A stretch of 64,000 nt of DNA from Candidatus Accumulibacter contiguus (GTDB lineage: Bacteria > Pseudomonadota > Gammaproteobacteria > Burkholderiales > Rhodocyclaceae), in assembly GCF_012940005.1 (NCBI RefSeq), contig NZ_SPMX01000010.1, positions 1 through 64,000 on the forward strand, written 5' to 3'. Positions 1 through 64,000 of the stretch are shown here, piece by piece; position 1 is the stretch's first letter, and the number at the start of each line of letters is the position of its first letter. The notes beneath the pieces were generated by a model. That model did no database searches and was not told the origin of the DNA. It was given only the letters and a program-made list of their open reading frames with translations. The position numbers were made by a program, and so were the translations under genes.

Positions 1-3000
1 CCGGGCCAAGCCCTGTCGCTTCGTGTACGCCTGCGGCGGCTGCCGCCGGCAACAGCTATACGGCAACGACCTGCAACACCGTGGCTACCGGACCAAGCCC
101 TGTGGCCACTTGTACGCCGGCTGCGGCGGCTGCCGGCAACAACTATACGGCAACGACCTGCAATACCGTGACCACCGGGCCAAGCGGGGTAGCCACCTGT
201 ACACCGATCTCGCCCTCCGCAGGTAATGGGTATACCACCACCACCTGTACTACCTCGACCACCGGGCCAAGCGCCGTGTCCACCTGTACGCCGGTGACCG
301 CCAGTGCCGGCAACAGTTATATGACGACGACCTGCTCGACCGCGACCACCGGACCAACCCCGGTGGCCTCGTGTACGCCTGCGACGGCAAGTCTGGACAA
401 CAACTGGGTGGAGCAAACCTGTTCGCTGATCGAAACCGGTCCGACCGAAGTGGCGTCCTGTACCCCGGCCTTGCCCATTGCACCGGCTTACGAAACCATC
501 AATTGCGCATATCTACCTGGCCACAAGCTGCAAAAGCGCATTCAGACGGAGGTGACCACGACCCTCTTTAACGGAGGAGTCACCGGCTTCGAAATCGGCC
601 GATCGACGACCAGCGATGATCCGGCTTACGTCGATGTCGACGGCGTCTGCCACCCCGATGCCTCGACACTGACGGCCCCCCTCGGTCCCGTGCCGGACTC
701 CGGACGTTCGAGCATCAGCGACGCCCCACCGCCGAGTCCCTGCAGCGAATGGCCATGCGTCGTCGATTCGAGCATTACCGGAGGCAGCAGCAATTCGCTG
801 GCTGACGTCGCGCAGTACTACTACGTCACCGACCTGCGACCGGAGCTGACCAACGATGTACGCGTCAAGGAAAGTACCGGAGCCGAGGGGGATCGTGCCA
901 CTCACCAGCACATGACGACCTTCACTCTGGCACTCGGCGTCTCCGGCACCCTGAATTACAGCCCGACCTACAAGAGTGATCCGGTGGGGGACTTCGCACG
1001 CATCCGCTGCAATCCCTTGAGCGGAGGTTGCAACAACACCTGTACGGCGACCGATCCGAGCTTCCCGAACTGCACACCGAAGTCCTGGCCGGTGTGGCCC
1101 GATCCGACCCTTGATTACTCCGATGCCACCCGTTACAGCGACCCGAGGTCGATCGACGATTTCTGGCATACCGCGGTCAACGGCCGCGGGCTGTATTTCA
1201 GCGCCGACGACCCGAACTCGGTGGTCAGCGGCCTCCAACAGGCGTTGGCAGGCATCCAGTCGATGCTTGGCGCCGGCTCGGCGGCAGCCACCTCGACCAT
1301 GTCGCCGGTGGCCGGCGACAACGCCGCTTACCGCGCCAGCTACATCTCGCAGGAGTGGGTGGGCGATCTGGCAGCCTATCAGATCAACCCGGCTACCGGG
1401 GTCATGAGCACGAGCACTGAGTGGCGATCGCAGCCCTTGCTGGATGCCAAGGTCGGCTCGGCTTGCGACAGGCGGGCCATCTATCTGTTCCGCTCCGGAG
1501 CGAGCAACAATCTTGCCAACTTCACCTGGAATACGCAGACCTGTGATGCCTCCAGCCAGCCGACCGGCGATCCCATGACCGGACTGCTTGCCGAAGAGCA
1601 GGCCTACTTCGGATCGGCAAACGTGGCGCAATTGAGCCAGTATCCGAGCATGTCGGACGGCAGCGGCGCCACGGTCGACCAGCGGACAGCCGCTGCCGGC
1701 GCGAATCTGGTGAATTATCTGCGTGGTCAGCACACCCTCGAGGGGACTGCACTATTCACGACCAATGATCTGACGAAACTCTACCGCGCCCGCACCCATG
1801 TTCTGGGTGACTTCGTGAACTCCCAGCCGGCTTTCGTCAAGGGGCCATTCGCCTCCTACGCGGATAGCGGCTATGCAACATTCAAGAGCGACCATGCCGG
1901 GCGTACGCCGATGCTCTATGTCGGCGCCAACGATGGCATGCTGCATGCCTTCATCGCGGCGACCGGAGAGGAGGCCTGGGCATTCATTCCGAGACTGGTT
2001 CTGCCCAATCTCTTCAAGCTGGCGGACAACAACTACGCCAATACTCACCAGTTCTACGTCGATGGTTCGCCAACGGTGGGGGACATCTATGCAAGTTCCG
2101 CCTGGAAAACGATTCTGGTCGGCGGACTCAACAAGGGCGGCAAGGGTTATTACGCCCTGGACGTGACCGATCCGGCAGTTCCGAAAGCCTTGTGGGAGTT
2201 CGGCTGGAGCGATGCCTGCTGGGATGGCGTGACTGCCGGGGTAGGGTCCGACTGCCATCTCGGCTACACCTTCGGCCGCCCGATCATCTCGAAGCTCCAG
2301 AATGGCACCTGGGTGGTCTTCGTGACCTCCGGCCTGAACAATGTCAACAGCCCCGCCAAGGCCGGCGATGGCGACGGTTATCTGTACGTGCTCAATGCCG
2401 CCACCGGCAAGTTGATCTCCAAGATCGCCACCGGTGTCGGCGATGCCACGACGCCAAGCGGACTCAACCAGATCAATAATTTTGTGGATAACACGCTGCT
2501 CAACAACACTTCGCTGCGGGTGTACGGGGTGGATATGCTGGGCAATGTCTGGCGTTTCGACGTCAATGACAATCTCGATCCCGATGGTCTGGAGGCTACG
2601 CTGCTGGGGACCGCGAAGGACTCGGGGGGGAATCCGCAGCCGATCACGACGCGTCCCGAACTGGCTGAACTCGAAGGAAAGCCGTGGGTCTTCATCGGTA
2701 CCGGGCGTTTGCTGGGACTCGGCGACCTGCCTGACCTTCATACCCAGTCGGCGTATGGCTTCAAGGACCCGCTGGCAGGAACCCCGGCCTATGCCGACTT
2801 GCGCGCTGCCTTGAATCCGCTGCAAATGACGCAATCCGGCCTGTACCGGACCATGGCCTGCAGTGTCGCAAGTTGCACGGGCACCAATGGCTGGGTGTTC
2901 GATTTGCCCGACTCCGGCGAGCGGGTCAATATCGATCCGAAGCTGCAACTGGGTACCCTCACCTTCGCCAGCAACGTACCGAGCAATTCCGCGTGCAGCA

Positions 3001-3254
3001 TCGGCGGCTACAGTTGGCTGAACTTCGTGGATTTCCGTACCGGTCTGGCGGTGGCCACCTCACCGGATGCGGCGGTCTCCAGACGTTTGAACGAAACCCT
3101 GGCCGTGGGTCTCAACTTCGTGCGTCTGACGGATGGGCGGATCGTGGTGAATGTGATCGGATCCGGTGACAAACCGCCGCAGGTCGTGGAGCTTCCGGTG
3201 CTGGTGCCGCCTCCGGCAGGCAAACGGGTGAGTTGGCGTGAGGTGATGAATTAG
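1..3254 (+). CDS. pilY1: PilY1-type pilus tip adhesin, 3' part
   Basis: C-terminal part of a PilY1/PilC-family protein; the reading frame is already open at base 3, so the start lies left of the window. PilY1 sits at the tip of type IV pili and promotes adhesion, surface sensing and pilus assembly. The visible order is a Cys-rich tandem repeat domain, a linker, then a beta-propeller from about base 1750 onward, with the family signatures GDFVNSQPAF and YVGANDGMLHAF and repeated blade-like segments. A D/N-rich loop (FDVNDNLDPDG, about base 2560-2590) resembles the calcium site that controls pilus retraction in Pseudomonas PilY1; this is by analogy. The stop is TAG at 3252. A TonB-like gene follows closely on the same strand. 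The N-terminal region that often carries a VWA domain cannot be seen. Confidence 0.9.
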   Translation, partial: GPSPVASCTPAAAAAGNSYTATTCNTVATGPSPVATCTPAAAAAGNNYTATTCNTVTTGPSGVATCTPISPSAGNGYTTTTCTTSTTGPSAVSTCTPVTASAGNSYMTTTCSTATTGPTPVASCTPATASLDNNWVEQTCSLIETGPTEVASCTPALPIAPAYETINCAYLPGHKLQKRIQTEVTTTLFNGGVTGFEIGRSTTSDDPAYVDVDGVCHPDASTLTAPLGPVPDSGRSSISDAPPPSPCSEWPCVVDSSITGGSSNSLADVAQYYYVTDLRPELTNDVRVKESTGAEGDRATHQHMTTFTLALGVSGTLNYSPTYKSDPVGDFARIRCNPLSGGCNNTCTATDPSFPNCTPKSWPVWPDPTLDYSDATRYSDPRSIDDFWHTAVNGRGLYFSADDPNSVVSGLQQALAGIQSMLGAGSAAATSTMSPVAGDNAAYRASYISQEWVGDLAAYQINPATGVMSTSTEWRSQPLLDAKVGSACDRRAIYLFRSGASNNLANFTWNTQTCDASSQPTGDPMTGLLAEEQAYFGSANVAQLSQYPSMSDGSGATVDQRTAAAGANLVNYLRGQHTLEGTALFTTNDLTKLYRARTHVLGDFVNSQPAFVKGPFASYADSGYATFKSDHAGRTPMLYVGANDGMLHAFIAATGEEAWAFIPRLVLPNLFKLADNNYANTHQFYVDGSPTVGDIYASSAWKTILVGGLNKGGKGYYALDVTDPAVPKALWEFGWSDACWDGVTAGVGSDCHLGYTFGRPIISKLQNGTWVVFVTSGLNNVNSPAKAGDGDGYLYVLNAATGKLISKIATGVGDATTPSGLNQINNFVDNTLLNNTSLRVYGVDMLGNVWRFDVNDNLDPDGLEATLLGTAKDSGGNPQPITTRPELAELEGKPWVFIGTGRLLGLGDLPDLHTQSAYGFKDPLAGTPAYADLRAALNPLQMTQSGLYRTMACSVASCTGTNGWVFDLPDSGERVNIDPKLQLGTLTFASNVPSNSACSIGGYSWLNFVDFRTGLAVATSPDAAVSRRLNETLAVGLNFVRLTDGRIVVNVIGSGDKPPQVVELPVLVPPPAGKRVSWREVMN
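3..524 (+). repeat. 87-bp tandem repeat in pilY1 (6 units visible)
   Basis: Units begin at 3, 90, 177, 264, 351 and 438, exactly 87 bp (29 codons) apart. Each encodes a GPSxVAxCTP motif followed by AGNxYxxTTC, so every unit carries two cysteines 16 residues apart. The first units are nearly identical in DNA; the fifth and sixth have diverged (for example LDNNWVEQTC). The array runs off the left edge, so total copy number is unknown. The codon-length period keeps the frame open and would let the adhesin change length by recombination or slippage. Confidence 0.95.
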
Positions 3255-3289
3255 GGCACTTGGGCACTCGGTTGATTGGCAGGCGTTCT

Positions 3290-4099
3290 ATGGATTCATT
3301 ATGGAGCGGGTGCTGGCGTTCGGGAAACCGGGCGCCAGAGAACCGTCATCTGAGGGTGGCGGTGGCTTGTTCGTTCGTTCTGCACGCCATGCTGATGCTG
3401 TTTACCGGCGGCGGCGCCGAGCACTCGAACGGGGCTGGCCCGCTCCTCTCCTCTGCCGCTCGTTCGGCACCGGCTTTTCTGATGGTGAGTTTGGCGGAGA
3501 ACCGTCGAGCAAGCGTTTCCGCGCCAGCGGGTCGGGGTGAAGCCGATCGTTTTGAATCTGCACCGCAGATTCAGGAATCGCCTGCCGGTGTGGCGACGAG
3601 TCGACCGCAGGATGCGCAAAAGGAGACGCATGCTCCTGATCGCCAGGTTGCAGCGAGATCATCCGGTTCACCGGAATCTCCCGCACCGGGGGAAGCGGTT
3701 TCGCCTGCGGCGCTTCCGGCTGCAACTGCCGGGCCTACGTCCTCCGCCGAGGAAAGCGCTCGTCTCGCCCGGCATGCAAGCTATGCGCTGGCCGGCCTGC
3801 TCGATGTACCACCGATGCCCTTGTCGGACATTCAGCCCGACTATCCGGAGTCCGCCGGGAATCAACAGGGAACGGTCGTATTGCGGCTGTTCATCAGCGC
3901 CAGCGGCGAAGTGGATGAACTTTTCGTCGTGCGTGCGCTGCCGAGCGGATTTTTTGAAGAAGCGGCTCTGACGGCATTCGCGCCGGCCCGCTTTTCGCCG
4001 GGCATGCACCATGGCCGCGCGGTCAAGAGCCAGATGGTGGTGGAGGTGCAGTTCGTTCCCTTCAACCGGGGCGCAGGCGTTTCCGGCAGAGGGTATTAG
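3290..4099 (+). CDS. TonB-like energy transducer / TonB C-terminal domain protein
   Basis: About 269 residues. The N-terminus has one hydrophobic segment of TonB type (VACSFVLHAMLMLF), then a long Pro/Ala/Ser-rich periplasmic spacer, then a C-terminal TonB domain (YPESAGNQQGTVVLRLFIS... ARFSPGMHHGRAVKSQ) that would contact outer-membrane proteins. TonB transmits proton-motive energy from ExbB/ExbD to outer-membrane receptors; no exbBD is nearby, so this may be a dedicated or orphan paralogue. I chose the ATG at 3290, with AGGCG four bases upstream; a TTG at 3260 is an alternative, only 6 bp after the pilY1 stop. The proximity to pilY1 suggests co-transcription. Confidence 0.75.
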   Translation: MDSLWSGCWRSGNRAPENRHLRVAVACSFVLHAMLMLFTGGGAEHSNGAGPLLSSAARSAPAFLMVSLAENRRASVSAPAGRGEADRFESAPQIQESPAGVATSRPQDAQKETHAPDRQVAARSSGSPESPAPGEAVSPAALPAATAGPTSSAEESARLARHASYALAGLLDVPPMPLSDIQPDYPESAGNQQGTVVLRLFISASGEVDELFVVRALPSGFFEEAALTAFAPARFSPGMHHGRAVKSQMVVEVQFVPFNRGAGVSGRGY

Positions 4100-4123
4100 A
4101 GGATTGTGCGCCTTGTTCAGAGG

Positions 4124-4537
4124 CTAACTGCCGGTAAATCCGACCAGCGTCGCGCTGACCGCGTCCTTCTGCTCGATCGCGGTTTCAAAGTTCCAGGAAA
4201 AACCTGCCTGCAGCGTATCGACTGCCGGAGTGACCGAGCCGATTGCGACGCCGTTCTTGTCGAAGAGCTTGAATTCGGCTTCGGCGTGGCCAATGGTCTT
4301 GCTCGACGTATTATTGACCTGGCCCTGGATTACCAGTTTTCCCTCGCTGTTCCGGGTAATTTTTGCCTCGACGAGCGAAAGCCCGGCGACAGCGGCCTTC
4401 CTGCCATCGGGCGCGGCTGCCTGTGGCGGCTGCGCCGAAGTCGCTTGTTCAGGCGCGGTCTTGTTGCAGGCGGCGGTCAGGGTGACGATGACGGCAGTGA
4501 TCAGTAATCGGTAGTGCGAAGTCGTTGCCAGTTTCAT
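4124..4537 (-). CDS. FxLYD-domain lipoprotein
   Basis: About 137 residues. The N-terminus is a lipoprotein signal (MKLATTSHYRLL, hydrophobic stretch, lipobox LTAAC), followed by a short Ala/Pro/Gln-rich linker and a beta-sandwich domain of the FxLYD type (GQVNNTSSKT... AEFKLFDKNG). Such domains are usually periplasmic or outer-membrane anchored and have no known catalytic role. The start at 4537 is set by a GAGGA ribosome site five bases upstream; a second ATG at 4549 overlaps that site. The gene converges with the TonB-like gene, and lies downstream of the decayed ATPase on the same strand. Confidence 0.75.
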   Translation of the reverse strand: MKLATTSHYRLLITAVIVTLTAACNKTAPEQATSAQPPQAAAPDGRKAAVAGLSLVEAKITRNSEGKLVIQGQVNNTSSKTIGHAEAEFKLFDKNGVAIGSVTPAVDTLQAGFSWNFETAIEQKDAVSATLVGFTGS

Positions 4538-4685
4538 TTGCTTCCTCATTGATTCGGAATGCTTCGGCGAACATGCCCTGGACGCGGCAGATTCACAATC
4601 TGCAATTCTACTTGTTCTGAGTGCAATCTTGAGCGGGAGACACACACTTTGCCTGGTCAGCGCTTCAGAATGTGGCGGAGGCGGG

Positions 4686-6790
<2,105 letters not shown>

Positions 6791-6910
6791 GGCTGGCCGG
6801 AAGTCGACCGCCCACTCCGGGCAGCAAGGGTCCGGAGCAAGGAAAGGAACAGGAGAGGCAATTCGACGCTACCGGCGGGAGTATAGGTTTCCCATCAGGC
6901 GTGATCAAAC

Positions 6911-7180
6911 GTGAATTTTGGCCTGAAGCATAAGGAGGATGTGGACGATGTCCGTTGGCTGGCGCACTTGTTGCGTTTGGGCATCCTGCCGGTAGGGTAC
7001 ATTTGTTCGAAGGAAGCGCGTGGTGTGCGAGATCTGATGCGCAAGCGCAGCCAGTTGGTGGGGTAAAGATCACGGCAAATTTTGAGCATCGAGAACCTGC
7101 TGAGCCACGACATAGATGGTCGCCCCGGTATGCCAAGCAGTCGGTCGATGATGGGAAAAAGGAAGAGATTGCAGCCATAG
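6911..7180 (+). pseudogene. IS110-family transposase remnant
   Basis: One frame reads FGLKHKEDVDDVRWLAHLLR, then a segment containing ILPVGYI, EARGVRDLMRKRSQLV and, after an in-frame TAA at 7064-7066, RSRQILSIENLLS, ending at a TAG at 7178. This matches the central part of IS110-type (DEDD) transposases, where the same block joins the catalytic DEDD domain to the middle region. Both ends of the gene and the rest of the element are missing, and the internal stop shows decay. I see no intact element ends around it. It fills most of the otherwise empty stretch between the ATPase and the methyltransferases. Confidence 0.7.
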
Positions 7181-7285
7181 TTTGCCCGTCGCGAATAGGC
7201 CCATTTGAGGGGAGAGCGGCGGAAATCCTCCGGCTCTGCCGGTGGATCATTAATATAAACAAGATGTTAGGTTTTTTTAACGCGC

Positions 7286-7326
7286 TTTAAGGCTTCCTTA
7301 AGGCACCATTGCTATCATGATATGTT
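7286..7326 (+). promoter_or_regulatory. PmrA/QseB-like box over a putative promoter
   Basis: Direct repeat TTTAAG-N5-CTTAAG at 7286-7302, an exact fit to the YTTAAK-N5-YTTAAK box of PmrA/BasR- and QseB-type response regulators. Its right half overlaps a -35-like TTAAGG (7298-7303), followed after 17 bases by a -10-like TATGTT (7321-7326). This geometry, with the box on the -35, is usual for activated promoters of this class. The first gene downstream starts at 7381. No regulator gene is in the window. Confidence 0.45.
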
Positions 7327-7380
7327 TACTCGGTTCTCTGCCGGGGCGGTGACAAGGCATTACACGCCGGAGGCAGCCAG

Positions 7381-8019
7381 ATGAGCCAAGTGGATCCAGA
7401 GCAACAGCCGGAACGTTATCGGCTACTCGATAATGCCGAGAAATACAACGCCAAAATCATTAAGCCCAAAGGCGTCCGCCGCTTTTCCCATTGGCTGGAG
7501 GCCTGTGCCGTCGAGCATGCATTGAACCATGCCAGCGGCAATCGTGTGCTCGACTGTCCGTGCGGAACTGGTCGTATCGACGGACTGTTGCGCGCCAAGT
7601 TCAGCCAGGTGGTCGGACTGGACAGTTCAGAAGCGATGCTGGCGGTCTATCGCCAAGGACATCCGGAGCGTATCGGCCATCAAGGAGATGCCTTTGATCT
7701 ACCGTTTGCCGATGGCGAGTTTGATTGGGTCGTGTGCCATCGACTATTGCACCATTTTTCTGTGGACGAGGATCGCGTTCGTCTGCTGAAGAGCTTGGCG
7801 CGAGTCGCCAGAATCGGTGTGCTTGTGTATGCCTGGCTGGACACGCCGTTCAACCGCCGCCGCAGTTCGCGCCGGCAAACGCTGCCGCGTGATCATCTCT
7901 TGCCCCTGCTGGATGCCGCCGGCCTGATGCTGGATAAAGTCTATTTTGCGTTCTGGCCGTTCCAGCCGAAAGCGGAGCTGGTTTGCCGCAAGAAATCGGT
8001 CAAGGAGGAGACGCCGTGA
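7381..8019 (+). CDS. Class I SAM-dependent methyltransferase (first of tandem pair)
   Basis: 212 residues, methyltransf_11-like Rossmann fold. Motif I is VLDCPCGTGRIDGLL, the acidic residue after beta-2 is in VVGLDSSEAMLA, and motif IV-like DWVVCHRLLHHFS follows. The substrate is not identifiable; the CHRLLHH block is shared with the next gene, so the two are paralogues. GGAGG lies eight bases before the ATG. The next gene starts inside this stop codon, so the pair is translationally coupled. A PmrA/QseB-like box lies upstream, hinting at an envelope-modification role, which is inference. Confidence 0.8.
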   Translation: MSQVDPEQQPERYRLLDNAEKYNAKIIKPKGVRRFSHWLEACAVEHALNHASGNRVLDCPCGTGRIDGLLRAKFSQVVGLDSSEAMLAVYRQGHPERIGHQGDAFDLPFADGEFDWVVCHRLLHHFSVDEDRVRLLKSLARVARIGVLVYAWLDTPFNRRRSSRRQTLPRDHLLPLLDAAGLMLDKVYFAFWPFQPKAELVCRKKSVKEETP

Positions 8020-8777
8020 CGCCCGTTGAACACGGACCCCTTTCCGGATCCAGCAGCCCGGCGGCGAAACCCGCCATCAAGGAATGCGAACCCGGCGAAC
8101 ACGTCCAGGAACAGGCGTATTACCTGGATACCTGCGCGCGCTTCGACCGCGCCGAGGTGGCCAGCGAGTACCGGGCGCGCAAGAACGTCTCCACTGCCCG
8201 CAACCGGCGCGAGTGGCAGTGCATCGAAAAGGCCCTGGCCACCATCCCCTCCGGCGCCGCGGTGCTGGACCTTCCCTGCGGCAGCGGGCGGCTGGAACCC
8301 CTGCTGGAAAAGCGCGGCTACCGGGTGACCGCTGCGGACTACTCCAGTCACATGGTGGACACTGCCAGGGCCGCCTACCTGGAGGCCAGCAATCAGCCGG
8401 ATCTGCTGGAGCACATGCGTTTCATGCAGCAAGACGTGATGCAGATGAACTTCGCCGACGGCGAGTTCGATGCGGTGATCTGCAACCGCCTGCTCCACCA
8501 TTACCCGACCCCCGGCCTGCGCCAGCAGGCGCTGCGTGAGTGCAAGCGGGTCTCACGCGGCATCGTCGTGATCTCCTACTTCTCCAACCTTGCGCTCTCG
8601 GCCCTGCGTTTCCACCTGAAGAACCGGTTCAAGTCCCGCACCCCTACCGATCGTGTGCCGATCTGGTTCCGGGTGTTGGAACAGGACCTGGACGCCGTGG
8701 GGCTGCGCTGCACTGGCACCTACCCGGTGCGCTACGGGCTTTCCCCCCAGACCTACCTGCGCCTGGAAGGATGTTGA
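8016..8777 (+). CDS. Class I SAM-dependent methyltransferase (second of tandem pair)
   Basis: 253 residues from a GTG start that overlaps the previous stop (GTGA); a strong AAGGAGGAG site lies six bases upstream and fixes this start. Motif I is VLDLPCGSGRLEPLL, and DAVICNRLLHHYP matches the CHRLLHH block of the upstream paralogue. There is an extra N-terminal region of about 70 residues containing a conserved-looking segment (YRARKNVSTARNRREWQCIE). The pattern of two related methyltransferases suggests successive methylations or a heterodimer acting on one substrate; the target cannot be inferred from the sequence. Confidence 0.8.
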   Translation: MTPVEHGPLSGSSSPAAKPAIKECEPGEHVQEQAYYLDTCARFDRAEVASEYRARKNVSTARNRREWQCIEKALATIPSGAAVLDLPCGSGRLEPLLEKRGYRVTAADYSSHMVDTARAAYLEASNQPDLLEHMRFMQQDVMQMNFADGEFDAVICNRLLHHYPTPGLRQQALRECKRVSRGIVVISYFSNLALSALRFHLKNRFKSRTPTDRVPIWFRVLEQDLDAVGLRCTGTYPVRYGLSPQTYLRLEGC

Positions 8778-9031
8778 GCTGATTGTGGCCGGAAGAACGG
8801 CTTCCGTCGACTGAGCCGCCGGCCTGACCGTGTTCACGCCGGGCTGCGGGCGGATCGGATCGGAGGGACCGCGCAGCGAAATTTGCGGCATGCTGCTTGC
8901 TGTCGGGCCAGCAGATTGAGGTAGTGAACTCCTGTCACTCTGCCGACGAAATCCCTGGTGGATAAATGACTTCCGATAGCGCTGAATGGCAACAATGCGG
9001 CAGTACTGCCCGCGTTGCGGCCAGATCGTGC

Positions 9032-9949
9032 TCATGCCGAATCTTTCTTGCGTGCTGCCTGCCGCCGGGCCGGCAGATTGACCAGCACGATGCCGGCGCT
9101 GACACAAGCCGCTGCGGCGGCGAAGCTCGTCGTCAGGCGGTCGCCGAGCAGGAGAACGCCGAAAGAGACGCCAAACAGCGGGGTCAGGAAGGAGAACACC
9201 GACAGTCTTGTGGTGAGGTAGCGGGTCAGCAGCCAGAACCAGACGAGATAACTGGCGAAAGCGACGATCACGCCCTGGTAGGCCAGAGCCAGGAGAACCG
9301 GCGCGCTCAGGTGGGTGATACCGGTCTCGCCGATCAACAGGGAGAGCGGCAGCAAACAGGCGGCCGACACCGCGAGCTGATAGAAAAGCACCTTGGTGGC
9401 GCTGATCCTCGCCAGTCCGCTGGCGCGAATCAGTACCGTCGTCGTCGCCCAGCCAAGCGCCGCCAGCAGACCCAGGAGATCGCCGATCCAGGCGTCCGGC
9501 CTGGAGCCGCTCGCATCGGCGAAGCCAAGAACGATGCCGGCGAAAGCAAGGACGACACCCAGGAGGTGTCGCCGACGCATCTCTTCTCCCGGAACGAAGC
9601 AATGCAGGCCGAGCACCGTGAAGCAGGGTGCGGTGTAGAGAGCGACGATCATCCGCGACGCAGTGGTATACGAGAGCCCGAGGTAGATGAAGGCGAATTC
9701 GAGGGCAAACAGGGAACCGGCGAGCAAGCCGGCGCGCAGGGTGCCGTCGGCCTGGGAGAGCGCCAGGCCGCGCCAGCGTGCCCAGAGGATCAGCAGCAGC
9801 AAGGCGATCGCCGAGCGCAGGCCGGACTGCAGAAGCGGGCTGACGCCCTGGCCGGCAATCTTGATGGTCACCTGCTGAAAACCCCAGGTGGCGCAGAGCA
9901 GGATCATCAGAGCGAAAGCGGTGGCTCCCGGTGGCGTACGTTGGTTCAT
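9032..9949 (-). CDS. EamA/DMT-family exporter
   Basis: 305 residues, about ten hydrophobic segments in two EamA repeats. The N-terminus (LMILLCATWGFQQVTIK) has the WG motif typical of the family, and the second half starts near DAWIGDLLGLLAALGWATT. Family members are inner-membrane exporters or exchangers of amino acids, metabolites or drugs; the substrate here is unknown. It faces away from the Rieske gene at 10075, and the 125-bp gap between them would hold divergent promoters. Its C-terminus is short and basic (RRQAARKKDSA). The 250 bases between it and the methyltransferases hold nothing I can identify. Confidence 0.85.
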   Translation of the reverse strand: MNQRTPPGATAFALMILLCATWGFQQVTIKIAGQGVSPLLQSGLRSAIALLLLILWARWRGLALSQADGTLRAGLLAGSLFALEFAFIYLGLSYTTASRMIVALYTAPCFTVLGLHCFVPGEEMRRRHLLGVVLAFAGIVLGFADASGSRPDAWIGDLLGLLAALGWATTTVLIRASGLARISATKVLFYQLAVSAACLLPLSLLIGETGITHLSAPVLLALAYQGVIVAFASYLVWFWLLTRYLTTRLSVFSFLTPLFGVSFGVLLLGDRLTTSFAAAAACVSAGIVLVNLPARRQAARKKDSA

Positions 9950-10074
9950 GGAATGGCTGTCTTGCCGTCGATTTTCAGTCCACCAAGCGTACTGGCGAAA
10001 TGGCTATTCCCGCAAGCTTACCGGTATCGGTCTTGCCGCGCATCGTATTGCGATCTCTCTGGTAGACTGTTGCG

Positions 10075-11088
10075 ATGCCCTTTGACGACTACTGGTACAT
10101 CGTAGCGGAGTCGCGTGAATTGACTCCGGTTCGAGCGCTTGCACGGCGCGTGCTCGACGAGTGGCTGGTGTGTTTCCGTGGGATGGACGGCGCACCGACG
10201 GTGCTGCGCGACCGCTGTCTGCATCGCCATGCGCCGCTGTCGGCGGGGGTGCTGCACAATGGTTTGCTGTCTTGCCCGTACCACGGCTGGCGCTACGATG
10301 GCGCGGGGAGGGTGGTGGACATTCCTTCGCTGGCCGGCAGCGATCGGCCGGCGCACTGTTCGCCGCCTTATCCGGTGATCGAGCAGGACGGTTTCGTTTA
10401 CGTGCGAGTCAAGCGCGACGCCGCCGCCGGGATCGTCCCGTTCCCGATACCGCACTACGGTGAGGCCGGCTGGCTGACCCTGCGCTTGCAGAACCGGTTT
10501 GCCAATAGTGTCGCCAACTGCGTCGAGAACTTCATCGATGTGCCGCACACGGCTTTCGTGCATCAGGGCATCTTCCGCTCGACGCGCGGCCAACGGCTGG
10601 CAGCGACGGTCAGACGATCGAACGCTGCGGTGCATGTCGACTATCGCAACGAAAGCGACAACCTGGGCAGTTATCGCTGGTTCCTGAATCCGCGCGGGCA
10701 CGCGATTCGCCACACCGACAGTTTCCATGCGCCGAACGTGACCAGCGTGGTCTATGAAATCGGCGCCCGCGTCTTCATCATCACCTCGCAGGCGGTGCCG
10801 GTCGATGATCGCGAGACGCTGGTGTACACCGACCTGACCTATCGTTTTGGCGCCTGGAACAGGCTGGTAGCGCCGTTCGTGCGTCGCCACGGCCAGCGTA
10901 TCATTGACCAGGACATCGAGATTCTCGCCCGGCAGGGGGAGAACATCGGTCGCTACGGCGCCCAGTTTCGCGATACTCCGGCAGACCTGATCCATCGGCT
11001 CGTGGATTCGCTGCGCGACGCCATCGCTCGCGGCGACGACCCGCGCGCTCTGCCTGCCGTGGAACACGAGATTGAATTCTGCATATGA
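10075..11088 (+). CDS. Rieske non-heme iron oxygenase, alpha subunit type
   Basis: 337 residues. The N-terminal Rieske domain has the full [2Fe-2S] ligand set C48-x-H50-x16-C67-x2-H70 (CLH... CPYHGW). The C-terminal catalytic domain has the mononuclear iron motif D155-x2-H158-x4-H163 (FIDVPHTAFVHQ). These enzymes use electrons from a reductase and ferredoxin to hydroxylate or demethylate ring substrates; no reductase or ferredoxin gene is adjacent. It overlaps the next gene by 4 bp (ATGA) and is the first gene of a three-gene coupled set with a hexapeptide transferase and a GH3-type enzyme, which suggests tailoring of a small molecule rather than catabolism. Confidence 0.85.
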   Translation: MPFDDYWYIVAESRELTPVRALARRVLDEWLVCFRGMDGAPTVLRDRCLHRHAPLSAGVLHNGLLSCPYHGWRYDGAGRVVDIPSLAGSDRPAHCSPPYPVIEQDGFVYVRVKRDAAAGIVPFPIPHYGEAGWLTLRLQNRFANSVANCVENFIDVPHTAFVHQGIFRSTRGQRLAATVRRSNAAVHVDYRNESDNLGSYRWFLNPRGHAIRHTDSFHAPNVTSVVYEIGARVFIITSQAVPVDDRETLVYTDLTYRFGAWNRLVAPFVRRHGQRIIDQDIEILARQGENIGRYGAQFRDTPADLIHRLVDSLRDAIARGDDPRALPAVEHEIEFCI

Positions 11089-11702
11089 CGCTGCGGGCCC
11101 GCCTCTTTGCCTGCTTTCCCTTGCTCTGGCTCGCCGGGTCGGGCGCGTGTGTGCTCTACCTGGCGAGCACGCCGGGTCTGTGCAGCGTGCTCCTGCTGCT
11201 CGGCGTACTGTACCTGCTGCCGGTTGCCGCTTATCGACTGCACGAGGCCCTGTGGCCACTGGTCGAGGGACCCTCGCGCATCGACACGCCGGACTACGCA
11301 CCGTGGTGGGGTGGGCATCAGTGTCAGGTGATGTACAGCGCCTTGCCGGCGCTTGAAGCCGCACTGCGTCTGGTTCCGGGTCTCTACAGCGCGTGGTTGC
11401 GGCTGTGGGGCAGCCGCGTCGGCTGCGGTGTCTACTGGACTCCGCTCGTCGAGATCAGCGACCGCGGCCTGCTGGAGGTCGGGAATGGCGTCGTCTTCGG
11501 GCACCATGTCGCCTGCTACGCGCACCTGATCAAGCGCCGAGAGGCGGGGCTCGTGCTTTATGTGCGGCGAATCCGTATCGGCGACGGCGTGTTCCTGGGC
11601 GCCGGTGCGCGGCTCGGGCCGGGAGTGTTCATCGAAAGCGGCGTGGTGCTGCCGATCCGGACCGACGTGGGCGTCGGCCGTCGTATCCGGAAAACCGCGT
11701 GA
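11085..11702 (+). CDS. Membrane-anchored left-handed beta-helix (hexapeptide) transferase-like protein
   Basis: 205 residues. Two hydrophobic segments at the N-terminus (FACFPLLWLAGSG; LLLLGVLYLLPVAAY) are followed by a hexapeptide-repeat region (ISDRGLLEVGNGVVFGHHV; IRIGDGVFLGAGARLGPG), which would fold into a left-handed beta helix as in acyl- and acetyltransferases. The repeat region is short, with no clear CoA loop, so activity is uncertain. Starts within the Rieske stop (ATGA) and ends within the GH3 start (GTGA), so it is coupled to both. Confidence 0.65.
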   Translation: MTLRARLFACFPLLWLAGSGACVLYLASTPGLCSVLLLLGVLYLLPVAAYRLHEALWPLVEGPSRIDTPDYAPWWGGHQCQVMYSALPALEAALRLVPGLYSAWLRLWGSRVGCGVYWTPLVEISDRGLLEVGNGVVFGHHVACYAHLIKRREAGLVLYVRRIRIGDGVFLGAGARLGPGVFIESGVVLPIRTDVGVGRRIRKTA

Positions 11703-13213
11703 GCCGGTTCGGCACGCTCGTGACGCCGCTACTGCGGGCGTATTGTGCGCCGCGCGCCTGGCGTTTTGCGCGGGCGCTCGACGATGTGGCGACGACGCAG
11801 CGGCGCACGCTGGCGCGGATTCTGCGTGCCGTCGTGAGCACCGGTTACGCAAGTTCGCTGAGCCTGCGCGCCGACGAGACCCCCGACACTTTCCGGACAA
11901 AAGCGCCGATCATCGACTACGCCGCCATCGAGCCGTGGATCGCTGCGCAGCGCAGCGGCCAGATCGCTGCCCTGGCAGCGGGGCGGATCCGTTGTTACGA
12001 GCCGACTTCGGGCAGTTCCGGCGAGATCAAGCGCATTCCCTACAACGATGCGCTGCTCGGCGCCTTTCGCAGCACTTTCGCGATTTGGACGCACGATTTG
12101 CTGAGGCACGTGCTGCGGCTCAGATCCGGACGAACGTTCCTGAGCGTTTCGCCGCCGCTGGTCGGCGAAACGGGCTTGCAGGATGACCGCGAATATCTCG
12201 GAGGTGTATTGCAATCGCTGCTCGGGCGTTTCCTCGTGACGCCACCGCGCTTGCGCGATCCCGCAGCATTCCGTGATGCCCTGGCGTGCGCACTGGTCGC
12301 CGCGCATGATCTGGAGATCGTGTCGGTCTGGAATCCGAGCTACCTGCTGATTCTGCTGGAACACTTCGAGGTCCATCGCGAACGGCTGTTGCCCACGCTG
12401 CCGGCCGAGCGGCGTGCACTGCTGTCGGCAGACCGGCTGTCGTGGCAAGAGGTGTGGCCGTCCTTACAACTCGTTTCTTGCTGGACCGCCGAGGCTGCCG
12501 CCGCGCCGGCACGCCAACTGGCGCGCTGCCTGCCGCAGGCCCTGCTGCAGGGGAAAGGCCTGCTCGCCACCGAGGCGCCGATCACCGTACCGCTCATCGA
12601 GGCGGGCGGCGCGCTGCCGCTGATCGACGAGGTGTTTCTCGAACTGGAAGATGGCCAAGGTGGCCTGCACCTGCTCGCAGAAGCCGAAGATGGCGCCGAG
12701 TACGCCCTGCTCGTCACGCAGGCGGGTGGCCTGCTGCGCTACCGGCTGGGCGATCGCCTGCGCGTGTGCGGGCGCCATCGCGACACCCCGCTCCTCGAAT
12801 TCATTGGCCGTGCCGATGCCGTCTCCGACCTCGTCGGCGAAAAGATCGGCGAGGCGTTCGTTGCTCGCATACTCGCCGAGAACGCCCGCGCCGACGCCTT
12901 TTGCACCGTCCTGCCGCGGCTGCCAGAGGTGGGACGGCCACGCTATTGTCTGCTCACCGACGACCCGAATCCCGAACTCGCGCGGCGACTGGAAGAGGGC
13001 TTGTCGCAGGCTTTTCGCTATCGCGAAGCGCGTCTGCTCGCGCAACTCGATGCCGTCGAGGTGAGGGTGCGTCCCGACATGCGCCGCTGTGTGCATGACG
13101 CGCTCATCGCCTCTGGCAGGAAGGCCGGCGACATCAAGGACCGCGCGCTGATCCCCTCGCTGGAGATCGCCCGGCAAGTCCATCTCCGCAGCGATCGGCG
13201 GCTGTTGGTATAG
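11699..13213 (+). CDS. GH3-family acyl-adenylating enzyme
   Basis: 504 residues from a GTG overlapping the previous stop. The adenylate P-loop EPTSGSSGEIKRIP (about residues 100-113), the central VSVWNPSYLLILLEH block and the late YRLGDRLRV/FIGRADAVSDLVGEKI region match the GH3 family, named for plant auxin-conjugating enzymes that activate a carboxylic acid with ATP and couple it to an amino acid. Bacterial members are mostly uncharacterised. Here it is coupled to an oxygenase and a transferase-like protein, consistent with acid activation and amide formation in a small biosynthetic pathway; this is inference. Confidence 0.8.
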   Translation: MSRFGTLVTPLLRAYCAPRAWRFARALDDVATTQRRTLARILRAVVSTGYASSLSLRADETPDTFRTKAPIIDYAAIEPWIAAQRSGQIAALAAGRIRCYEPTSGSSGEIKRIPYNDALLGAFRSTFAIWTHDLLRHVLRLRSGRTFLSVSPPLVGETGLQDDREYLGGVLQSLLGRFLVTPPRLRDPAAFRDALACALVAAHDLEIVSVWNPSYLLILLEHFEVHRERLLPTLPAERRALLSADRLSWQEVWPSLQLVSCWTAEAAAAPARQLARCLPQALLQGKGLLATEAPITVPLIEAGGALPLIDEVFLELEDGQGGLHLLAEAEDGAEYALLVTQAGGLLRYRLGDRLRVCGRHRDTPLLEFIGRADAVSDLVGEKIGEAFVARILAENARADAFCTVLPRLPEVGRPRYCLLTDDPNPELARRLEEGLSQAFRYREARLLAQLDAVEVRVRPDMRRCVHDALIASGRKAGDIKDRALIPSLEIARQVHLRSDRRLLV

Positions 13214-13228
13214 AATTGCTGCTCTGTC

Positions 13229-13257
13229 TTGACACTCCTTGATGGAGCTTCATGTAC
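13229..13257 (+). promoter_or_regulatory. Putative sigma70 promoter before the GH5-like gene
   Basis: A perfect -35 hexamer TTGACA (13229-13234) lies about 17 bases before a weak -10-like ATGTAC (13252-13257), about 80 bases upstream of the chosen start at 13339. The -10 is poor, so this is tentative. It would give the glycosidase its own promoter, separate from the Rieske-GH3 set that ends at 13213. Confidence 0.3.
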
Positions 13258-13338
13258 ATGGTACCTTTGAATTTCCATCCTTTTTACACCCACCAGTGCA
13301 CCGACAGGCACCCACCGAGCGGCCCGAGGGGAGAGAAG

Positions 13339-15189
13339 ATGATGAAATCATTGCGCGCGTTGTACCACCTTGCACTGGTTCTGACGGGGCTCTCTCCGAC
13401 ACCGGCCTGCGCACAAGCGGTCGGTTACAACCCAGTTACCGGGCTGGTGACGATCCCGTCGGTGCGGGCCGGCAATGAGGTCTTCGTCGACGTGCAACTG
13501 CGGCGGCGGTTCCAGGCCGCGACGCTGCAGTTTGACCTCGTGGCGGCAACCCCTGGCTTCGGCGGCGACCCGGCGGTGGCGGACTACGACACGGCCAGCG
13601 GGCGGCTAAGCTTGCCGTTGGTGCGCGTGGCCGGCGACCGGCCCTACGCGGCAACGCTACAGCATGTCGGCAACTCCGTCTTCGAGCTACGCTCGGCCAC
13701 GCCCGTGGCGCCTCCGCCGGCCTGGGACGCGCTGCGCTCAGGTCACCCGTTCACCGGCCTGAACGTGCCGTGGCAGAACTATGGCCGCGACTTCGGCGCC
13801 AACCTCTGGGGTTATGTCGGGTTGGCCAGCGAAGGCGTTGCCGGCTGGCACCACGAAACCCGCGGCAGCGACGGCGCCGCGCTGCGGCTGCGCGCGGCGA
13901 GACAGACGACCGGTACCGCCTGCCTGGGCGTCGACGTCGCGCTGGTAGGCAACCCGGCCAACAGCGCCATCGTCTTGTTTCCGGTCGAGGACGCGGCCAC
14001 GCAGCCGCCCGGAGCGACACTGGACCTACGCGGGCAGACGCTAAAAGCGCAAGTGTTCGTCCCCGCTGGAGCGCGCGGGCCGTCGTTCGCGCCGACGGGC
14101 CTGATGCTGTTCGCGCAGGATCGCCACTTCCGCTGGAGCCAAACGCCGTGGCGCAACCTCAGCGGACCCGACGGCTGGGTCACGCTGTCCGTCACGACCG
14201 ACGAGTTGGCCGCCGCAACGCCACAGTTCGATACCGCACACGTGCGCGCCTTCGGCTTCAAGCTCGGCGTCAACACCGGCGCCACAGATTTTGCGTACCG
14301 CGGCAGCCTGTGCCTGGACAACGTGGGCGTCTCGGGTGTGCCGCCGATCGGCTTCGACTTCGAGAGCGGGCTGACGCGCACCGAGACCGAGTTCCGCGAC
14401 ATCGCGAGCAAGGCCATGGTCGCCCGGTACTGGCTGTTCGCCGACCTGCGCGCCGGCGTGCGCTTTGCCACCGACGGTTCGGTCTCGGGTCTGGACGATC
14501 GCTTCCTACGCGACCTCGACGAACTCGTGCGCGTCGCGCGTACCAGCGGCGTGTACCTGATCCTGACGCTGTTCGACTTCCTGCTTGGTGCCGAGCCGGT
14601 CGTCGTCGATGGCGTGCGCACCTTCGGCCGCGCCGCGCTGATCACCGACACGACGCTGCGGCGGTCGCTGCTCGACAACGCATTGCGTCCTCTATTCCAG
14701 CGTTATGCCGACGAACCCGTGATCCTGGCCTACGACGTGATCAACGAGCCCGAATGGCTGCTCACGGATATCACGATACCTGCCGGCAAGCGCCCGGCGG
14801 AGATCCGCACCGGCGGGGTAGTCAGCCGCGCGACTATGCGCTCGTTCATCGGCAAAGTCGCCGAGGTTCTGCACGCCGCCGGTGGCCGGCAGCTGCTGAC
14901 GGTGGGCTCGGCGAGCCCGCGGTGGGTGGGGCTGTGGCGGGATCTCGTCGACATCGACCAGTTTCACTGGTGGGCTGGGCCGGGGCAGATCGACGAGGGA
15001 TCCACACTGCCGGCACCGGCGGCCGGCCGCGTCGGCTTCATCGGCGAGTTCGCAGCGCCACCGGCGGCACTGTGCACCTTCATCGCCACCGCGCGGACAA
15101 TGGGTCATGTCGCCGCGATGCCTTGGTCGTACCGCGCGAAGGACGGCGTCTCCGCTGCGTTGATCGGCAACGACGGTCACTGTCCCTGA
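13339..15189 (+). CDS. Secreted GH5-like (clan GH-A) glycoside hydrolase
   Basis: 616 residues from ATG 13339; a longer frame opens at 13252 but a signal peptide begins here (MMKSLRALYHLALVLTGLS, cleavage near ACAQA) and GGGGAGAG precedes it. After an N-terminal beta segment comes a jelly-roll-like region (about residues 135-310) resembling carbohydrate-binding modules, then a (beta/alpha)8 barrel. Candidate catalytic residues are E470 in DVINEPEW (acid/base) and E570 in FIGEFAAPP (nucleophile), 100 residues apart as usual in clan GH-A. The substrate is unknown; mannan- or cellulose-type beta-glycosides are typical of related enzymes. Predicted to be periplasmic or exported. Confidence 0.75.
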   Translation: MMKSLRALYHLALVLTGLSPTPACAQAVGYNPVTGLVTIPSVRAGNEVFVDVQLRRRFQAATLQFDLVAATPGFGGDPAVADYDTASGRLSLPLVRVAGDRPYAATLQHVGNSVFELRSATPVAPPPAWDALRSGHPFTGLNVPWQNYGRDFGANLWGYVGLASEGVAGWHHETRGSDGAALRLRAARQTTGTACLGVDVALVGNPANSAIVLFPVEDAATQPPGATLDLRGQTLKAQVFVPAGARGPSFAPTGLMLFAQDRHFRWSQTPWRNLSGPDGWVTLSVTTDELAAATPQFDTAHVRAFGFKLGVNTGATDFAYRGSLCLDNVGVSGVPPIGFDFESGLTRTETEFRDIASKAMVARYWLFADLRAGVRFATDGSVSGLDDRFLRDLDELVRVARTSGVYLILTLFDFLLGAEPVVVDGVRTFGRAALITDTTLRRSLLDNALRPLFQRYADEPVILAYDVINEPEWLLTDITIPAGKRPAEIRTGGVVSRATMRSFIGKVAEVLHAAGGRQLLTVGSASPRWVGLWRDLVDIDQFHWWAGPGQIDEGSTLPAPAAGRVGFIGEFAAPPAALCTFIATARTMGHVAAMPWSYRAKDGVSAALIGNDGHCP

Positions 15190-15875
15190 GATTACGGCGT
15201 CACCCAGTCCGCCGGCGGGCAGGTGCAGGGTCACCACGCTGCTGCCGGCCCTCGCGGCCCTGTTGCCACAGCACCACCGTGCCGCGGCGCAGTTCGACGA
15301 AGCGCGGTGCAACGTCGTCGAGCAGTTCGCCGAGGTCGGTGAAAGGGGTTGCCGTGAAAGTTGCCGGGGTGGACCTACGCAGCCGCCTTCAAATTCAGCG
15401 GCATGACATTGCCGGCCTGATCATAGTCAGCCAACTTGCCGATTCCGAGGCGCTTCATGGCCTGCCGGATTTGCGTCAAGTAATGCTTGTCCACCTTGCC
15501 CCCAGCTTCCGGCGTATGCCAGTATTGGCTGCCTCGGTCGGAGAAAAGCTCGAACTTGGGAGCAACATATACCGGACAGATCATACTACACGCCGCCAAT
15601 AAGCAGCATATCGACCGGCCTGAACAGCATACAATACGCGCTTCGGCCGGGCCGACGGATATTCTGGCGCTGGCGATCCCGACGATGCAGAAGGTTGCGG
15701 ATCGCAGGCAGAACGGTTTGCAGGGAGTAGGGGAGGACTTGACATGACGAGTACTTTGCCGTGCCCAGTGCGGGAAGGATTACGACAGCGGACGTTACGT
15801 CGTCCTGCCCGTCAACCCATCCACCGCTCCCGACGCCAGCCCGCGTGCCCGGACTATCCTGGTGGTGGTCGCCCA
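15190..15875. other. Gene-poor stretch with decayed fragments
   Basis: No intact gene. On the minus strand 15190-15374 reads as coding-like pieces in two frames (FVELRRGTVVLWQQGRE, then SSVVTLHLPAGGLGD in another frame), suggesting a frameshifted relic of unknown family. 15375-15599 is a transposase remnant listed separately. On the plus strand 15748-15885 is open (DYDSGRYVVLPVNPS, ending VVVAHAD) but has no start codon and runs past the start of the next gene. The rest shows nothing recognisable. Confidence 0.5.
15375..15599 (-). pseudogene. ISNCY-type transposase remnant
   Basis: The 74-codon frame contains FELFSDRGSQYWHTPEAGG followed by KVDKHYLTQIRQAMKRLGI. This matches the DDE catalytic core of ISNCY-family transposases around the second catalytic Asp (the D of SDRG). 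It then jumps to GKLADYDQAGNVMPLNLKAA and a stop, which looks like the C-terminal end of the same kind of protein, with the segment between removed. Only about 60-70 codons remain of a gene normally over 400, and no element ends are recognisable. Confidence 0.6.
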
Positions 15876-17503
15876 TGCTGACTGAGTCACAGCCGTCTGC
15901 CCTGCGGGGGCGCCGTCGCGGGCTCTATGTCTTCCTTGGGCTGTTGGCCATCGTTCTCGCCTTCGGGGCTTACCGCTACTGGCACAAGGTGCCTCGATAC
16001 AAGGGGGTATCGCGCCTGCAGGTGGACCTGCGACAGCCGGAAATGCTGCTCGCCACCCGCAATCTGGCCGAATTGCCGAAGGATATCGCGGCTGCCCCGA
16101 TTCTCGCCGGCCTGGTGGATGAGCAACTGGTCTTTCACTACGAAGAGGACGAGGCGCGGCTGTCGATCGAGGGAAGCCTGCGCCGCCTCGCCTATGAGCA
16201 CAAGATCGGTATCGAGGACCGTTTTCTATCGACGCTGCTGGCTGGACCTGCGGAAATCGGGCTATGGCGCTCGGGCAAGGGACGCCCCGAGCATTTCGTT
16301 GCCCGGCTGGAACGTGGCGTGCTGGCGAAGTTGAGTGAAGCATTTGCGCGCATCGCTCTCGACGATCGGCAGTTGAAACAGGCCGGCAGGTTTTCCGTGG
16401 GCGGTGACCAGATCACCCTGTACGCGCTCGATTACGGCGCTGGTCGCACACTCGCTTTTGCCGGGCGCGGTGAGCACTGGGTATTCCTGTCCGACCCGGC
16501 ACTCGCGCTCGACGCTGAAGGCATGCTGACCGGCGATGCCGAGGCGGTTCTCGGCGACCTGCTGCGCGGCGGCCACCCGTGGCAGGCGAAGCTTCCCTGG
16601 TCGACCGCCGCACAGCACTCCTTCGTGATCGCTCAGCAGGCGCTGACGCTGGGCTACGCGCATTTCCTGCCGGCGCTGGCCGGCTTGCGTCTCGATCATC
16701 AGGATGGCAACTGGCAGGCCAGCCTCCGCCTCAAGCAGACCAACCATGCTTCCACGCACGACACGACCAGCATCTGGCGCGCCGCACCGCTCGGCGCCGC
16801 CTTGTGTACCGCGCTGCCGGTCGACTGGCCGGCTACCGCGGAGCCTTTGGCAGCGCTGCTCGGCAAGGACGCAGCCATACCGCCCACACTCGCTGCCCTG
16901 GATCCGATCGCCGCAGTGTGCTGGTATGCCGGTTCCCGGCTCTCGGCGCCGCTCTTCATCGCGCGCGCTGCTGGCGTACTGCCGCCCGATACGGGCCCAT
17001 TGATTGCCCGCCTGGCAGAAAAATCCTGGTCCGTCGCCGGGGTCAACACTTCGGCCAAGGAAGCTGCAAGCCAGATCCACGCCGCGACCGTCCCTTCGCG
17101 ACACGGCATCCGCCAGCCCGACGGCGGCGCCCGCGCTTTCGAGCCCGCGCTCGCCTGGCACGCCGGGACGATCTTCTTTTCTCCCGACCGTCGCCAGGTG
17201 GAAGCGGCACTCGCTGTCGCTGCCAAGCAAGCTGCGGCACTGGGCGACGAGCCGGGTTTGCGCGCTTCCGGCTGGCTGGTTTTCGACCCGCCGCAGGTGG
17301 CCCGACTCGTGCGTGCGGAAGTGCAGGAAGTGCTGCCGGCCGATGAGGAATCGTTTTTTCGTGAAGTGGCCCGGAATCGCCTCTGGCCGCGCCTGGAGGC
17401 CTGGGGGAAACAACAGCAGGCGAGCGTCGCAGTTCCCGCCGCCGCCGGCCAGGACGGTTTCGTCGCCCTGGAGATCAGGCCGCTGCAGGAGAATGCCCGG
17501 TGA
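15875..17503 (+). CDS. yfaA: DUF2138 protein, first gene of a yfa/mag-type operon
   Basis: 542 residues from ATG 15875. A single N-terminal membrane anchor (GLYVFLGLLAIVLAFGAY) is followed by a large periplasmic domain with the DUF2138 pattern (VSRLQVDLRQPEMLLATRNL near the start). The family is of unknown function and is consistently found beside bacterial alpha-2-macroglobulins (yfaA of E. coli; the mag operon of Pseudomonas). It overlaps the next gene by 4 bp, starting a run of seven coupled genes. The ribosome site is weak; an earlier in-frame GTG at 15761 would add 38 residues that do not look protein-like. Confidence 0.75.
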   Translation: MLTESQPSALRGRRRGLYVFLGLLAIVLAFGAYRYWHKVPRYKGVSRLQVDLRQPEMLLATRNLAELPKDIAAAPILAGLVDEQLVFHYEEDEARLSIEGSLRRLAYEHKIGIEDRFLSTLLAGPAEIGLWRSGKGRPEHFVARLERGVLAKLSEAFARIALDDRQLKQAGRFSVGGDQITLYALDYGAGRTLAFAGRGEHWVFLSDPALALDAEGMLTGDAEAVLGDLLRGGHPWQAKLPWSTAAQHSFVIAQQALTLGYAHFLPALAGLRLDHQDGNWQASLRLKQTNHASTHDTTSIWRAAPLGAALCTALPVDWPATAEPLAALLGKDAAIPPTLAALDPIAAVCWYAGSRLSAPLFIARAAGVLPPDTGPLIARLAEKSWSVAGVNTSAKEAASQIHAATVPSRHGIRQPDGGARAFEPALAWHAGTIFFSPDRRQVEAALAVAAKQAAALGDEPGLRASGWLVFDPPQVARLVRAEVQEVLPADEESFFREVARNRLWPRLEAWGKQQQASVAVPAAAGQDGFVALEIRPLQENAR

Positions 17504-18222
17504 TGAAGCGCCGGGGCTTCCTCGGCGCTCTCGGATGCCTGTCCCTGAGTGCCGTCTGGCGACCGGCGACGGCCCTCGACGCCGGCCATCCGACGCCGTT
17601 CGCCGGGGCCTTGCTCGACGGCGTGCAATCCGACCGTTGCCGCGCCTGGATGTCGTTCATCGCCGCCGACCAGATTCGCCGCGGCCCGTCGCCGCGCTGG
17701 TTCCATCGCGACTGTGCCGGCCTGGCGCGCTTTGCGGTGGCGGAAGCGCTGCGCCCGCATGATCTGCGTTGGCGCCGGGCGAATGGTTTCAGCGGCCGCC
17801 TGCCGCCGGAAGTCGAACTGCGACCGGAACAGGCGTCGCTGCTCAATGGCTGGACGACCTTGACTGGAGAGCAGCAGGCTTTCGTCACGGCGCTGGCGCT
17901 GATCCAGAAGAACAGCCGCTGGCTCGGCCGCGAGAGCGCCATGGCCAGACCCGGCGACCTGCTCTTTTTCGATCAGGGCGACGATCAGCATCTGATGATC
18001 TGGATGGGTAGCTGGATCGCCTATCACACCGGCCAGCCGCCGGCGGCAACGCCGGAGCAGGGCAGCGGCAGGCGGCGGCCGGCTGCCGAGACGGTCTACG
18101 ACCACGGTCTGCGTGCGGTCACGCCGGCCCAACTGCTGCAATGGAAGGATACACGGTGGCGACCACGCGACGACAACCCCAACTTCGCCGGCTATTACCG
18201 CCTGGCCTTCTTGTCACGCTGA
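17500..18222 (+). CDS. yfaT: DUF1175 protein
   Basis: 240 residues. A signal-peptide-like N-terminus (MKRRGFLGALGCLSLSAVW) starts with a twin-Arg-like KRRGF, though it lacks the full Tat motif. The DUF1175 body includes SDRCRAWMSFIAADQIRRGP, a Cys-containing RDCAGLARFAVAEAL and FFDQGDDQHLMIWMG, a Cys and His arrangement that recalls NlpC/P60 cysteine peptidases (CAGL then HLMIW). That link is my inference. GTG 17500 has AGGAG eight bases upstream; ATG 17503 is the alternative. Its 3' end overlaps the macroglobulin gene by 67 bp. Confidence 0.75.
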   Translation: MMKRRGFLGALGCLSLSAVWRPATALDAGHPTPFAGALLDGVQSDRCRAWMSFIAADQIRRGPSPRWFHRDCAGLARFAVAEALRPHDLRWRRANGFSGRLPPEVELRPEQASLLNGWTTLTGEQQAFVTALALIQKNSRWLGRESAMARPGDLLFFDQGDDQHLMIWMGSWIAYHTGQPPAATPEQGSGRRRPAAETVYDHGLRAVTPAQLLQWKDTRWRPRDDNPNFAGYYRLAFLSR

Positions 18223-21200
18223 TCCTTGCGCTGCTGGGCATTCTCGGTCGGGCAACGGCCGCCGAGATGGCCGCAGCGAACTCCAACTATCGCCCGCTTG
18301 CCGGTGAGGAGTTCTTCCTGCTGGCCGAGACCAGCTACGCGTCTGACGAACAAGCCTCGGTGCGTCTGGAAATCCAGCGCGACTCGGCAGAGCTGGACGA
18401 ATACGGCGGGGTAGACATCGCCGTCTACCGGGTGCCCGATCCGCTCGGCTTCCTGCGTGCCCAGAGCAATCTGCACCGCGTCAAGGTACCGGCCAAGCCG
18501 CAGCCCGAAGGCATGGCCAACATGCTCAAGCTCTCCTGGGACAAGATCTGGGCCAACACCCGCTTTGCCTGGAAACGTCTGTTCTCGCCGGCGGCACGCC
18601 GGGCGACGACCGCCGCCGCGCCCGAGTTGAAGACTGAAAAGGAAATCCTGACGCCGACGCGCCTGCGCCACCCGCCCGCCTATGCGCCACTGCCTGGTCT
18701 GACGCTCAGCGACCGCTTCCGCTACCCGGTGCATCGCGCCAAACCCATCGTGCCGCCGGCCGACGTCAAGCTCGCCGGCAGCAGCAGCGAGTTCCTGCCG
18801 AACAATGAAGGCAACGTTCGCGTCCCCCTCGGGCAGCGCACGCCCGGTCTGTACCTGGTCGAAGCCTCGGTCGGCAAGCACCGGGCCGTGACCCTGGTAT
18901 TCGTCTCGGACAGCGTGGCGGTGACCAAGAATGCCGCCACGGAAATGCTGGTGTGGACCGCTCGCCGCAAGGACGGCGTTGCCGTCGGTGGTGCCGACGT
19001 CGTCTGGAGTGACGGCATCGGCGTCCTCAAGACCGGCAGCACCGGCGCCGATGGCGTCGCTCGTCTGGCCGCCACGAGTCCGGAAACCAGCTACATCTAC
19101 GGTCAGGATCCGGCCGGCGGCGTTTTCATTTCGGAAAACTTCTACCATGACAGCGAGATCTACAACGCCAAGATCTACGCGGTCACCGATCGCCCGCTCT
19201 ACCGTCCCGGCGACCTCGTCCAGGTCAAGTTCCTTGGCCGGGAATTCAGGAGCGCCCGCCGCTCCGAACCGGTCGCCTCGGGCGAAATTGGCGTCACGGT
19301 CATCGACCCGGCGGGGACCGAGGTTCTCACCCGCCGGCTGCGCTACGATTCGGCCAAGGGCGGCGAGACCGATTTTCGCCTGCCGACGGCGGCGCAGGCT
19401 GGCGGCTGGGAACTCGTCTTCGTCCGGGGCGAAGACAGTTACGGGGCCGCTTTCCGCGTTGCCGACTATGTCAAGCCGCATTTCGAGGCCGACATCGTCG
19501 TCGACAAGAGCGAGTTCAAGACCAGGGAGGCAGTCGGCGGACGCATTCGCCTCAGCTATCCCGATGGCAAGCCGGTGACCGGCGCGCTGGTCCGTATCAC
19601 GGCGCGGGCGCAGCCACTGACGATGGTCGAAGGCGAACTGCGTTATGGCGGACAGTTTCCCATTGCCATCCAGGCTGCTGAACTGAAAACCGGCAGCGAC
19701 GGCGTCGCTGTCTTCAGCCTGCCGCCGGCCGAGGAGCCTGCTCGCTACATCCTCAGCGTGCTGGCGCAGGACGGCGCCGCGTATCGCGTACGGGCGACCA
19801 AGGAAATCCTCATCGAACGTGGCGCCACCCTCTGGCAGATCAGCGCGCCCGCCTATTTCTCCCGCCCCGGCGAGGCAGTCGATTTCCGCTACACGCCGCA
19901 GGGCAAGGCCGGCCCCGGCAGTCAGCCGACGCGCTGGGAGATTCTCCGTCTCGAGGACCGGCAGCGGCGCGATGGCGCTCTCGCCGAGGCTTCGCTTGCC
20001 GATGGCGGTTCCGCGCGACTCGCCTTTCCCGAGCCGGGTTCCTACACCGTCAGCCTGCGTGACGCCAGGGGCAACCTGCTCGCGGCGACCAGCCACTGGG
20101 TTTCCGGCGAGGGAATGAAAGCGATTCCGGGCAGCGTCGAGATCGTTTTCGACAAGGAACACTACCAGGCTGGCGAGACGGCGCACGCGCTGATCACTTT
20201 CCCGCAGGCGGTCGGCGATGCACTGCTGACGCTCGAACGCGATCAGGTCGAGGCTTACGCACTGCTCAGCGGCAAGGCTGGCTGGCTGAGCGTCAGCCAG
20301 GTGGCGCCGGCACAGTGGCGGGCCGACATCCCGGTCCGGGAAGAATATGGCCCCAATGTCACTTTCTCCGTCCTCTACCTCGCCAATGGCGACTATGTCT
20401 TCCAGAACAAGGGCCTGCGCGTTGCCGTTCCGGGTGTCGAAGTCGCCATTCGCACGCCGCGTGAGCGCTATGCTCCGGGCGAGACCGTCACCCTCGAACT
20501 GGAAACGCGGGTCGCCGGACGGCCGACGCCGGCTCTCGTCAACCTCGGCGTCGTCGACGAGATGATCTACGTACTGCAACCGGAAATCGCGCCCAGCATC
20601 GGCAGCTTCTTCTATCACCCGCGCCGCAACAACGTGCGCACGACGGTCAGCCTGTCGTTCATCGGTTACGACCTGGCCCGTCTGCCGGCCAAGGGCAGCG
20701 CGCCGGTCCGCCGTTCGCTGTCGGAACGTGGCGTCAAGGTTCTCGAGCGTCCGCGGCGCGACGATACCGACACCGCCGGCTGGTGGCCGACGCTGATGAC
20801 CGGCGAGAACGGCAAGGTCAGCGTCAGCTTCCGCATGCCCGATGCGCTGACCCGCTGGCGGGTCACCGCGCGCGCGATCACTGCCGGCGGCGTGGTCGGC
20901 CAGCAGACGCGGCACGTCGAGTCGCACAAGGACTTCTACGCCAAATGGACGGGTCCGACGACGTTCCGCCTGGGCGACCGCCCCGCTGCCACTCTCGTCG
21001 CCTTCAACCAGACCGGCGCCACGGCCAAGGTGCAACTGAGCGCCAGTGGCGGCGGCCTGGCCGTACGCCGCGAAGTCGAGCTGCAACCGGGAGCCAACAA
21101 CCTCCCGCTGGCCCTCGACAAACCCGTCGGCGGCGACGTGGCGATCGTGCTCGCGCAGGGCGGCAAGGAAGTCGACAGCCTGCGCCAGGCGATCGGCGTC

Positions 21201-22808
21201 CTGCCCGCCGCCTGGCTCTCCGAACGCAGCCAGTCGCTGGAACTGCGCGATGCCGAGACGCGCCTGACGCTGCCGGCGGACGCGCGCGACCTCCGGATCA
21301 GTCTGGCGCAGGGCAGCGCCGGGCAGTTTGCGCGCATCGCCGAAGACCTCCTGGATTTTCCGTGGGGCTGTGTCGAGCAGACCGCCAGCCGCCTGCTGCC
21401 GCTCAGCTTCGTCTATCGCGGCCTGCCCGCCGATGCGCCGCGCGTGCGCGAAATCTCGCAATCGATCGCCACGCAGCGACTGCGCCTGGTCCAGATGGCC
21501 GGGCCGGAAGCGGTCTTCGGCTGGTGGGGGCCGGGCACCACCGACAGCGCCTGGCTCACCGCCTACGCCTATTACGCCGACTGGCACGCCGCGCGCGCGC
21601 TCGGCCTCAAACTGCCGGCGACGCACTGGCGGCAGAGCCTGGAAGCCTACAGCAAGCATGCCGCCAAGGAGCCGCTGCAGTTGCGTGTACTGGCCGTGTG
21701 GTTCCTGCAGGAAATGGAACTGCCGGTGCGCAACCTCCTGGAAGGTCTCATCCAGGAAGCCGCAACGCTGCCCGCGGCAAAGCCCGGCAGCCCGGGTCGC
21801 AACAGTCTCTGGCTGGGTGGCACGAACGCATCGGCCAATTCGCTGAGCCTGCTGCTGATCAGCCAGATGGCCCGCCAGCAGCAGCTCCCCATCGCCCCGG
21901 AACTCGCCCAGGCGATCGATGCCGCGCGCGAGTCGCTGCGCGCCCAGCCGGAAGCCCTCGGCCAGGCGCTGCTGGCGATGGAGGGCAAGGGGGCGGTGAC
22001 GGAGGACGCTGCGCGCTGGCTGGCGACGCTCGGCCCTGGCGCACCCACCTTCGACCGTGCCCTGGCGCTCACCTGGTGGAACAAGGCCCTTGGCGGCAGT
22101 GCCCTGCCGGAAAGCGCGCCGCCAGGCCTCAAGGGGAGCTGGCAGCGGCACGGCGGCCCGTTTGGCGCAGCCACCTGGCGCTGGACCGACAGGGAAATGC
22201 CGGTCGCCATCAGCCTTGCCACTCCGCCACTTGCGCCGCTCAGCGCTTTCGTTCGTTACCGTTCGGCCGAACCCGAGCAGGGCAAGCTGCCGGTCAAGCT
22301 CGAACGACGCCTCTACCGTCTGGTGGTCGCCGAGACCGCCAAACCGGCCGGAAAGCCGCCCGACAAGCCACCTGCCGAAGGCGCCGCACTGGCCGGCGAG
22401 GCCGTCGAATTCAGGGCCGAAGCGGCGGCGGACGGCGACCTGCGCTCGAACGAACTGTACCTCGAGGAAATCAGGCTCAGCGCCAGCGCCGGGCAGTCGC
22501 TGCGCTACGGTCTGCTCGAGGTGCCGCTGCCGCCGGGTGCCGATGTCGAGCGCGGAACCTGGGGAATTCGCCTGCGCGGTCTGGACGGCGATACCGTCGT
22601 GCCGATGGAGAAGGCGCGTCATCAACCCGGCGAGCTGTCCTATGCGGTACCCGTCGACCAGCTTTCCGAAGGCCGTGTCTTCCGTCATCTGCTGCGCTTT
22701 GGCAGTCGCGGCAGCTTCGTTCTGCCGCCGGCGCGCTTTCAGCGCATGTACCAGCCGGATGAGAAGGCTTTCGAGGCGGTGACGGAGAGGCGCGTGCAGG
22801 TCAAGTGA
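18156..22808 (+). CDS. yfaS: Bacterial alpha-2-macroglobulin with thioester motif
   Basis: About 1550 residues. After a signal/anchor segment ([19 protein letters not shown]) come several MG beta-sandwich domains, the MG7/A2M core with [10 protein letters not shown], then the thioester region [13 protein letters not shown] (Cys at about residue 1072) in an alpha-toroid, then a C-terminal receptor-like beta domain. Such proteins trap attacking proteases covalently in the periplasm, in cooperation with cell-wall enzymes. The CVEQ thioester is present, unlike the thioester-less E. coli YfaS as I recall it. GTG 18156, with GGAAGGA six bases upstream, is preferred; ATG 18141 is possible. The gene is embedded between DUF1175 and DUF2300 with overlaps on both sides. 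Confidence 0.9.
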
Positions 22809-24499
22809 TGACAGGACTCCCGCCGCCACCACGCCCTGGCCTGCCAGTGCGCTGCCGGCTGTACTGCCTGGCCACCGGGCTGCTGCTGGCGGCTGCGCGG
22901 ATCTCGGCGGCACCGGCTGTCGAACTGGTCTTCGGCGACCCGGAAGCGCCCACCGCGCTGCGTGTTTCCGCCGCCGGCAGCGAGGCCATGCCGGTACCCG
23001 GAACGACGCCGCTCGGCAGCCTGTGGAAGGTCTTTGTGCATGCCTACCTGAGCGCCGGCACGCGCCAGCCGGCCGATTACCACTGCAGCGGCCGCGACCC
23101 CGGCGAGGAATCGTATTGCTGTGCCCCCGGCGAGAGCATCGGCCGCGATGCGGCACTGGCCAAATCCTGCGGCCTCTATTTTTCTCCACGTCGGCTCGCC
23201 TTGTCGGCGGCCGACTGGCGGGCTTTCTGGCTGCGTCAGGCTCCGCAGGCACCGGCGTGGTTGTTCGAACTCGACAAGATGCAGCCGGCCAGCGAAGTCA
23301 CGGTTCGCTCGCTGCTGGCCGCGCTGGCAGCCATCGACGCCGACACGCGCCGGCAGACGATGGCCGCGCTGCAGCGCGTCAGCCTCGAAGCGCGCGCCCG
23401 CCCGCTGCTCTCGCATCTGGGCAACTCGCTGCGCGTCAAGACCTGGAGCTGGAATGACGGCAAGGGCAGACGGATTGGCGGCTTCGCCGGCTGGCTCGCC
23501 GATGGAACGCCGCTGTGGCTGCGCGGCAGCGGCAGCAGCGCCCAGGTCATCGAGCAGGCGGCGCCGTGGCTGGCCGGCCAGTTGCCGCAGCCGACACCGC
23601 CTGACGAGGCTTGCGTACGCGTCCGTTTTTTCAGCCGCTACCCGCTCTCGGAAGTGCTGGTCGACGGCCGTCCGGCAGCCGAGGGCCCGCTACGCGGTCG
23701 TGTCGAAGCGCGTTTCAGCAACGCCCGCCGCCTGTTCTTCGCGAGCAGCGGCGAGCTCAGCCTCGGCCGTTCCGCCAGCCGCCCGGAAATCAGCGGCCGC
23801 TTCGCTCTCAACGAGTATGTCGCCCGCGTGCTGCAGCGCGAGGCTGGCGCGCAGCCGGCGGCGGCAGCGCGTGCGCTGGCGGTCGCTGCACGTACCTATC
23901 TCGTGCGCCACGCCGGACATGGCCGCGGCTGCTACGAGTTCGACGATGACAGCCGCACCCAGCGCGTCTCGCCGGCGCCACCGGAGCGGGCCGCCCTGCG
24001 CGCCGCCGAGTGGAGCGATGGCCTGGTCCTGAGTGGCGTCTCCGGTCGCTACCACCAGACCCGCAGCGCAGCGCAACAGCTCTCGTGGCAGGCCGCCGTG
24101 GCCGGCGCCAACGCCGGCGCGCGCTGGGACGAAATCCTCGAGAGCGCCTACGGTGGCGCCGGCTTCGGTATCGCCGGTGAAGCCGATGCCGGCGAATGTC
24201 AGCCGCTGAGCCGTGCCGAGAACTGGCTGGCTGGCCGGCAGGGCACCTGGAAGCGGCGGCTCGCCGGCGTCCCGGGTTTCGAGACGCCGGCGCCACTGCC
24301 GCGCGTGTGCCGCCTCGATCATGGCAACCCCTATGCTGACCTCGAGCGCGGCCGCATTTACGCGACGGGGATCGGCAGTGCCAATGAGCGGCTGACGATC
24401 GCTCACGAGTATCTGCATTTCGCTCTTGCCAACCATCCGCGTGGCCGCGACGAGGACTTCATCGAACGGACGGCGCGTACCCTGCTGGACATGCCATGA
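22808..24499 (+). CDS. yfaQ: DUF2300 protein with SxxK, SpoIID-like and HExxH signatures
   Basis: 563 residues, signal peptide ([18 protein letters not shown]). The N-terminal part has SLWK (S71-K74) after PVPGTTPLG, resembling the SxxK active-site start of penicillin-binding proteins and beta-lactamases. A SpoIID/LytB-like region (about residues 332-460; [15 protein letters not shown]) follows. Near the C-terminus [10 protein letters not shown] gives HExxH (H533, H537). DUF2300 is known only as a partner of bacterial macroglobulins. The three signatures suggest peptidoglycan contact, but none is proven active. ATG 22808 shares one base with the previous stop; GTG 22805 is an alternative. It overlaps the next gene by 4 bp. 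Confidence 0.75.
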
Positions 24500-25314
24500 T
24501 TCCCCGGACCTGCAAGCGTCGAATCCCCGTAGCGCTGCTGCTCGTTGCCACCGCGGCCACCGCTGCCGACACCGGCATCGTCCTCGACTCTCCGCGCGGC
24601 GGCTGGCGTAACGGCAGTCTCGCCGAAGACAAGGAATCGGCGATCGTCGCGGCTTACCCGAAACCGCCGGTCGATCGTGGTGGACAGAAAAATCGCACCC
24701 TGATCGAAGGACAATTGCGGCAGGCGGGCAAGAATCGTCCGCCCGGCCGACTGATCGTCAACGGCATCGACATGCCGCTGTACACCGATGCGCAGGGGCG
24801 CTTCGTCAAACCCTGGGCCTTCGGGCCAGGCAGCAACAGCGTCGAGATCGTCGCCCCAGGCGGCACTCGTCGCCGTCTGCAGTTTTACGAAAACCATGCC
24901 GAGAAGACGCACAGCAAGTTGCGCGTGGTCCTCGGCTGGGACGATCCGCGTGCCGAAGTCGATCTGCACATCCTGACGCCCGACGGCGAGCATGCCTTCT
25001 GGGCGCAGCCACTGCTCAAGCGTGGCGGCGGCCTGGACGTTGACAGCGTCGATGGTGGCGGCCCCGAGATATTTTCCACGGCAACGCCCTTGTCGGGCAA
25101 CTATCTCGTCTATGTCAATTACTGGGGCAATTTCAACGCCGCCGGCTACAACTTCGATCCCGATGCCCACGACAAACCGCTGATCACCACCCGCATCACC
25201 ATCGTCAGCAACGAAAACACTCCCGACGAGCGCCAGGAGACCGTGGTTGTCCCCTTGCGCCGCGTCGGCGACCTGACCTTTGTCCGCTCGCTGCGTTACG
25301 GAGAAAAGAAATGA
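24496..25314 (+). CDS. yfaP: DUF2135 protein, copy 1
   Basis: 272 residues with an N-terminal secretion signal (ending in TAATAADTG). The DUF2135 body contains the family core [18 protein letters not shown] followed by [10 protein letters not shown] and [17 protein letters not shown], a beta-sandwich of unknown function found with bacterial macroglobulins. The acidic loop (D-x-D-x-H and later D-x-D) looks able to bind metal; this is inference. Starts inside the DUF2300 stop (ATGA) and overlaps copy 2 likewise. Confidence 0.8.
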
Positions 25315-26129
25315 GTCACCTGTCGAGCCGCCAATCGCTGGCCTTGTGCGCGCTACTTGCGGTGGTGGCGGCGGCCGACGCCCAGATTTCGCTGGACGCG
25401 CCGCGCGGTGGCTGGAAGCACTCCGGTGGCGAGTCGGCGCAGCACCTGCAGGACGTCCACTACCCGGCCAGTCGGGTCAATGCCGGGGGGGCGCGCAGCA
25501 GTGATGATGGTGGCGAACTCGGCGCAGCGATCCGCGGCAGAATCGCCGGCGCCGCGACGGCCAAGGCCAGACCGCCGCAGCTGCTGGTGGTCAATGGCGT
25601 TGCCATGCCGCTCAGCGTCACCCCGGATGGTTTCTTTGCCCGTCCCTACGCTTTTCCGCCCGGTGCCAACAGTGTCGAAGTACGGAGCGCTGACCGCCGG
25701 CAGGTGCGCAGGGTCAATTTCTACGACGCCAACCCGACTCGCCAGCGGGTCGGTCTGCGCGTCGTTCTCAGTTGGGACAGCGACATGACCGACATCGATC
25801 TGCATGTCGTTTCTCCGGATGGTCAGCATGTCTTTTTCGGCGAGCGGATTGCCAAGAACGGCGGCGCACTCGACGTCGATGTCACCGGTGGTTACGGCCC
25901 GGAAATCTACGCCATCCCGTCGCCCCCGCACGGCAACTGGCAGATCTACGTCAATTACTTCGGTGCCGGGATGGGCGCATACGGTGAAGCGGAGAGACAG
26001 GAAATCACCATCGCGCAGGTCGCGATCATCACCCGCGAAGGCACGCCCGACGAAAAGCTGCAGGTCTTCCGCGTTCCCCTGCGTCGCCCCGGCGAGCTGA
26101 CTCTGGTCAAGTCCTTCGTCTACCCGTGA
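25311..26129 (+). CDS. DUF2135 protein, copy 2 (tandem paralogue)
   Basis: 272 residues, exactly the length of copy 1, with the same order of blocks: secretion signal, LDAPRGGWKHSGG, VNGVAMPLSVTPDGFF, LRVVLSWDSDMTDIDLHV, GGALDVDVTGGYGPEIY, and a closing PLRRPGELTLVKS. This is a tandem duplication that has diverged considerably, mainly in the first 90 residues. Coupled by ATGA and GTGA overlaps to its neighbours. Function unknown; two different copies suggest a heteromeric partner or specialised ligands. Confidence 0.8.
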   Translation: MSHLSSRQSLALCALLAVVAAADAQISLDAPRGGWKHSGGESAQHLQDVHYPASRVNAGGARSSDDGGELGAAIRGRIAGAATAKARPPQLLVVNGVAMPLSVTPDGFFARPYAFPPGANSVEVRSADRRQVRRVNFYDANPTRQRVGLRVVLSWDSDMTDIDLHVVSPDGQHVFFGERIAKNGGALDVDVTGGYGPEIYAIPSPPHGNWQIYVNYFGAGMGAYGEAERQEITIAQVAIITREGTPDEKLQVFRVPLRRPGELTLVKSFVYP

Positions 26130-27331
26130 TCGCTCGCCGGCTGCCAGTCGCGCTGCTGGCGGTCATGCTGCTCGCCGCCTGTGCAGAGAAAGCAGGCCCC
26201 CAGGCTCTCGAACACGAGGCCTATGTCTGGCAGCGACGCTGGTCGCCAGCACTGGCTGCGGCACTGCGGGATTCGGCCGACCTCGTGCGCGCCTGGCGGG
26301 TGCTGGCCGGCGAGGTCGATGCCGGCGGCAACTTTCGGCGGCTTGCCGTCGACCCGGCGGCACTGGCTGTCAGTGGTCGCCCGGCGATTCCTGTCGTACG
26401 CATCGAAGCGCCGCTGGCGACGCTCGACCGCGCGCAGCTGATTGCCGGCATCGTCGCCTTGCAGCGCGACTGGCCGGCATCGACGACGATCGAAATCGAT
26501 CACGATTGCGGTACACGCCAACTCGCCGACTACGCGCGTTTTCTCGCCGCCCTGCGCCAGGAGCTTCCCTCCGGACGACGGCTGTCGCTGACCGTGCTGC
26601 CCGACTGGTTGGCTGCCTCAGAGCTGGACGGACTGTTGGCGACGGCCGACGAGATCGTCCTGCAGCTCCATGCGGTGCACGGATCGGCGCGCAGCCTGTT
26701 CGATCCCGCCGGCGCACGTGCCTGGACGAGCCAGCTCGCTCGCCGGATCGACAAGCCTTTCCGGGTGGCGCTGCCGACCTACGGCTCGCGCGTTGTGGTC
26801 GATGAGCGCGGGCGGATCAGGGCCATCGAGAGCGAAGTGCCGGTCGATCCCTATCGGGTCGCTGGCGTGCCGGACCAGGGACGCGAACTGTTCGCGCCTC
26901 CGGCCACGGTATCGGCCTTTCTGCGCTGGCTCGAAAAGTCGCCGCCGCCGCGGCTGTCCGGTGTCGTCTGGTTCCGCCTGCCGCTTGCCGGCGACCAGCG
27001 GGCCTGGACGCCCGCCACCTGGCGTGCCGTCATTCGCGATACTGAAACGGCGATCCGGCTGTCCGCCGAACTGCGGCCGGGCAATCAGCCGGGTCAGCAG
27101 CGCATCGTGCTGCGCAACGCAGGCATCATGGACACGACGCTCCCCGCCACCCTTATCGTCCAGGCCCCATGCCGTGGCCTGACGGGGAGTCAGAGCTACC
27201 TTCTCGAACGACAAGGCGAAGACAGCCTCTTCCTGCGTTCGCAACAAGCGCTGTTGCGCGCCGGCAGCGAAGTCAGCGTCGGCCTCGCGGACTGCCCGTC
27301 GGGGCCTGGCGGCCTGTGGATTGACGAGTAA
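26126..27331 (+). CDS. DUF3142 lipoprotein
   Basis: 401 residues from GTG 26126, which overlaps the previous stop. Lipoprotein signal with lipobox LLAAC. The body matches DUF3142: EAYVWQRRWSPAL near the start, IEIDHDCGTRQLADYARFL, LTVLPDWL, and PFRVALPTYGSRVV; the alternating strands and acidic IEIDHD suggest a TIM-barrel resembling glycosidases or polysaccharide deacetylase partners. No function is known. It is the last gene of the overlapped operon; the 256 bases after it hold nothing recognisable. Confidence 0.75.
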   Translation: MIARRLPVALLAVMLLAACAEKAGPQALEHEAYVWQRRWSPALAAALRDSADLVRAWRVLAGEVDAGGNFRRLAVDPAALAVSGRPAIPVVRIEAPLATLDRAQLIAGIVALQRDWPASTTIEIDHDCGTRQLADYARFLAALRQELPSGRRLSLTVLPDWLAASELDGLLATADEIVLQLHAVHGSARSLFDPAGARAWTSQLARRIDKPFRVALPTYGSRVVVDERGRIRAIESEVPVDPYRVAGVPDQGRELFAPPATVSAFLRWLEKSPPPRLSGVVWFRLPLAGDQRAWTPATWRAVIRDTETAIRLSAELRPGNQPGQQRIVLRNAGIMDTTLPATLIVQAPCRGLTGSQSYLLERQGEDSLFLRSQQALLRAGSEVSVGLADCPSGPGGLWIDE

Positions 27332-27587
27332 GGGGTGGAGAGCGAGGGGCGACCGTTCCAGCGGTGATTCGAAGCGATCCGGGCCGGATGACGAGCATGT
27401 CGTCCAGTACATCTGCGGCCAGCGACAACTCGGGAGAACTGATACCATTCATCCCTATGGCGGCAAAGACCCATTCGCATAGGAAGTTCATGATCACTGG
27501 CTGGTGGCTGCGCGAAATACTCGATGGCCTACCGCGATTTCCCTCCTGCGTGGGTATTCGCGAAGAGGTGATCTGGGAGCCTGCGCT

Positions 27588-28928
27588 TTGACCGTCATCG
27601 GTGCAGAAGCAGTGCTGGCGCTGGCGCCGGATGCGTCGTCGGCGAATGCGGCGCGCGCGCTGGTGATGCCTGCCCGGTGGCCGGTCCTGGGTGCGAACGA
27701 TGTCGCCGTATGGGGTGCATGTCAAGGCAGCGGATCAAAACCGTACCAGACACAAGTCGGGATCACCGGCGCCACCCCGGTATTTCGTTGCAGCTGTCCC
27801 AGCCGCAAGTTTCCCTGCAAGCATGCCTTGGCGCTGCTGCTGCTGCGTGCCAAACAGGAGGAACTATTCACCCAGACCGACGCCCCGGCCTGGGTCAGCG
27901 AATGGTTGAGCACACGCGCCGAGAAAGAACGGAAGAAGGAGGAAAAGCAGCGCCAGGAGACAGCCACTCCTGTCGATCCCGAAGTCGCCGAGCAGCGCGA
28001 TCTGAAACGCCAGGCACAGCGCTGGAGCCGCATCGAAGGTGCGGCGACCGAGTTGCAGGCATGGCTGTACGATCAGATCGGCCGCGGGCTGGGCGCCATC
28101 GGCGATGAGCAGCTCGCTGGATGGCATACCATGGCCGCGCGCATGGTGGATGCACAGGCTGCCGGACTGGCATTGAGAGTGCGGGAGGCAGCGCAAGGCA
28201 TCCGCCGGGGCACAGACTGGCCTGAGCGGCTGTTGCATCGCCTCGGCCTGTTGTATTTGCTGTGCACCGCAATTCGCCGCCGTGCAGAGTTGTCTCCGGA
28301 GATGCAGGCCGAACTTCGCACCATTGCGGGTTGGCCGTATGAAAAATCCGAGGTGCTGAGCACAGGAAAACGTCTGGCCGACCAGTGGACCGTCTTGGGA
28401 CAAATCAGGGAAGAGAACGAAGACCACCTGACGGAACGGCGGGTGTGGTTACATGGGCAAAACAGTGGCCGACGTGCCTTGCTGCTGGAGCATGCCTTCG
28501 CCGGCAAGGGATTCGAGCAGTCCTGGCTGAACGGCTCCACTGTCGAAGCAACCCTGGCCTTTTTTCCGGGCACCAGCATGCTACGGGCACTGGTCGCCGA
28601 GGTGACGGCAAGCGCACAGACCCGATGGCCGGATTCGACCTTGAGCGCCGAGTGGCGGACGGTTGCCGAACGTGTCGCAAGCAGCCCCTGGGTACGTTTG
28701 CACCCGATGGTTTTGTCCGCGGCTGTACCCCTGCGGGCCGGTGACCATACTTTTTTGCTTGTCGAAGGCCAAACCGTAGCGCTGCATCTGGGCGATGACG
28801 ACACCTGGAGATTGCTCGCCTACAGCGGTGGTCACCCGCTCGCGATGATGGGCGAATGGGATGGCCTGGCACTGCGGCCGCTCAGCGCATGGGGGGTCGA
28901 TGGGCTGTGGCAAAGGAGTCCGGAGTGA
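27588..28928 (+). CDS. SWIM zinc-finger protein
   Basis: About 446 residues. The start is chosen as TTG 27588 (LTVIGAEAVLALAPDASSANAA), with GGGAG eight bases upstream, because bacterial SWIM proteins usually begin with an EAVLALAPD-like segment; the frame is open back to 27504. The SWIM motif CxC...CxH (FRCSCPSRKFPCKHALAL) would bind zinc and contact DNA or protein. A charged segment (RAEKERKKEEKQRQE) follows. First gene of a five-gene set; the next gene starts in its stop (GTGA). The family recurs beside MoxR/VWA genes. Confidence 0.8.
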   Translation: MTVIGAEAVLALAPDASSANAARALVMPARWPVLGANDVAVWGACQGSGSKPYQTQVGITGATPVFRCSCPSRKFPCKHALALLLLRAKQEELFTQTDAPAWVSEWLSTRAEKERKKEEKQRQETATPVDPEVAEQRDLKRQAQRWSRIEGAATELQAWLYDQIGRGLGAIGDEQLAGWHTMAARMVDAQAAGLALRVREAAQGIRRGTDWPERLLHRLGLLYLLCTAIRRRAELSPEMQAELRTIAGWPYEKSEVLSTGKRLADQWTVLGQIREENEDHLTERRVWLHGQNSGRRALLLEHAFAGKGFEQSWLNGSTVEATLAFFPGTSMLRALVAEVTASAQTRWPDSTLSAEWRTVAERVASSPWVRLHPMVLSAAVPLRAGDHTFLLVEGQTVALHLGDDDTWRLLAYSGGHPLAMMGEWDGLALRPLSAWGVDGLWQRSPE

Positions 28929-30451
28929 GTACCTGGGCCGCATTGCTGCCGGTAGCCATGGTCGGTACCGAACGGCAGGCTGCCGTGGTGCCCGAGCTTG
29001 CTGGAGCGATCGGTGATCTGCTGGCCGAGCTTGCTGTGCTTGGCGACCACACCGCTCAACGTGTACTGCAAATGGCCGCCGTCTTGGCTACCTGCGCTCA
29101 GGCCGGCGTGCAGGGCACGGCCTGGCCGGGGCCCGTGCCGGCTGCAGCGGCCAGAGAAGTGCTGCCCACCGTGGATGACGCTTCTGCCGTGGTCTTGTTG
29201 GCCTGGGCTCTGCGCGAAGGGCCGCAACGCCTGCAGCAGCTTGTTTTTCAGTCGCTTGCCAAAAAGGGCTGTCGCTTGCCGATCGATCTGCTGCCATTGG
29301 CACTGGAGCAAGGCCGCCGCTCGCTGGCTTTGCGCGAATCATTGCAGCCAGTTCTGGGTGAGCGCGGTGTCTGGCTGGCAGGGCAGAATACCGCCTGGAA
29401 CTATGCTTTTGGCGTAGAGGCTGCGGCGGCTGAGGAAGTGCGCTGGACGGAAGGCAGTCTGGCGCAACGGCGCGCGCTGTTGCGCGAGGAGCGCCGGCGC
29501 AATCCTTCTGCGGCGCGTGAACGGCTGACCGGAATCCTCGGCGAATTGCCTGGGCGCGAACGTGCCGAGCTGCTAGGCGAGCTGGCAACCGGCTTGTCGA
29601 TGGACGATGAAGCGCTTCTCGACAGCTTGCGCAGAGACCGTAGCCGCGAGGTGAAACAGGTGACGCTTGGTCTGTTGCAGCGACTGCCCGACTGTGCCCA
29701 TGTACAGCGGGCACAGCAGCGCATGCAGGCGCTGTTACGGCAGGAAAGAGTGTTGTTGCGCAAACACTGGCGGCTCGACGCGCCATCCGCCGTGGCGGAC
29801 GAATGGAAAGCCGATGGCATTGAAGCGACACGGCCCACCCACGACGCGCTTGGCGAACGGGCCTGGTGGCTGTTTCAACTGGCCCGGCAGGTACCACTGG
29901 CCTGGTGGGTCCGATATACCGGCATGAACCCTGGCGATCTGGTCGAGTGGGCGATTTCCAGTGACTGGGCGGAGGCTCTGCTGCGGGCATGGCGCCACGC
30001 GCTGGCTGTCGAACCGGAGGTAGCCTGGTGCGAAGCCCTGTTGGACCACTCGCCGGAGACACCGTCTGCCGACAATTACATGAGCATTCTCGCCTTGTTG
30101 CCCCTGGCGAGACGCGAGCGCTATTGGGAAAAGCAGTTGAAGGATGGCAAATCCCGGTTGCGAACATTGCTCCATCAACTGCTGCAGGCCTGCCCACCCG
30201 GTGAATGCCTGTCAGCCAGTCTGTCGCTGGCCATCGCCAGTGCTGTCGCCGAAGCGGTCGGACAGCATGCCGACTTCAGCAACGATTACGCGCTACGTTC
30301 CGCCCTGCCGGAGCTTTGCTGTGTATTGCAGGGTGCGGCGCTGGAGCAGGTGCTAGAGCTATCCGGCGAAGCTGCCGGCAAGCCGGCGTTGCCAGAACTA
30401 TGGCATACCGTCAGGCAGATCATCGCAACGCGGCAAGCCCTGAATTGTTAA
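28925..30451 (+). CDS. DUF5691 protein
   Basis: 508 residues from GTG 28925, overlapping the upstream stop; earlier in-frame starts lie inside the SWIM gene. It is predicted all-alpha with repeated Leu/Ala-rich helices (ERLTGILGELPGRERAELLG; KQVTLGLLQRLPDC), like a HEAT-type scaffold, and begins WAALLPVAMVGTERQAA, which matches DUF5691. No catalytic residues are recognisable. The only clue to function is its invariant company of SWIM, MoxR, DUF5682 and VWA genes. Confidence 0.7.
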   Translation: MSTWAALLPVAMVGTERQAAVVPELAGAIGDLLAELAVLGDHTAQRVLQMAAVLATCAQAGVQGTAWPGPVPAAAAREVLPTVDDASAVVLLAWALREGPQRLQQLVFQSLAKKGCRLPIDLLPLALEQGRRSLALRESLQPVLGERGVWLAGQNTAWNYAFGVEAAAAEEVRWTEGSLAQRRALLREERRRNPSAARERLTGILGELPGRERAELLGELATGLSMDDEALLDSLRRDRSREVKQVTLGLLQRLPDCAHVQRAQQRMQALLRQERVLLRKHWRLDAPSAVADEWKADGIEATRPTHDALGERAWWLFQLARQVPLAWWVRYTGMNPGDLVEWAISSDWAEALLRAWRHALAVEPEVAWCEALLDHSPETPSADNYMSILALLPLARRERYWEKQLKDGKSRLRTLLHQLLQACPPGECLSASLSLAIASAVAEAVGQHADFSNDYALRSALPELCCVLQGAALEQVLELSGEAAGKPALPELWHTVRQIIATRQALNC

Positions 30452-30476
30452 CGTATTGCTCGAACCCGAGGACACC

Positions 30477-31565
30477 ATGACCGCATCCACTGCCATCCGC
30501 GAACATGCCGAGACACAATTTGCCGAAGAACTGTCGGAACTGAAAAGGCACGACACGCGTGCCCGCCCGCAAAACTGGGATCTGTCGCCATGGGCCGTCA
30601 TCACCTACCTGATGGGTGGCAAGCTCGACAGCGGTTTCGCGATCAGCGCCAAATACATTGGCAATCAGCGCCTGATGGAAATTGCCGTGGCAACGCTGGC
30701 AACCGACCGGGCATTGTTGCTGTACGGTGTGCCCGGCACCGCCAAATCGTGGGTATCGGAACACCTGGCTGCGGCCATCAGCGGCGATTCGACGCTGCTC
30801 ATCCAGGGCACGGCAGGCACCAGTGAAGAACAATTGCGTTACGGCTGGAATTACGCGCAGTTGCTGGCGCATGGGCCTTCTGAACAAGCCCTGGTTTCGA
30901 GTCCTCTGATGCATGCCATGCGGACCGGCAAGATCGCCCGTGTCGAAGAACTCACCCGCATCCCCGCGGATGTGCAGGATACGCTGATCACCATCCTGTC
31001 GGAGAAATCCCTGCCCATCCCCGAACTCAACAGTGAGGTCCAGGCAAGGCGTGGCTTCAACGTCATCGCCACCGCCAACAACCGCGACAAGGGGGTCAAC
31101 GAGCTGTCTTCGGCGCTCAAGCGTCGTTTCAATACGGTGGTGCTGCCGGTGCCCGCCAGTGAAGACGAAGAAGTCTCGATCGTCGTCAAACGGGTAGCCG
31201 AAATGGGCCGTGCCCTGCAATTGCCGGCAGAGCCGCCGGCGCTCAAGGAGGTCCGGCGCCTGGTGCAGATATTTCGAGAACTGCGCAGTGGCCGGACCGC
31301 CGATGAAAGAACGCAAGTCAAGTCGCCCACCTCTACGCTATCGACCGCCGAGGCAATCTCTGTCATCAACAGCGGTATGGCGCTGGCTGGCCATTTCGGC
31401 GATGGCGTAATGCGCCCGCATGACCTCGCCTCCGGCCTGATCGGTGCAGTGGTGAAGGATCCGATCCAGGACAATATCGTATGGAACGAGTATCTGGAAA
31501 CGGTGGTGAAAGAACGCGCCGACTGGAAGGATCTGTACCGTGCCTGCCGCGAGCAGCAAACCTGA
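30477..31565 (+). CDS. MoxR-family AAA+ ATPase
   Basis: 362 residues; CGAGGA lies before ATG 30477. Walker A LYGVPGTAKSW (about residues 82-92, with the MoxR-style GxPGTAKS), a Walker B-like segment (KIARVEELTRIP) and sensor I IATANNRDKGV are present, so it should hydrolyse ATP. MoxR ATPases work with VWA proteins as chaperones or metal insertases. The VWA partner is two genes downstream. The gap to the previous gene is 25 bp, the only non-overlapping junction in the set except the next. Confidence 0.85.
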   Translation: MTASTAIREHAETQFAEELSELKRHDTRARPQNWDLSPWAVITYLMGGKLDSGFAISAKYIGNQRLMEIAVATLATDRALLLYGVPGTAKSWVSEHLAAAISGDSTLLIQGTAGTSEEQLRYGWNYAQLLAHGPSEQALVSSPLMHAMRTGKIARVEELTRIPADVQDTLITILSEKSLPIPELNSEVQARRGFNVIATANNRDKGVNELSSALKRRFNTVVLPVPASEDEEVSIVVKRVAEMGRALQLPAEPPALKEVRRLVQIFRELRSGRTADERTQVKSPTSTLSTAEAISVINSGMALAGHFGDGVMRPHDLASGLIGAVVKDPIQDNIVWNEYLETVVKERADWKDLYRACREQQT

Positions 31566-31576
31566 TCGCCACCGCA

Positions 31577-33898
31577 ATGGCTGCACCGCATCTCTTTGGC
31601 ATACGTCACCACGGCCCCGGTTGTGCTCGCAGCCTGGTGCGCGCGTTTGACGCCCTGCTACCCGATTGCATTCTGATTGAGGGTCCGCCGGAAAGCGAGG
31701 GCTTGCTGCAGGCCGTGCTGGCCGAGGGCATGCAGCCACCGGTGGCCTTGCTGAGTTATTGCCCCGACGAGCCACAACTGGCGGTGTATCACCCCTTCGC
31801 CGAGTTTTCGCCGGAGTGGCAGGCGATACGCTGGGCAGTATTGCATGCCGTGCCGGTACGCTTCATGGACCTGCCGATGGCAAATGACCTGGCATTGCAA
31901 AAGGCACATCGGCAAGCGGACGAAGCGTGTCCGGAACCCGCGCACGCAGAAGCTCCCGCTGCACAGGACCACCGGGATGATGCCAGCGCAGAAGCAGGCG
32001 CTCCGGCGAACCCGGCAGCCAGCGAGGACGACCGTGCGGGCGACCCGCTGAACTGGCTGGCGCACGCCGCCGGTTATGCCGATGGCGAAAGTTGGTGGAA
32101 CCACATGGTGGAGGAACGCGGCGACGGCGAACAGCTGTTTGCCGCGGTCGCCGAAGCCATGACCGCCTTGCGGGCAGACTGGGGTGAGCAGCGCGATGAC
32201 CCACAGGAGTCGCAGCGCGAGGTACTGCGCGAAGCGCACATGCGCCAGTGCCTGCGCGAGGCACAAAAAACAGGCGCGGAGCGCATTGCGGTGGTCTGTG
32301 GCGCCTGGCACTTGCGTGCCCTGCAGACGTCCGTCACCATCAAAGCCGATCAGGCCTTGCTCAAGGGTCTGCCCAGGGTCAAGGTGCAGTCCACCTGGGT
32401 GCCGTGGACCTACCGGCACCTCACGCGCAGCAGCGGCTATGGCGCCGGCATTGTTTCGCCTGGCTGGTATGAGCATTTGTGGCGCAGCCAGCATCTCCCG
32501 CAGCTGCGCACGGTCGGCTGGCTGGCACGCGTGGCGCGGCTGATGCGCGAACGGGATCTGGACTGCTCGTCGGCCCACCTGATCGAAGCCACGCGCCTGG
32601 CCGATGCGCTTGCAGCCATGCGCGAGCGTCCCGCTGCCGGACTGGAAGAATTGCAGGAGGCCACACGCTCGGTCTTTGCCATGGGGGACGATTCGCTGCT
32701 GCATTTCATCGCCGACGAACTGGTGGTGGGTGACCGACTGGGCAGCGTGCCTGCCGACGTACCCACCGTACCCCTGCAGCGTGATCTGGAACAGGCGCAG
32801 AAAACCTTGCGGCTCAAGCCGGAGGCCGTCCAGCGCACGCTCGATCTGGATTTGCGCAACAGCAACGACCTGGCCCGCAGCCATTTGCTGCACCGCTTGC
32901 GGCTGCTCGATGTGCCCTGGGGTGAGTTGGCCAAAGTGGGCCGCTCGCATGGCACTTTCCACGAAGTGTGGATACTGCAGTGGCAGCCCGAGTTTCTGTT
33001 GCAACTGATTGAGGCCAGCCAGTGGGGGCAGACACTGGTTCAGGCTGCCACCGCTCTGGTGATCGACAAGGTCGGGCGCGTCAGTGATCTGGCCGAACTT
33101 GCCGCCCTGGTGGATCGAGTCCTGCTGGCCGACCTGGACGCTGCAGTGCAAGCCGTCACGCAGGCGCTGCAAAGCCGAGCAGCGCTCACCGGCGATGTGC
33201 TGCAGTTATTGGCCACGCTGCCGCCTTTGGCAAATGTGTTCCGCTACGGCAACGTGCGTCAGACCGATGCGGCGATGGTTGCGCAGGTCCTGGACGGCCT
33301 GATCGTACGCGCCGCAATCGCCATGCCATTGGCTTGCCGTAACGTGGACGATGCGGCCGCTCAGAGCCTGCGCGAGAAATTGCTGGCCGCTCACACTGCG
33401 GTAGCGTTGCGCCAGGGCCAGGAGGAGACCCAGGCATGGCGGCAGGCACTGCAGCAGATCGCAAGCAGCACCAACACCAGGCAACTGCTGCAAGGCGTGG
33501 CGGTTCGATTGCTGCTCGACGATGCGGTCTGGTCGGTTGAACAGGTCGCGCAGGCGATGTCCTTCGAACTATCCATGGGGGCCGAGCCGAGCAAGGCCGC
33601 AGCCTGGCTGGAGGGGTTCCTGAACCGCAATGCGCTGGTGCTTCTCCATGATATGCGCGTATGGCAGCTGATGGACGAGTGGCTTGTGGGCTTGCGCGAA
33701 GAACACTTCGTCCGCGTGCTGCCTCTGGTACGACGCACCTTCTCGACCTTCAGCGCCAGCGAGCGCAGTGCTCTGGCACAACGTGCCGGACAGGGCAGGG
33801 TGGTCGCAGCCATGCCGAAACCGCTTGCCGGCTGGAACGAAGAGCGTGCTGCCCTGCCGCTGCCGCTACTGCGCCAGTTGCTGGGAGTGCAGCAATGA
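31577..33898 (+). CDS. DUF5682 protein
   Basis: 773 residues from ATG 31577. The N-terminal 180 residues (LFGIRHHGPGCARSLVRAF; DCILIEGPPESEGLL) form the conserved part of DUF5682, with RHHGPGC and EGPPE as likely functional residues resembling the TraB/EreA fold; later VVCGAWHLRAL fits that too. A disordered Ala/Glu/Asp-rich insert lies at about residues 115-155. The C-terminal two thirds are helical. TraB-like proteins can be hydrolases or metalloenzymes; assignment here is tentative. Overlaps the VWA gene by 4 bp. Confidence 0.7.
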   Translation: MAAPHLFGIRHHGPGCARSLVRAFDALLPDCILIEGPPESEGLLQAVLAEGMQPPVALLSYCPDEPQLAVYHPFAEFSPEWQAIRWAVLHAVPVRFMDLPMANDLALQKAHRQADEACPEPAHAEAPAAQDHRDDASAEAGAPANPAASEDDRAGDPLNWLAHAAGYADGESWWNHMVEERGDGEQLFAAVAEAMTALRADWGEQRDDPQESQREVLREAHMRQCLREAQKTGAERIAVVCGAWHLRALQTSVTIKADQALLKGLPRVKVQSTWVPWTYRHLTRSSGYGAGIVSPGWYEHLWRSQHLPQLRTVGWLARVARLMRERDLDCSSAHLIEATRLADALAAMRERPAAGLEELQEATRSVFAMGDDSLLHFIADELVVGDRLGSVPADVPTVPLQRDLEQAQKTLRLKPEAVQRTLDLDLRNSNDLARSHLLHRLRLLDVPWGELAKVGRSHGTFHEVWILQWQPEFLLQLIEASQWGQTLVQAATALVIDKVGRVSDLAELAALVDRVLLADLDAAVQAVTQALQSRAALTGDVLQLLATLPPLANVFRYGNVRQTDAAMVAQVLDGLIVRAAIAMPLACRNVDDAAAQSLREKLLAAHTAVALRQGQEETQAWRQALQQIASSTNTRQLLQGVAVRLLLDDAVWSVEQVAQAMSFELSMGAEPSKAAAWLEGFLNRNALVLLHDMRVWQLMDEWLVGLREEHFVRVLPLVRRTFSTFSASERSALAQRAGQGRVVAAMPKPLAGWNEERAALPLPLLRQLLGVQQ

Positions 33899-35094
33899 AT
33901 CCAAGGATTTCCATCCCGCCGGGCGCACCAAGCGGCGTGCAACGCTGGCGGCTGGTGCTCGGCCGTGAGGCGGAATCGACTTGCGGAACCCCGCTTGGCG
34001 CAGCGGCCGAAATGGACAAGGCGCTGTCGGCGCTTTATGACCCCGAGGGTCCTGACGGCATGCACTCCAAAGAGCGGCGTGGCGGACGTGGCGGCTCGGC
34101 GCCGAGCGTGGCGCGCTGGCTGGGGGACATCCGCAAATATTTCCCGGCCTCGGTGGTGCAAGTCATGCAGCACGATGCGTTTGAGCGCTTGAACCTGCGC
34201 GAGATGTTGTTGCAGCCAGAGATGTTGCGCAATGTTCAGGCCGATGTGCATCTGGTTGCCAGCCTCATGGCCTTGTCACGGGTGATTCCCGCCGGCACGA
34301 AAGAAACGGCGCGAATGGTGGTGCGCAAGGTGGTGGATGAACTGATGAAGCGCCTGGATGAGCCCTTGCGCGCAGCGATCAGCGGCGCGCTCGACCGCAG
34401 CCAGCGCAATCGCCGACCGCGCCACAGCGAGATCGACTGGAATCGAACCATACGGAGCAACCTGAAACACTGGCAGGCCGAGTTCCATACCATCGTGCCG
34501 GAAACGCTGCTCGGCTATGGCCGCAAGGCACATCGGCCACAACGCGAGGTCGTGCTGTGCATTGACCAGAGCGGCTCGATGGCAGCCTCGGTGGTGTATT
34601 CCAGCATCTTCGGTGCAGTGATGGCCTCGCTACCGGCAGTCGCGACCAAACTGGTGGTATTCGACACGGCGGTGGTTGACATGAGCGAGCAGCTCGACGA
34701 CCCAGTGGAACTGTTATTTGGTGTACAACTGGGTGGCGGCACCGACATCAACGCTGCGGTGGCTTATTGCCAATCCATCATCCGTGAGCCACGCAACACG
34801 ATTCTGGTCCTCATCTCCGACCTGTACGAAGGCGGCGTCGAGGCGATGCTGCTGCGCCGTGCCGCAGAACTCGTGGACAGCGGCGTGCAGTTCATCACCT
34901 TGCTGGCCTTGAGCGACGAGGGTGCACCTGCCTATGATCGAGACCTCGCCGGCAAACTCGCCGCCCTGGGTGTGCCCTCGTTTGCCTGTACCCCGGATGC
35001 CTTTCCTGGCCTGATGGCCGCTGCGATTCGACGTGACGATGTCGCTAGCTGGGCAGCAGGTCAGGGCTTGGTGACGAGCCGGGCAGCTCGATAA
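33895..35094 (+). CDS. VWA-domain protein, MoxR partner
   Basis: 399 residues, start ATG in the previous stop (ATGA). The N-terminal half is helical. The C-terminal von Willebrand A domain has the metal-ion-dependent adhesion site: DQSGS (D224), a Thr/Asp pair in GGGTDINAAV, and ISDLYEGG. It is the expected partner of the MoxR ATPase, binding a target through the MIDAS while ATP hydrolysis remodels it. Last gene of the five-gene set; no strong terminator hairpin is visible in the 84-bp convergent gap before 35179. Confidence 0.8.
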   Translation: MNPRISIPPGAPSGVQRWRLVLGREAESTCGTPLGAAAEMDKALSALYDPEGPDGMHSKERRGGRGGSAPSVARWLGDIRKYFPASVVQVMQHDAFERLNLREMLLQPEMLRNVQADVHLVASLMALSRVIPAGTKETARMVVRKVVDELMKRLDEPLRAAISGALDRSQRNRRPRHSEIDWNRTIRSNLKHWQAEFHTIVPETLLGYGRKAHRPQREVVLCIDQSGSMAASVVYSSIFGAVMASLPAVATKLVVFDTAVVDMSEQLDDPVELLFGVQLGGGTDINAAVAYCQSIIREPRNTILVLISDLYEGGVEAMLLRRAAELVDSGVQFITLLALSDEGAPAYDRDLAGKLAALGVPSFACTPDAFPGLMAAAIRRDDVASWAAGQGLVTSRAAR

Positions 35095-35178
35095 AGGATA
35101 GAAAATCGATCGGGATGCGGTGTTCGCGCAGCAGTTGGCTGAGCTGGCCGGCGAACCTGACGGGGCAGGGTGATTGCG

Positions 35179-36204
35179 TCAGTCGAGCAGCCGCCCCGCT
35201 TCGTGGAGCAAGCTCCTGCAGCGAATGAGTTCTGCACGGGGAAAGCTGCAGGCGAGCAGGTTGACCACCGGAGCACTCCTCACCACCACTTTCGGCAGTA
35301 CGATCTCGACCGCGGCCTCGCCAGTTCCTTCGGGTACCAGGACGTTCATCTGGTCGAGCCGCAACTTCGTCATGCCGATCCGAATGTAGTCGGGTCCGTG
35401 CGTGAGCACGTGCTGCACACGTCCGATGACGTGTTCGAGCGTCTCACCAGCGCTCGCTGCCAATGCCGCGAGGGAGCGCTCGTTCTCGGAGAGTTTTCGC
35501 TCCACGTCTTCGATTTTCTGTCGCGCACCAATGCCCTTTTCCAGCATCGCTTCGAGCCCGACACGCTGGCCCTTCAAGATCATCAGCCGCGTCTGCAACA
35601 TCGAGCGCTGCTCCCTGAGATCCTTGCGCTGCATATCCAGCGATGTGATCTGTTGCAGCGCTTCCGTGAGCAGAAATTTGAAGGCACGGCGCCGGATTTC
35701 GATGCGCGCATCGTGCTCGCAGCCGCTTGGCAAGACCGGCTTCTTCTCGGTAAAAGAAACGCAGGTCCGCAGCACGTCGTTCTGTACCACACCACCGTCA
35801 GCCGCCACGCCGAAGCCTGTCGCCTCACGGCAGACGAAGCGCAATGTGGCCCACACGTGCTCCGCATCGGGCGTGTTCTCGAAGAAATCCTGAATCGCCT
35901 GGCTGCGGCTGAAGACCCTCGGGATGTCACGCGCGCTGGCGAAAAGGGCGCGCAAGCTCGGGTCCTCCGACCAGACCTTGGCGCTTGCTTCGATGGCGGG
36001 TGGAATCCCTGCCTCGATCTCGCGGCAGTAGAGCACCGCCTGCTCCACCGCCGGCCGGAGCTTGCCGCGGTAGCCGGCGACGAATTTCAGGCGCGGATCG
36101 ATGATGCGAATGAGCTGCTCGATGCGCTGCTCGATGACCGCGGGGTCGACCGTGGAACCGGTCGCCTCGTCGTTGCCGCTGAAGAGCCAGTCGAGAATCC
36201 CCAT
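35179..36204 (-). CDS. Coiled-coil protein of unknown function
   Basis: 341 residues; AAGGAG lies seven bases before ATG 36204, which fixes this start although the frame is open further upstream. I recognise no family. Residues about 195-265 form a coiled coil (LQTRLMILKGQRVGLEAML; KIEDVERKLSENERSLAAL). A short hydrophobic-start N-terminus (MGILDWLFSG) could be an amphipathic membrane contact. It is expressed behind the Ca2+-type ATPase gene (29 bp gap, same strand), so it may be part of that operon. Confidence 0.65.
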   Translation of the reverse strand: MGILDWLFSGNDEATGSTVDPAVIEQRIEQLIRIIDPRLKFVAGYRGKLRPAVEQAVLYCREIEAGIPPAIEASAKVWSEDPSLRALFASARDIPRVFSRSQAIQDFFENTPDAEHVWATLRFVCREATGFGVAADGGVVQNDVLRTCVSFTEKKPVLPSGCEHDARIEIRRRAFKFLLTEALQQITSLDMQRKDLREQRSMLQTRLMILKGQRVGLEAMLEKGIGARQKIEDVERKLSENERSLAALAASAGETLEHVIGRVQHVLTHGPDYIRIGMTKLRLDQMNVLVPEGTGEAAVEIVLPKVVVRSAPVVNLLACSFPRAELIRCRSLLHEAGRLLD

Positions 36205-36233
36205 CGATACTCCTTGTAGTGTCAGACAGGTTC

Positions 36234-38897
36234 CTATCCGGTGAGGATACGTTTGCACAGCCGCAAGAGCAGCTTGCGCGCCTCTTCGAGGAATAGCGTG
36301 GACGAGGCGACGGCCACCGCCACCGCCCACTCGGTCAGCGTCAGATCGACGGTGTCGAAGATGGCCTGCGCCGGGCGCCAATGCACGGCGACGATCTGCA
36401 GGACGACGACGGCGAAGAGGGCCAGCCACAGCTTGCCGTTGTTGAAAAACTGCGCGTTGAAAGCGCTCCCGTGTTCGGCGCGGGCGTTGAAGATGTTGAA
36501 AAACTGGAACAGCACAAAAGTGGTGAAGGCCAAAGTCATCGCCTTGGCAACATCGCCGGACTGCGTCGCCCAGGCGTAAGCACCCAGGGTGCCCACCGCC
36601 ATCGTTGCGCCATAGAGCCCGATGCGCCACAGGCGCGGCGTCGAGAGGATTACCGCCTCCTTGCTGCGCGGGCGCTCGCGCATGATTCCGGGACGGGCGG
36701 GTTCAACGCCCAGCGTCATCGCCGGCGGACCGTCCATGATGATGTTCACCCAGAGGATCTGGATCGCCGTGAACGGCGTGGCGAAGCCGAACAAGGGCGC
36801 GCCGAGGACAGTGAGGATGGCGCCGATGTTGGTGGAGAGCTGAAAACGCACGAACTTGACGATGTTGTCGTAGATCGTGCGTCCTTCTTCCACCGCGCGC
36901 ACGATGGAGGCGAAATTGTCATCGGTGAGCACCAGCGTCGCCGCTTCCTTGGTGACCTCGGTGCCGGTGATGCCCATTGCCACACCGATGTCGGCGGTCT
37001 TGAGCGCTGGCGCATCGTTCACGCCATCACCGGTCATCGCCACGACATGCCCCTTGGCCTGCAATGCCTCGACGATGCGCATCTTGTGCTCGGGCGCGAC
37101 GCGCGCGAACACGGCGCTCTTCTCGACCAGCGCGGCGATTTCGTCCTGACTCAGGCCATCGAGTTCGCGCCCCTCGTGCGCCTCGCCGGAGAGGCCGAGT
37201 TCGCGCGCGATGGCCGCAGCGGTGACGCGATGATCGCCGGTAATCATCTTGACCTCGATGCCGGCGTCGCGGCAGGTGGCGATCGCCACACGTGCCTCGG
37301 CACGCGGCGGGTCGATGATGCCGACCAGGGCGTGCAGCGTCAGCTCGCGCACCCAGGGCAGCAGGTCGCCAGCGGGATCGAACTGCTCGGCCGGAATCAC
37401 CCGCCCAGCCAGCGCCAGCACGCGCAGCGCCTGCTCGGCCAGTGCCTCGTTCTCGGCGATGAAGCGGTCGCGAATTGTGTCATCCAGTGGCATCACCACG
37501 TCGTGATGCAAATAGCCGATGGATAATGCCAGCAGGACATCCGGGGCACCTTTGACGCACAACCGTACCTGGTCGCCTTCATGGTGGAAGGTGGCCATGA
37601 ACTTGCTGGCTGAATCGAAGGGAATCTCGGCGATGCGCGGCAGGTGTTCGACCGCCTCCTCGGCGTCGAGCCCGGTCTTGGCGGCGAGCGCCAGCAGTGC
37701 GCCTTCGGTCGGGTCGCCGATCAGTTGCTCATCCTTGATCCGGGCATCGACGCACAGCGCCGCCGGCAACAGGATGTGACGAACATCGCCCGCATCCGCG
37801 ATACAGCCGTTGCTGCCATAGCCCTCGCCAGTGACGGCATGGCGTTGACCGTTGAAATAGACCGCCCGCGCCGTCATCTGGTTGAGCGTCAAGGTACCGG
37901 TCTTGTCGGAACAGATCACCGTGGTGCAGCCCAGCGTCTCGACGGCAGCGAGTTTCTTGACGATGGCGTTGCGCTTGGCCATGCGGTGCATGCCGAGCGC
38001 GAGGGTGACGGTCACTACTGCCGGCAGGCCTTCGGGAATCGCCGCGACGGCCAGTGCGATGGCGGTCATCGCCGTCTGTAGCAGCGGGTCGCCGCGCAGC
38101 AGGCCGAAGACAAACATCAGCGCCACGACGGCGCTGGCGATCAGTGCGAGGCGTTTGCCCAGGCTGTCAAGCTGCTGCTGCAGCGGCGTCTCGCCCTCGG
38201 CGGTGGCGGCGAGCAGCCCGGCAAGACGGCCCATTTCGGTGCCCATGCCGGTGGCGGTGACGACGGCTTCGAGGCGGCCGCGCGTCACCACGGTGTTCAT
38301 GAACACCATGTTGTGTCGTTCCGCCAGCACCGACCTTTGATCAACAGCGTCGGGCAACTTGGCGACCGCCTGCGATTCGCCGGTCAAGGCCGCCTCCGCC
38401 ACCTCAGCGCTGTGCGCCGACAGCACGCGCGCGTCGGCAGGAATGCGGTCGCCGGCCTCAAGCAGCAGAATGTCGCCCGGCACCAGATCAGCCGCCTCGA
38501 TCAGGCGAACCTCGCCGTCGCGTCGCACGCGCGCCGTCGGCGCGAGCATGTTCTTCAGCGCCGCCAGCGCCGCTTCGGCACGATGCTCCTGAAAGAAGCC
38601 CAGCGTCGCGTTGAGCACCACCACCACGGCGATCACGATCGCGTCCTTGAGGTCGCCGATGGCGCCGGCCAGGACTGCGGCACCGAGCAGGATCAGGATC
38701 AGCAGGCTCCTGAACTGGTCAAGGAACTTGCGCCAGGCAGGCCGGGCCGGTTTTTCAGCGAGCCGGTTGGGACCATGCCTGGCAAGGCGTTGTTGCGCAA
38801 CTTCTGCGGTCAGACCACGAGAGGGGTCTGACCCGATCTGGTGAAGGACTTCGGCAGTGGAGCGCGCATGCCAGGCAGTATCAGGATCAAGAGACAT
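36234..38897 (-). CDS. Calcium-type (IIA) P-type cation ATPase
   Basis: 887 residues, complete. In order: cation-ATPase N domain, actuator with LTGESQAV, TM4 motif VAAIPEGLPAVVTVT (PEGLP, the IIA calcium signature), DKTGTLTLNQ, nucleotide domain with CVKGAPDVLLA, hinge TGDGVNDAPALK, TM6 NIIMDGPPAMTLG with an acidic ligand, and C-terminal helices. It should pump Ca2+ (or Mn2+) out of the cytoplasm. It lies 11 bp downstream of the Na+/Ca2+ exchanger gene on the same strand, so the two form a cation-efflux operon. The decayed ATPase at 4686-6790 is a different subtype. Confidence 0.9.
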   Translation of the reverse strand: MSLDPDTAWHARSTAEVLHQIGSDPSRGLTAEVAQQRLARHGPNRLAEKPARPAWRKFLDQFRSLLILILLGAAVLAGAIGDLKDAIVIAVVVVLNATLGFFQEHRAEAALAALKNMLAPTARVRRDGEVRLIEAADLVPGDILLLEAGDRIPADARVLSAHSAEVAEAALTGESQAVAKLPDAVDQRSVLAERHNMVFMNTVVTRGRLEAVVTATGMGTEMGRLAGLLAATAEGETPLQQQLDSLGKRLALIASAVVALMFVFGLLRGDPLLQTAMTAIALAVAAIPEGLPAVVTVTLALGMHRMAKRNAIVKKLAAVETLGCTTVICSDKTGTLTLNQMTARAVYFNGQRHAVTGEGYGSNGCIADAGDVRHILLPAALCVDARIKDEQLIGDPTEGALLALAAKTGLDAEEAVEHLPRIAEIPFDSASKFMATFHHEGDQVRLCVKGAPDVLLALSIGYLHHDVVMPLDDTIRDRFIAENEALAEQALRVLALAGRVIPAEQFDPAGDLLPWVRELTLHALVGIIDPPRAEARVAIATCRDAGIEVKMITGDHRVTAAAIARELGLSGEAHEGRELDGLSQDEIAALVEKSAVFARVAPEHKMRIVEALQAKGHVVAMTGDGVNDAPALKTADIGVAMGITGTEVTKEAATLVLTDDNFASIVRAVEEGRTIYDNIVKFVRFQLSTNIGAILTVLGAPLFGFATPFTAIQILWVNIIMDGPPAMTLGVEPARPGIMRERPRSKEAVILSTPRLWRIGLYGATMAVGTLGAYAWATQSGDVAKAMTLAFTTFVLFQFFNIFNARAEHGSAFNAQFFNNGKLWLALFAVVVLQIVAVHWRPAQAIFDTVDLTLTEWAVAVAVASSTLFLEEARKLLLRLCKRILTG

Positions 38898-38908
38898 ATT
38901 GAGTGAGA

Positions 38909-39832
38909 TCAGGAAGTGAGCGTTGCCCAGACAAAGCCGACGTAGAGCATCAGCAACAGGAAACCGCGACCGCGCACGATCAGGCCGCTGCGGTTGGGCA
39001 GCAGCAGAAGCAGCGCGACGATGCCGCAGGCGAGCGTCAGCGCCACCTCGCTCATTGGCGCGACGATCGGATGTATCGTGCCGGCTACGCCAACGATGGC
39101 CAGACCGTTGAACAGGTTGCTGCCGATCAACGTGCCGACGCCGACATCGTCGTGGCCGCGCAGGCGAGACAGGATCACCGTCACCAGTTCTGGCAGAGAT
39201 GTGCCGATTGCCACCAGGATCGCCCCGATCACGTAAGTGTCGACCGCAAACGCGGTGGCGATGCCCGTCGCGCCGCTGACAAACAGGCGACCGGCAGCGA
39301 TCAGCGCGCCGAGGCCGAGTACACCGAGCAGCAGGCTCATGCCGGCAGACACTTCGGTGGCCTCAACGTCTGCCGCCACTTCTCGCTTGCGCAGGGCACT
39401 GCGCACGCTCCACACCAGCCAGGCGAAGAATACCGCCAACAGCAGCAATGCCTCGGCACCTTCGATCCGTCCGTCGAAAATCAGGAAGAAGCTCAGCGCC
39501 GGGACTGCGAGGGCAAGATAGAAATCGCGGCCGAAATCCTGCCGCGAGGTCTGCACGCCACCATACAGCAAGGCGAGACCGAAGATCAGCGCGATATTGA
39601 CGATGTTGCTGCCCAGCGCATCGCCCAACCCGATCTCCGGCTGGCCAGCGAGTGCGGCGACGGTAGACACGGTAAGTTCCGGGCTGGAGGTGGCGAACGC
39701 CGCCAGTGTGGTGGCCACCACCACCTTCGGTACGCGCAGATGGAGTGCCGCGCCGAGGATGGACTTGAGGAATGCCTCGCCGCCCGCCGCCGCCAACAGC
39801 ACGGCAGCCAGGATGAATGCCAGATCGGTCAT
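38909..39832 (-). CDS. Calcium/sodium antiporter (CaCA family)
   Basis: 307 residues, about ten hydrophobic segments in two inverted halves. The alpha-repeats are visible: ATSSPELTVS... GSNIVNIALIFGL in the first half and GTSLPELVT... GSNLFNGLAIVGV in the second. It exchanges Ca2+ for Na+ (perhaps K+-dependent) across the inner membrane. Its ATG overlaps the stop of the upstream chimeric frame by 4 bp, and the Ca2+-type ATPase follows after 11 bp. Confidence 0.88.
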   Translation of the reverse strand: MTDLAFILAAVLLAAAGGEAFLKSILGAALHLRVPKVVVATTLAAFATSSPELTVSTVAALAGQPEIGLGDALGSNIVNIALIFGLALLYGGVQTSRQDFGRDFYLALAVPALSFFLIFDGRIEGAEALLLLAVFFAWLVWSVRSALRKREVAADVEATEVSAGMSLLLGVLGLGALIAAGRLFVSGATGIATAFAVDTYVIGAILVAIGTSLPELVTVILSRLRGHDDVGVGTLIGSNLFNGLAIVGVAGTIHPIVAPMSEVALTLACGIVALLLLLPNRSGLIVRGRGFLLLMLYVGFVWATLTS

Positions 39833-40092
39833 GGCGATTGGTCAGACGCCTCGCGCGGGTGGCAAATGACCAACACATCGCACTGCGATTCCGCCAGCAC
39901 ATGCTTGGTCACGCTACCGAGCAGCAATTCTTCGACGACGGCCTCCACCCGACCCTTGCCCATCGCCAGGATGATGAGGAAGCCAATGACGATGTGGGCG
40001 ATCAGCACCGGCTGGCGAAGCCACAACGACACGGTGCCCGCGGCGGCGGACATCCGTAACAGAAGAGCAAATTCACCAAAGACTCCGTGCAT
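39829..40092 (-). pseudogene. Deletion chimera: Kef-type antiporter start fused to universal stress protein end
   Basis: An 87-codon frame. Residues 1-38 (MHGVFGEFALLL... LWLRQPVLIAHIVIGF) read as the first membrane segment of a Kef/CPA2 cation:proton antiporter. Residues 39-78 (MGKGRVEAVVEELLLGSVTK, HVLAESQCDVLVI) read as the C-terminus of a UspA-type stress protein. An internal deletion has joined the two in frame. The product has neither transport path nor nucleotide site. Its stop still overlaps the exchanger start (ATGA), so it may act only as a leader that couples translation. Confidence 0.65.
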
Positions 40093-40129
40093 GATTCAGT
40101 GGCTCCGATTCGACACTTGCGCTCCTGGC

Positions 40130-40255
40130 TCAGGCTGGCATCAGGCTGGCATCAGGCTGGCGATAAGCCAGGAAGCCGATCAACACCACCGTTGCCCAGC
40201 CCAGGCGACCGACGTAGCGATGCAGTGCGGCCTCCCAATATTCCTGATCTGTTGC
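40130..40255 (-). pseudogene. C-terminal fragment of a membrane protein
   Basis: A minus-strand frame without a start codon reads QEYWEAALHRYVGRLGWATV followed by VLIGFLAYRQP and stops at 40130. One amphipathic/hydrophobic helix is visible. The upstream part of the gene is absent (a stop lies just before). Its last codons are made of an 11-bp repeat. Family unknown. Confidence 0.35.
40131..40163 (+). repeat. 11-bp direct repeat, three copies
   Basis: CAGGCTGGCAT at 40131-40141 and 40142-40152, then CAGGCTGGCGA at 40153-40163. A short slippage-type array at the edge of the deletion scar region. Confidence 0.85.
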
Positions 40256-40298
40256 AACAACTACGGTGCCTCAGCGGACGGTTTTCCTGATTCTTGCG

Positions 40299-40523
40299 TT
40301 ACGCTGCCAGCAATTCGTGCAGCCGGGTGGCCGTTTGCTCTTGCACCTCCACAGCCTCGAAAAGAGAAGCCGGGTAAAGAAAGTCCTCGCCGGAATCGTC
40401 AATGATCCGCAGCATGCTGTGGCTGTCCGCCGGGGCAAGCACTTCATAGAGCCGCCCGAGCGTCAGATCATCCGTCGAGAACTCGCCAAATCCTTCGCGA
40501 GACAGGCAAACCACAAACCTCAT
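40299..40523 (-). CDS. Small conserved-looking protein of unknown function
   Basis: 74 residues: MRFVVCLSREGFGEFSTDDL, then a mid part LYEVLAPADSHSMLRIIDDS and a GEDFLYPASLFEAVEV end. The start at 40523 is chosen because AAAGGA lies six bases upstream; the frame is open to 40661. The SH3-like strand pattern (LTLGRLYEVL... IIDDSGEDFLYP) suggests a small beta barrel. No family or function can be named. It stands alone between scars. Confidence 0.6.
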   Translation of the reverse strand: MRFVVCLSREGFGEFSTDDLTLGRLYEVLAPADSHSMLRIIDDSGEDFLYPASLFEAVEVQEQTATRLHELLAA

Positions 40524-41101
40524 AGCCATTCCTTTATCTTCAGTTTCACCTTGCCGACAATACAGAATTCCATTGATCAATGCTACTCCAATTCCCGGAC
40601 TTGCCGATGCCTTGACAAACACATCGGCATTCAGCCACGAAGAAAGGAAGTTTGTCGCCATTTTTCATAATCCCGACCATCTCCGGTATCGCAGATCACC
40701 GCAGCGATCCGCTCCAGAGCCGCATCGATTTCGCCACGCACCGATGCCGCCGCTTCCTTCGCCTCTTCCTGCATCCGCGCCGTAGGTTGGGCTGAGCCTG
40801 CGAAGCCCAACACCCTAAACAAGAAGCCAGGAAGCGCCGTTGGGCCGAGCGTGCGAAGCCCAAGCTCCTGAACCGGGCGGGAGAGGTGTGCAAGCAGAAA
40901 GATGCGAGGAAGATGCGCTGGTTGTTGGGCTTCGCAGGCTCAGCCCAACCTACACGGCTGGCGCGCAAGCTCAAGCGTGGCGAATAGCGAATGCGTGCTG
41001 CTGCTCGACAAGACCGGATGACGAGCTTTCCCAGCCGGCACCGCCTGCAGCGGGAGCGCGCGATCCAGTGTCACCAAGCGGCGCGAGTCGCTTTGGCAAG
41101 G
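40524..41101. other. Intergenic region with REP-like palindromes
   Basis: No convincing gene. A 46-codon minus frame (40631-40774) is open but unsupported. 40782-40953 holds three REP-like palindromes, listed separately. The last 120 bases before the fibre gene's stop show no recognisable feature; the palindromes could act as the terminator of the large minus-strand operon ending at 41102. Confidence 0.5.
40782..40953. repeat. REP-like palindromes (inverted pair plus a middle copy)
   Basis: Left copy 40782-40812 and right copy 40923-40953 are exact inverted complements (core GTTGGGCTGAGCCTGCGAAG then CCCAAC). A third, diverged copy (GTTGGGCCGAGCGTGCGAAG) is at 40839-40864. Each copy is itself a palindrome that folds into a GTTGGGCT/AGCCCAAC stem. 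This is the common proteobacterial REP style; paired copies in opposite orientation form a BIME-like unit of about 172 bp. Confidence 0.85.
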
Positions 41102-44100
41102 CTACTTTTTCTTGCGATCAGCGATGCTCTTCTTCCGGCGGGGTGACGCGCTCTCGGGGGCGGCGCTCGGGGTCTCCGGAGCCTCGTCATCCGTCTCGAT
41201 GGGGCCGCCGTGCTCTTGCGGGGTCTGATCGGGTTGCCGATGTGCTGCTGCCAGGGCTTCTTCGAGCTGTTTCCGGCGTTGTTCCTCTTCCTGCTGGAAG
41301 AATTCCATCCGCTGTCGCTGCTCTTCTCGGGTTCTGGCCCAGGCCTCTTCCATTCGCTGGTGCTCTTCTTCCAGCGCAGGGGAGGGGGCCGTGGGGGCCG
41401 GGGACGATGAAAAAACCGGCGGCGCCGTGGGGGTTGGGGGAGCGGGAGAATCCGCAAAGCTTGGGGGTGCCATGTCCATCTTCGCTGTCGTCTGGCGGGC
41501 GCTTACGCCGTCCGGTGCCGCTTTCGGGGATTTGCCATAGGCCTCGGGGTTGAGCAACTGGCCTTTCTCAAAATAGCCTGCCCCTTTTTTCTCTTCGACC
41601 GGGCGTCTGAGCTGATGGATGACCGGATCGTCGCGATCCGCCAGAACGAGGTAGCTGACCTCCCGGCCCGGTTCGCCGTAAACGGTGAACGCGGTGAAGT
41701 TGCGATTCCACTCGTAACCGGTCAGGAACGGCTTGCTGCCGATCGCGGTCAGGCTGACCGTGGCGTCTTCCTCCCTGGTCAGCGCGGCGAAGTAGGAGGG
41801 CATCTTGACGGTTCCCTTGCCCGCGGCGTCGAGTTGCACCTTGCCGCGGTACAGGCAGAGGTCTTCGGGCGATTCGACGAAGCTGTGGCGCAGCGTCTTG
41901 TTTTCGGGATCGAGCGGGTGGTCGATCAGGAAGGTACCGCTGCCTTTCGAGAGGACACCATTGACATGGACATTGCCGACGAAGTAACCAGCCCACTTTG
42001 TGCCGCCGCCGGGGGCGGGGCTAACGTAACTGTAAATGCCGTGCTTGGTTCCACTGCCTGATCCAACCGCATAGACCCTCAGGCCATAAACCTCGCCACT
42101 TCCGCCGCTATCGGCAATGACATAGACCCCTTCGGTGGTGTCCGTTGAGCCCGCTGGAGTTTCAGCAGCGAAGTATGCCGCCCGCTTCGGGCCGGCACCC
42201 GTTGCAGAACAACTGAGCGCCTCTTTGAATCCGCTTCCTTCGCCGGTTGCGAACGCTCGAATGCCGGAAACGGACCCGGAACCTTGGCTCTGGGCCAAGG
42301 CTTCGAGTGCGAGTGTCATGTCGGGTGAATCCTTTCTGCCATCCGCACGAAACGCGCCGGCCAGCTTGTGACCGCCGCCGTAGGCGTGGGCCGATACGGC
42401 GCATTTCCTTCCCGCTCCGGCGCCGCCGGAACTGGCGACGATCGCGATCGGCTCCCCGCTCCCGTCGTTCACCACCTCGGCCCAGACGCCATAGGTACCG
42501 TCGGCGGAACCGCCGCCTATTGCGCGGAACACGCCAGCGGTCTTTCGACCGGCACCCTCGGCGTGGGCAAAGAGGCCATATTTGGGTCCTGTTCCGGACC
42601 CGCCGGCGGTTGTTGTGAACGCGAACGTGTCGCCGGTCCCCTCGCTAACGGCAACCGCCCGAAGTCCTTCCGTGACGTCGGCCGTACCGGCATTGCGGTT
42701 ATAGGAATAGAACTGCCCGCCATACTTGTTCCCTGAGCCATCGGCAGTACATACGATGCCCTGCTTTTGCCCCGGCCCTGAACCGAAGGCATTGACCGAG
42801 AACCCCAGCACGTTGCCGGTCCCTTGGCTACTGGCAGTGACCACGACTCCATCCGCGAAGTCGCTCGACTCGGCCGGGCTTTCGGCATTGAAGTACGCAG
42901 CCCGCTTGGGGCCAGACCCGAGTGCCACGCAACTGATCCCCTCTTTGAGACCTTTTCCATCCCCAGACGCTTCCATCCGCAAGCCCGAAACGTCTCCAGT
43001 TCCTGCGCTATTGGCTCGGACGTACAGCGCATTTGTCCACTCCGCTGTACCGGCCCCGCTGTACGCGCCAAACTGCCCAGCGTTTTTTTGCCCACCTCCC
43101 TCCACGATACTGGTAATGCCTTGTTTCGGTCCGCTTCCTGAACCCCTTGCGTTCACCTGGAGGCCCTTGGTAGCACCGTTTCCTTCGTTGTTGGCACGAA
43201 CCTCAACGGCACTGGTGTAATCCGTCGAGCCCACTCGACTATCAGCCGCAAACAGGGCCGCACGTTTCTCACCAGCCCCGCTTGCCCAACATTGAATACC
43301 CTCTTTGAGGCCGGTTCCGGCGCCTTCTGCATTCACCCACAGAGCCATCACCTGACCAGTCCCATCGCTGCCTGCACCAGCCCGCAGCGCATTGGTGAAG
43401 CCCGGCGAGCTGGCCGCACTCGATGCATAGAACTGCCCGGCGAACTTGTCGCCAGCTCCACTCACCTCGCTGAGAACGCCCTGCTTGCGCCCGCTTCCCT
43501 CGCCAACTGCGTAGGCCTGGCAAGCGACTGTCTCACCCGTTCCGGCGTTCTGGGCGTAACCGAGCAGAGCCCTCGTGAAGTCCGCTGAACCGGCATCGCT
43601 GTAGGCGTGAAATCTCCCCGCGTCCTTCTGGCCGGCGCCGCTGACCTGGCAGGAAATTCCGTCCTTGCGCCCCGCTCCTGAACCCGACGCATCAACCAGG
43701 AGACCTTTCGTATCGCCCGTTCCTTCGGTCGTGGCGAGCACCTTGACGCCAACGGTAAGGTCCGCGGTGCCGCCGTCGCTCTCGGCGTAGAACTCGCCGG
43801 CCTGCTTGTGGCCGGTGCCTCTGGCAATGCTGACGATGCCTTGTTTCGGTCCGGTTCCTCCTGGGCCCCCGGCCTCCACCGACAGGCCCCGGGCAAGGCC
43901 GCTTCCTTGGTTTACGGCGCTGATGCTAACTCCCTCGGTAGGCTCGGTCGAACCGGCAGCGCTCTCGGCAAGGAATGAGGCGGCCTGCTTCTGTCCGCCA
44001 CCGCGCACCTCGCTGACGACCCCGATCTTCAACCCGGTTCCCGAGCCGGTCAGGCCCGTCCATAGACCCATCACCGGGCCAGAACCTTCACTGCTGGCAT

Positions 44101-45139
44101 CGGCGTGCAGCGCCTGGGTGAAGTCCGAGCCAGCTCCGCTCGTCGCGCTGAAGTAGCCGGCGTGCTTTTCTCCCCCGCCGCTGACTCTGGCGGTGAGGCC
44201 ACGCTTCTCTCCGCTGCCGCTGCCAGTGGCATCGATGTCAATGCCGAAGACTGTGCCGCTGCCGTCGCTCGACGTGGTCGCGACGCGTCCGACGGCGACG
44301 CCAGCGGCGCCGTCGTCCGAGCTCACCACCAGCCGGCTGAGCGGCTCGGGCGTTGCGCCCAGACCGACATTGCCAGCATGCAGCTGCAAGTTGCCGACTA
44401 TCGTTCCACCCGTGCTCGGCAGTGCACCCACATCCGCCGCCGTCGTCCCGTGCGGATTGCTGCCACCATCGAGACTCAGCGAACTGTGCCGGATCTGCGC
44501 GCCATCGCCGCCGGAGTGGTCGTGAGCATCGCCGTGGGTGACCAGCTTGCCGCGAACGCCGGCACTGAGCTTGCTTTCGTCGACGGCGCCATCGGCGAGC
44601 TGGTCGGTCGCCACCGCAGCCGGCGCCAGTGCCGCGCCTGCGAGTTGTCGCCCGTCAGCGAACACATCACCCGGATTGCCGGGAAGGTTGCCGCCAGCGG
44701 TCAGCGTGAATTGCGCCAAGCGGATCACGCTGCCGTCACCCGCCGGCGTCGTGGTGGACGCCAGTACCTGCGGCCTTTCCATGGTGCGGGTGTCGCCCGT
44801 GACGCCGGTGGCGGTACTGGGATCGCTTCCCTCTTCGTGGTAGGCGATCGTGACATGGACCGTCGCCCCGGCAGGGAAAGCCGCCGTGTCGCTCAGGCTG
44901 ACGATGCGGCTGTCGAGCAATACCAGCTCGCGTCCGCCGCGATCGATGGCCATTCCGGGCTGGATGGTGATCTCCCGGTCGCCGCTCCGGCTGACCGCCA
45001 GTCCGTCGGCGACGCCGTAGTCGTGCAGCGCCGCGTTGTGCCGGCGGCGCATCACCAGATGGTATTGCTGTTCGTCGGTGAAATCCGACTCGACCAGGAA
45101 CTGGTGATTGAAATAGTGCAAACGCTTGATATCAGCCAT
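41102..45139 (-). CDS. eCIS giant tail-fibre-like protein with ~60-residue repeats
   Basis: 1345 residues. N-terminal region (HYFNHQFLVESDFTDEQQYH) is typical of a fibre/baseplate attachment protein at the end of such loci. A pre-repeat section (GATPEPLSRLVVSSDD) leads into about 13 repeats (residues about 292-1065), each with GTG...KxGIxSxVxGxGxKxAGxFxA...TxAL, likely a triple-stranded fibre. A post-repeat domain (FLIDHPLDPENKTLRHSFVE; FLTGYEWNRNFTAFTVYG) resembles the C-terminal cap of phage-type fibres. The tail is Pro-rich, then a Glu/Gln/Arg-rich coiled coil and a Lys-rich end (RRKKSIADRKKK). Probably the host-recognition fibre. AAGGA lies before ATG 45139. Last gene of the operon. Confidence 0.75.
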   Translation of the reverse strand: MADIKRLHYFNHQFLVESDFTDEQQYHLVMRRRHNAALHDYGVADGLAVSRSGDREITIQPGMAIDRGGRELVLLDSRIVSLSDTAAFPAGATVHVTIAYHEEGSDPSTATGVTGDTRTMERPQVLASTTTPAGDGSVIRLAQFTLTAGGNLPGNPGDVFADGRQLAGAALAPAAVATDQLADGAVDESKLSAGVRGKLVTHGDAHDHSGGDGAQIRHSSLSLDGGSNPHGTTAADVGALPSTGGTIVGNLQLHAGNVGLGATPEPLSRLVVSSDDGAAGVAVGRVATTSSDGSGTVFGIDIDATGSGSGEKRGLTARVSGGGEKHAGYFSATSGAGSDFTQALHADASSEGSGPVMGLWTGLTGSGTGLKIGVVSEVRGGGQKQAASFLAESAAGSTEPTEGVSISAVNQGSGLARGLSVEAGGPGGTGPKQGIVSIARGTGHKQAGEFYAESDGGTADLTVGVKVLATTEGTGDTKGLLVDASGSGAGRKDGISCQVSGAGQKDAGRFHAYSDAGSADFTRALLGYAQNAGTGETVACQAYAVGEGSGRKQGVLSEVSGAGDKFAGQFYASSAASSPGFTNALRAGAGSDGTGQVMALWVNAEGAGTGLKEGIQCWASGAGEKRAALFAADSRVGSTDYTSAVEVRANNEGNGATKGLQVNARGSGSGPKQGITSIVEGGGQKNAGQFGAYSGAGTAEWTNALYVRANSAGTGDVSGLRMEASGDGKGLKEGISCVALGSGPKRAAYFNAESPAESSDFADGVVVTASSQGTGNVLGFSVNAFGSGPGQKQGIVCTADGSGNKYGGQFYSYNRNAGTADVTEGLRAVAVSEGTGDTFAFTTTAGGSGTGPKYGLFAHAEGAGRKTAGVFRAIGGGSADGTYGVWAEVVNDGSGEPIAIVASSGGAGAGRKCAVSAHAYGGGHKLAGAFRADGRKDSPDMTLALEALAQSQGSGSVSGIRAFATGEGSGFKEALSCSATGAGPKRAAYFAAETPAGSTDTTEGVYVIADSGGSGEVYGLRVYAVGSGSGTKHGIYSYVSPAPGGGTKWAGYFVGNVHVNGVLSKGSGTFLIDHPLDPENKTLRHSFVESPEDLCLYRGKVQLDAAGKGTVKMPSYFAALTREEDATVSLTAIGSKPFLTGYEWNRNFTAFTVYGEPGREVSYLVLADRDDPVIHQLRRPVEEKKGAGYFEKGQLLNPEAYGKSPKAAPDGVSARQTTAKMDMAPPSFADSPAPPTPTAPPVFSSSPAPTAPSPALEEEHQRMEEAWARTREEQRQRMEFFQQEEEQRRKQLEEALAAAHRQPDQTPQEHGGPIETDDEAPETPSAAPESASPRRKKSIADRKKK
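41945..44266 (-). repeat. About 13 tandem ~180-bp coding repeats in the fibre gene
   Basis: Unit boundaries at each GSG/GTG/GNG tripeptide fall 59-61 codons apart, twelve full units and one partial. Units have diverged in DNA but keep glycines, KxG, and AGxF positions. It is not a CRISPR array: units are coding, long and without constant direct repeats or spacers. Confidence 0.85.
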
Positions 45140-45159
45140 GGTGGTCCTTGCCTCTCGGG

Positions 45160-45816
45160 TTAATGGGCGAGATCGCCGAGCAGCGTGTCGACGCCGATCT
45201 GGGAGTGCACGCCGATCTGCATCGTGGTGTGCGCGGGATGGTAGTCATAGGCGGTGTGGGCCGGCTTCTCGAGGTCGATCAGGGCCCGGATGATCTGGTT
45301 CTGGCGCTGCAGGGTGGCCGGATCGGGATTGGGGATCGTCACGTTCACCCGGAAGTAATGCGGCGCGCTGCCGTTGATCTGGGTATCGACGCCGACGGTC
45401 GAATGCTCGCCGATCTGGAAGATGGTGTTCTCGCCTTCCGAGATTTCCGGATCCAGGCCCGTATAGATCTTCAACAGCTCGATCAGATTCTGCTTCGTGC
45501 CACGGCGGCGATAGAGCGGGACGATGTTGGCGAGGAATTCCCTCTGCTGGTTTTCCCGCCAGTCGGCGCGCAGCCCGAGCGCCACCCAGCCGGCCAGCCA
45601 GTCGAGGAATTCGCGTGGCGTCGCCAGTGGATCGAAAAGCTGGGGTATGGCGGCGATGATCTCTTCCAGCCCGCGCCTGGGCTCGCTATCGGCGCCATGC
45701 AGACCCGTCAGGACCTGCTCGAAGGCGAGCAGAAAACGACCCAGCAACGGGTCTTCGGAGAAGATGGCCGGCAGATGCTCTAGGTAGCTGCTACTTTGTT
45801 CTTCGCCAATCGCCAT
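45160..45816 (-). CDS. eCIS baseplate wedge protein, P2 gpI-like
   Basis: 218 residues. SSSYLEHLPAIFSEDPLLGR and FDPLATPREFLDWLAGWVAL with YRRRGTKQNLIELLKIYTG match the phage tail protein I-like domain found in contractile systems. It would sit at the outer baseplate and carry the fibre. The C-terminal part repeats a short motif (GEHSTVGVDTQING and GVHSQIGVDTLLG). The fibre gene follows after 20 bp, consistent with that role. Confidence 0.8.
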   Translation of the reverse strand: MAIGEEQSSSYLEHLPAIFSEDPLLGRFLLAFEQVLTGLHGADSEPRRGLEEIIAAIPQLFDPLATPREFLDWLAGWVALGLRADWRENQQREFLANIVPLYRRRGTKQNLIELLKIYTGLDPEISEGENTIFQIGEHSTVGVDTQINGSAPHYFRVNVTIPNPDPATLQRQNQIIRALIDLEKPAHTAYDYHPAHTTMQIGVHSQIGVDTLLGDLAH

Positions 45817-45827
45817 CGCATCTTCTC

Positions 45828-46721
45828 CTAGATCGCTTCAACTTTCACTGCCAGCGTCCGTGCGCTGACCAGTTCGTGCGGCTTGACCGTCAGTCCGATC
45901 TGCTTGCCTTGCGCGTTGTGGATCAGGCGCGCGGAATCGTTGCTGGCCAGCGTGACCTCGGTCACATAATCGACTCCCGGCAATTGATCGAGCAGCTGGT
46001 AGATTTCGGAGATGAAGACATTGCGCCCGAAAGGCCAGCCGGTCTGTTGCTCCCCGCCGCACAACGGATCGAGAAAAGCACGCAGGGTGGTGATCACTCG
46101 CGGCAGCAGTTCGCTCGGGTCGACATCGGGTAGCGCCACCACTGTGGCCTCGATATCCACCTCCACCCGCTGCGGGCCGACGACATGCACAAAAGTCGTC
46201 AGCAGCCGGCGCGGCTCCAGGTAGGCTTCGACGGCCTCGAGCACCGGGGTCAGGTCGCCGTCGTGACGGGGCACGACGATCACGCTGACATGGCCCGGCT
46301 GCTCGGCTTCGAAGTCGATCAGCGCGTTGCGCCGCGGCAGGCAGCGAACGCGGGCGACGCGTGCATCGGCCTCGAGCGCCAGCGCTTCGAAGTCATCGCA
46401 GGAGACCGCGCGTTCCTGGCGCCTGAGCGCCTGGACGCTGGTGCGGATATCGGTCGCCAGGGCTGCCGGGGTCATTCCCGAAGGCTTCCAGTCCTTGCCG
46501 TTGAGCAGCTTCAGAAAAGTACGGAGGTTGTCGTCGCTCACCCGGTTCAGCCGGTAAATCAGCATCTCGGACAACCAGGCGAACAGCTCGATCAGGGTGA
46601 TGCCGGGGTCGGACGGATTGTGGTTGGTCCATTCCGGCGCGTAGCCGGGGATCAGCGTGCGCGCTTCCTCGACCAGGTCGGCATAGCGGCGATCGTCGAG
46701 ATCGGGGAGGGTCAGCGGCAT
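45828..46721 (-). CDS. eCIS baseplate J/gp47-family protein, short form
   Basis: 297 residues. DPGITLIELFAWLSEMLIYRL and GRNVFISEIYQLLDQLPGVD are classic baseplate J (T4 gp6-like) blocks; the segment RRQERAVSCDDFEALALEA is the usual insertion-free core. Compared with its neighbour of 1017 residues it lacks the long central insertions. It probably forms one of two non-equivalent wedge subunits. Starts 5 bp after the larger J gene stop. Confidence 0.85.
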   Translation of the reverse strand: MPLTLPDLDDRRYADLVEEARTLIPGYAPEWTNHNPSDPGITLIELFAWLSEMLIYRLNRVSDDNLRTFLKLLNGKDWKPSGMTPAALATDIRTSVQALRRQERAVSCDDFEALALEADARVARVRCLPRRNALIDFEAEQPGHVSVIVVPRHDGDLTPVLEAVEAYLEPRRLLTTFVHVVGPQRVEVDIEATVVALPDVDPSELLPRVITTLRAFLDPLCGGEQQTGWPFGRNVFISEIYQLLDQLPGVDYVTEVTLASNDSARLIHNAQGKQIGLTVKPHELVSARTLAVKVEAI

Positions 46722-46726
46722 GGCGA

Positions 46727-49700
46727 TCAGGTTTCCGCGAAGGTCAAACGAATGTCATGGATGCCGGAGTAAACCAGGAAACGGCCGCTCGCCAGCGCAC
46801 CCGGACGTTCCTCGCTTTCGCTGACTTGCAGGCTGCGCAGATGGTCGACCCCCGGTACTGCTTCGAGCAACGCGTAGAGGTCTGAAGGATGCGGCTTGCG
46901 GCCGAAATCCCAGCCGTTGCGATCGAGCCCGCCGGTCAAGGGGTGCAGGAAGCGGGCCAGCGTCTGCGCCACCTCGCTTTCCACCGCGCTGGCGCCCTCC
47001 ATGGAAAGCAGCGCCACCTCGACGGAGACGTCGACGCGCAGGTACTCGGGTCCGACGACGACCAGATCGGCTGTTGGAATGCGACGTTGATCGAGATAGC
47101 GCCTGACCTCGTCAAGGAGTGTCAGGCTCGGCAGGGGCTTGGCATCGCGCGTGCGCGGCACGACGATCAGGCTGACGGTACCCGGCCAGGAGCGCAGGGC
47201 AGCGGGGTCGCGGGCCAGATCGTGGAGCGGGACGCAGCGGGCGCGCGCCACTGCCGGCGAGGCCAGCACCGCCAGATCCTGGTAATCCTCGATGCTGACC
47301 GCGCGCTGCCGATGACGCAGGGCGCGCGGTGCGCGCTGCCGCAGCGATTCCAGCGTTTCCGCTTCGGCACCGCCCAGCGCCGGTTCCAGGTTGCTCACCT
47401 GGTCCACATACGGGACGGTGGTCTTCAACTGCACAACGGCATTCGCCGGCCGGTTGCCGACGACACCGCCGCCGGTCCGGTAGTGGGCCAGGCGGACATT
47501 GCCGGTACCGGCCGGCGGGATCAGGCCGTTACGGCCATTGCCGAAGCGAATCTCGCCGCTCAGTGCGTCAAGGACGTAGTGCCGGTCGCGCGGACCCGAC
47601 CCGTAAAAGTCGGCCACCGGCAGCCAGCGTACCCAGATCTCGGGCGGCCGGCCGCCCGCTCCTTCGGTGAACGTGATCGCAGCGTCGCCGCTGGCTTGCT
47701 GGATCAGCGTCTGTTCGGCGGTGGCCGGCAGTTCGCGTTCACGCACTTCGAGGCGTTCGCCAGCCAGCAGGGGCGTGCGGATCGTACGAAAACGCTGGTT
47801 TTCGCTGCCATCGCTCGAACCGAGGATTTCGTTGCGCACGGTGACGGCCTGCAAGGCCATCGTCGTGTTGAAGAGCACGCGGCTCAGATGCGGTGCGAGC
47901 GGGTAGTCGCCGCTTTCCCAGCGGGCGCGTAACCAGTACGCCTGCCGGGCAAACTCGGCACGACTGGAAAAATCGCTCGGCGCCAGCCATTCGAGCAGAC
48001 CCGAGCGGGTGAAGTTTTCCGAGCCATCCTGGACCTTCAGATCGCTCCACTGCATCCCGTTCCAGTACGCCCAGGCCAGCCGCAAGGGATCGGCCGAGTG
48101 CGCTGCCGGGGGAGAGGCGCTGGCCTCGCCGTACTTCAGCCCGGCACTGGCGAGGTACAGGCTGAGCTTGCGATTGGGAAAGACGCGCCGCGCCGCGGGC
48201 AGGGTGAAACCCAGATAGACCGTTGGCCGCGGTTCGGACGTCGCCTGAAACGGCTGGAACGGGGTGCCGGGGACGGCCGTGTAGACAAAATCGTTGTACG
48301 TCAGCAGCGCTGCGAGCGGCGTCGTTCGGGTCAGCAGGTAGTCGATGCTGAGTCGCCGGATCGAAGGCGCGGCAAAGGTGGCCGGGATGAAGCGATATCC
48401 ATGTTCGGGATGTTCCGGATCGACCGGCTCGTAACGCGCTTCCTGGCCATAGTCGCCGGCATTGAGGCGTACGCGCAGCCAGTATTCCTCGAGGCCATTG
48501 ACGGTTTTCGGTTGCGGCGGCTTGCCCAGTTTGCAGGTGATCGTCCCGGACTGGGTCAGGTTCGCGGTGTCATCGACCATATCGTCGGGCGTTACCCACG
48601 CCTGGCCGTTCCAGTAGTCCCAGGCAAGCTCGAGATTTTCTGATGCGCGCGTCGCTGGAATGGGTGGCTTCTTGGCGTCGCTGGGATTGGTCAGCTCGAT
48701 GCGCAGGGTGATCGTACTGCCCGCTTCGGCAAACGCCCGGCCACGCGCCAGGTACAGCGTATCGCCGAAGCGCGGCTTGTCGCCGAAAGGAAGGAAATCC
48801 TTGCCCAGGTCGACCGGAAGCTGGTTGGCGAAGGCTACGTCGGCGGCCAGGCCGGTCGCTCCGATGGTGACTTGTGCGCTGAGAGACGCGATCTCAGGCA
48901 AGTGGCTGGCGCGCACCCTCCCGGCCTGAAGGGCGTCAGCAGGTGTGATCGGCGTCAGCAGACGGCATCGCAGCCAGCGGCTGGTCTGGTCGGCGAGACG
49001 CTGCTCGGCGATCGGAAAGGCGCGCAGGCCGGCAGTCAGCACGACATCGCCGTTGCGCGTCAGCGCTTCGGTCTGATCGACGGGTGCGAGCGGGCAGCCC
49101 TCCTTGCCGTCCCAGATTTCCCATTGCACGGTACGGGGATCGGGAGCCGGGTTCTCGCTCGTCAGTTCGAAGGTCAGGCGCAATTCCTGCAGATCGGATC
49201 GTCCGAACAGCGCGTCGTCACCGAGATAGAGGACATGCTCGAGCGCCCGGTTGCCCGCGAAGACCGGAATGGCGATTGCCGCTGGTGTGCTCAGCCATGG
49301 GCTGTAGTCGGCATAGCGATCGGCTTCCGGTTCGCGGACGAACAGGCAGGAAAGCTGCGCTGCGCCAACCACCAGTTCACCTGCGGTCTCGAACAAGACC
49401 GGTTCGTTCTCGCCTTCGGCCGGCGGCGAGGCGACCTGGGTCCCGCTCGGCACAATCGCATCGGCGATGCTGCCCGGCGCCAGCGAGAAGGTGAGCGGAA
49501 CCCGGGCGGGTTGCGGTGGCAAGCGTGCCTCGCCGAGCAGGTCGAGAAAGGCGAGGAGGTTCTTGTCCGGAACTTGGTTGAGTCGGTGCAGGATGATTTC
49601 GGCAAAGCGGCTGAAGATGCCGATCAGCGCCGTCCCCAGCGGGTCGCTGCGGATCTGACCGGTCGCAGGATCGGTATATTGCTCGTGCCAGTCAGGTGCA

Positions 49701-49780
49701 TAAATGGCCAGCAACTCGCGCAGTTGTCCGGAAACGGCGGCAGCTGTACGCGGATCGATCGGCGGAGCGGTCTTGCTCAT
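46727..49780 (-). CDS. eCIS large baseplate J-type protein (Afp11-like)
   Basis: 1017 residues. N-terminal block DPLGTALIGIFSRFAEIILH RLNQ aligns with J-type wedges; the middle holds repeated beta-sandwich insertions with WDYWNGQAW and WAYWNGMQW motifs, and the C-terminal J core is LRHRQRAVSIEDYQDLAVL ... GRKPHPSDLYALLEAVPGVD. Afp11-like proteins build the baseplate wedge. The repeated W-YWNG segments look like duplicated Ig-like domains. Its ATG shares one base with the stop of the gp25 gene. Confidence 0.85.
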   Translation of the reverse strand: MSKTAPPIDPRTAAAVSGQLRELLAIYAPDWHEQYTDPATGQIRSDPLGTALIGIFSRFAEIILHRLNQVPDKNLLAFLDLLGEARLPPQPARVPLTFSLAPGSIADAIVPSGTQVASPPAEGENEPVLFETAGELVVGAAQLSCLFVREPEADRYADYSPWLSTPAAIAIPVFAGNRALEHVLYLGDDALFGRSDLQELRLTFELTSENPAPDPRTVQWEIWDGKEGCPLAPVDQTEALTRNGDVVLTAGLRAFPIAEQRLADQTSRWLRCRLLTPITPADALQAGRVRASHLPEIASLSAQVTIGATGLAADVAFANQLPVDLGKDFLPFGDKPRFGDTLYLARGRAFAEAGSTITLRIELTNPSDAKKPPIPATRASENLELAWDYWNGQAWVTPDDMVDDTANLTQSGTITCKLGKPPQPKTVNGLEEYWLRVRLNAGDYGQEARYEPVDPEHPEHGYRFIPATFAAPSIRRLSIDYLLTRTTPLAALLTYNDFVYTAVPGTPFQPFQATSEPRPTVYLGFTLPAARRVFPNRKLSLYLASAGLKYGEASASPPAAHSADPLRLAWAYWNGMQWSDLKVQDGSENFTRSGLLEWLAPSDFSSRAEFARQAYWLRARWESGDYPLAPHLSRVLFNTTMALQAVTVRNEILGSSDGSENQRFRTIRTPLLAGERLEVRERELPATAEQTLIQQASGDAAITFTEGAGGRPPEIWVRWLPVADFYGSGPRDRHYVLDALSGEIRFGNGRNGLIPPAGTGNVRLAHYRTGGGVVGNRPANAVVQLKTTVPYVDQVSNLEPALGGAEAETLESLRQRAPRALRHRQRAVSIEDYQDLAVLASPAVARARCVPLHDLARDPAALRSWPGTVSLIVVPRTRDAKPLPSLTLLDEVRRYLDQRRIPTADLVVVGPEYLRVDVSVEVALLSMEGASAVESEVAQTLARFLHPLTGGLDRNGWDFGRKPHPSDLYALLEAVPGVDHLRSLQVSESEERPGALASGRFLVYSGIHDIRLTFAET

Positions 49781-50175
49781 CAGCTCGTGCTCCTGTCCAG
49801 ATAGAAGGGATAGACCAGGTTGAAGGCGTTGTTGGTGGCGCGTACCTCGTAGTCGATGCTGATCAGCAGCAGCTCGCCGCCTGCGGCCGCCTGCACCTGG
49901 ATGTCGAGCACATCGATACGCGGCTCGAACAGCAGCAGGGCCTGGCGGATGGCCTGCGTTACCCTGCCGGCGGTGGAGGCGCTATTGATCTCGAAAACCA
50001 GGTCGTAAATGCCGCAGCCGAAATCCGGACGCATCACGCGTTCACCCTTGGCCGTGCCCAGGATGATCCAGATCGACTGACGCACGCTCTCCTCGTACTC
50101 GGCGTGGTTGAAGAAGCCAAGTTCATCGAGTGTGAGGGGGAATCCCCAACCAACGCCGAGAAATGGTTTCGACAT
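49780..50175 (-). CDS. eCIS GPW/gp25 baseplate protein (Afp9-like)
   Basis: 131 residues. FFNHAEYEESVRQSIWIILG followed by GERVMRPDFGCGIYDLVFE is the gp25/GPW lysozyme-like-fold signature, including the EIxExR-type region that nucleates sheath assembly. It joins the sheath to the baseplate. Length is normal for the family. GGAAGG precedes the ATG; stop overlaps the next gene by one base (TGATG). Confidence 0.9.
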   Translation of the reverse strand: MSKPFLGVGWGFPLTLDELGFFNHAEYEESVRQSIWIILGTAKGERVMRPDFGCGIYDLVFEINSASTAGRVTQAIRQALLLFEPRIDVLDIQVQAAAGGELLLISIDYEVRATNNAFNLVYPFYLDRSTS

Positions 50176-50183
50176 AAGCCTTC

Positions 50184-50579
50184 CTAACCGATGAACACCG
50201 TACCCACGGCGATTACCTGGCCAGCCGGCAAGTCCGCGGGATCGTTGCAGGTGGTCGCGGGGTCACCGTTGCGCGCGGCCATCTTGCCGTTGATTTTCAC
50301 TGTCGGGCTGCCGATCCGGATGCTTGCCTGGTTGCCCGGAGGTTTCTGAAAAGCGGTTCCGGGTGGTGTCGGCAGATGGGGAGGCGTGTTGTCGGCCGTG
50401 CTGTCGACGGTCGCCGCCGGCTTCCCCTGGATGTTGACGTCGCTGCTCAGATTGCCGTTGATGATGCCGGTAAAAGGGTGCGGCAAAGGCGTCGGCAGCG
50501 GTGGCGTACCCGGGACGATGACGATATGCGTGTCGGTGGCGACGATCCGGTCGCCCTGTTTGGCGGCAGGTTGGCCCAT
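50184..50579 (-). CDS. eCIS PAAR-like spike tip (Afp10-like)
   Basis: 131 residues. Starts MGQPAAKQGDRIVATDTHIV and ends in a repeat of short beta turns with IRIGSPTVKINGKMAARNGD, the pattern of PAAR proteins that cap the spike; Asp/His/Cys residues (HIVIV, GDPATTC) could hold the structural metal ion. A Pro-rich middle (PGTPPLPTPLPHP) is usual for PAAR in these systems. Directly downstream of the gpV-like spike gene (3 bp). Confidence 0.8.
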   Translation of the reverse strand: MGQPAAKQGDRIVATDTHIVIVPGTPPLPTPLPHPFTGIINGNLSSDVNIQGKPAATVDSTADNTPPHLPTPPGTAFQKPPGNQASIRIGSPTVKINGKMAARNGDPATTCNDPADLPAGQVIAVGTVFIG

Positions 50580-50582
50580 GAT

Positions 50583-51218
50583 TCAGTTGATATTGACGGT
50601 TGCACCCTGGATGTTCAGCGTTGCGCTGGCTGTTACGTCGATTCCCGCCCCAGCTTCGAGGCTGGCGTCGGCGGAGGACTTGATTTCCACCTTCCGGGCC
50701 TCGAGCTTGATCGTTCCCTGTGGCGCCAACAAGCTGATGTCCTGCTCGCTGGTGATGGTGATCGTGTTGGTCGCGGTGTCGAAGACGATGCTGTTCTTTT
50801 CGCTCTTGTCGATGATTTCGATCTTTTCCTTGCCGTCCTCGTCGTTGAGACGAACCAGATGGCCGCTGCGCGATCGGATCAGGCGCAAGGCATTCTTGCC
50901 GTCGGCGTTGTCGGCCGGCGGTTTGTCCTTGCCGTTCCACAGGCCGCCGAGGACATAGGGAAAACGCAGGTCGCCCTGTTCGAAGGCGACCAGCACCTCA
51001 TCGTCCACTTCCGGCAGGAAGTACCAGCCGCGACCGCTGCCGGCCATCGGCGTGGCGATCCTCGCCCAGGCGCTCTCGTCGGCGTCGCTCAGCCAGGGGA
51101 ACCTGAGCTTGACCCGTCCGAGCCCGTCGGGGTCCTGATTGTTGGTTACCACGCCAAACACCACGCCGGCGATGCGGGTGGCGTCGCCATGCTCGACAAG
51201 CAGGTTGAAGAAGCTCAC
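50583..51218 (-). CDS. eCIS spike protein, gpV/gp5-like OB-fold and beta-helix
   Basis: 211 residues from GTG 51218, which overlaps the upstream stop (GTGA). OB-fold core GVVFGVVTNNQDPDGLGRVK followed by RFPWLSDADESAWARIATPM is typical of baseplate assembly V/VgrG middle domains. The C-terminal 80 residues are a beta-helix of short repeats (TITITSEQDISLLAPQGTIK). In Afp this part is fused to the gpD-like half as Afp8; here the two are separate genes. Confidence 0.88.
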   Translation of the reverse strand: MSFFNLLVEHGDATRIAGVVFGVVTNNQDPDGLGRVKLRFPWLSDADESAWARIATPMAGSGRGWYFLPEVDDEVLVAFEQGDLRFPYVLGGLWNGKDKPPADNADGKNALRLIRSRSGHLVRLNDEDGKEKIEIIDKSEKNSIVFDTATNTITITSEQDISLLAPQGTIKLEARKVEIKSSADASLEAGAGIDVTASATLNIQGATVNIN

Positions 51219-52288
51219 GTCGCGTTCCTCCTGACGGTGAAACGGGTCAGATAACCCTGGTGGGGCGTATAGCCATGGTTCGCCGAGACGACATAGTACG
51301 GGCCGCTGAAACGTTGACCGAGCCCGTCGATCCTGATGACTGCGCCGGCCCGCAAGTCGGTGCGTCCCCGGCACGCTCCTTCACCCTCGATCAGTTCCAG
51401 TACGCCGCGATTGAAGCGGGCCTTGGCCAGTTGATCGGCTTCGGCCTGGGTGGCCAGCGGCTGCCGGCTGATCAATCCGACGGCCGCGCCGAAGGCGCTG
51501 TTCGCGAGAGCCGCGCCAGTCTGCCGGCCGCCCATCTTCGAGACTTCTGCCCCGGCCCTGGCCTGACCGATGATCTCCTGCTTGTCCTTGACGTTCCAGC
51601 CGCGTACCTCGACTTCGCTGACCTGGCCCACCGCAGAAAGCCGTGGGTAGAACTCCAGCAGGTCGTCGTTCAGCGTCAGGGTCATGATTTCGCTCGCCGC
51701 GTTGGCTACCGGCCGGAAAGACAGCGTCTTGTCATCGACGCTGACTTCGTATTCGATCCGGCGAGCGCGCTCCTGAAGAAACGCCAGATCGCTCTGGCCG
51801 GCCTGGAGCACGTAGTCATGGACGACACGGCTGTCCTCGGTCTGCGCAGTCAGCCCCGCTTCGCCGGCGATTTGCGCGGCGATATCGCTGTCTTTCTGCT
51901 GCAAGAAGGTACGCACCTTGCGACCCCGTTGCAGGCGGTGGCGGCGGTCATAACCGCGCACCGTCAGATGAGGCAGGCGGTCGGCCGCGAATTCGAGTTC
52001 CAGGGCGGTAATCTCGCCCTTGATCAGACTGGCCAGATCGTCCACATAGCCCAGCCTGACGTCGGCCACCTGGCCGACGGCAAACAGATTCCGGTCGTCG
52101 ATCCAGGCCAGGAGCTGATCGTCGTGTTCCGATCCGGCCAGTTCAATGGCGAACATGCTCGGCAGCTCGACGCTGTCGTCGACCTCGACAGCGATGACGT
52201 GCGTTGCGACAGCCTTGGACAGGGGAGATCCGTTGACGGCGATCGCGAAATCGGCGATCAGCGGGCTGCGCGGATTGGCGACGGGCAT
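51215..52288 (-). CDS. eCIS hub protein, late control D (gpD)-like
   Basis: 357 residues. DVRLGYVDDLASLIKGEITA and TVRGYDRRHRLQRGRKVRTF with later VEVRGWNVKDKQEIIGQA match phage gpD/VgrG N-terminal barrels, forming the trimeric hub. LSAVGQVSEVEVRGW is the second barrel. It contacts the LysM tube adaptor encoded 12 bp upstream and the spike encoded downstream. Confidence 0.85.
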   Translation of the reverse strand: MPVANPRSPLIADFAIAVNGSPLSKAVATHVIAVEVDDSVELPSMFAIELAGSEHDDQLLAWIDDRNLFAVGQVADVRLGYVDDLASLIKGEITALELEFAADRLPHLTVRGYDRRHRLQRGRKVRTFLQQKDSDIAAQIAGEAGLTAQTEDSRVVHDYVLQAGQSDLAFLQERARRIEYEVSVDDKTLSFRPVANAASEIMTLTLNDDLLEFYPRLSAVGQVSEVEVRGWNVKDKQEIIGQARAGAEVSKMGGRQTGAALANSAFGAAVGLISRQPLATQAEADQLAKARFNRGVLELIEGEGACRGRTDLRAGAVIRIDGLGQRFSGPYYVVSANHGYTPHQGYLTRFTVRRNAT

Positions 52289-52300
52289 CGTTGCTCTTCC

Positions 52301-52990
52301 TCAGCCGCGCCTGGGAATCGTCAGTGTTCGACCGACGTCCAGATGGCGCGGATCGTTCAGGTTGTTCGCCTCGGCGATCAGTCGCCACTGCGCCGGGTCA
52401 CGATAGATTTCGGCAGCGATGGCACTCAGGGTGTCGCCGCGCTTGAGCTGTCGAGTGGTGAACTCCGGGTCGGTCTGGCGCTGGTCGAGTGCCGGGTCGA
52501 GGAACTCGGTGACCGTGATCGTCAGGGTGGCCCGCAAGGGTTTGCCGTCGCTGCTGAAAAACGTGAAGCGCTGGGCGAGGTTGCTGAGCACGCCGGTGAA
52601 AGGAAAATCGGAGTGGGCCGGCGGCGCGGCACCCCAGGTGATTTCGACCGCCGGTGGGCGCTGCAGCTCCTTCTGGATGCGTGTCAGTTCGACCACCTTG
52701 TTGGTCTCCTTGCGCACGTCGCCGCTGACGACGTCGTTGACCGGTTCGGTCACGTCGTAGAACAGCTCCAGATTCAACAACCGGCTGCCACCGCCAGCAA
52801 AGAACAGGGTCGGCGCATTCACCATGCGATTGGTCCGGGCGCTCGTCGGGCCGGTTGCACTGAGGGAATTCCAGGTGACTGACTTGCTGATCGAGTAGGT
52901 GTTCGGGTTGAAAAGCACCGCGAACCTCTTGTTCGTTATGGATTGGCCGCTTTTGTCGAGGGGAGTGATCGTCAGCTTGCTCAGTTCCAT
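52301..52990 (-). CDS. eCIS tube-baseplate adaptor with LysM domain (Afp7-like)
   Basis: 229 residues. The first 170 are the CIS tube adaptor (FAVLFNPNTYSISKSVTWN; LNLELFYDVTEPVNDVVSGD). The C-terminal 45 are a LysM domain (RQLKRGDTLSAIAAEIYRDP), which in T4 gp53-like adaptors binds other baseplate proteins rather than peptidoglycan. The start overlaps the previous frame by 10 bp. Confidence 0.85.
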   Translation of the reverse strand: MELSKLTITPLDKSGQSITNKRFAVLFNPNTYSISKSVTWNSLSATGPTSARTNRMVNAPTLFFAGGGSRLLNLELFYDVTEPVNDVVSGDVRKETNKVVELTRIQKELQRPPAVEITWGAAPPAHSDFPFTGVLSNLAQRFTFFSSDGKPLRATLTITVTEFLDPALDQRQTDPEFTTRQLKRGDTLSAIAAEIYRDPAQWRLIAEANNLNDPRHLDVGRTLTIPRRG

Positions 52991-54636
52991 CCCTTGACTC
53001 CTCGACGTTCGCGTTCAATGGTCAGTTGGCGGTGGATACGACGGCTGAGCTGGGCGATCAGTGGCTCCCAGTCCCGTGTTTCCCCCGGCAAAGGGACATC
53101 GCTCGTGGGCGTGGAAAGGCTGGGCTGGCTGTCCGCAGGTGCCGAAGATGCGCCGCCGTTCGACGGACGGGCGGCGACAGTCGGCGTTTTCGTCGTTTCG
53201 AGGATTCCCGCGCTGCCGGCTCCCGGAGAGGGCGATGCGGCGATGCGTTGGCGCCAGACCATTCCCGAAACCGGGTCAGTGGCTGCCGCAGTGGCTTTTT
53301 CATGGATCACCGGCAGTGCCGACGTGACTGCCGTGTCAGGTGTCGCTTCATTGACTTCAGCCGCGTGCCGAGCCGCGGTCGGGTAGGCAAAGGGCAGACT
53401 GCCGCGACCCTTGGCGGCGCTGCTTGCCGCCAAGGCATGGCCTGCAAGCGGTGGATCGACCGATCGATGGTCGTCGATCGGCGCCGGGTTACGGACTGCG
53501 CCGGGCGTCGCGGATGGGGTTGCAACCGGGGTCCGGGTGTTTCCCGTTTGCCGGATCGAGGCGCCCGCTGCCCGCCGGAATGAAGTGTGGACTGGTTCGC
53601 TTCTGCCCGTAGCGGAGCGGTCGATTGCCGGGCGCGCGCTGGCCGCCGCTGGCGGGCCAATCGGGGCAGCGAGCTTCGCGGGTAGTGCGGCCGCCTGGTC
53701 AAACCGATGGCCGTCGGTCGGCGCCGGGTTACGGACTGCGCCGGGCGTCGCGGGTGGGATCGCAACCGGGAGCCGGCTGTCGCCCGGTTGCCGGATCGAG
53801 GTGCCTGCGGCCCGCCTGAAGAGGGTGGCCTGGGCATCGTCGGCCCGGTCGTGCGGTGTCGCCGATACCGCCGCGTGCGCGATCGTTTGCCGTGCGGCGG
53901 CCAGCGGGAGTTTCGCCGCCACCCGGGCGTCGGGAATGGCCCGTCGATTCGCTGCTGCTGCCTCCGCGGGAAACGCTGGAGTTGGGTAATCGGGCAGCAA
54001 ACGCTGGCGCAGGCCGGCGTTGGTCATGGCAGAGAAGTCGGCGGTGCTCGCTGAGAGGTTTGTGGCAATTCTGTCCGACGACTGTGGGTCAGTTGGGGTG
54101 CGCGTGCCGGGAACTGCCGGACCACCGATGGCAGCGAGCGTTGCCACTCGATCAGACGGTTGGTCGTCGGGTTGCCCGCCGTGCGCCATTGACTTCCCGC
54201 TGGGCGCTGCTCCTTGTCGAGTCGAAAACGCCGCCGTAGCGGGCAGCACTTTTCGCCTGACCCGAACGCTTCCGGCAGTTAGAGGAGATGGTTCTGCCGT
54301 GAAACCTGTCGACGGAGGGCGGTCGACCTGCAACGGAGAGCGGTCGACCTGTGACGGAGAGCGGTCGACCTGCCCTGCGATGCTCGATCGCTCCGCCATT
54401 TCGGGTGTTACGCCCGCTGCTTGGGTGACGGCAGAGCGCAGGCTGCCGATCTGTCCATGGTGTGCTGCTTCCCCCGCCGGCCTGCTGGCAAGCGAGTCGC
54501 CAGACGCGGCGCCCGCAGTCAGATCGTTGTGCACAGTGGCCGGCCTGGTGGCGGAGGAAGCGGCGAACACGCGGAAAAGGTCAGATCGAGTCTCGGCCCC
54601 CCGGCCAGAGTCATAGCGGGCGAGCAGGGGTTTCAA
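52981..54636 (-). CDS. Pro/Ala/Arg-rich disordered eCIS protein, 3' part of a split gene
   Basis: 551 residues from a TTG at 54636; no ribosome site is visible. The composition is low-complexity, with a 7-residue repeat (QVDRSPS, three times, 21-bp period near 54310-54372) and two copies of a larger block (FRRAAGxSIRQxG... ATPGAVRNPAP). Only the C-terminus looks folded: ETRDWEPLIAQLSRRIHRQL then TIERERRG. No family recognised. Removing 119 bp of repeat A (54646-54764) joins this frame to the ORF above it without a stop, so I believe it is the continuation of that gene. Confidence 0.55.
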   Translation of the reverse strand: MKPLLARYDSGRGAETRSDLFRVFAASSATRPATVHNDLTAGAASGDSLASRPAGEAAHHGQIGSLRSAVTQAAGVTPEMAERSSIAGQVDRSPSQVDRSPLQVDRPPSTGFTAEPSPLTAGSVRVRRKVLPATAAFSTRQGAAPSGKSMAHGGQPDDQPSDRVATLAAIGGPAVPGTRTPTDPQSSDRIATNLSASTADFSAMTNAGLRQRLLPDYPTPAFPAEAAAANRRAIPDARVAAKLPLAAARQTIAHAAVSATPHDRADDAQATLFRRAAGTSIRQPGDSRLPVAIPPATPGAVRNPAPTDGHRFDQAAALPAKLAAPIGPPAAASARPAIDRSATGRSEPVHTSFRRAAGASIRQTGNTRTPVATPSATPGAVRNPAPIDDHRSVDPPLAGHALAASSAAKGRGSLPFAYPTAARHAAEVNEATPDTAVTSALPVIHEKATAAATDPVSGMVWRQRIAASPSPGAGSAGILETTKTPTVAARPSNGGASSAPADSQPSLSTPTSDVPLPGETRDWEPLIAQLSRRIHRQLTIERERRGVKGWN

Positions 54637-54644
54637 CAGCGTTA

Positions 54645-55268
54645 CTATGAAAGTCGCGAGCGACTCACGAATCTCCCCTCCCCACTCGCGGGGGGAGGGG
54701 TTGGGGGGAGAGGGAAACGGTCATGACTTTCATCATCGGGGGTGTCTTGCAAAGTCATGACCGTTTGTCCGAACTCGCCGGCGGTACGACTCGCCTGCTG
54801 CCGTGACTGCTGCACATGGATTACCCCAGCCGGTCGAGTCGTGCGCTGTGCCAGGCGGTCAGTCAGCGGGCCGGCGTTTACCGTGCTCGCTGCCGGGGAA
54901 TAAGGGGCGAGGTCAATCTTGCCGCTGGAATCCGGGTTTGCCTGCCGGCGGATGTCAAACCGGGCTGCCGCGGTTCCCGGCAATTCGGCTCCGCTACTCG
55001 CCAGGGTCACCGGGAAAGCACGGGCCGTCCGGTAAACGAAACCGGTGTGGCCACCTCCCGGTGGTATCTCGCCAGCACCGGCACGGGCCAGCAGTCGCTG
55101 CAGCAACGGAAAGCGCTGTCCAGCCCACACGGCCGTGCGGGCGTAATGCTGCTGCGGCCAGCGCACGTCAATCATTCCGAGTTCCTCGCTGCTGCGGGCG
55201 GTCGTGGCGTTCAGCCAGCCATCCTGACGGCAGAGGAATGTTCGCATCGGCCGCGGGCGCGCATCCAT
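54645..55268 (-). CDS. eCIS protein of unknown function, 5' part of a split gene
   Basis: 207 residues. The start ATG shares one base with the stop of the tube gene (TGATG), so it is translationally coupled. The first 70 residues look folded and conserved (MRTFLCRQDGWLNATTARSS; GQRFPLLQRLLARAG), then the sequence turns Pro/Ala/Arg/Gln-rich. The last 40 codons are non-native: they run into repeat A and encode its hairpins (ending RFVSRSRLS). The genuine part ends near GEFGQ at 54765, a codon boundary; see the 551-residue frame downstream. No family recognised. Confidence 0.55.
   Translation of the reverse strand: MDARPRPMRTFLCRQDGWLNATTARSSEELGMIDVRWPQQHYARTAVWAGQRFPLLQRLLARAGAGEIPPGGGHTGFVYRTARAFPVTLASSGAELPGTAAARFDIRRQANPDSSGKIDLAPYSPAASTVNAGPLTDRLAQRTTRPAGVIHVQQSRQQASRTAGEFGQTVMTLQDTPDDESHDRFPLPPTPPPASGEGRFVSRSRLS
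54648..54764 (-). repeat. 118-bp triple-hairpin repeat, copy A
   Basis: 117 bp. Aligns end to end with copies B and C, with a few differences. It contains AGTCGC/GCGACT, a C-run/G-run hairpin and an inverted pair ACGGTCATGA/TCATGACCGT. It sits between two frames that would be one gene without it. Same orientation as B and C relative to transcription. Confidence 0.85.
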
Positions 55269-55822
55269 CAGAATAGCCCTTCGGAAAACGTCAACGAACC
55301 GCCACTGATGCGCTCAGCAACGACGCCGGCCACGACGTTTGCCAGTCTCGGCCGGCTGAGCCCACGGTGGGCAAGTTCCACGCTTTCAATGGCGACCCCG
55401 CCCGAACTGGCCACCAGCGAGGGTCCGCTCCAGCGGAAGGGGAAGGCCTCCTTGAAGTCCCACCAGATGACCGGGATGCGCTGTTTGTTCAGCAGGTAGA
55501 TGGTGCCGTTCCGGCGTCTGATCCTGCCCTGTACGACATCCTGATGCCAGCCCCAGAGTCCATCGATTTGCGTCAGTCCGTGTTTGAGCAGCAGTGGCGG
55601 ATACTTCGTCGGTCCGGCAAAACGATGCATGTACTCATTGACGCCGCCTTCGCGATACTCGAAGGTTTCACTTTCCACTTGCAGGCCACTGCATTCCGAA
55701 AAGCCGCCGGCCAGGATCCCTTCGATCTCCACCAGGAAATTGAAGGCCTGGTAGGGGTCGACACGCACCCCCGACAAGTTGGTCGCCAGACTGAAGGCGG
55801 TGTTCAAACCCAGTTCAGGCAT
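55268..55822 (-). CDS. eCIS inner tube protein, gp19-like (Afp5-like)
   Basis: 184 residues. FLVEIEGILAGGFSECSGLQ, then VESETFEYREGGVNEYMHRF and GPTKYPPLLLKHGLT match the T4 gp19-like tube family, as in its paralogue at 56426-56860. It is about 40 residues longer at the C-terminus (SGGSLTFSEGLF), which fits an adaptor at the baseplate end of the tube. GAGGAG lies between the DUF6760 stop and this ATG. Confidence 0.88.
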   Translation of the reverse strand: MPELGLNTAFSLATNLSGVRVDPYQAFNFLVEIEGILAGGFSECSGLQVESETFEYREGGVNEYMHRFAGPTKYPPLLLKHGLTQIDGLWGWHQDVVQGRIRRRNGTIYLLNKQRIPVIWWDFKEAFPFRWSGPSLVASSGGVAIESVELAHRGLSRPRLANVVAGVVAERISGGSLTFSEGLF

Positions 55823-55837
55823 ATCGCTTGCTCCTCG

Positions 55838-56014
55838 TTACCCGCTCTCGGACTGCTCGTTCAGGCGTCGATTGATCCTGGCGATCTCCGACACCCAACG
55901 GCGCCGTTCCAGGTGGTCGAGATCCATGATCTCGTGTTGCGGCCAGTGAAAATGAAATCCGATGTACGCTACCTCTTCATAGAGCCGCTCTACGGGGTAG
56001 CGCCAGACTCCCCC
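55838..56014 (-). CDS. DUF6760 frame, probably made by -1 frameshift
   Basis: The frame GVWRYPVERLYEEVAYIGFH, then FHWPQHEIMDLDHLERRRWV and a tail SEIARINRRLNEQSESG reads as the small DUF6760 protein of eCIS loci, and stops at TAA 55838. Between the preceding in-frame TGA and the conserved YPVERLYEEV there is no ATG, GTG, TTG or CTG. The frame overlaps the end of the chaperone gene in the -1 register, immediately after a run of five G (56010-56014). A -1 slip there would give chaperone-DUF6760 fusion. As a stand-alone ORF it would have to start at an internal ATG in the middle of the domain. Confidence 0.7.
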   Translation of the reverse strand, partial: GGVWRYPVERLYEEVAYIGFHFHWPQHEIMDLDHLERRRWVSEIARINRRLNEQSESG

Positions 56015-56367
56015 TGCTCGCTCAACTCCACTTCAAATTCCTTCTCACAGTACGGGCACTGGGTATGCACCCGGTTGCTGCCGCTGTCGTTCAGGCGACG
56101 ATAGAGATTCTGCAAGTATCCCAGATCGGCGGCGAAAAAACCCTCGACGATCTTGGGATTGATCTGCTCGAGGGTTCCCAGGCGAATGATGACGCGCGCC
56201 AACAGGATGATCAGCAGGTACGCCGGGTTGTTATGCACCCGTGGATCCTTGAGCGGTGCGATTTCATCAAAAGCCGTGGCCAGACGCATCACACCTTCCT
56301 TGTGCAGGTTGCCTTCGCTGTCGATATAGCCCATCGGCAGGGTGAATGGGAACTCGGTCTGCAGCAT
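55990..56367 (-). CDS. eCIS T4-type baseplate hub assembly chaperone-like protein
   Basis: 125 residues from ATG 56367, with AGGA six bases upstream; the tandem ATG at 56370 is possible. LQTEFPFTLPMGYIDSEGNL, then HKEGVMRLATAFDEIAPLKD and INPKIVEGFFAADLGYLQNL match the T4 baseplate hub assembly chaperone-like family found in eCIS. The C-terminus has one CPYC pair. The last codons carry a G-run in the overlap with DUF6760. The same place in phage operons is occupied by tail assembly chaperone genes. Confidence 0.8.
   Translation of the reverse strand: MLQTEFPFTLPMGYIDSEGNLHKEGVMRLATAFDEIAPLKDPRVHNNPAYLLIILLARVIIRLGTLEQINPKIVEGFFAADLGYLQNLYRRLNDSGSNRVHTQCPYCEKEFEVELSEQGESGATP
56006..56018 (-). 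other. Putative -1 ribosomal frameshift site
   Basis: On the coding strand the zero frame reads CAG GGG GAG TCT. The Gly codon lies in a G5 run (56010-56014), so the peptidyl-tRNA can re-pair on GGG one base back. The -1 frame then continues GGA GTC TGG CGC TAC directly into DUF6760. The zero-frame stop (TAG) lies 18 bases downstream, at 55990. It is not a canonical X-XXY-YYZ heptamer, so efficiency is uncertain. No 3' stem was assessed quantitatively. Confidence 0.5.
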
Positions 56368-56425
56368 CATCTTTCCTGTCTCGTAGAAAATCATGAATGA
56401 TCACATCAGACCTCAGGTCTGGCTG

Positions 56426-56860
56426 CTAGGCTTTCTTCAACTCCTCGTGCGTGATTTCCAGAGCCTCGATGGCGACGGCATTGTTGGTCGAATTGAATGT
56501 CGGACCGGTCCATTTGGAAGGCCAGGCACCGACGAAATTCCAGCGCAGCTTTTCCGCGCCGGTCTCGTCCAGCAGAATGATCGAACCGTTCCGCCGCTCG
56601 GCCTTGCCATCGATTACCGTCTGACGCCATTTCCACAATTCGTCCGAATCGGTGATGCCACGCTTGAGCGTGACGGGGACGTATTTGTTCAAGCCGGTCA
56701 GCTTGCGGACATGATTGGGGTCGGTCCCTTCGCGATAGTCGACCGGATCGGTGCTGACATCCAGGCCGCCACACTCCTGAAAACCGGCCTGGGTGATGCC
56801 ATCGATTTCGACCATGAAATTGAAGCCCCGATAGGGATCGGTACGTGTTCCGGTAGGCAT
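56426..56860 (-). CDS. eCIS main inner tube protein, gp19-like (Afp1-like)
   Basis: 144 residues. FMVEIDGITQAGFQECGGLD, then VSTDPVDYREGTDPNHVRKL and VPVTLKRGITDSDELWKW match gp19-like tube proteins of eCIS and phages; length is typical. Likely forms the bulk of the tube inside the sheath. AAGGAG lies five bases before the ATG. It follows copy B of the hairpin repeat, downstream of the sheath genes. Confidence 0.9.
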   Translation of the reverse strand: MPTGTRTDPYRGFNFMVEIDGITQAGFQECGGLDVSTDPVDYREGTDPNHVRKLTGLNKYVPVTLKRGITDSDELWKWRQTVIDGKAERRNGSIILLDETGAEKLRWNFVGAWPSKWTGPTFNSTNNAVAIEALEITHEELKKA

Positions 56861-56926
56861 GGAAGCTCCTTCGCTTGGGTTGGGTGAAAGGGAATACAGG
56901 TTCTCATTGGACCGGGCAAGTTAATG

Positions 56927-57044
56927 TGCAAGTCGCGTATGCGACTCACGAATCTCCCCTCCCCCCTCGCGGGGGGAGGGGTCGGGGGAGAGGGAAACGG
57001 TCATGATTTTCATGATCGGGGGTGCCTGGAAAAGTCATGACCGT
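56927..57044 (-). repeat. 118-bp triple-hairpin repeat, copy B
   Basis: Aligned to copies A and C. It overlaps the 3' end of the second sheath gene: the sheath stop TGA (57035) is within the repeat's GGTCATGA. The three inverted pairs are present. TTAATG precedes the core, as in copy C. Confidence 0.88.
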
Positions 57045-58174
57045 TCGACGGAGTCCGTCGCACCCGCCCGGTGGATGATGCGCACCACGATGAACTCGGC
57101 CGGTGCGGTGGCGGCCAGACCGATTTCGGTTACCACCTGCCCAACCTCGCGGGTCTCCGGCGGATTGGTATCGGCATCGCACTTGACGTAAAACCCTTCG
57201 GCCGGCGTTTGCCCCTGCAAAGCCCCGGCTCGCCACAATCCGGTCAGGTACGGATGCAGCTCGCGCTGAATCCGTACCCATAAACGCGGATCGTTGGGCT
57301 CGAAAGCCGCCCAGGTCATGTTCCGGTCGACCCAGCGGCCAACAGTCAGGAACAGCCGTCGGACATTGATATGGCGCCAGGCGGCATCGCGATTCAGCGT
57401 GCGCGCGCCCCAGACGCGGATGCCACGCCCCGGAAACGCGCGCAGGCAGTTCACGCCTTCCGGGTTGAGTCGATCCTGCAACGAGTTGTCGATCGCCACT
57501 TCCAGATTCAGGGCATCGCGTACTTCCTCGTTGGCCGGCGCCTTGAATACGCCGACCCGGGCATCGGTACGCGCAAAGATCCCGGCCACATGCCCGCAAG
57601 GCGGGACCCATTGGTTCAGCGCAGTTTGCAGCCAGGGAAAATAGAGGGCTCCGTTCAGGGGTTCCGTCAATCCTTGCGTGATGCCTCGGCGCTGATCGAG
57701 CACACTGTCTACCGAACTGTTCGGCGCCGTATCGAGAATTGCCAGGCGATCGCCGTGCTCGGCGCAGTGGCTCAGCATGGCGTGTTGCACCTCGTTGATG
57801 GCGGAAGGGTCGGGCAGGAGTACGGCGTCCGGCATCGCCACCAGGTCGACGTCGATGAGCGCTCCCAGCTTGGCAAGAGCCTTTTTCAGGGCGGCCAGCC
57901 GATCGGCAGCGGCGGGATCGGCAAGTGCCACATAACACCGGCGACCACCATTGGCAAAGAAACCCGTGATTGCAGCTCCGAGATAGCCGTCTGGAGGGCA
58001 CGGCAGGGCACCGACGAGTTCTTCCATGCGATGCAACAGAATCGGAGCCGGCACAGCCGCTCCGGTGACCGCCGCCAGGCCGACGAAACCAGCGATGCCG
58101 GTCGGCAGGCCGGTCGCTGGCTGGAGAAAGACGTCCTCGCGGTAGACACCAGGAGTCTGGCAGGTGGCGGCCAT
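57035..58174 (-). CDS. eCIS contractile sheath protein, second copy
   Basis: 379 residues. QTPGVYREDVF and TGIAGFVGLAAVTGA start, FFANGGRRCYVA, GVNCLRAFPGRGIRVWGART and the end EIGLAATAPAEFIVVRI match phage/Afp sheath proteins. It is shorter than the upstream sheath (416) mainly in the middle domain. Afp uses three sheath paralogues; here two are visible. The final residues (VERS) and stop are supplied by repeat B. 9 bp after the first sheath gene. Confidence 0.9.
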   Translation of the reverse strand: MAATCQTPGVYREDVFLQPATGLPTGIAGFVGLAAVTGAAVPAPILLHRMEELVGALPCPPDGYLGAAITGFFANGGRRCYVALADPAAADRLAALKKALAKLGALIDVDLVAMPDAVLLPDPSAINEVQHAMLSHCAEHGDRLAILDTAPNSSVDSVLDQRRGITQGLTEPLNGALYFPWLQTALNQWVPPCGHVAGIFARTDARVGVFKAPANEEVRDALNLEVAIDNSLQDRLNPEGVNCLRAFPGRGIRVWGARTLNRDAAWRHINVRRLFLTVGRWVDRNMTWAAFEPNDPRLWVRIQRELHPYLTGLWRAGALQGQTPAEGFYVKCDADTNPPETREVGQVVTEIGLAATAPAEFIVVRIIHRAGATDSVERS

Positions 58175-58183
58175 CCGTGTCGC

Positions 58184-59434
58184 CTACTTGCCGGGTGCAA
58201 CGAACTGACTGATGCGGAAGATGACGAACTCCGCCGGCCGCACGATCGATACTCCGATCTCGGTGACTACCTGACCCAATTCGCGCAACTCTGGCGGGTT
58301 GGTTTCCGCATCGCACTTGACATAGAAAGCCTCCTGCGCGGTGGTGCCGAACAGTGCTCCCGAACGCCAGACGTTGGTGAGAAAGGCCGTTACGTTGCGA
58401 TTGATTTTCTGCCACAGCGCGGGATTGTTGGGTTCGAACACCGCCCATTGCAGACCCTCATCGATCGACTCGCGCAGGAACAACAGGGTGCGGCGCACAT
58501 TGATGTACTTCAGATCGGCGTTGGCATCGCCGCCGACGGTGCGCGCCCCCCAGGCAAAGATGTTGTCATTGAGCACGCGGATGCAATTGACCCCTTTCGG
58601 GTTCAAACCGTCCTGCTCCGCCTTGCTCAGGGGTTGCGTGACATCGAGCGCGCCGAGGATGACCTCGTTGGCCGGGGCTTTGTGCACGCCCCGCAGGTTG
58701 TCGACGCGTGCGTAGATGCCCGCCAGGTGACCGCTGGGGGGCACACCGATCACGCCATCACTGCCCTGCAGTCTGGCAGCGGGATCGAAAACCTTGATCC
58801 ACGGGAAATACCAGGCCGCGTAATCGGTTTTCTTCGGCATCACGCCGGGATTGGAGTCAGCGGGAATCCGGGTCAGCGTCGTCAAATCGCTGACGCTCTC
58901 CGGTCCGTCGAGAATCGCAAAGCGATCGGATGTGCGCAGGCAGTGCGTCACCAGCTTGTCACGGCTGGCGTCATCGGTCATGCCGGGTGCGGCGACCAGA
59001 GCGATTTCGTCGATCGCCGCGAAGGCCTTGAGGGCATCGTCGAAGTCGGTCGCCGAGAGGACCCGTACCACGTAACAGCGGCTACCACCGTTGTTGAAGA
59101 AGCCATAGACCGCATGTGCGAGGTTACGATGACCGCTGTCGATCGCCGGACCGGGGTCCGTAGTCGCTGCCACCGCCTCGCTGCCGATCAGGTCGCCGAA
59201 GGCCTTGGTGAATTGTGTCCAACTGGTGATCAGCCTGGGAGTACCGGCAGGTGTCGGCAGGCTGAAGTCCACGAACTTGATTCCTGCGGGCGCCGCCTGG
59301 TCTTTGGCAAGGAGGTGAATCTTGTCCGGTACGACGCCGACGAAACCGGCCGTGCTGGTACTGACGCCAGCGATGGCCTTGATCGCCGACGGGACTTCTT
59401 CAACATAGACACCGGGTGACAGGTATTGTGACAT
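58184..59434 (-). CDS. eCIS contractile sheath protein, first copy
   Basis: 416 residues. LSPGVYVEEVPSAIKAIAGV, TAGFVGVVPDKIH, FFNNGGSRCYVVRVL, GVNCIRVLNDNIFAWGART and EIGVSIVRPAEFVIFRI show the full sheath family order. AAGGAG eight bases before the ATG is good, and it lies at the edge of repeat C. Likely the major sheath subunit, wrapping the tube and contracting on firing. Confidence 0.92.
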   Translation of the reverse strand: MSQYLSPGVYVEEVPSAIKAIAGVSTSTAGFVGVVPDKIHLLAKDQAAPAGIKFVDFSLPTPAGTPRLITSWTQFTKAFGDLIGSEAVAATTDPGPAIDSGHRNLAHAVYGFFNNGGSRCYVVRVLSATDFDDALKAFAAIDEIALVAAPGMTDDASRDKLVTHCLRTSDRFAILDGPESVSDLTTLTRIPADSNPGVMPKKTDYAAWYFPWIKVFDPAARLQGSDGVIGVPPSGHLAGIYARVDNLRGVHKAPANEVILGALDVTQPLSKAEQDGLNPKGVNCIRVLNDNIFAWGARTVGGDANADLKYINVRRTLLFLRESIDEGLQWAVFEPNNPALWQKINRNVTAFLTNVWRSGALFGTTAQEAFYVKCDAETNPPELRELGQVVTEIGVSIVRPAEFVIFRISQFVAPGK

Positions 59435-59452
59435 ACGCCTTACTCCTTAATG

Positions 59453-59570
59453 TGAAAGTCGCGTATGCGACTCACGAATCTCCCCTCCCCCCGCGCGGGG
59501 GAGGGGTCGGGGGGAGAGGGAAGCGGTCACGACATTCATGATCGGGGGTGCCTGGAAAAGTCATGACCGT
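59453..59570 (-). repeat. 118-bp triple-hairpin repeat, copy C
   Basis: Aligned to copies A and B. It lies between the cap gene and the first sheath gene; its end is about 5 bases from the sheath ribosome site. With copy B it brackets the two sheath genes as direct repeats. The pair ACGGTCATGA is slightly degenerate here (CGGTCACGAC). Confidence 0.88.
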
Positions 59571-59586
59571 TAGCGGTTTGGATAGC

Positions 59587-60441
59587 CTAAATTTGCACGT
59601 CGTAGTTGTTTCCAGCGCTGACCGGAACGGTGATGCTGGTCGTCATCTGGGTTGCGCCGGCCTGTACTCGCAAGTCAAAGGTGCCCGGCTCCGGTACGCT
59701 CAGTGTATACCGGCCTGCCGCGTCGGTCACCGTCTCGACACCCGTCCGGAGCAGCGTCACCTGGGCGTGCGCTACAGGAAGACTGCTGGCGTCGGTAACC
59801 CTCCCGGCGACGCGCAGGAGGACTTGCCGGGTAGCCGGCTTCAGGTCTTCGCCTGCAGCGTTCGTGCGTTCCCCGAGATCGACCTGCCCGGTGATCGCGA
59901 GCGGTTCCGTGATCGGTGCAAACCTCTCCATTGCCAGTGTTGCCGTGACGGTGATCGACGGACGCAGCTTGTTGCCGATGGCCGTCCAGAAATCGGCGGG
60001 ATCCTTCAAGCCGTCGGTTTGCGCCGCCAGCATCGGTAACGGCGGTTGCTGTCCCAGCAGCTGGCCTTGCAGGAACGCGGCGGGAATCGTCGGATAGCGG
60101 GCGAGCACCTGCAGCGTCTGGCTCAGCAGGCGATGCTCCTGCAACGGTAGCTCGCTGCCGCCGACCGGCCAGGCGGTGACCAGATACGCACAGGCGACCC
60201 GCAATGGCGGCGGATGGATGATCGCCTGACCGCTGTGGCGTTCGAGCAAAGGCTCGCTGCTGCGCAGTTCGAGATTTTCGCGGATGTCGTACAAGAACAG
60301 GTTGACCGTCGTCTGCGCCGGGTTGAAGGACTCCGCCGGCCGGTCAAAGACGACCTGCGCCGCCGCAAGTTCCGGGTAAGCGCTTGCCAGGGCTGGATCG
60401 TCCAGCAGAGAGCGCAGTGTCAGACTCAGGTCGCGAATCAT
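59587..60441 (-). CDS. eCIS DUF4255 cap-like protein with C-terminal beta-sandwich
   Basis: 284 residues. N-terminal 190 are DUF4255 (TTVNLFLYDIRENLELRSSE; IHPPPLRVACAYLVTAWPVG), the Afp16-like protein that terminates and caps the tube. The C-terminal 90 are a carboxypeptidase-regulatory-like domain (AGRVTDASSLPVAHAQVTLL; TDAAGRYTLSVPEPGTFDLR), not part of a minimal Afp16. The extra beta-sandwich may anchor the particle or bind cell surface or other particles. Confidence 0.85.
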   Translation of the reverse strand: MIRDLSLTLRSLLDDPALASAYPELAAAQVVFDRPAESFNPAQTTVNLFLYDIRENLELRSSEPLLERHSGQAIIHPPPLRVACAYLVTAWPVGGSELPLQEHRLLSQTLQVLARYPTIPAAFLQGQLLGQQPPLPMLAAQTDGLKDPADFWTAIGNKLRPSITVTATLAMERFAPITEPLAITGQVDLGERTNAAGEDLKPATRQVLLRVAGRVTDASSLPVAHAQVTLLRTGVETVTDAAGRYTLSVPEPGTFDLRVQAGATQMTTSITVPVSAGNNYDVQI

Positions 60442-60459
60442 GCTTCAGGAATATCCCGT

Positions 60460-62139
60460 CTATTCCGCTGGTGAACTCTGCCGTATCTCCAGGATGACCA
60501 CCCGGTGTCTTTCGCTATTATCAACGTCCGGAACACCTTCCTCGCGCCAAATTTCTTCGCCATAGACACGCGGCAAGAAGTTGGCGCGTGGCAATAGATC
60601 CCTGATTCTACTCAGGATGTAATGAGCGCGCGCGCGCGCCAACTCCCGGTTGCGCTCGAAGTTGCCAAGAGGACTTGCATAGCCGTCAACGAAACCGGAG
60701 AGATCGCTTCCCCCTTCGCCATATGGATCAAGATTCATGAGAAAAGTGGTCAAACGTATGCTTTCTTCTTCTCGTGTCGAGGGATTCGTCCCTGGTGTCG
60801 CCTGACCGGTGTTGAAATAGTAAGCGTGGTGTCGTATCACGGTGATCGGTCCGAAGGTAATCTCCGGCGGTGGTGCGGGCGTTTCGATGTCAACGACGAA
60901 TCCGCGCCCGGCGGTCAGGGTCGAGCCGGTAGACGTTCCCCATGAGCGGGAGTATCCGGCGCTGACGTCTACACCAATACCGAACGGCTCAAAGCTGCCG
61001 CCAAATTCCACCGGGATCTCATTGCCCACGCTCGTCGACTCGGTCGAGCCAAGCGTCAGAGCCAGTCCAACGCTGGTCTCCCCCTGAACCGGCGTGACGC
61101 TGAGAGACCAGGGCGCATCCCCGGCGCCACCCGTCAATCCGTGCGTCGGGGCATAAAGTCTTATCGCGCCACGTTCATCCACCGCAACCCGCCATGTGTA
61201 ATCGACGTCCCAGGAGTTGGTGTTGTTGAGTATGGGGTCGTCGCGCTCAACAGTGACCGAGCCTGCAATTTGCAGAGAGGCATTGGTGTTCAAAGGGATC
61301 GAAATACTTTCTCGTTGACTGCTGGAAAAAGTACGTTCCATCGTTCTTTGTCCACCGACCGACAGCGAGACGCTGAGGTTGATCTCCATGTTGGAGTCGT
61401 CCATGGATCGCGGCACCTCACCCCAGCCTGCCAGCGGCACGGTCAAACGCTGTAGGCGTGGTATCTTGCCAGCAACGGGCGGCGGCACCAGCTCACCCGG
61501 TATCGGCGCGTGGCTCGCCGTGTCTGGCCTGGACTGTTCCTCCTGTTGCATGACCGCGCGCGCGACCCGGTCCGCCTCCTGTTCGCAGGGGTCGTCCGGT
61601 TGACTGACGGAGAGTTCAGCCTGAATCGTGCTGCCGCCTTGCTGCAGCACATGCGTCAGTTCATGAGCCAATGTCTCCCGTCCAGCCGAACTCTGCGGGT
61701 TGTACTCTCCCTGACCAAAGAAGATGTCCTTGCCGGTGGTAAAGGCACGTGCGCTCAGCGCTCGATTGAGCGTGTCAGCTTCTGCGTTGGTGTGCACCTG
61801 CACGCCGCTGAAGTCGGCGCCGAAAGCGGATTCCATGCGCGTGCGCACGCCGCTTTCCAGCGGCTGTCCGCGGCCAAGGGAACGCTGGATGGCTTGTTCC
61901 ACGCCTGGAGCAGGCACAGACTCAGCATTGGCCTGTGTACGCTGGGCCAGGAGCCGCTGCACAAAGCGATTGCCGTGCGTGCGCTGGAGATTCTGCAACG
62001 CACCGGCCTCTTGCAGCGGCCGTGCTACCGGGTCAGGTTGCAGCGGGCGCTGCCTGACCTGTGCCGTCGTCGAGATTTCGCCATTGCCCTCGTGAACAGT
62101 CCTTGTCCTCACTGCCGAGCCCCCCGATGCTGACATCAT
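60460..62139 (-). CDS. eCIS DUF4157 protein with OmpA-like C-terminus
   Basis: 559 residues. DUF4157 (about residues 94-168) contains FSGVQVHTNAEADTLNRALS and HELTH (H159, E160, H163), a gluzincin-type zinc site. It is found in many eCIS loci, often as or beside an effector. The middle 250 residues are beta-rich. The end (VDGYASPLGNFERNRELARA; RAHYILSRI) resembles an OmpA-type peptidoglycan-binding domain. It could be a cargo with protease activity, a processing factor or an envelope anchor. The two tandem ATGs at 62139 and 62136 have no clear ribosome site. Confidence 0.8.
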   Translation of the reverse strand: MMSASGGSAVRTRTVHEGNGEISTTAQVRQRPLQPDPVARPLQEAGALQNLQRTHGNRFVQRLLAQRTQANAESVPAPGVEQAIQRSLGRGQPLESGVRTRMESAFGADFSGVQVHTNAEADTLNRALSARAFTTGKDIFFGQGEYNPQSSAGRETLAHELTHVLQQGGSTIQAELSVSQPDDPCEQEADRVARAVMQQEEQSRPDTASHAPIPGELVPPPVAGKIPRLQRLTVPLAGWGEVPRSMDDSNMEINLSVSLSVGGQRTMERTFSSSQRESISIPLNTNASLQIAGSVTVERDDPILNNTNSWDVDYTWRVAVDERGAIRLYAPTHGLTGGAGDAPWSLSVTPVQGETSVGLALTLGSTESTSVGNEIPVEFGGSFEPFGIGVDVSAGYSRSWGTSTGSTLTAGRGFVVDIETPAPPPEITFGPITVIRHHAYYFNTGQATPGTNPSTREEESIRLTTFLMNLDPYGEGGSDLSGFVDGYASPLGNFERNRELARARAHYILSRIRDLLPRANFLPRVYGEEIWREEGVPDVDNSERHRVVILEIRQSSPAE

Positions 62140-62148
62140 TGACGCGTT

Positions 62149-64000
62149 TCACTTCACTTCATTCCACGTTCGCCCAATTTTCTGATGCTCCCGCCGTGCC
62201 GCCCGCAGCAGATGCGACATCCCGATCGTCTCTCCGGCGTCGGCAGCGTAAAACGCCGCCGTCAGCGCGATGTTCCTGATGTTCCCCCCGGCCAGCTTGA
62301 CCTCGCGAGCCAGCACCGCCAAATCCAAATCCTCCGCCAGCGGCGCCTCGGGCGGAAACATGACTTCCCAAATGCGGCGCCGTTGCAGCTCGTCCGGGAA
62401 CGGGAACTCGACGATGGCATGCATTCGGCGGACGAAGGCATCGTCCATGTGACTGCGCAGATTGGTCGCCAGGATGGCCACTCCTTCGTATTCTTCCATC
62501 TTCTGCAGCAAATAGCCCACTTCGATGTTGGCGTAGCGGTCGTGCGCGTCCCTGACTTCGGAACGTTTGCCGAACAAGGCATCGGCTTCATCGAAGAAGA
62601 GGATTGCATGGGTGTTCTGGGCGGCAGTAAAGATACGTTCGAGGTTCTTCTCGGTCTCGCCGATGTACTTGCTGACGACCTGGGAGAGATCGATCTTGTA
62701 TAGCGTTAAAGATAGTTCATTGGCGATGACATCGCCAGCCATTGTTTTGCCGGTGCCCGGCGGACCCGAGAACAGGACGTTCAGCCCTTTGCCGAGAGCA
62801 GGCTTGCGGCCGAAACCCCATTGATCGTAGACGGTATGGCGGTGCTTGGCCTGCTGACAGATTTCGTGGAGCTGAGCCAGTTCATCGGCCGGTAAGACCA
62901 GATCGTCCCAGGTGTATCTGGGCGTGATCTTGCGTGCCAGATCGTGCAGATGGTGATCGGATTGGGCGCGGGCGGCGGCAAACAGTTCGGCGAGCGTCGG
63001 CTGGCTGTTCGGCGTTTCGTCGGGTCGCGTCGCTGTCAGGGCGCCACGCCAACGCGCCAGATTGACCGCGCCGGCAACGGTTCCGGAGATCTGTTCGGGC
63101 GTCAACTGCAGGCGCCCGGCCAGGGCCTCCAGCTCGCTCGCTGCCAGCGCGATGCCGCTCGCTGCCAGGCAGGTCTGCAGGTACGCCCGTCGTTGCCAGA
63201 AATCGATCGCCGGGAAGCGGATCGCCTGGATTGTCCTGGTCGGGTCGGCGGCGGGCCGCCAGGCCTGCGAACCGGCCAGAATGACGACGCCTGCATGCCT
63301 GCCGATCCTGTTCAGCAGATCCTGATACCGCCGGGCGTGCTCACCGGCCAGCAGCGTGTCGAAGCCGGTGCAATACAGCATGGCCTCCTGGAGGAGGGCA
63401 GTGCGGAACAGCACGGTCAGCACCGCTGCGAATTCCTCGACGGCAATCGGTGTGCGCGCCAGGTCGGCAACCAGCAGAGGCGCCCCGAGCAGACCGGCCA
63501 GCGCCTCGGCAAGCCCGCGTTTGCCGACGCCTGGTGGTCCCTGCAGGTAGAGTCTGAGCGATTGCTGCCTTTCCCTGGCCTGGATCGCCATTCCCGTGAT
63601 GGCCTTCTTCAGCTCGCTGCCGACCGGCAGGTCGGCGAAAGTGGCCGTCGGTTCAGCCCATTCGCAGCACGATGTCAGACGGGCGTCGAGGGTGTCGTCA
63701 GCCAACAGGTAGGCGATGATCTGTCCATCCAGCTTGAGATACTGCGCCAGCAGCGGCGGCCGGAGTTGCTGAGGATCAGCGAGCAGGGAAAGCAGGGCAT
63801 GGCGGCACAGAGGGGCTGCGGCGGCAACATGGGCGCGCCTGGCCAGCTTGTCCTCGGGCGAAGTGCACAGCAGATTGAAAGCCAGATCGATGCTCGGTCG
63901 ACGACGCGTCACATCATCCTGCAGGTAGGCATAGAGCCGTTCGTAACGCAGATCCACTTCCGGCGCCAGGGCGACCAGAAGCACGTCCAGGTCGAACGAC
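62149..64000 (-). CDS. eCIS AAA+ ATPase (Afp15-like), 5' end off the window
   Basis: At least 617 residues; the frame is open to the right edge. Two ATPase modules: the first has a degenerate Walker A (GPPGVGKRG), the second an intact one (GPPGTGKT), Walker B ILFFDEADALFG, sensor and arginine finger (RRMHAIVEFPFPDELQRRR). Afp15-like ATPases are needed for particle assembly, probably with sheath or terminator proteins. Most upstream gene visible in this minus-strand operon. Confidence 0.9.
   Translation of the reverse strand, partial: SFDLDVLLVALAPEVDLRYERLYAYLQDDVTRRRPSIDLAFNLLCTSPEDKLARRAHVAAAAPLCRHALLSLLADPQQLRPPLLAQYLKLDGQIIAYLLADDTLDARLTSCCEWAEPTATFADLPVGSELKKAITGMAIQARERQQSLRLYLQGPPGVGKRGLAEALAGLLGAPLLVADLARTPIAVEEFAAVLTVLFRTALLQEAMLYCTGFDTLLAGEHARRYQDLLNRIGRHAGVVILAGSQAWRPAADPTRTIQAIRFPAIDFWQRRAYLQTCLAASGIALAASELEALAGRLQLTPEQISGTVAGAVNLARWRGALTATRPDETPNSQPTLAELFAAARAQSDHHLHDLARKITPRYTWDDLVLPADELAQLHEICQQAKHRHTVYDQWGFGRKPALGKGLNVLFSGPPGTGKTMAGDVIANELSLTLYKIDLSQVVSKYIGETEKNLERIFTAAQNTHAILFFDEADALFGKRSEVRDAHDRYANIEVGYLLQKMEEYEGVAILATNLRSHMDDAFVRRMHAIVEFPFPDELQRRRIWEVMFPPEAPLAEDLDLAVLAREVKLAGGNIRNIALTAAFYAADAGETIGMSHLLRAARREHQKIGRTWNEVK

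What the first reader, a model, noticed from the sequence alone, without database searches (positions are those of the whole stretch)
55838..56367. DUF6760 has no start codon and sits in the -1 frame behind a G5 run: a frameshifted eCIS tail chaperone?
Between the in-frame TGA upstream and the conserved YPVERLYEEV there is no ATG, GTG, TTG or CTG, yet the domain is intact and ends normally at TAA 55838. The chaperone-like gene in front overlaps it in frame 0, and the G5 run at 56010-56014 allows a -1 slip that enters DUF6760 exactly. Tail phages conserve the same arrangement (lambda gpG/gpGT; P2 E/E') in the genes beside the tube protein. I do not know of a report in eCIS. If real, the fusion ratio would set chaperone dosage during tube assembly.
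Basis: partly seen in the sequence, partly recalled or inferred. Interest (0 to 1): 0.85.

Follow-up and report, generated by a model that had tools for sequence, protein, structure and literature searches.

The report
Frameshift-made chaperone in bacterial injection machines
In phage-tail-like injection machines carried by bacteria and archaea, the small DUF6760 'gene' looks not to be a gene of its own but the far end of an assembly chaperone that ribosomes reach by slipping back one base, as tailed phages do for their tail chaperones; the signal is conserved across many phyla, but no protein evidence was available here.

Summary
Confirmed and extended. In this eCIS cluster the DUF6760 frame has no start codon before its YP motif and is entered by a -1 slip at GGGGGAG 56014-56008, near the end of a chaperone-like gene. 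Of 128 distinct DUF6760 loci, 126 have DUF6760 in the chaperone's -1 frame and 119 an in-phase G5, over 14 named phyla plus SAR324. Start codons come and go on the tree while the G run stays. DUF6760 is homologous to the -1 extension E' of phage P2; the chaperone resembles phage tail assembly chaperones. Best reading: programmed -1 frameshifting makes a chaperone and a chaperone-DUF6760 fusion. A few loci use a start codon instead. No fusion protein has been seen; ten searches of an open-access library found no report in eCIS.

The parts
55990..56394 (-). tail-assembly-chaperone-like gene (TAC), frame 0; likelier start ATG at 56370 or 56367; C-terminal CPYC zinc ribbon
56008..56014 (-). slippery site GGGGGAG (G5 at 56010-56014), read ..CAG GGG GAG in frame 0 and GGG GGA in the -1 frame
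   Evidence: in-phase G5 in 119 of 128 distinct loci; GGGGGAA is a motif of about a thousand actinophage frameshift sites (PMC10885494 passages)
56026..56031 (-). GTGGAG, Shine-Dalgarno-like stretch 11 nt upstream of the G run; possible upstream stimulator
   Evidence: GTGGAG in 37 of the 68 loci (of 119) with Val-Glu there, 15.8 expected from codon usage
55967..56002 (-). stem-loop; arms 56002-55996 (CGCTACC) and 55973-55967 (GGTAGCG), starting 12 nt after the first G of the slip site
   Evidence: covariation, RNAalifold finds the same stem, synonymous-codon control; for the window itself z -1.96 and -3.23 against dinucleotide shuffles of a 65-nt stretch
55990..55992 (-). TAG stop of the chaperone in frame 0, inside the stem-loop region
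55838..56011 (-). DUF6760 domain in the -1 frame, from the GGA codon after the slip to TAA
   Evidence: PF20546 57.6 bits; homologous to P2 E'; 3 helices, pLDDT 91.3
56426..56860 (-). inner tube protein, gp19-like, directly upstream
   Evidence: PF06841, TIGR02241
55268..55822 (-). second tube-type protein, directly downstream; best NCBIfam match CIS5 (below its cut-off)
   Evidence: PF06841, NF053770
57035..59434 (-). two sheath proteins
   Evidence: PF04984 and PF17482
45160..52990 (-). rest of the eCIS: LysM tube protein, hub, spike, PAAR tip, gp25, two baseplate J proteins, P2 gpI-like protein
   Evidence: Pfam matches
59587..63984 (-). Pvc16-type protein, eCIS_core protein, AAA ATPase
   Evidence: Pfam matches

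Best explanation
The locus is a programmed -1 ribosomal frameshift in an extracellular contractile injection system. Most ribosomes translate the chaperone and stop at TAG 55992-55990. At GGGGGAG a share of them, slowed by the stem-loop at 56002-55967 and perhaps held by GTGGAG upstream, re-pair one base back (Gly tRNA from GGG to GGG, Glu tRNA from GAG to GGA with a G-U pair) and go on into DUF6760. Two products result: a short chaperone and a chaperone-DUF6760 fusion, counterparts of lambda gpG/gpGT and P2 E/E+E'. Shown by computation: frame relation, slippery site, stem-loop under selection, homology of DUF6760 to P2 E', chaperone-like profile and fold. Inferred: that frameshifting happens, its rate, and the role. 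By analogy with lambda the short form would keep an assembly partner (tape measure or tube initiator) soluble and the DUF6760 end would recruit tube protein, so the ratio would matter for assembly; neither would stay in the finished particle.
For: (1) DUF6760 is in the -1 frame of the chaperone in 126 of 128 distinct loci, with in-phase G5 in 119. In the first survey the G run was sought without asking for a phase, and all 86 runs found (of 87 loci with DUF6760) allow the same slip. (2) Stem-loop: mean z -3.48 against synonymous-codon controls, 108 of 119 at p<=0.05; two control stretches -0.14 (6 of 119) and -0.23 (12 of 119). Pair 19-54 of A2 is GC 42, CG 13, AU 6, UA 4, GU 1, unpaired 10 of 76; another register in a Streptomyces-like clade. 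(3) 90 of 119 G5 loci have no ATG/GTG/TTG between slip and YP; 33, the window among them, have no table-11 start of any kind. (4) Tree of 127 chaperones: the start-codon label needs 18 changes, lack of the G run 4. (5) Of the 6 loci without G5 whose DUF6760 has its own start, four have no stem signal (L143, L145, L146, L148: z -1.0 to +0.8), L149 has -1.6, L032 keeps it. (6) DUF6760 matches the P2 E' profile, 91.3%, E 9.4e-7; three control pairings 0.1-0.3%. (7) Chaperone matches phage tail assembly chaperones. (8) An RNA model of the site finds, in 61 genomes (stricter filters), 7 places, all at this gene pair.
Confidence: 0.9

Rival explanations
1. Termination-reinitiation: ribosomes that finish the chaperone restart on a near-by codon in the -1 frame (ATG, GTG, TTG, or a weak one such as ATA), so DUF6760 is a free protein translated in couple with the chaperone.
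For: ATGA or GTGA overlaps in the Streptomyces-like clade and in scattered others (29 of 119 G5 loci have an ATG/GTG/TTG before the YP motif); 5 -1-frame loci with ATG and no G5; RefSeq annotates DUF6760 as a separate gene where looked at, in Nostoc pn3 from an ATA codon.
Against: The window and 32 other G5 loci have no table-11 start codon in the stretch. Reinitiation needs neither an in-phase G5 nor a stem-loop 12 nt behind it, yet these are the constant parts and the start codons the labile ones. In the actinobacterial clade where the G5 is gone, four of five loci show no stem signal.
Confidence: 0.06
2. Transcriptional slippage: RNA polymerase adds a G in the G5-G7 run, which gives the same fusion.
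For: Adding one G to the run leads into the same frame; runs are up to 7 G.
Against: 73 of 86 runs are exactly 5 long, short for polymerase slippage by general knowledge; a stem-loop at ribosome spacing and, in a part of the loci, an SD-like stretch upstream are marks of ribosomal shifting; L001 has GGGAAAG instead of a G run.
Confidence: 0.02
3. The frames were once one gene and DUF6760 is a decaying remnant, or the assemblies carry an indel.
For: No start codon in the window.
Against: DUF6760 protein motifs are conserved across the set (A4, 41 sequences) and the same relation is found in single-contig genomes and in 126 of 128 loci.
Confidence: 0.01

Closest known systems
Phage P2 genes E / E+E' (tail, -1 frameshift)
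   Same: Place beside sheath and tube genes and an annotated -1 frameshift; DUF6760 is homologous to E' (hhalign 91.3%, E 9.4e-7; PF06528 hit by 12 of 41 DUF6760 members, best E 0.0039).
   Different: P2 and related phages use a T6 run (7 of the 9 phage loci looked at, within 50 nt of the E stop) and show no stem-loop behind it (z -1.53 to +1.04 in those 7); eCIS have GGGGGAR plus a conserved stem. The chaperone parts are not directly matched.
Lambda gpG / gpGT
   Same: Low-level -1 frameshift that gives two chaperones in a ratio needed for tail assembly (PMC5009743 passages); one eCIS locus (L001) has GGGAAAG in the matching phase, lambda's own heptamer as recalled.
   Different: Different slippery site in the rest; conserved stem-loop; host-encoded injection machine, not a phage.
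Actinophage (SEA-PHAGES) tail assembly chaperone frameshifts
   Same: GGGGGAA, the 'fivetwo' motif of about a thousand sites there (PMC10885494 passages), is the commonest eCIS site: after the GGG codon GAA stands in 61 and GAG in 46 of 119 loci.
   Different: Phage genes; whether they have the stem was not examined here.
PF20546 DUF6760, annotated in RefSeq as a separate 'DUF6760 family protein'
   Same: The domain itself.
   Different: Read here as the frameshift extension of the gene in front, in most lineages not a gene of its own.
E. coli dnaX-type frameshift signal (described in PMC3711429, passage seen; rest recalled)
   Same: Slippery run, SD-like stretch upstream, hairpin downstream.
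   Different: Other gene, A-run site; here the frameshift product is the longer one, in dnaX the shorter (recalled).

Membership tests
Programmed -1 ribosomal frameshift site | two overlapping frames with the second in -1 | tested here: met
   126 of 128 loci
Programmed -1 ribosomal frameshift site | slippery sequence in the right phase | tested here: met
   GGGGGAG 56014-56008; 119 of 128; it is not a full X XXY YYZ heptamer, but GGGGGAA is an established motif of phage frameshift sites
Programmed -1 ribosomal frameshift site | downstream structure at suitable spacing, under selection | tested here: met
Programmed -1 ribosomal frameshift site | fusion product made in vivo | not testable with these tools
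   no proteome or reporter data
Tailed-phage tail assembly chaperone (G/GT, E/E+E') | short form related to phage tail assembly chaperones | tested here: inconclusive
Tailed-phage tail assembly chaperone (G/GT, E/E+E') | -1 extension related to a phage extension | tested here: met
   DUF6760 to P2 E'; phrog_10636 and phrog_1756 are matched by both
Tailed-phage tail assembly chaperone (G/GT, E/E+E') | gene between tube protein and tape measure | tested here: inconclusive
   next to the tube gene; a tape measure protein was not identified in the window
Extracellular contractile injection system | sheath, tube, LysM tube protein, hub, spike, PAAR, gp25, J, AAA ATPase, eCIS_core, Pvc16 in one cluster | tested here: met
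Extracellular contractile injection system | no phage head, packaging or lysis genes beside it | not tested
   only chosen ORFs of the 45-64 kb part of the window were scanned by family
PF20546 DUF6760 | score above the curated cut-off | tested here: met
   57.6 against 27 bits

The most novel reading that the evidence does not exclude
DUF6760 is not a gene family but the frameshift half of one ancient chaperone. A single -1 frameshift cassette (GGGGGAR, stop, stem-loop) came with the phage-tail ancestor of this eCIS lineage and has been kept through its spread over bacteria and archaea, with a stem-loop that P2-type phages lack, probably because the eCIS tail needs more of the fusion. A few actinobacteria replaced it by reinitiation. 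This would be one of the most widely distributed programmed frameshift signals in cellular genomes, and would make TAC / TAC-DUF6760 dosage a handle on tube assembly.
Probability: 0.65. Interest if true: 0.87.

Novelty: new variant of a known kind. Interest (0 to 1): 0.8.

Why it matters
eCIS are being engineered as protein delivery devices, yet how their tube is assembled is little known; in the PDB the chaperone profile matches no chain at E<=1 and the DUF6760 profile only two weakly (E 0.065 and 0.18, both chains named sc-apCC-6). If right, a two-product chaperone is a missing assembly factor in many eCIS clusters, gene annotation mislabels or truncates it, and a heterologous cluster that is codon-optimised would lose the signal unnoticed. 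It also gives a large natural experiment: about 120 variants of one frameshift signal across the tree, with independent losses.

Tried and rejected

Rows dropped: weak DUF6760 matches L009, L010, L012, L013, L014 and L102 (E above 1e-8) were not counted; 31 duplicates were merged; L165-L173 came later and are reported apart (six of nine with an in-phase run of 5 or 6 G; Haloferax L167 with GGGAAAC in phase and an ATG; Deinococcus L170 and Treponema L171 without a DUF6760-like -1 frame, by eye). L144 was first counted as 'no chaperone'; one search shows an in-phase G6 and a gene in front in the same frame relation that the profile does not recognise. In one search only the 75 distinct loci with the Tyr codon at the standard 15 nt, and the window, were aligned, of 86 loci with a G run (2 duplicates and 9 other spacings left out).

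Literature: searches (open-access library only, no preprints) listed no report of frameshifting in an eCIS; of the listed papers I looked at passages of eight (with 134, 136) and, by DOI, of the Streptomyces CIS paper PMC10020575 (no 'frameshift'); the rest were seen as listings only. Vladimirov et al. 2022 on T4 tail chaperones is not held (seen in reference lists and one citing passage only), so a remark on eCIS there cannot be excluded. The supplement of the GeneTack survey PMC3711429 could not be read.

Full report
OBSERVATION. The minus strand carries, in order, a gp19-type tube gene (56860-56426), a 134-codon ORF (56394-55990, likelier start 56370 or 56367), a DUF6760 frame (open from 56032, stop 55840-55838) and a second gp19-type gene (55822-55268). 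Between the in-frame TGA and YPVERLY there is no start codon of table 11, common or rare. DUF6760 scores 57.6 bits. The cluster is an eCIS: two sheaths, LysM tube protein, GPD hub, gpV spike, PAAR, gp25, two J proteins, P2 gpI-like protein, AAA ATPase, eCIS_core and Pvc16. The nearest named relatives are Accumulibacter genomes.

SURVEY. With the chaperone alignment A1, genome contigs gave 427 pattern matches, 356 relatives, of which the best 80 were kept (L015-L094); viral contigs gave 8 (L095-L102). DUF6760 was found behind 87 of these 88 (not L102), in the -1 frame in all 87. In 86 there is a run of at least five G; it stands in the phase NNG GGG G in 84 and, as a G6 run that contains that phase, in 2. 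The 87th, L032, has a G4 and ATGATG. To be free of the choice by chaperone I searched DUF6760 itself: 61 genomes of relatives (10 with a match, 8 over the cut-off), 398 of the same phylum (7, 3 over the cut-off), 296 of the phylum of L078, Actinomycetota (19 genomes), 146 of the phylum of L020, Cyanobacteriota (15 genomes, 16 loci) and 22 genomes of known loci (29 matches). Of the 19 actinobacterial loci 12 have a recognised chaperone and the in-phase G5, one has a G4 (L138), five have none, and L144 has an in-phase G6 behind a gene that the chaperone profile does not recognise; of the cyanobacterial loci 16 of 16 have the G5.

COUNT. After merging 31 duplicates and dropping six weak matches, 128 distinct loci remain: DUF6760 in -1 in 126; in-phase G5 in 119; a GGGAAAG in 1 (L001); no G5 with an ATG in 5 (L032, L143, L145, L148, L149); no G5 and no start in 1 (L138, G4); same frame, separate gene in 1 (L146); no chaperone recognised in 1 (L144). 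Of the 119, 90 have no ATG/GTG/TTG between slip and YP motif and 33 have no table-11 start at all (with the wider bound the first number is 81). GGG makes up 190 of 919 other Gly codons counted in these genes (20.7%). Named G5 loci come from Pseudomonadota, Cyanobacteriota, Methanobacteriota, Hydrothermarchaeota, Acidobacteriota, Chloroflexota, Thermodesulfobacteriota, Myxococcota, Actinomycetota, Gemmatimonadota, Planctomycetota, Nitrospirota, Bacillota, Caldifarciminota and SAR324; many are MAG contigs.

STEM-LOOP. Nucleotides behind the slip are conserved, synonymous sites included, as GGCTACCCC and GAGGAGGTAGCC, which are complementary. In A2 (75 loci and the window) ten pairs were tested: 93.6% of cells paired against 89.2% in shuffles (0 of 500), covariation score 0.155 against 0.088 (0 of 500) and against 0.025-0.140 for slid partners. 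The pair of columns 19-54 is GC 42, CG 13, AU 6, UA 4, GU 1, unpaired 10; one locus has UA for CG at 24-49 (L092). The measure 'further pair types' did not exceed shuffles (425 of 500). RNAalifold, given no structure, finds nine of the same ten pairs. Holding the protein fixed and drawing synonymous codons at each locus's own usage, the 45-nt stretch is far more stable than expected: mean z -3.48, 108 of 119 at p<=0.05, window -1.96; two later stretches of DUF6760 give -0.14 (6 of 119) and -0.23 (12 of 119). The best stem has the same register in 94 of 119 loci. In the 11 G5 loci of the Streptomyces-like clade the old pairs are gone (1-4 of 10); 8 of them pair 10-12 of 12 in another register, L141 and L147 have other stems and L132 no good one (z -0.39). 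There the structure is kept, not the letters. Of the loci without G5, L143, L145, L146 and L148 show no stem signal and L149 a weak one (-1.6), but L032 and L138 keep it (-3.3, -2.5); L001 has none (-0.2), nor has L144.

SLIP MECHANISM. The codon after GGG is GAA in 61, GAG in 46, GGG or GGA in 12 of 119. GGGGGAA is the 'fivetwo' motif of about a thousand SEA-PHAGES sites, explained there by a G-U pair of the second tRNA (passages of PMC10885494). The stop of frame 0 lies 7 or 10 nt after the first G in 105 of 119 (22 nt in the window). GTGGAG 11 nt upstream occurs in 37 of the 68 loci that code Val-Glu there, 15.8 expected, so an SD-like stimulator is plausible but not general.

EVOLUTION. 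On a tree of 127 chaperones the start-codon label (29 rows) needs 18 changes and lack of the G5 (8 rows) four: one actinobacterial clade of five, and L032, L138 and L001 singly (few columns, so many forks are weak). Start codons are the labile part and the slip site the constant one. An RNA model of the site (R1, built from A2) found 7 places in 61 genomes, all at this gene pair (stricter filters), and in the window only this place above noise (69.5 bits; the next is 10.7 bits, E 0.93).

FUNCTION. In lambda, gpG and gpGT at about 30 to 1 bind the tape measure protein and the T part binds the tube protein; neither is in the mature virion (passage of PMC5009743). The GeneTack study measured 6% and 7% for two HK97-like chaperone genes (passage of PMC3711429). 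By analogy the eCIS pair would do the same beside the tube gene. This step is inference.

ANNOTATION. In the annotated plasmids looked at, RefSeq calls DUF6760 a separate gene; in Nostoc pn3 it begins at an ATA codon, in Rhodococcus pWB1 behind the slip site in a shortened form.

NOVELTY. Frameshifted tail chaperones are a known kind in phages. No report for an eCIS was listed in ten searches of the open library; one relevant paper on T4 chaperones is not held. The conserved stem-loop and the spread over bacteria and archaea make it a new variant.

Noticed in passing
window 54660-54772 and 56941-57052: An interspersed repeat of about 113 nt (96% alike over 48 nt, 85% over 82 nt), with a G/C-rich palindrome, stands behind the second tube region and between sheath and first tube gene, about 2280 nt apart.
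   Followed up: no
BFVD proteins of Myoviridae sp. ctgXL3; T4 gp26 and gp51 (L191): The chaperone model hits T4-like baseplate hub assembly proteins and the DUF6760 model a small protein of the same phage ctgXL3; gp26 gives hhalign 58.6% to the C-terminal part. T4 hub assembly factors may be kin of these chaperones.
   Followed up: partly
L165:3369 (Nostoc pn3), L166:3399 (Rhodococcus pWB1): RefSeq gives DUF6760 an ATA start in one and a start inside the domain in the other; frameshifted eCIS chaperones may often be misannotated.
   Followed up: partly
L170:2995-3560 (Deinococcus), L167:2986-3782 (Haloferax): More distant eCIS: Deinococcus has an ATGA-coupled small ORF that does not look like DUF6760; Haloferax has GGGAAAC in phase and an ATG for DUF6760.
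   Followed up: partly
window 52981-54636: A 551-codon ORF rich in Ala, Pro and Arg inside the eCIS cluster matches no Pfam or NCBIfam family; it lies where a tape measure might be sought.
   Followed up: no
genome G467, four DUF6760 loci (L109, L125, L130, L131): One cyanobacterial genome (Mastigocoleus testarum) has four DUF6760 loci, two identical over the compared stretch, all with the G5 site.
   Followed up: no
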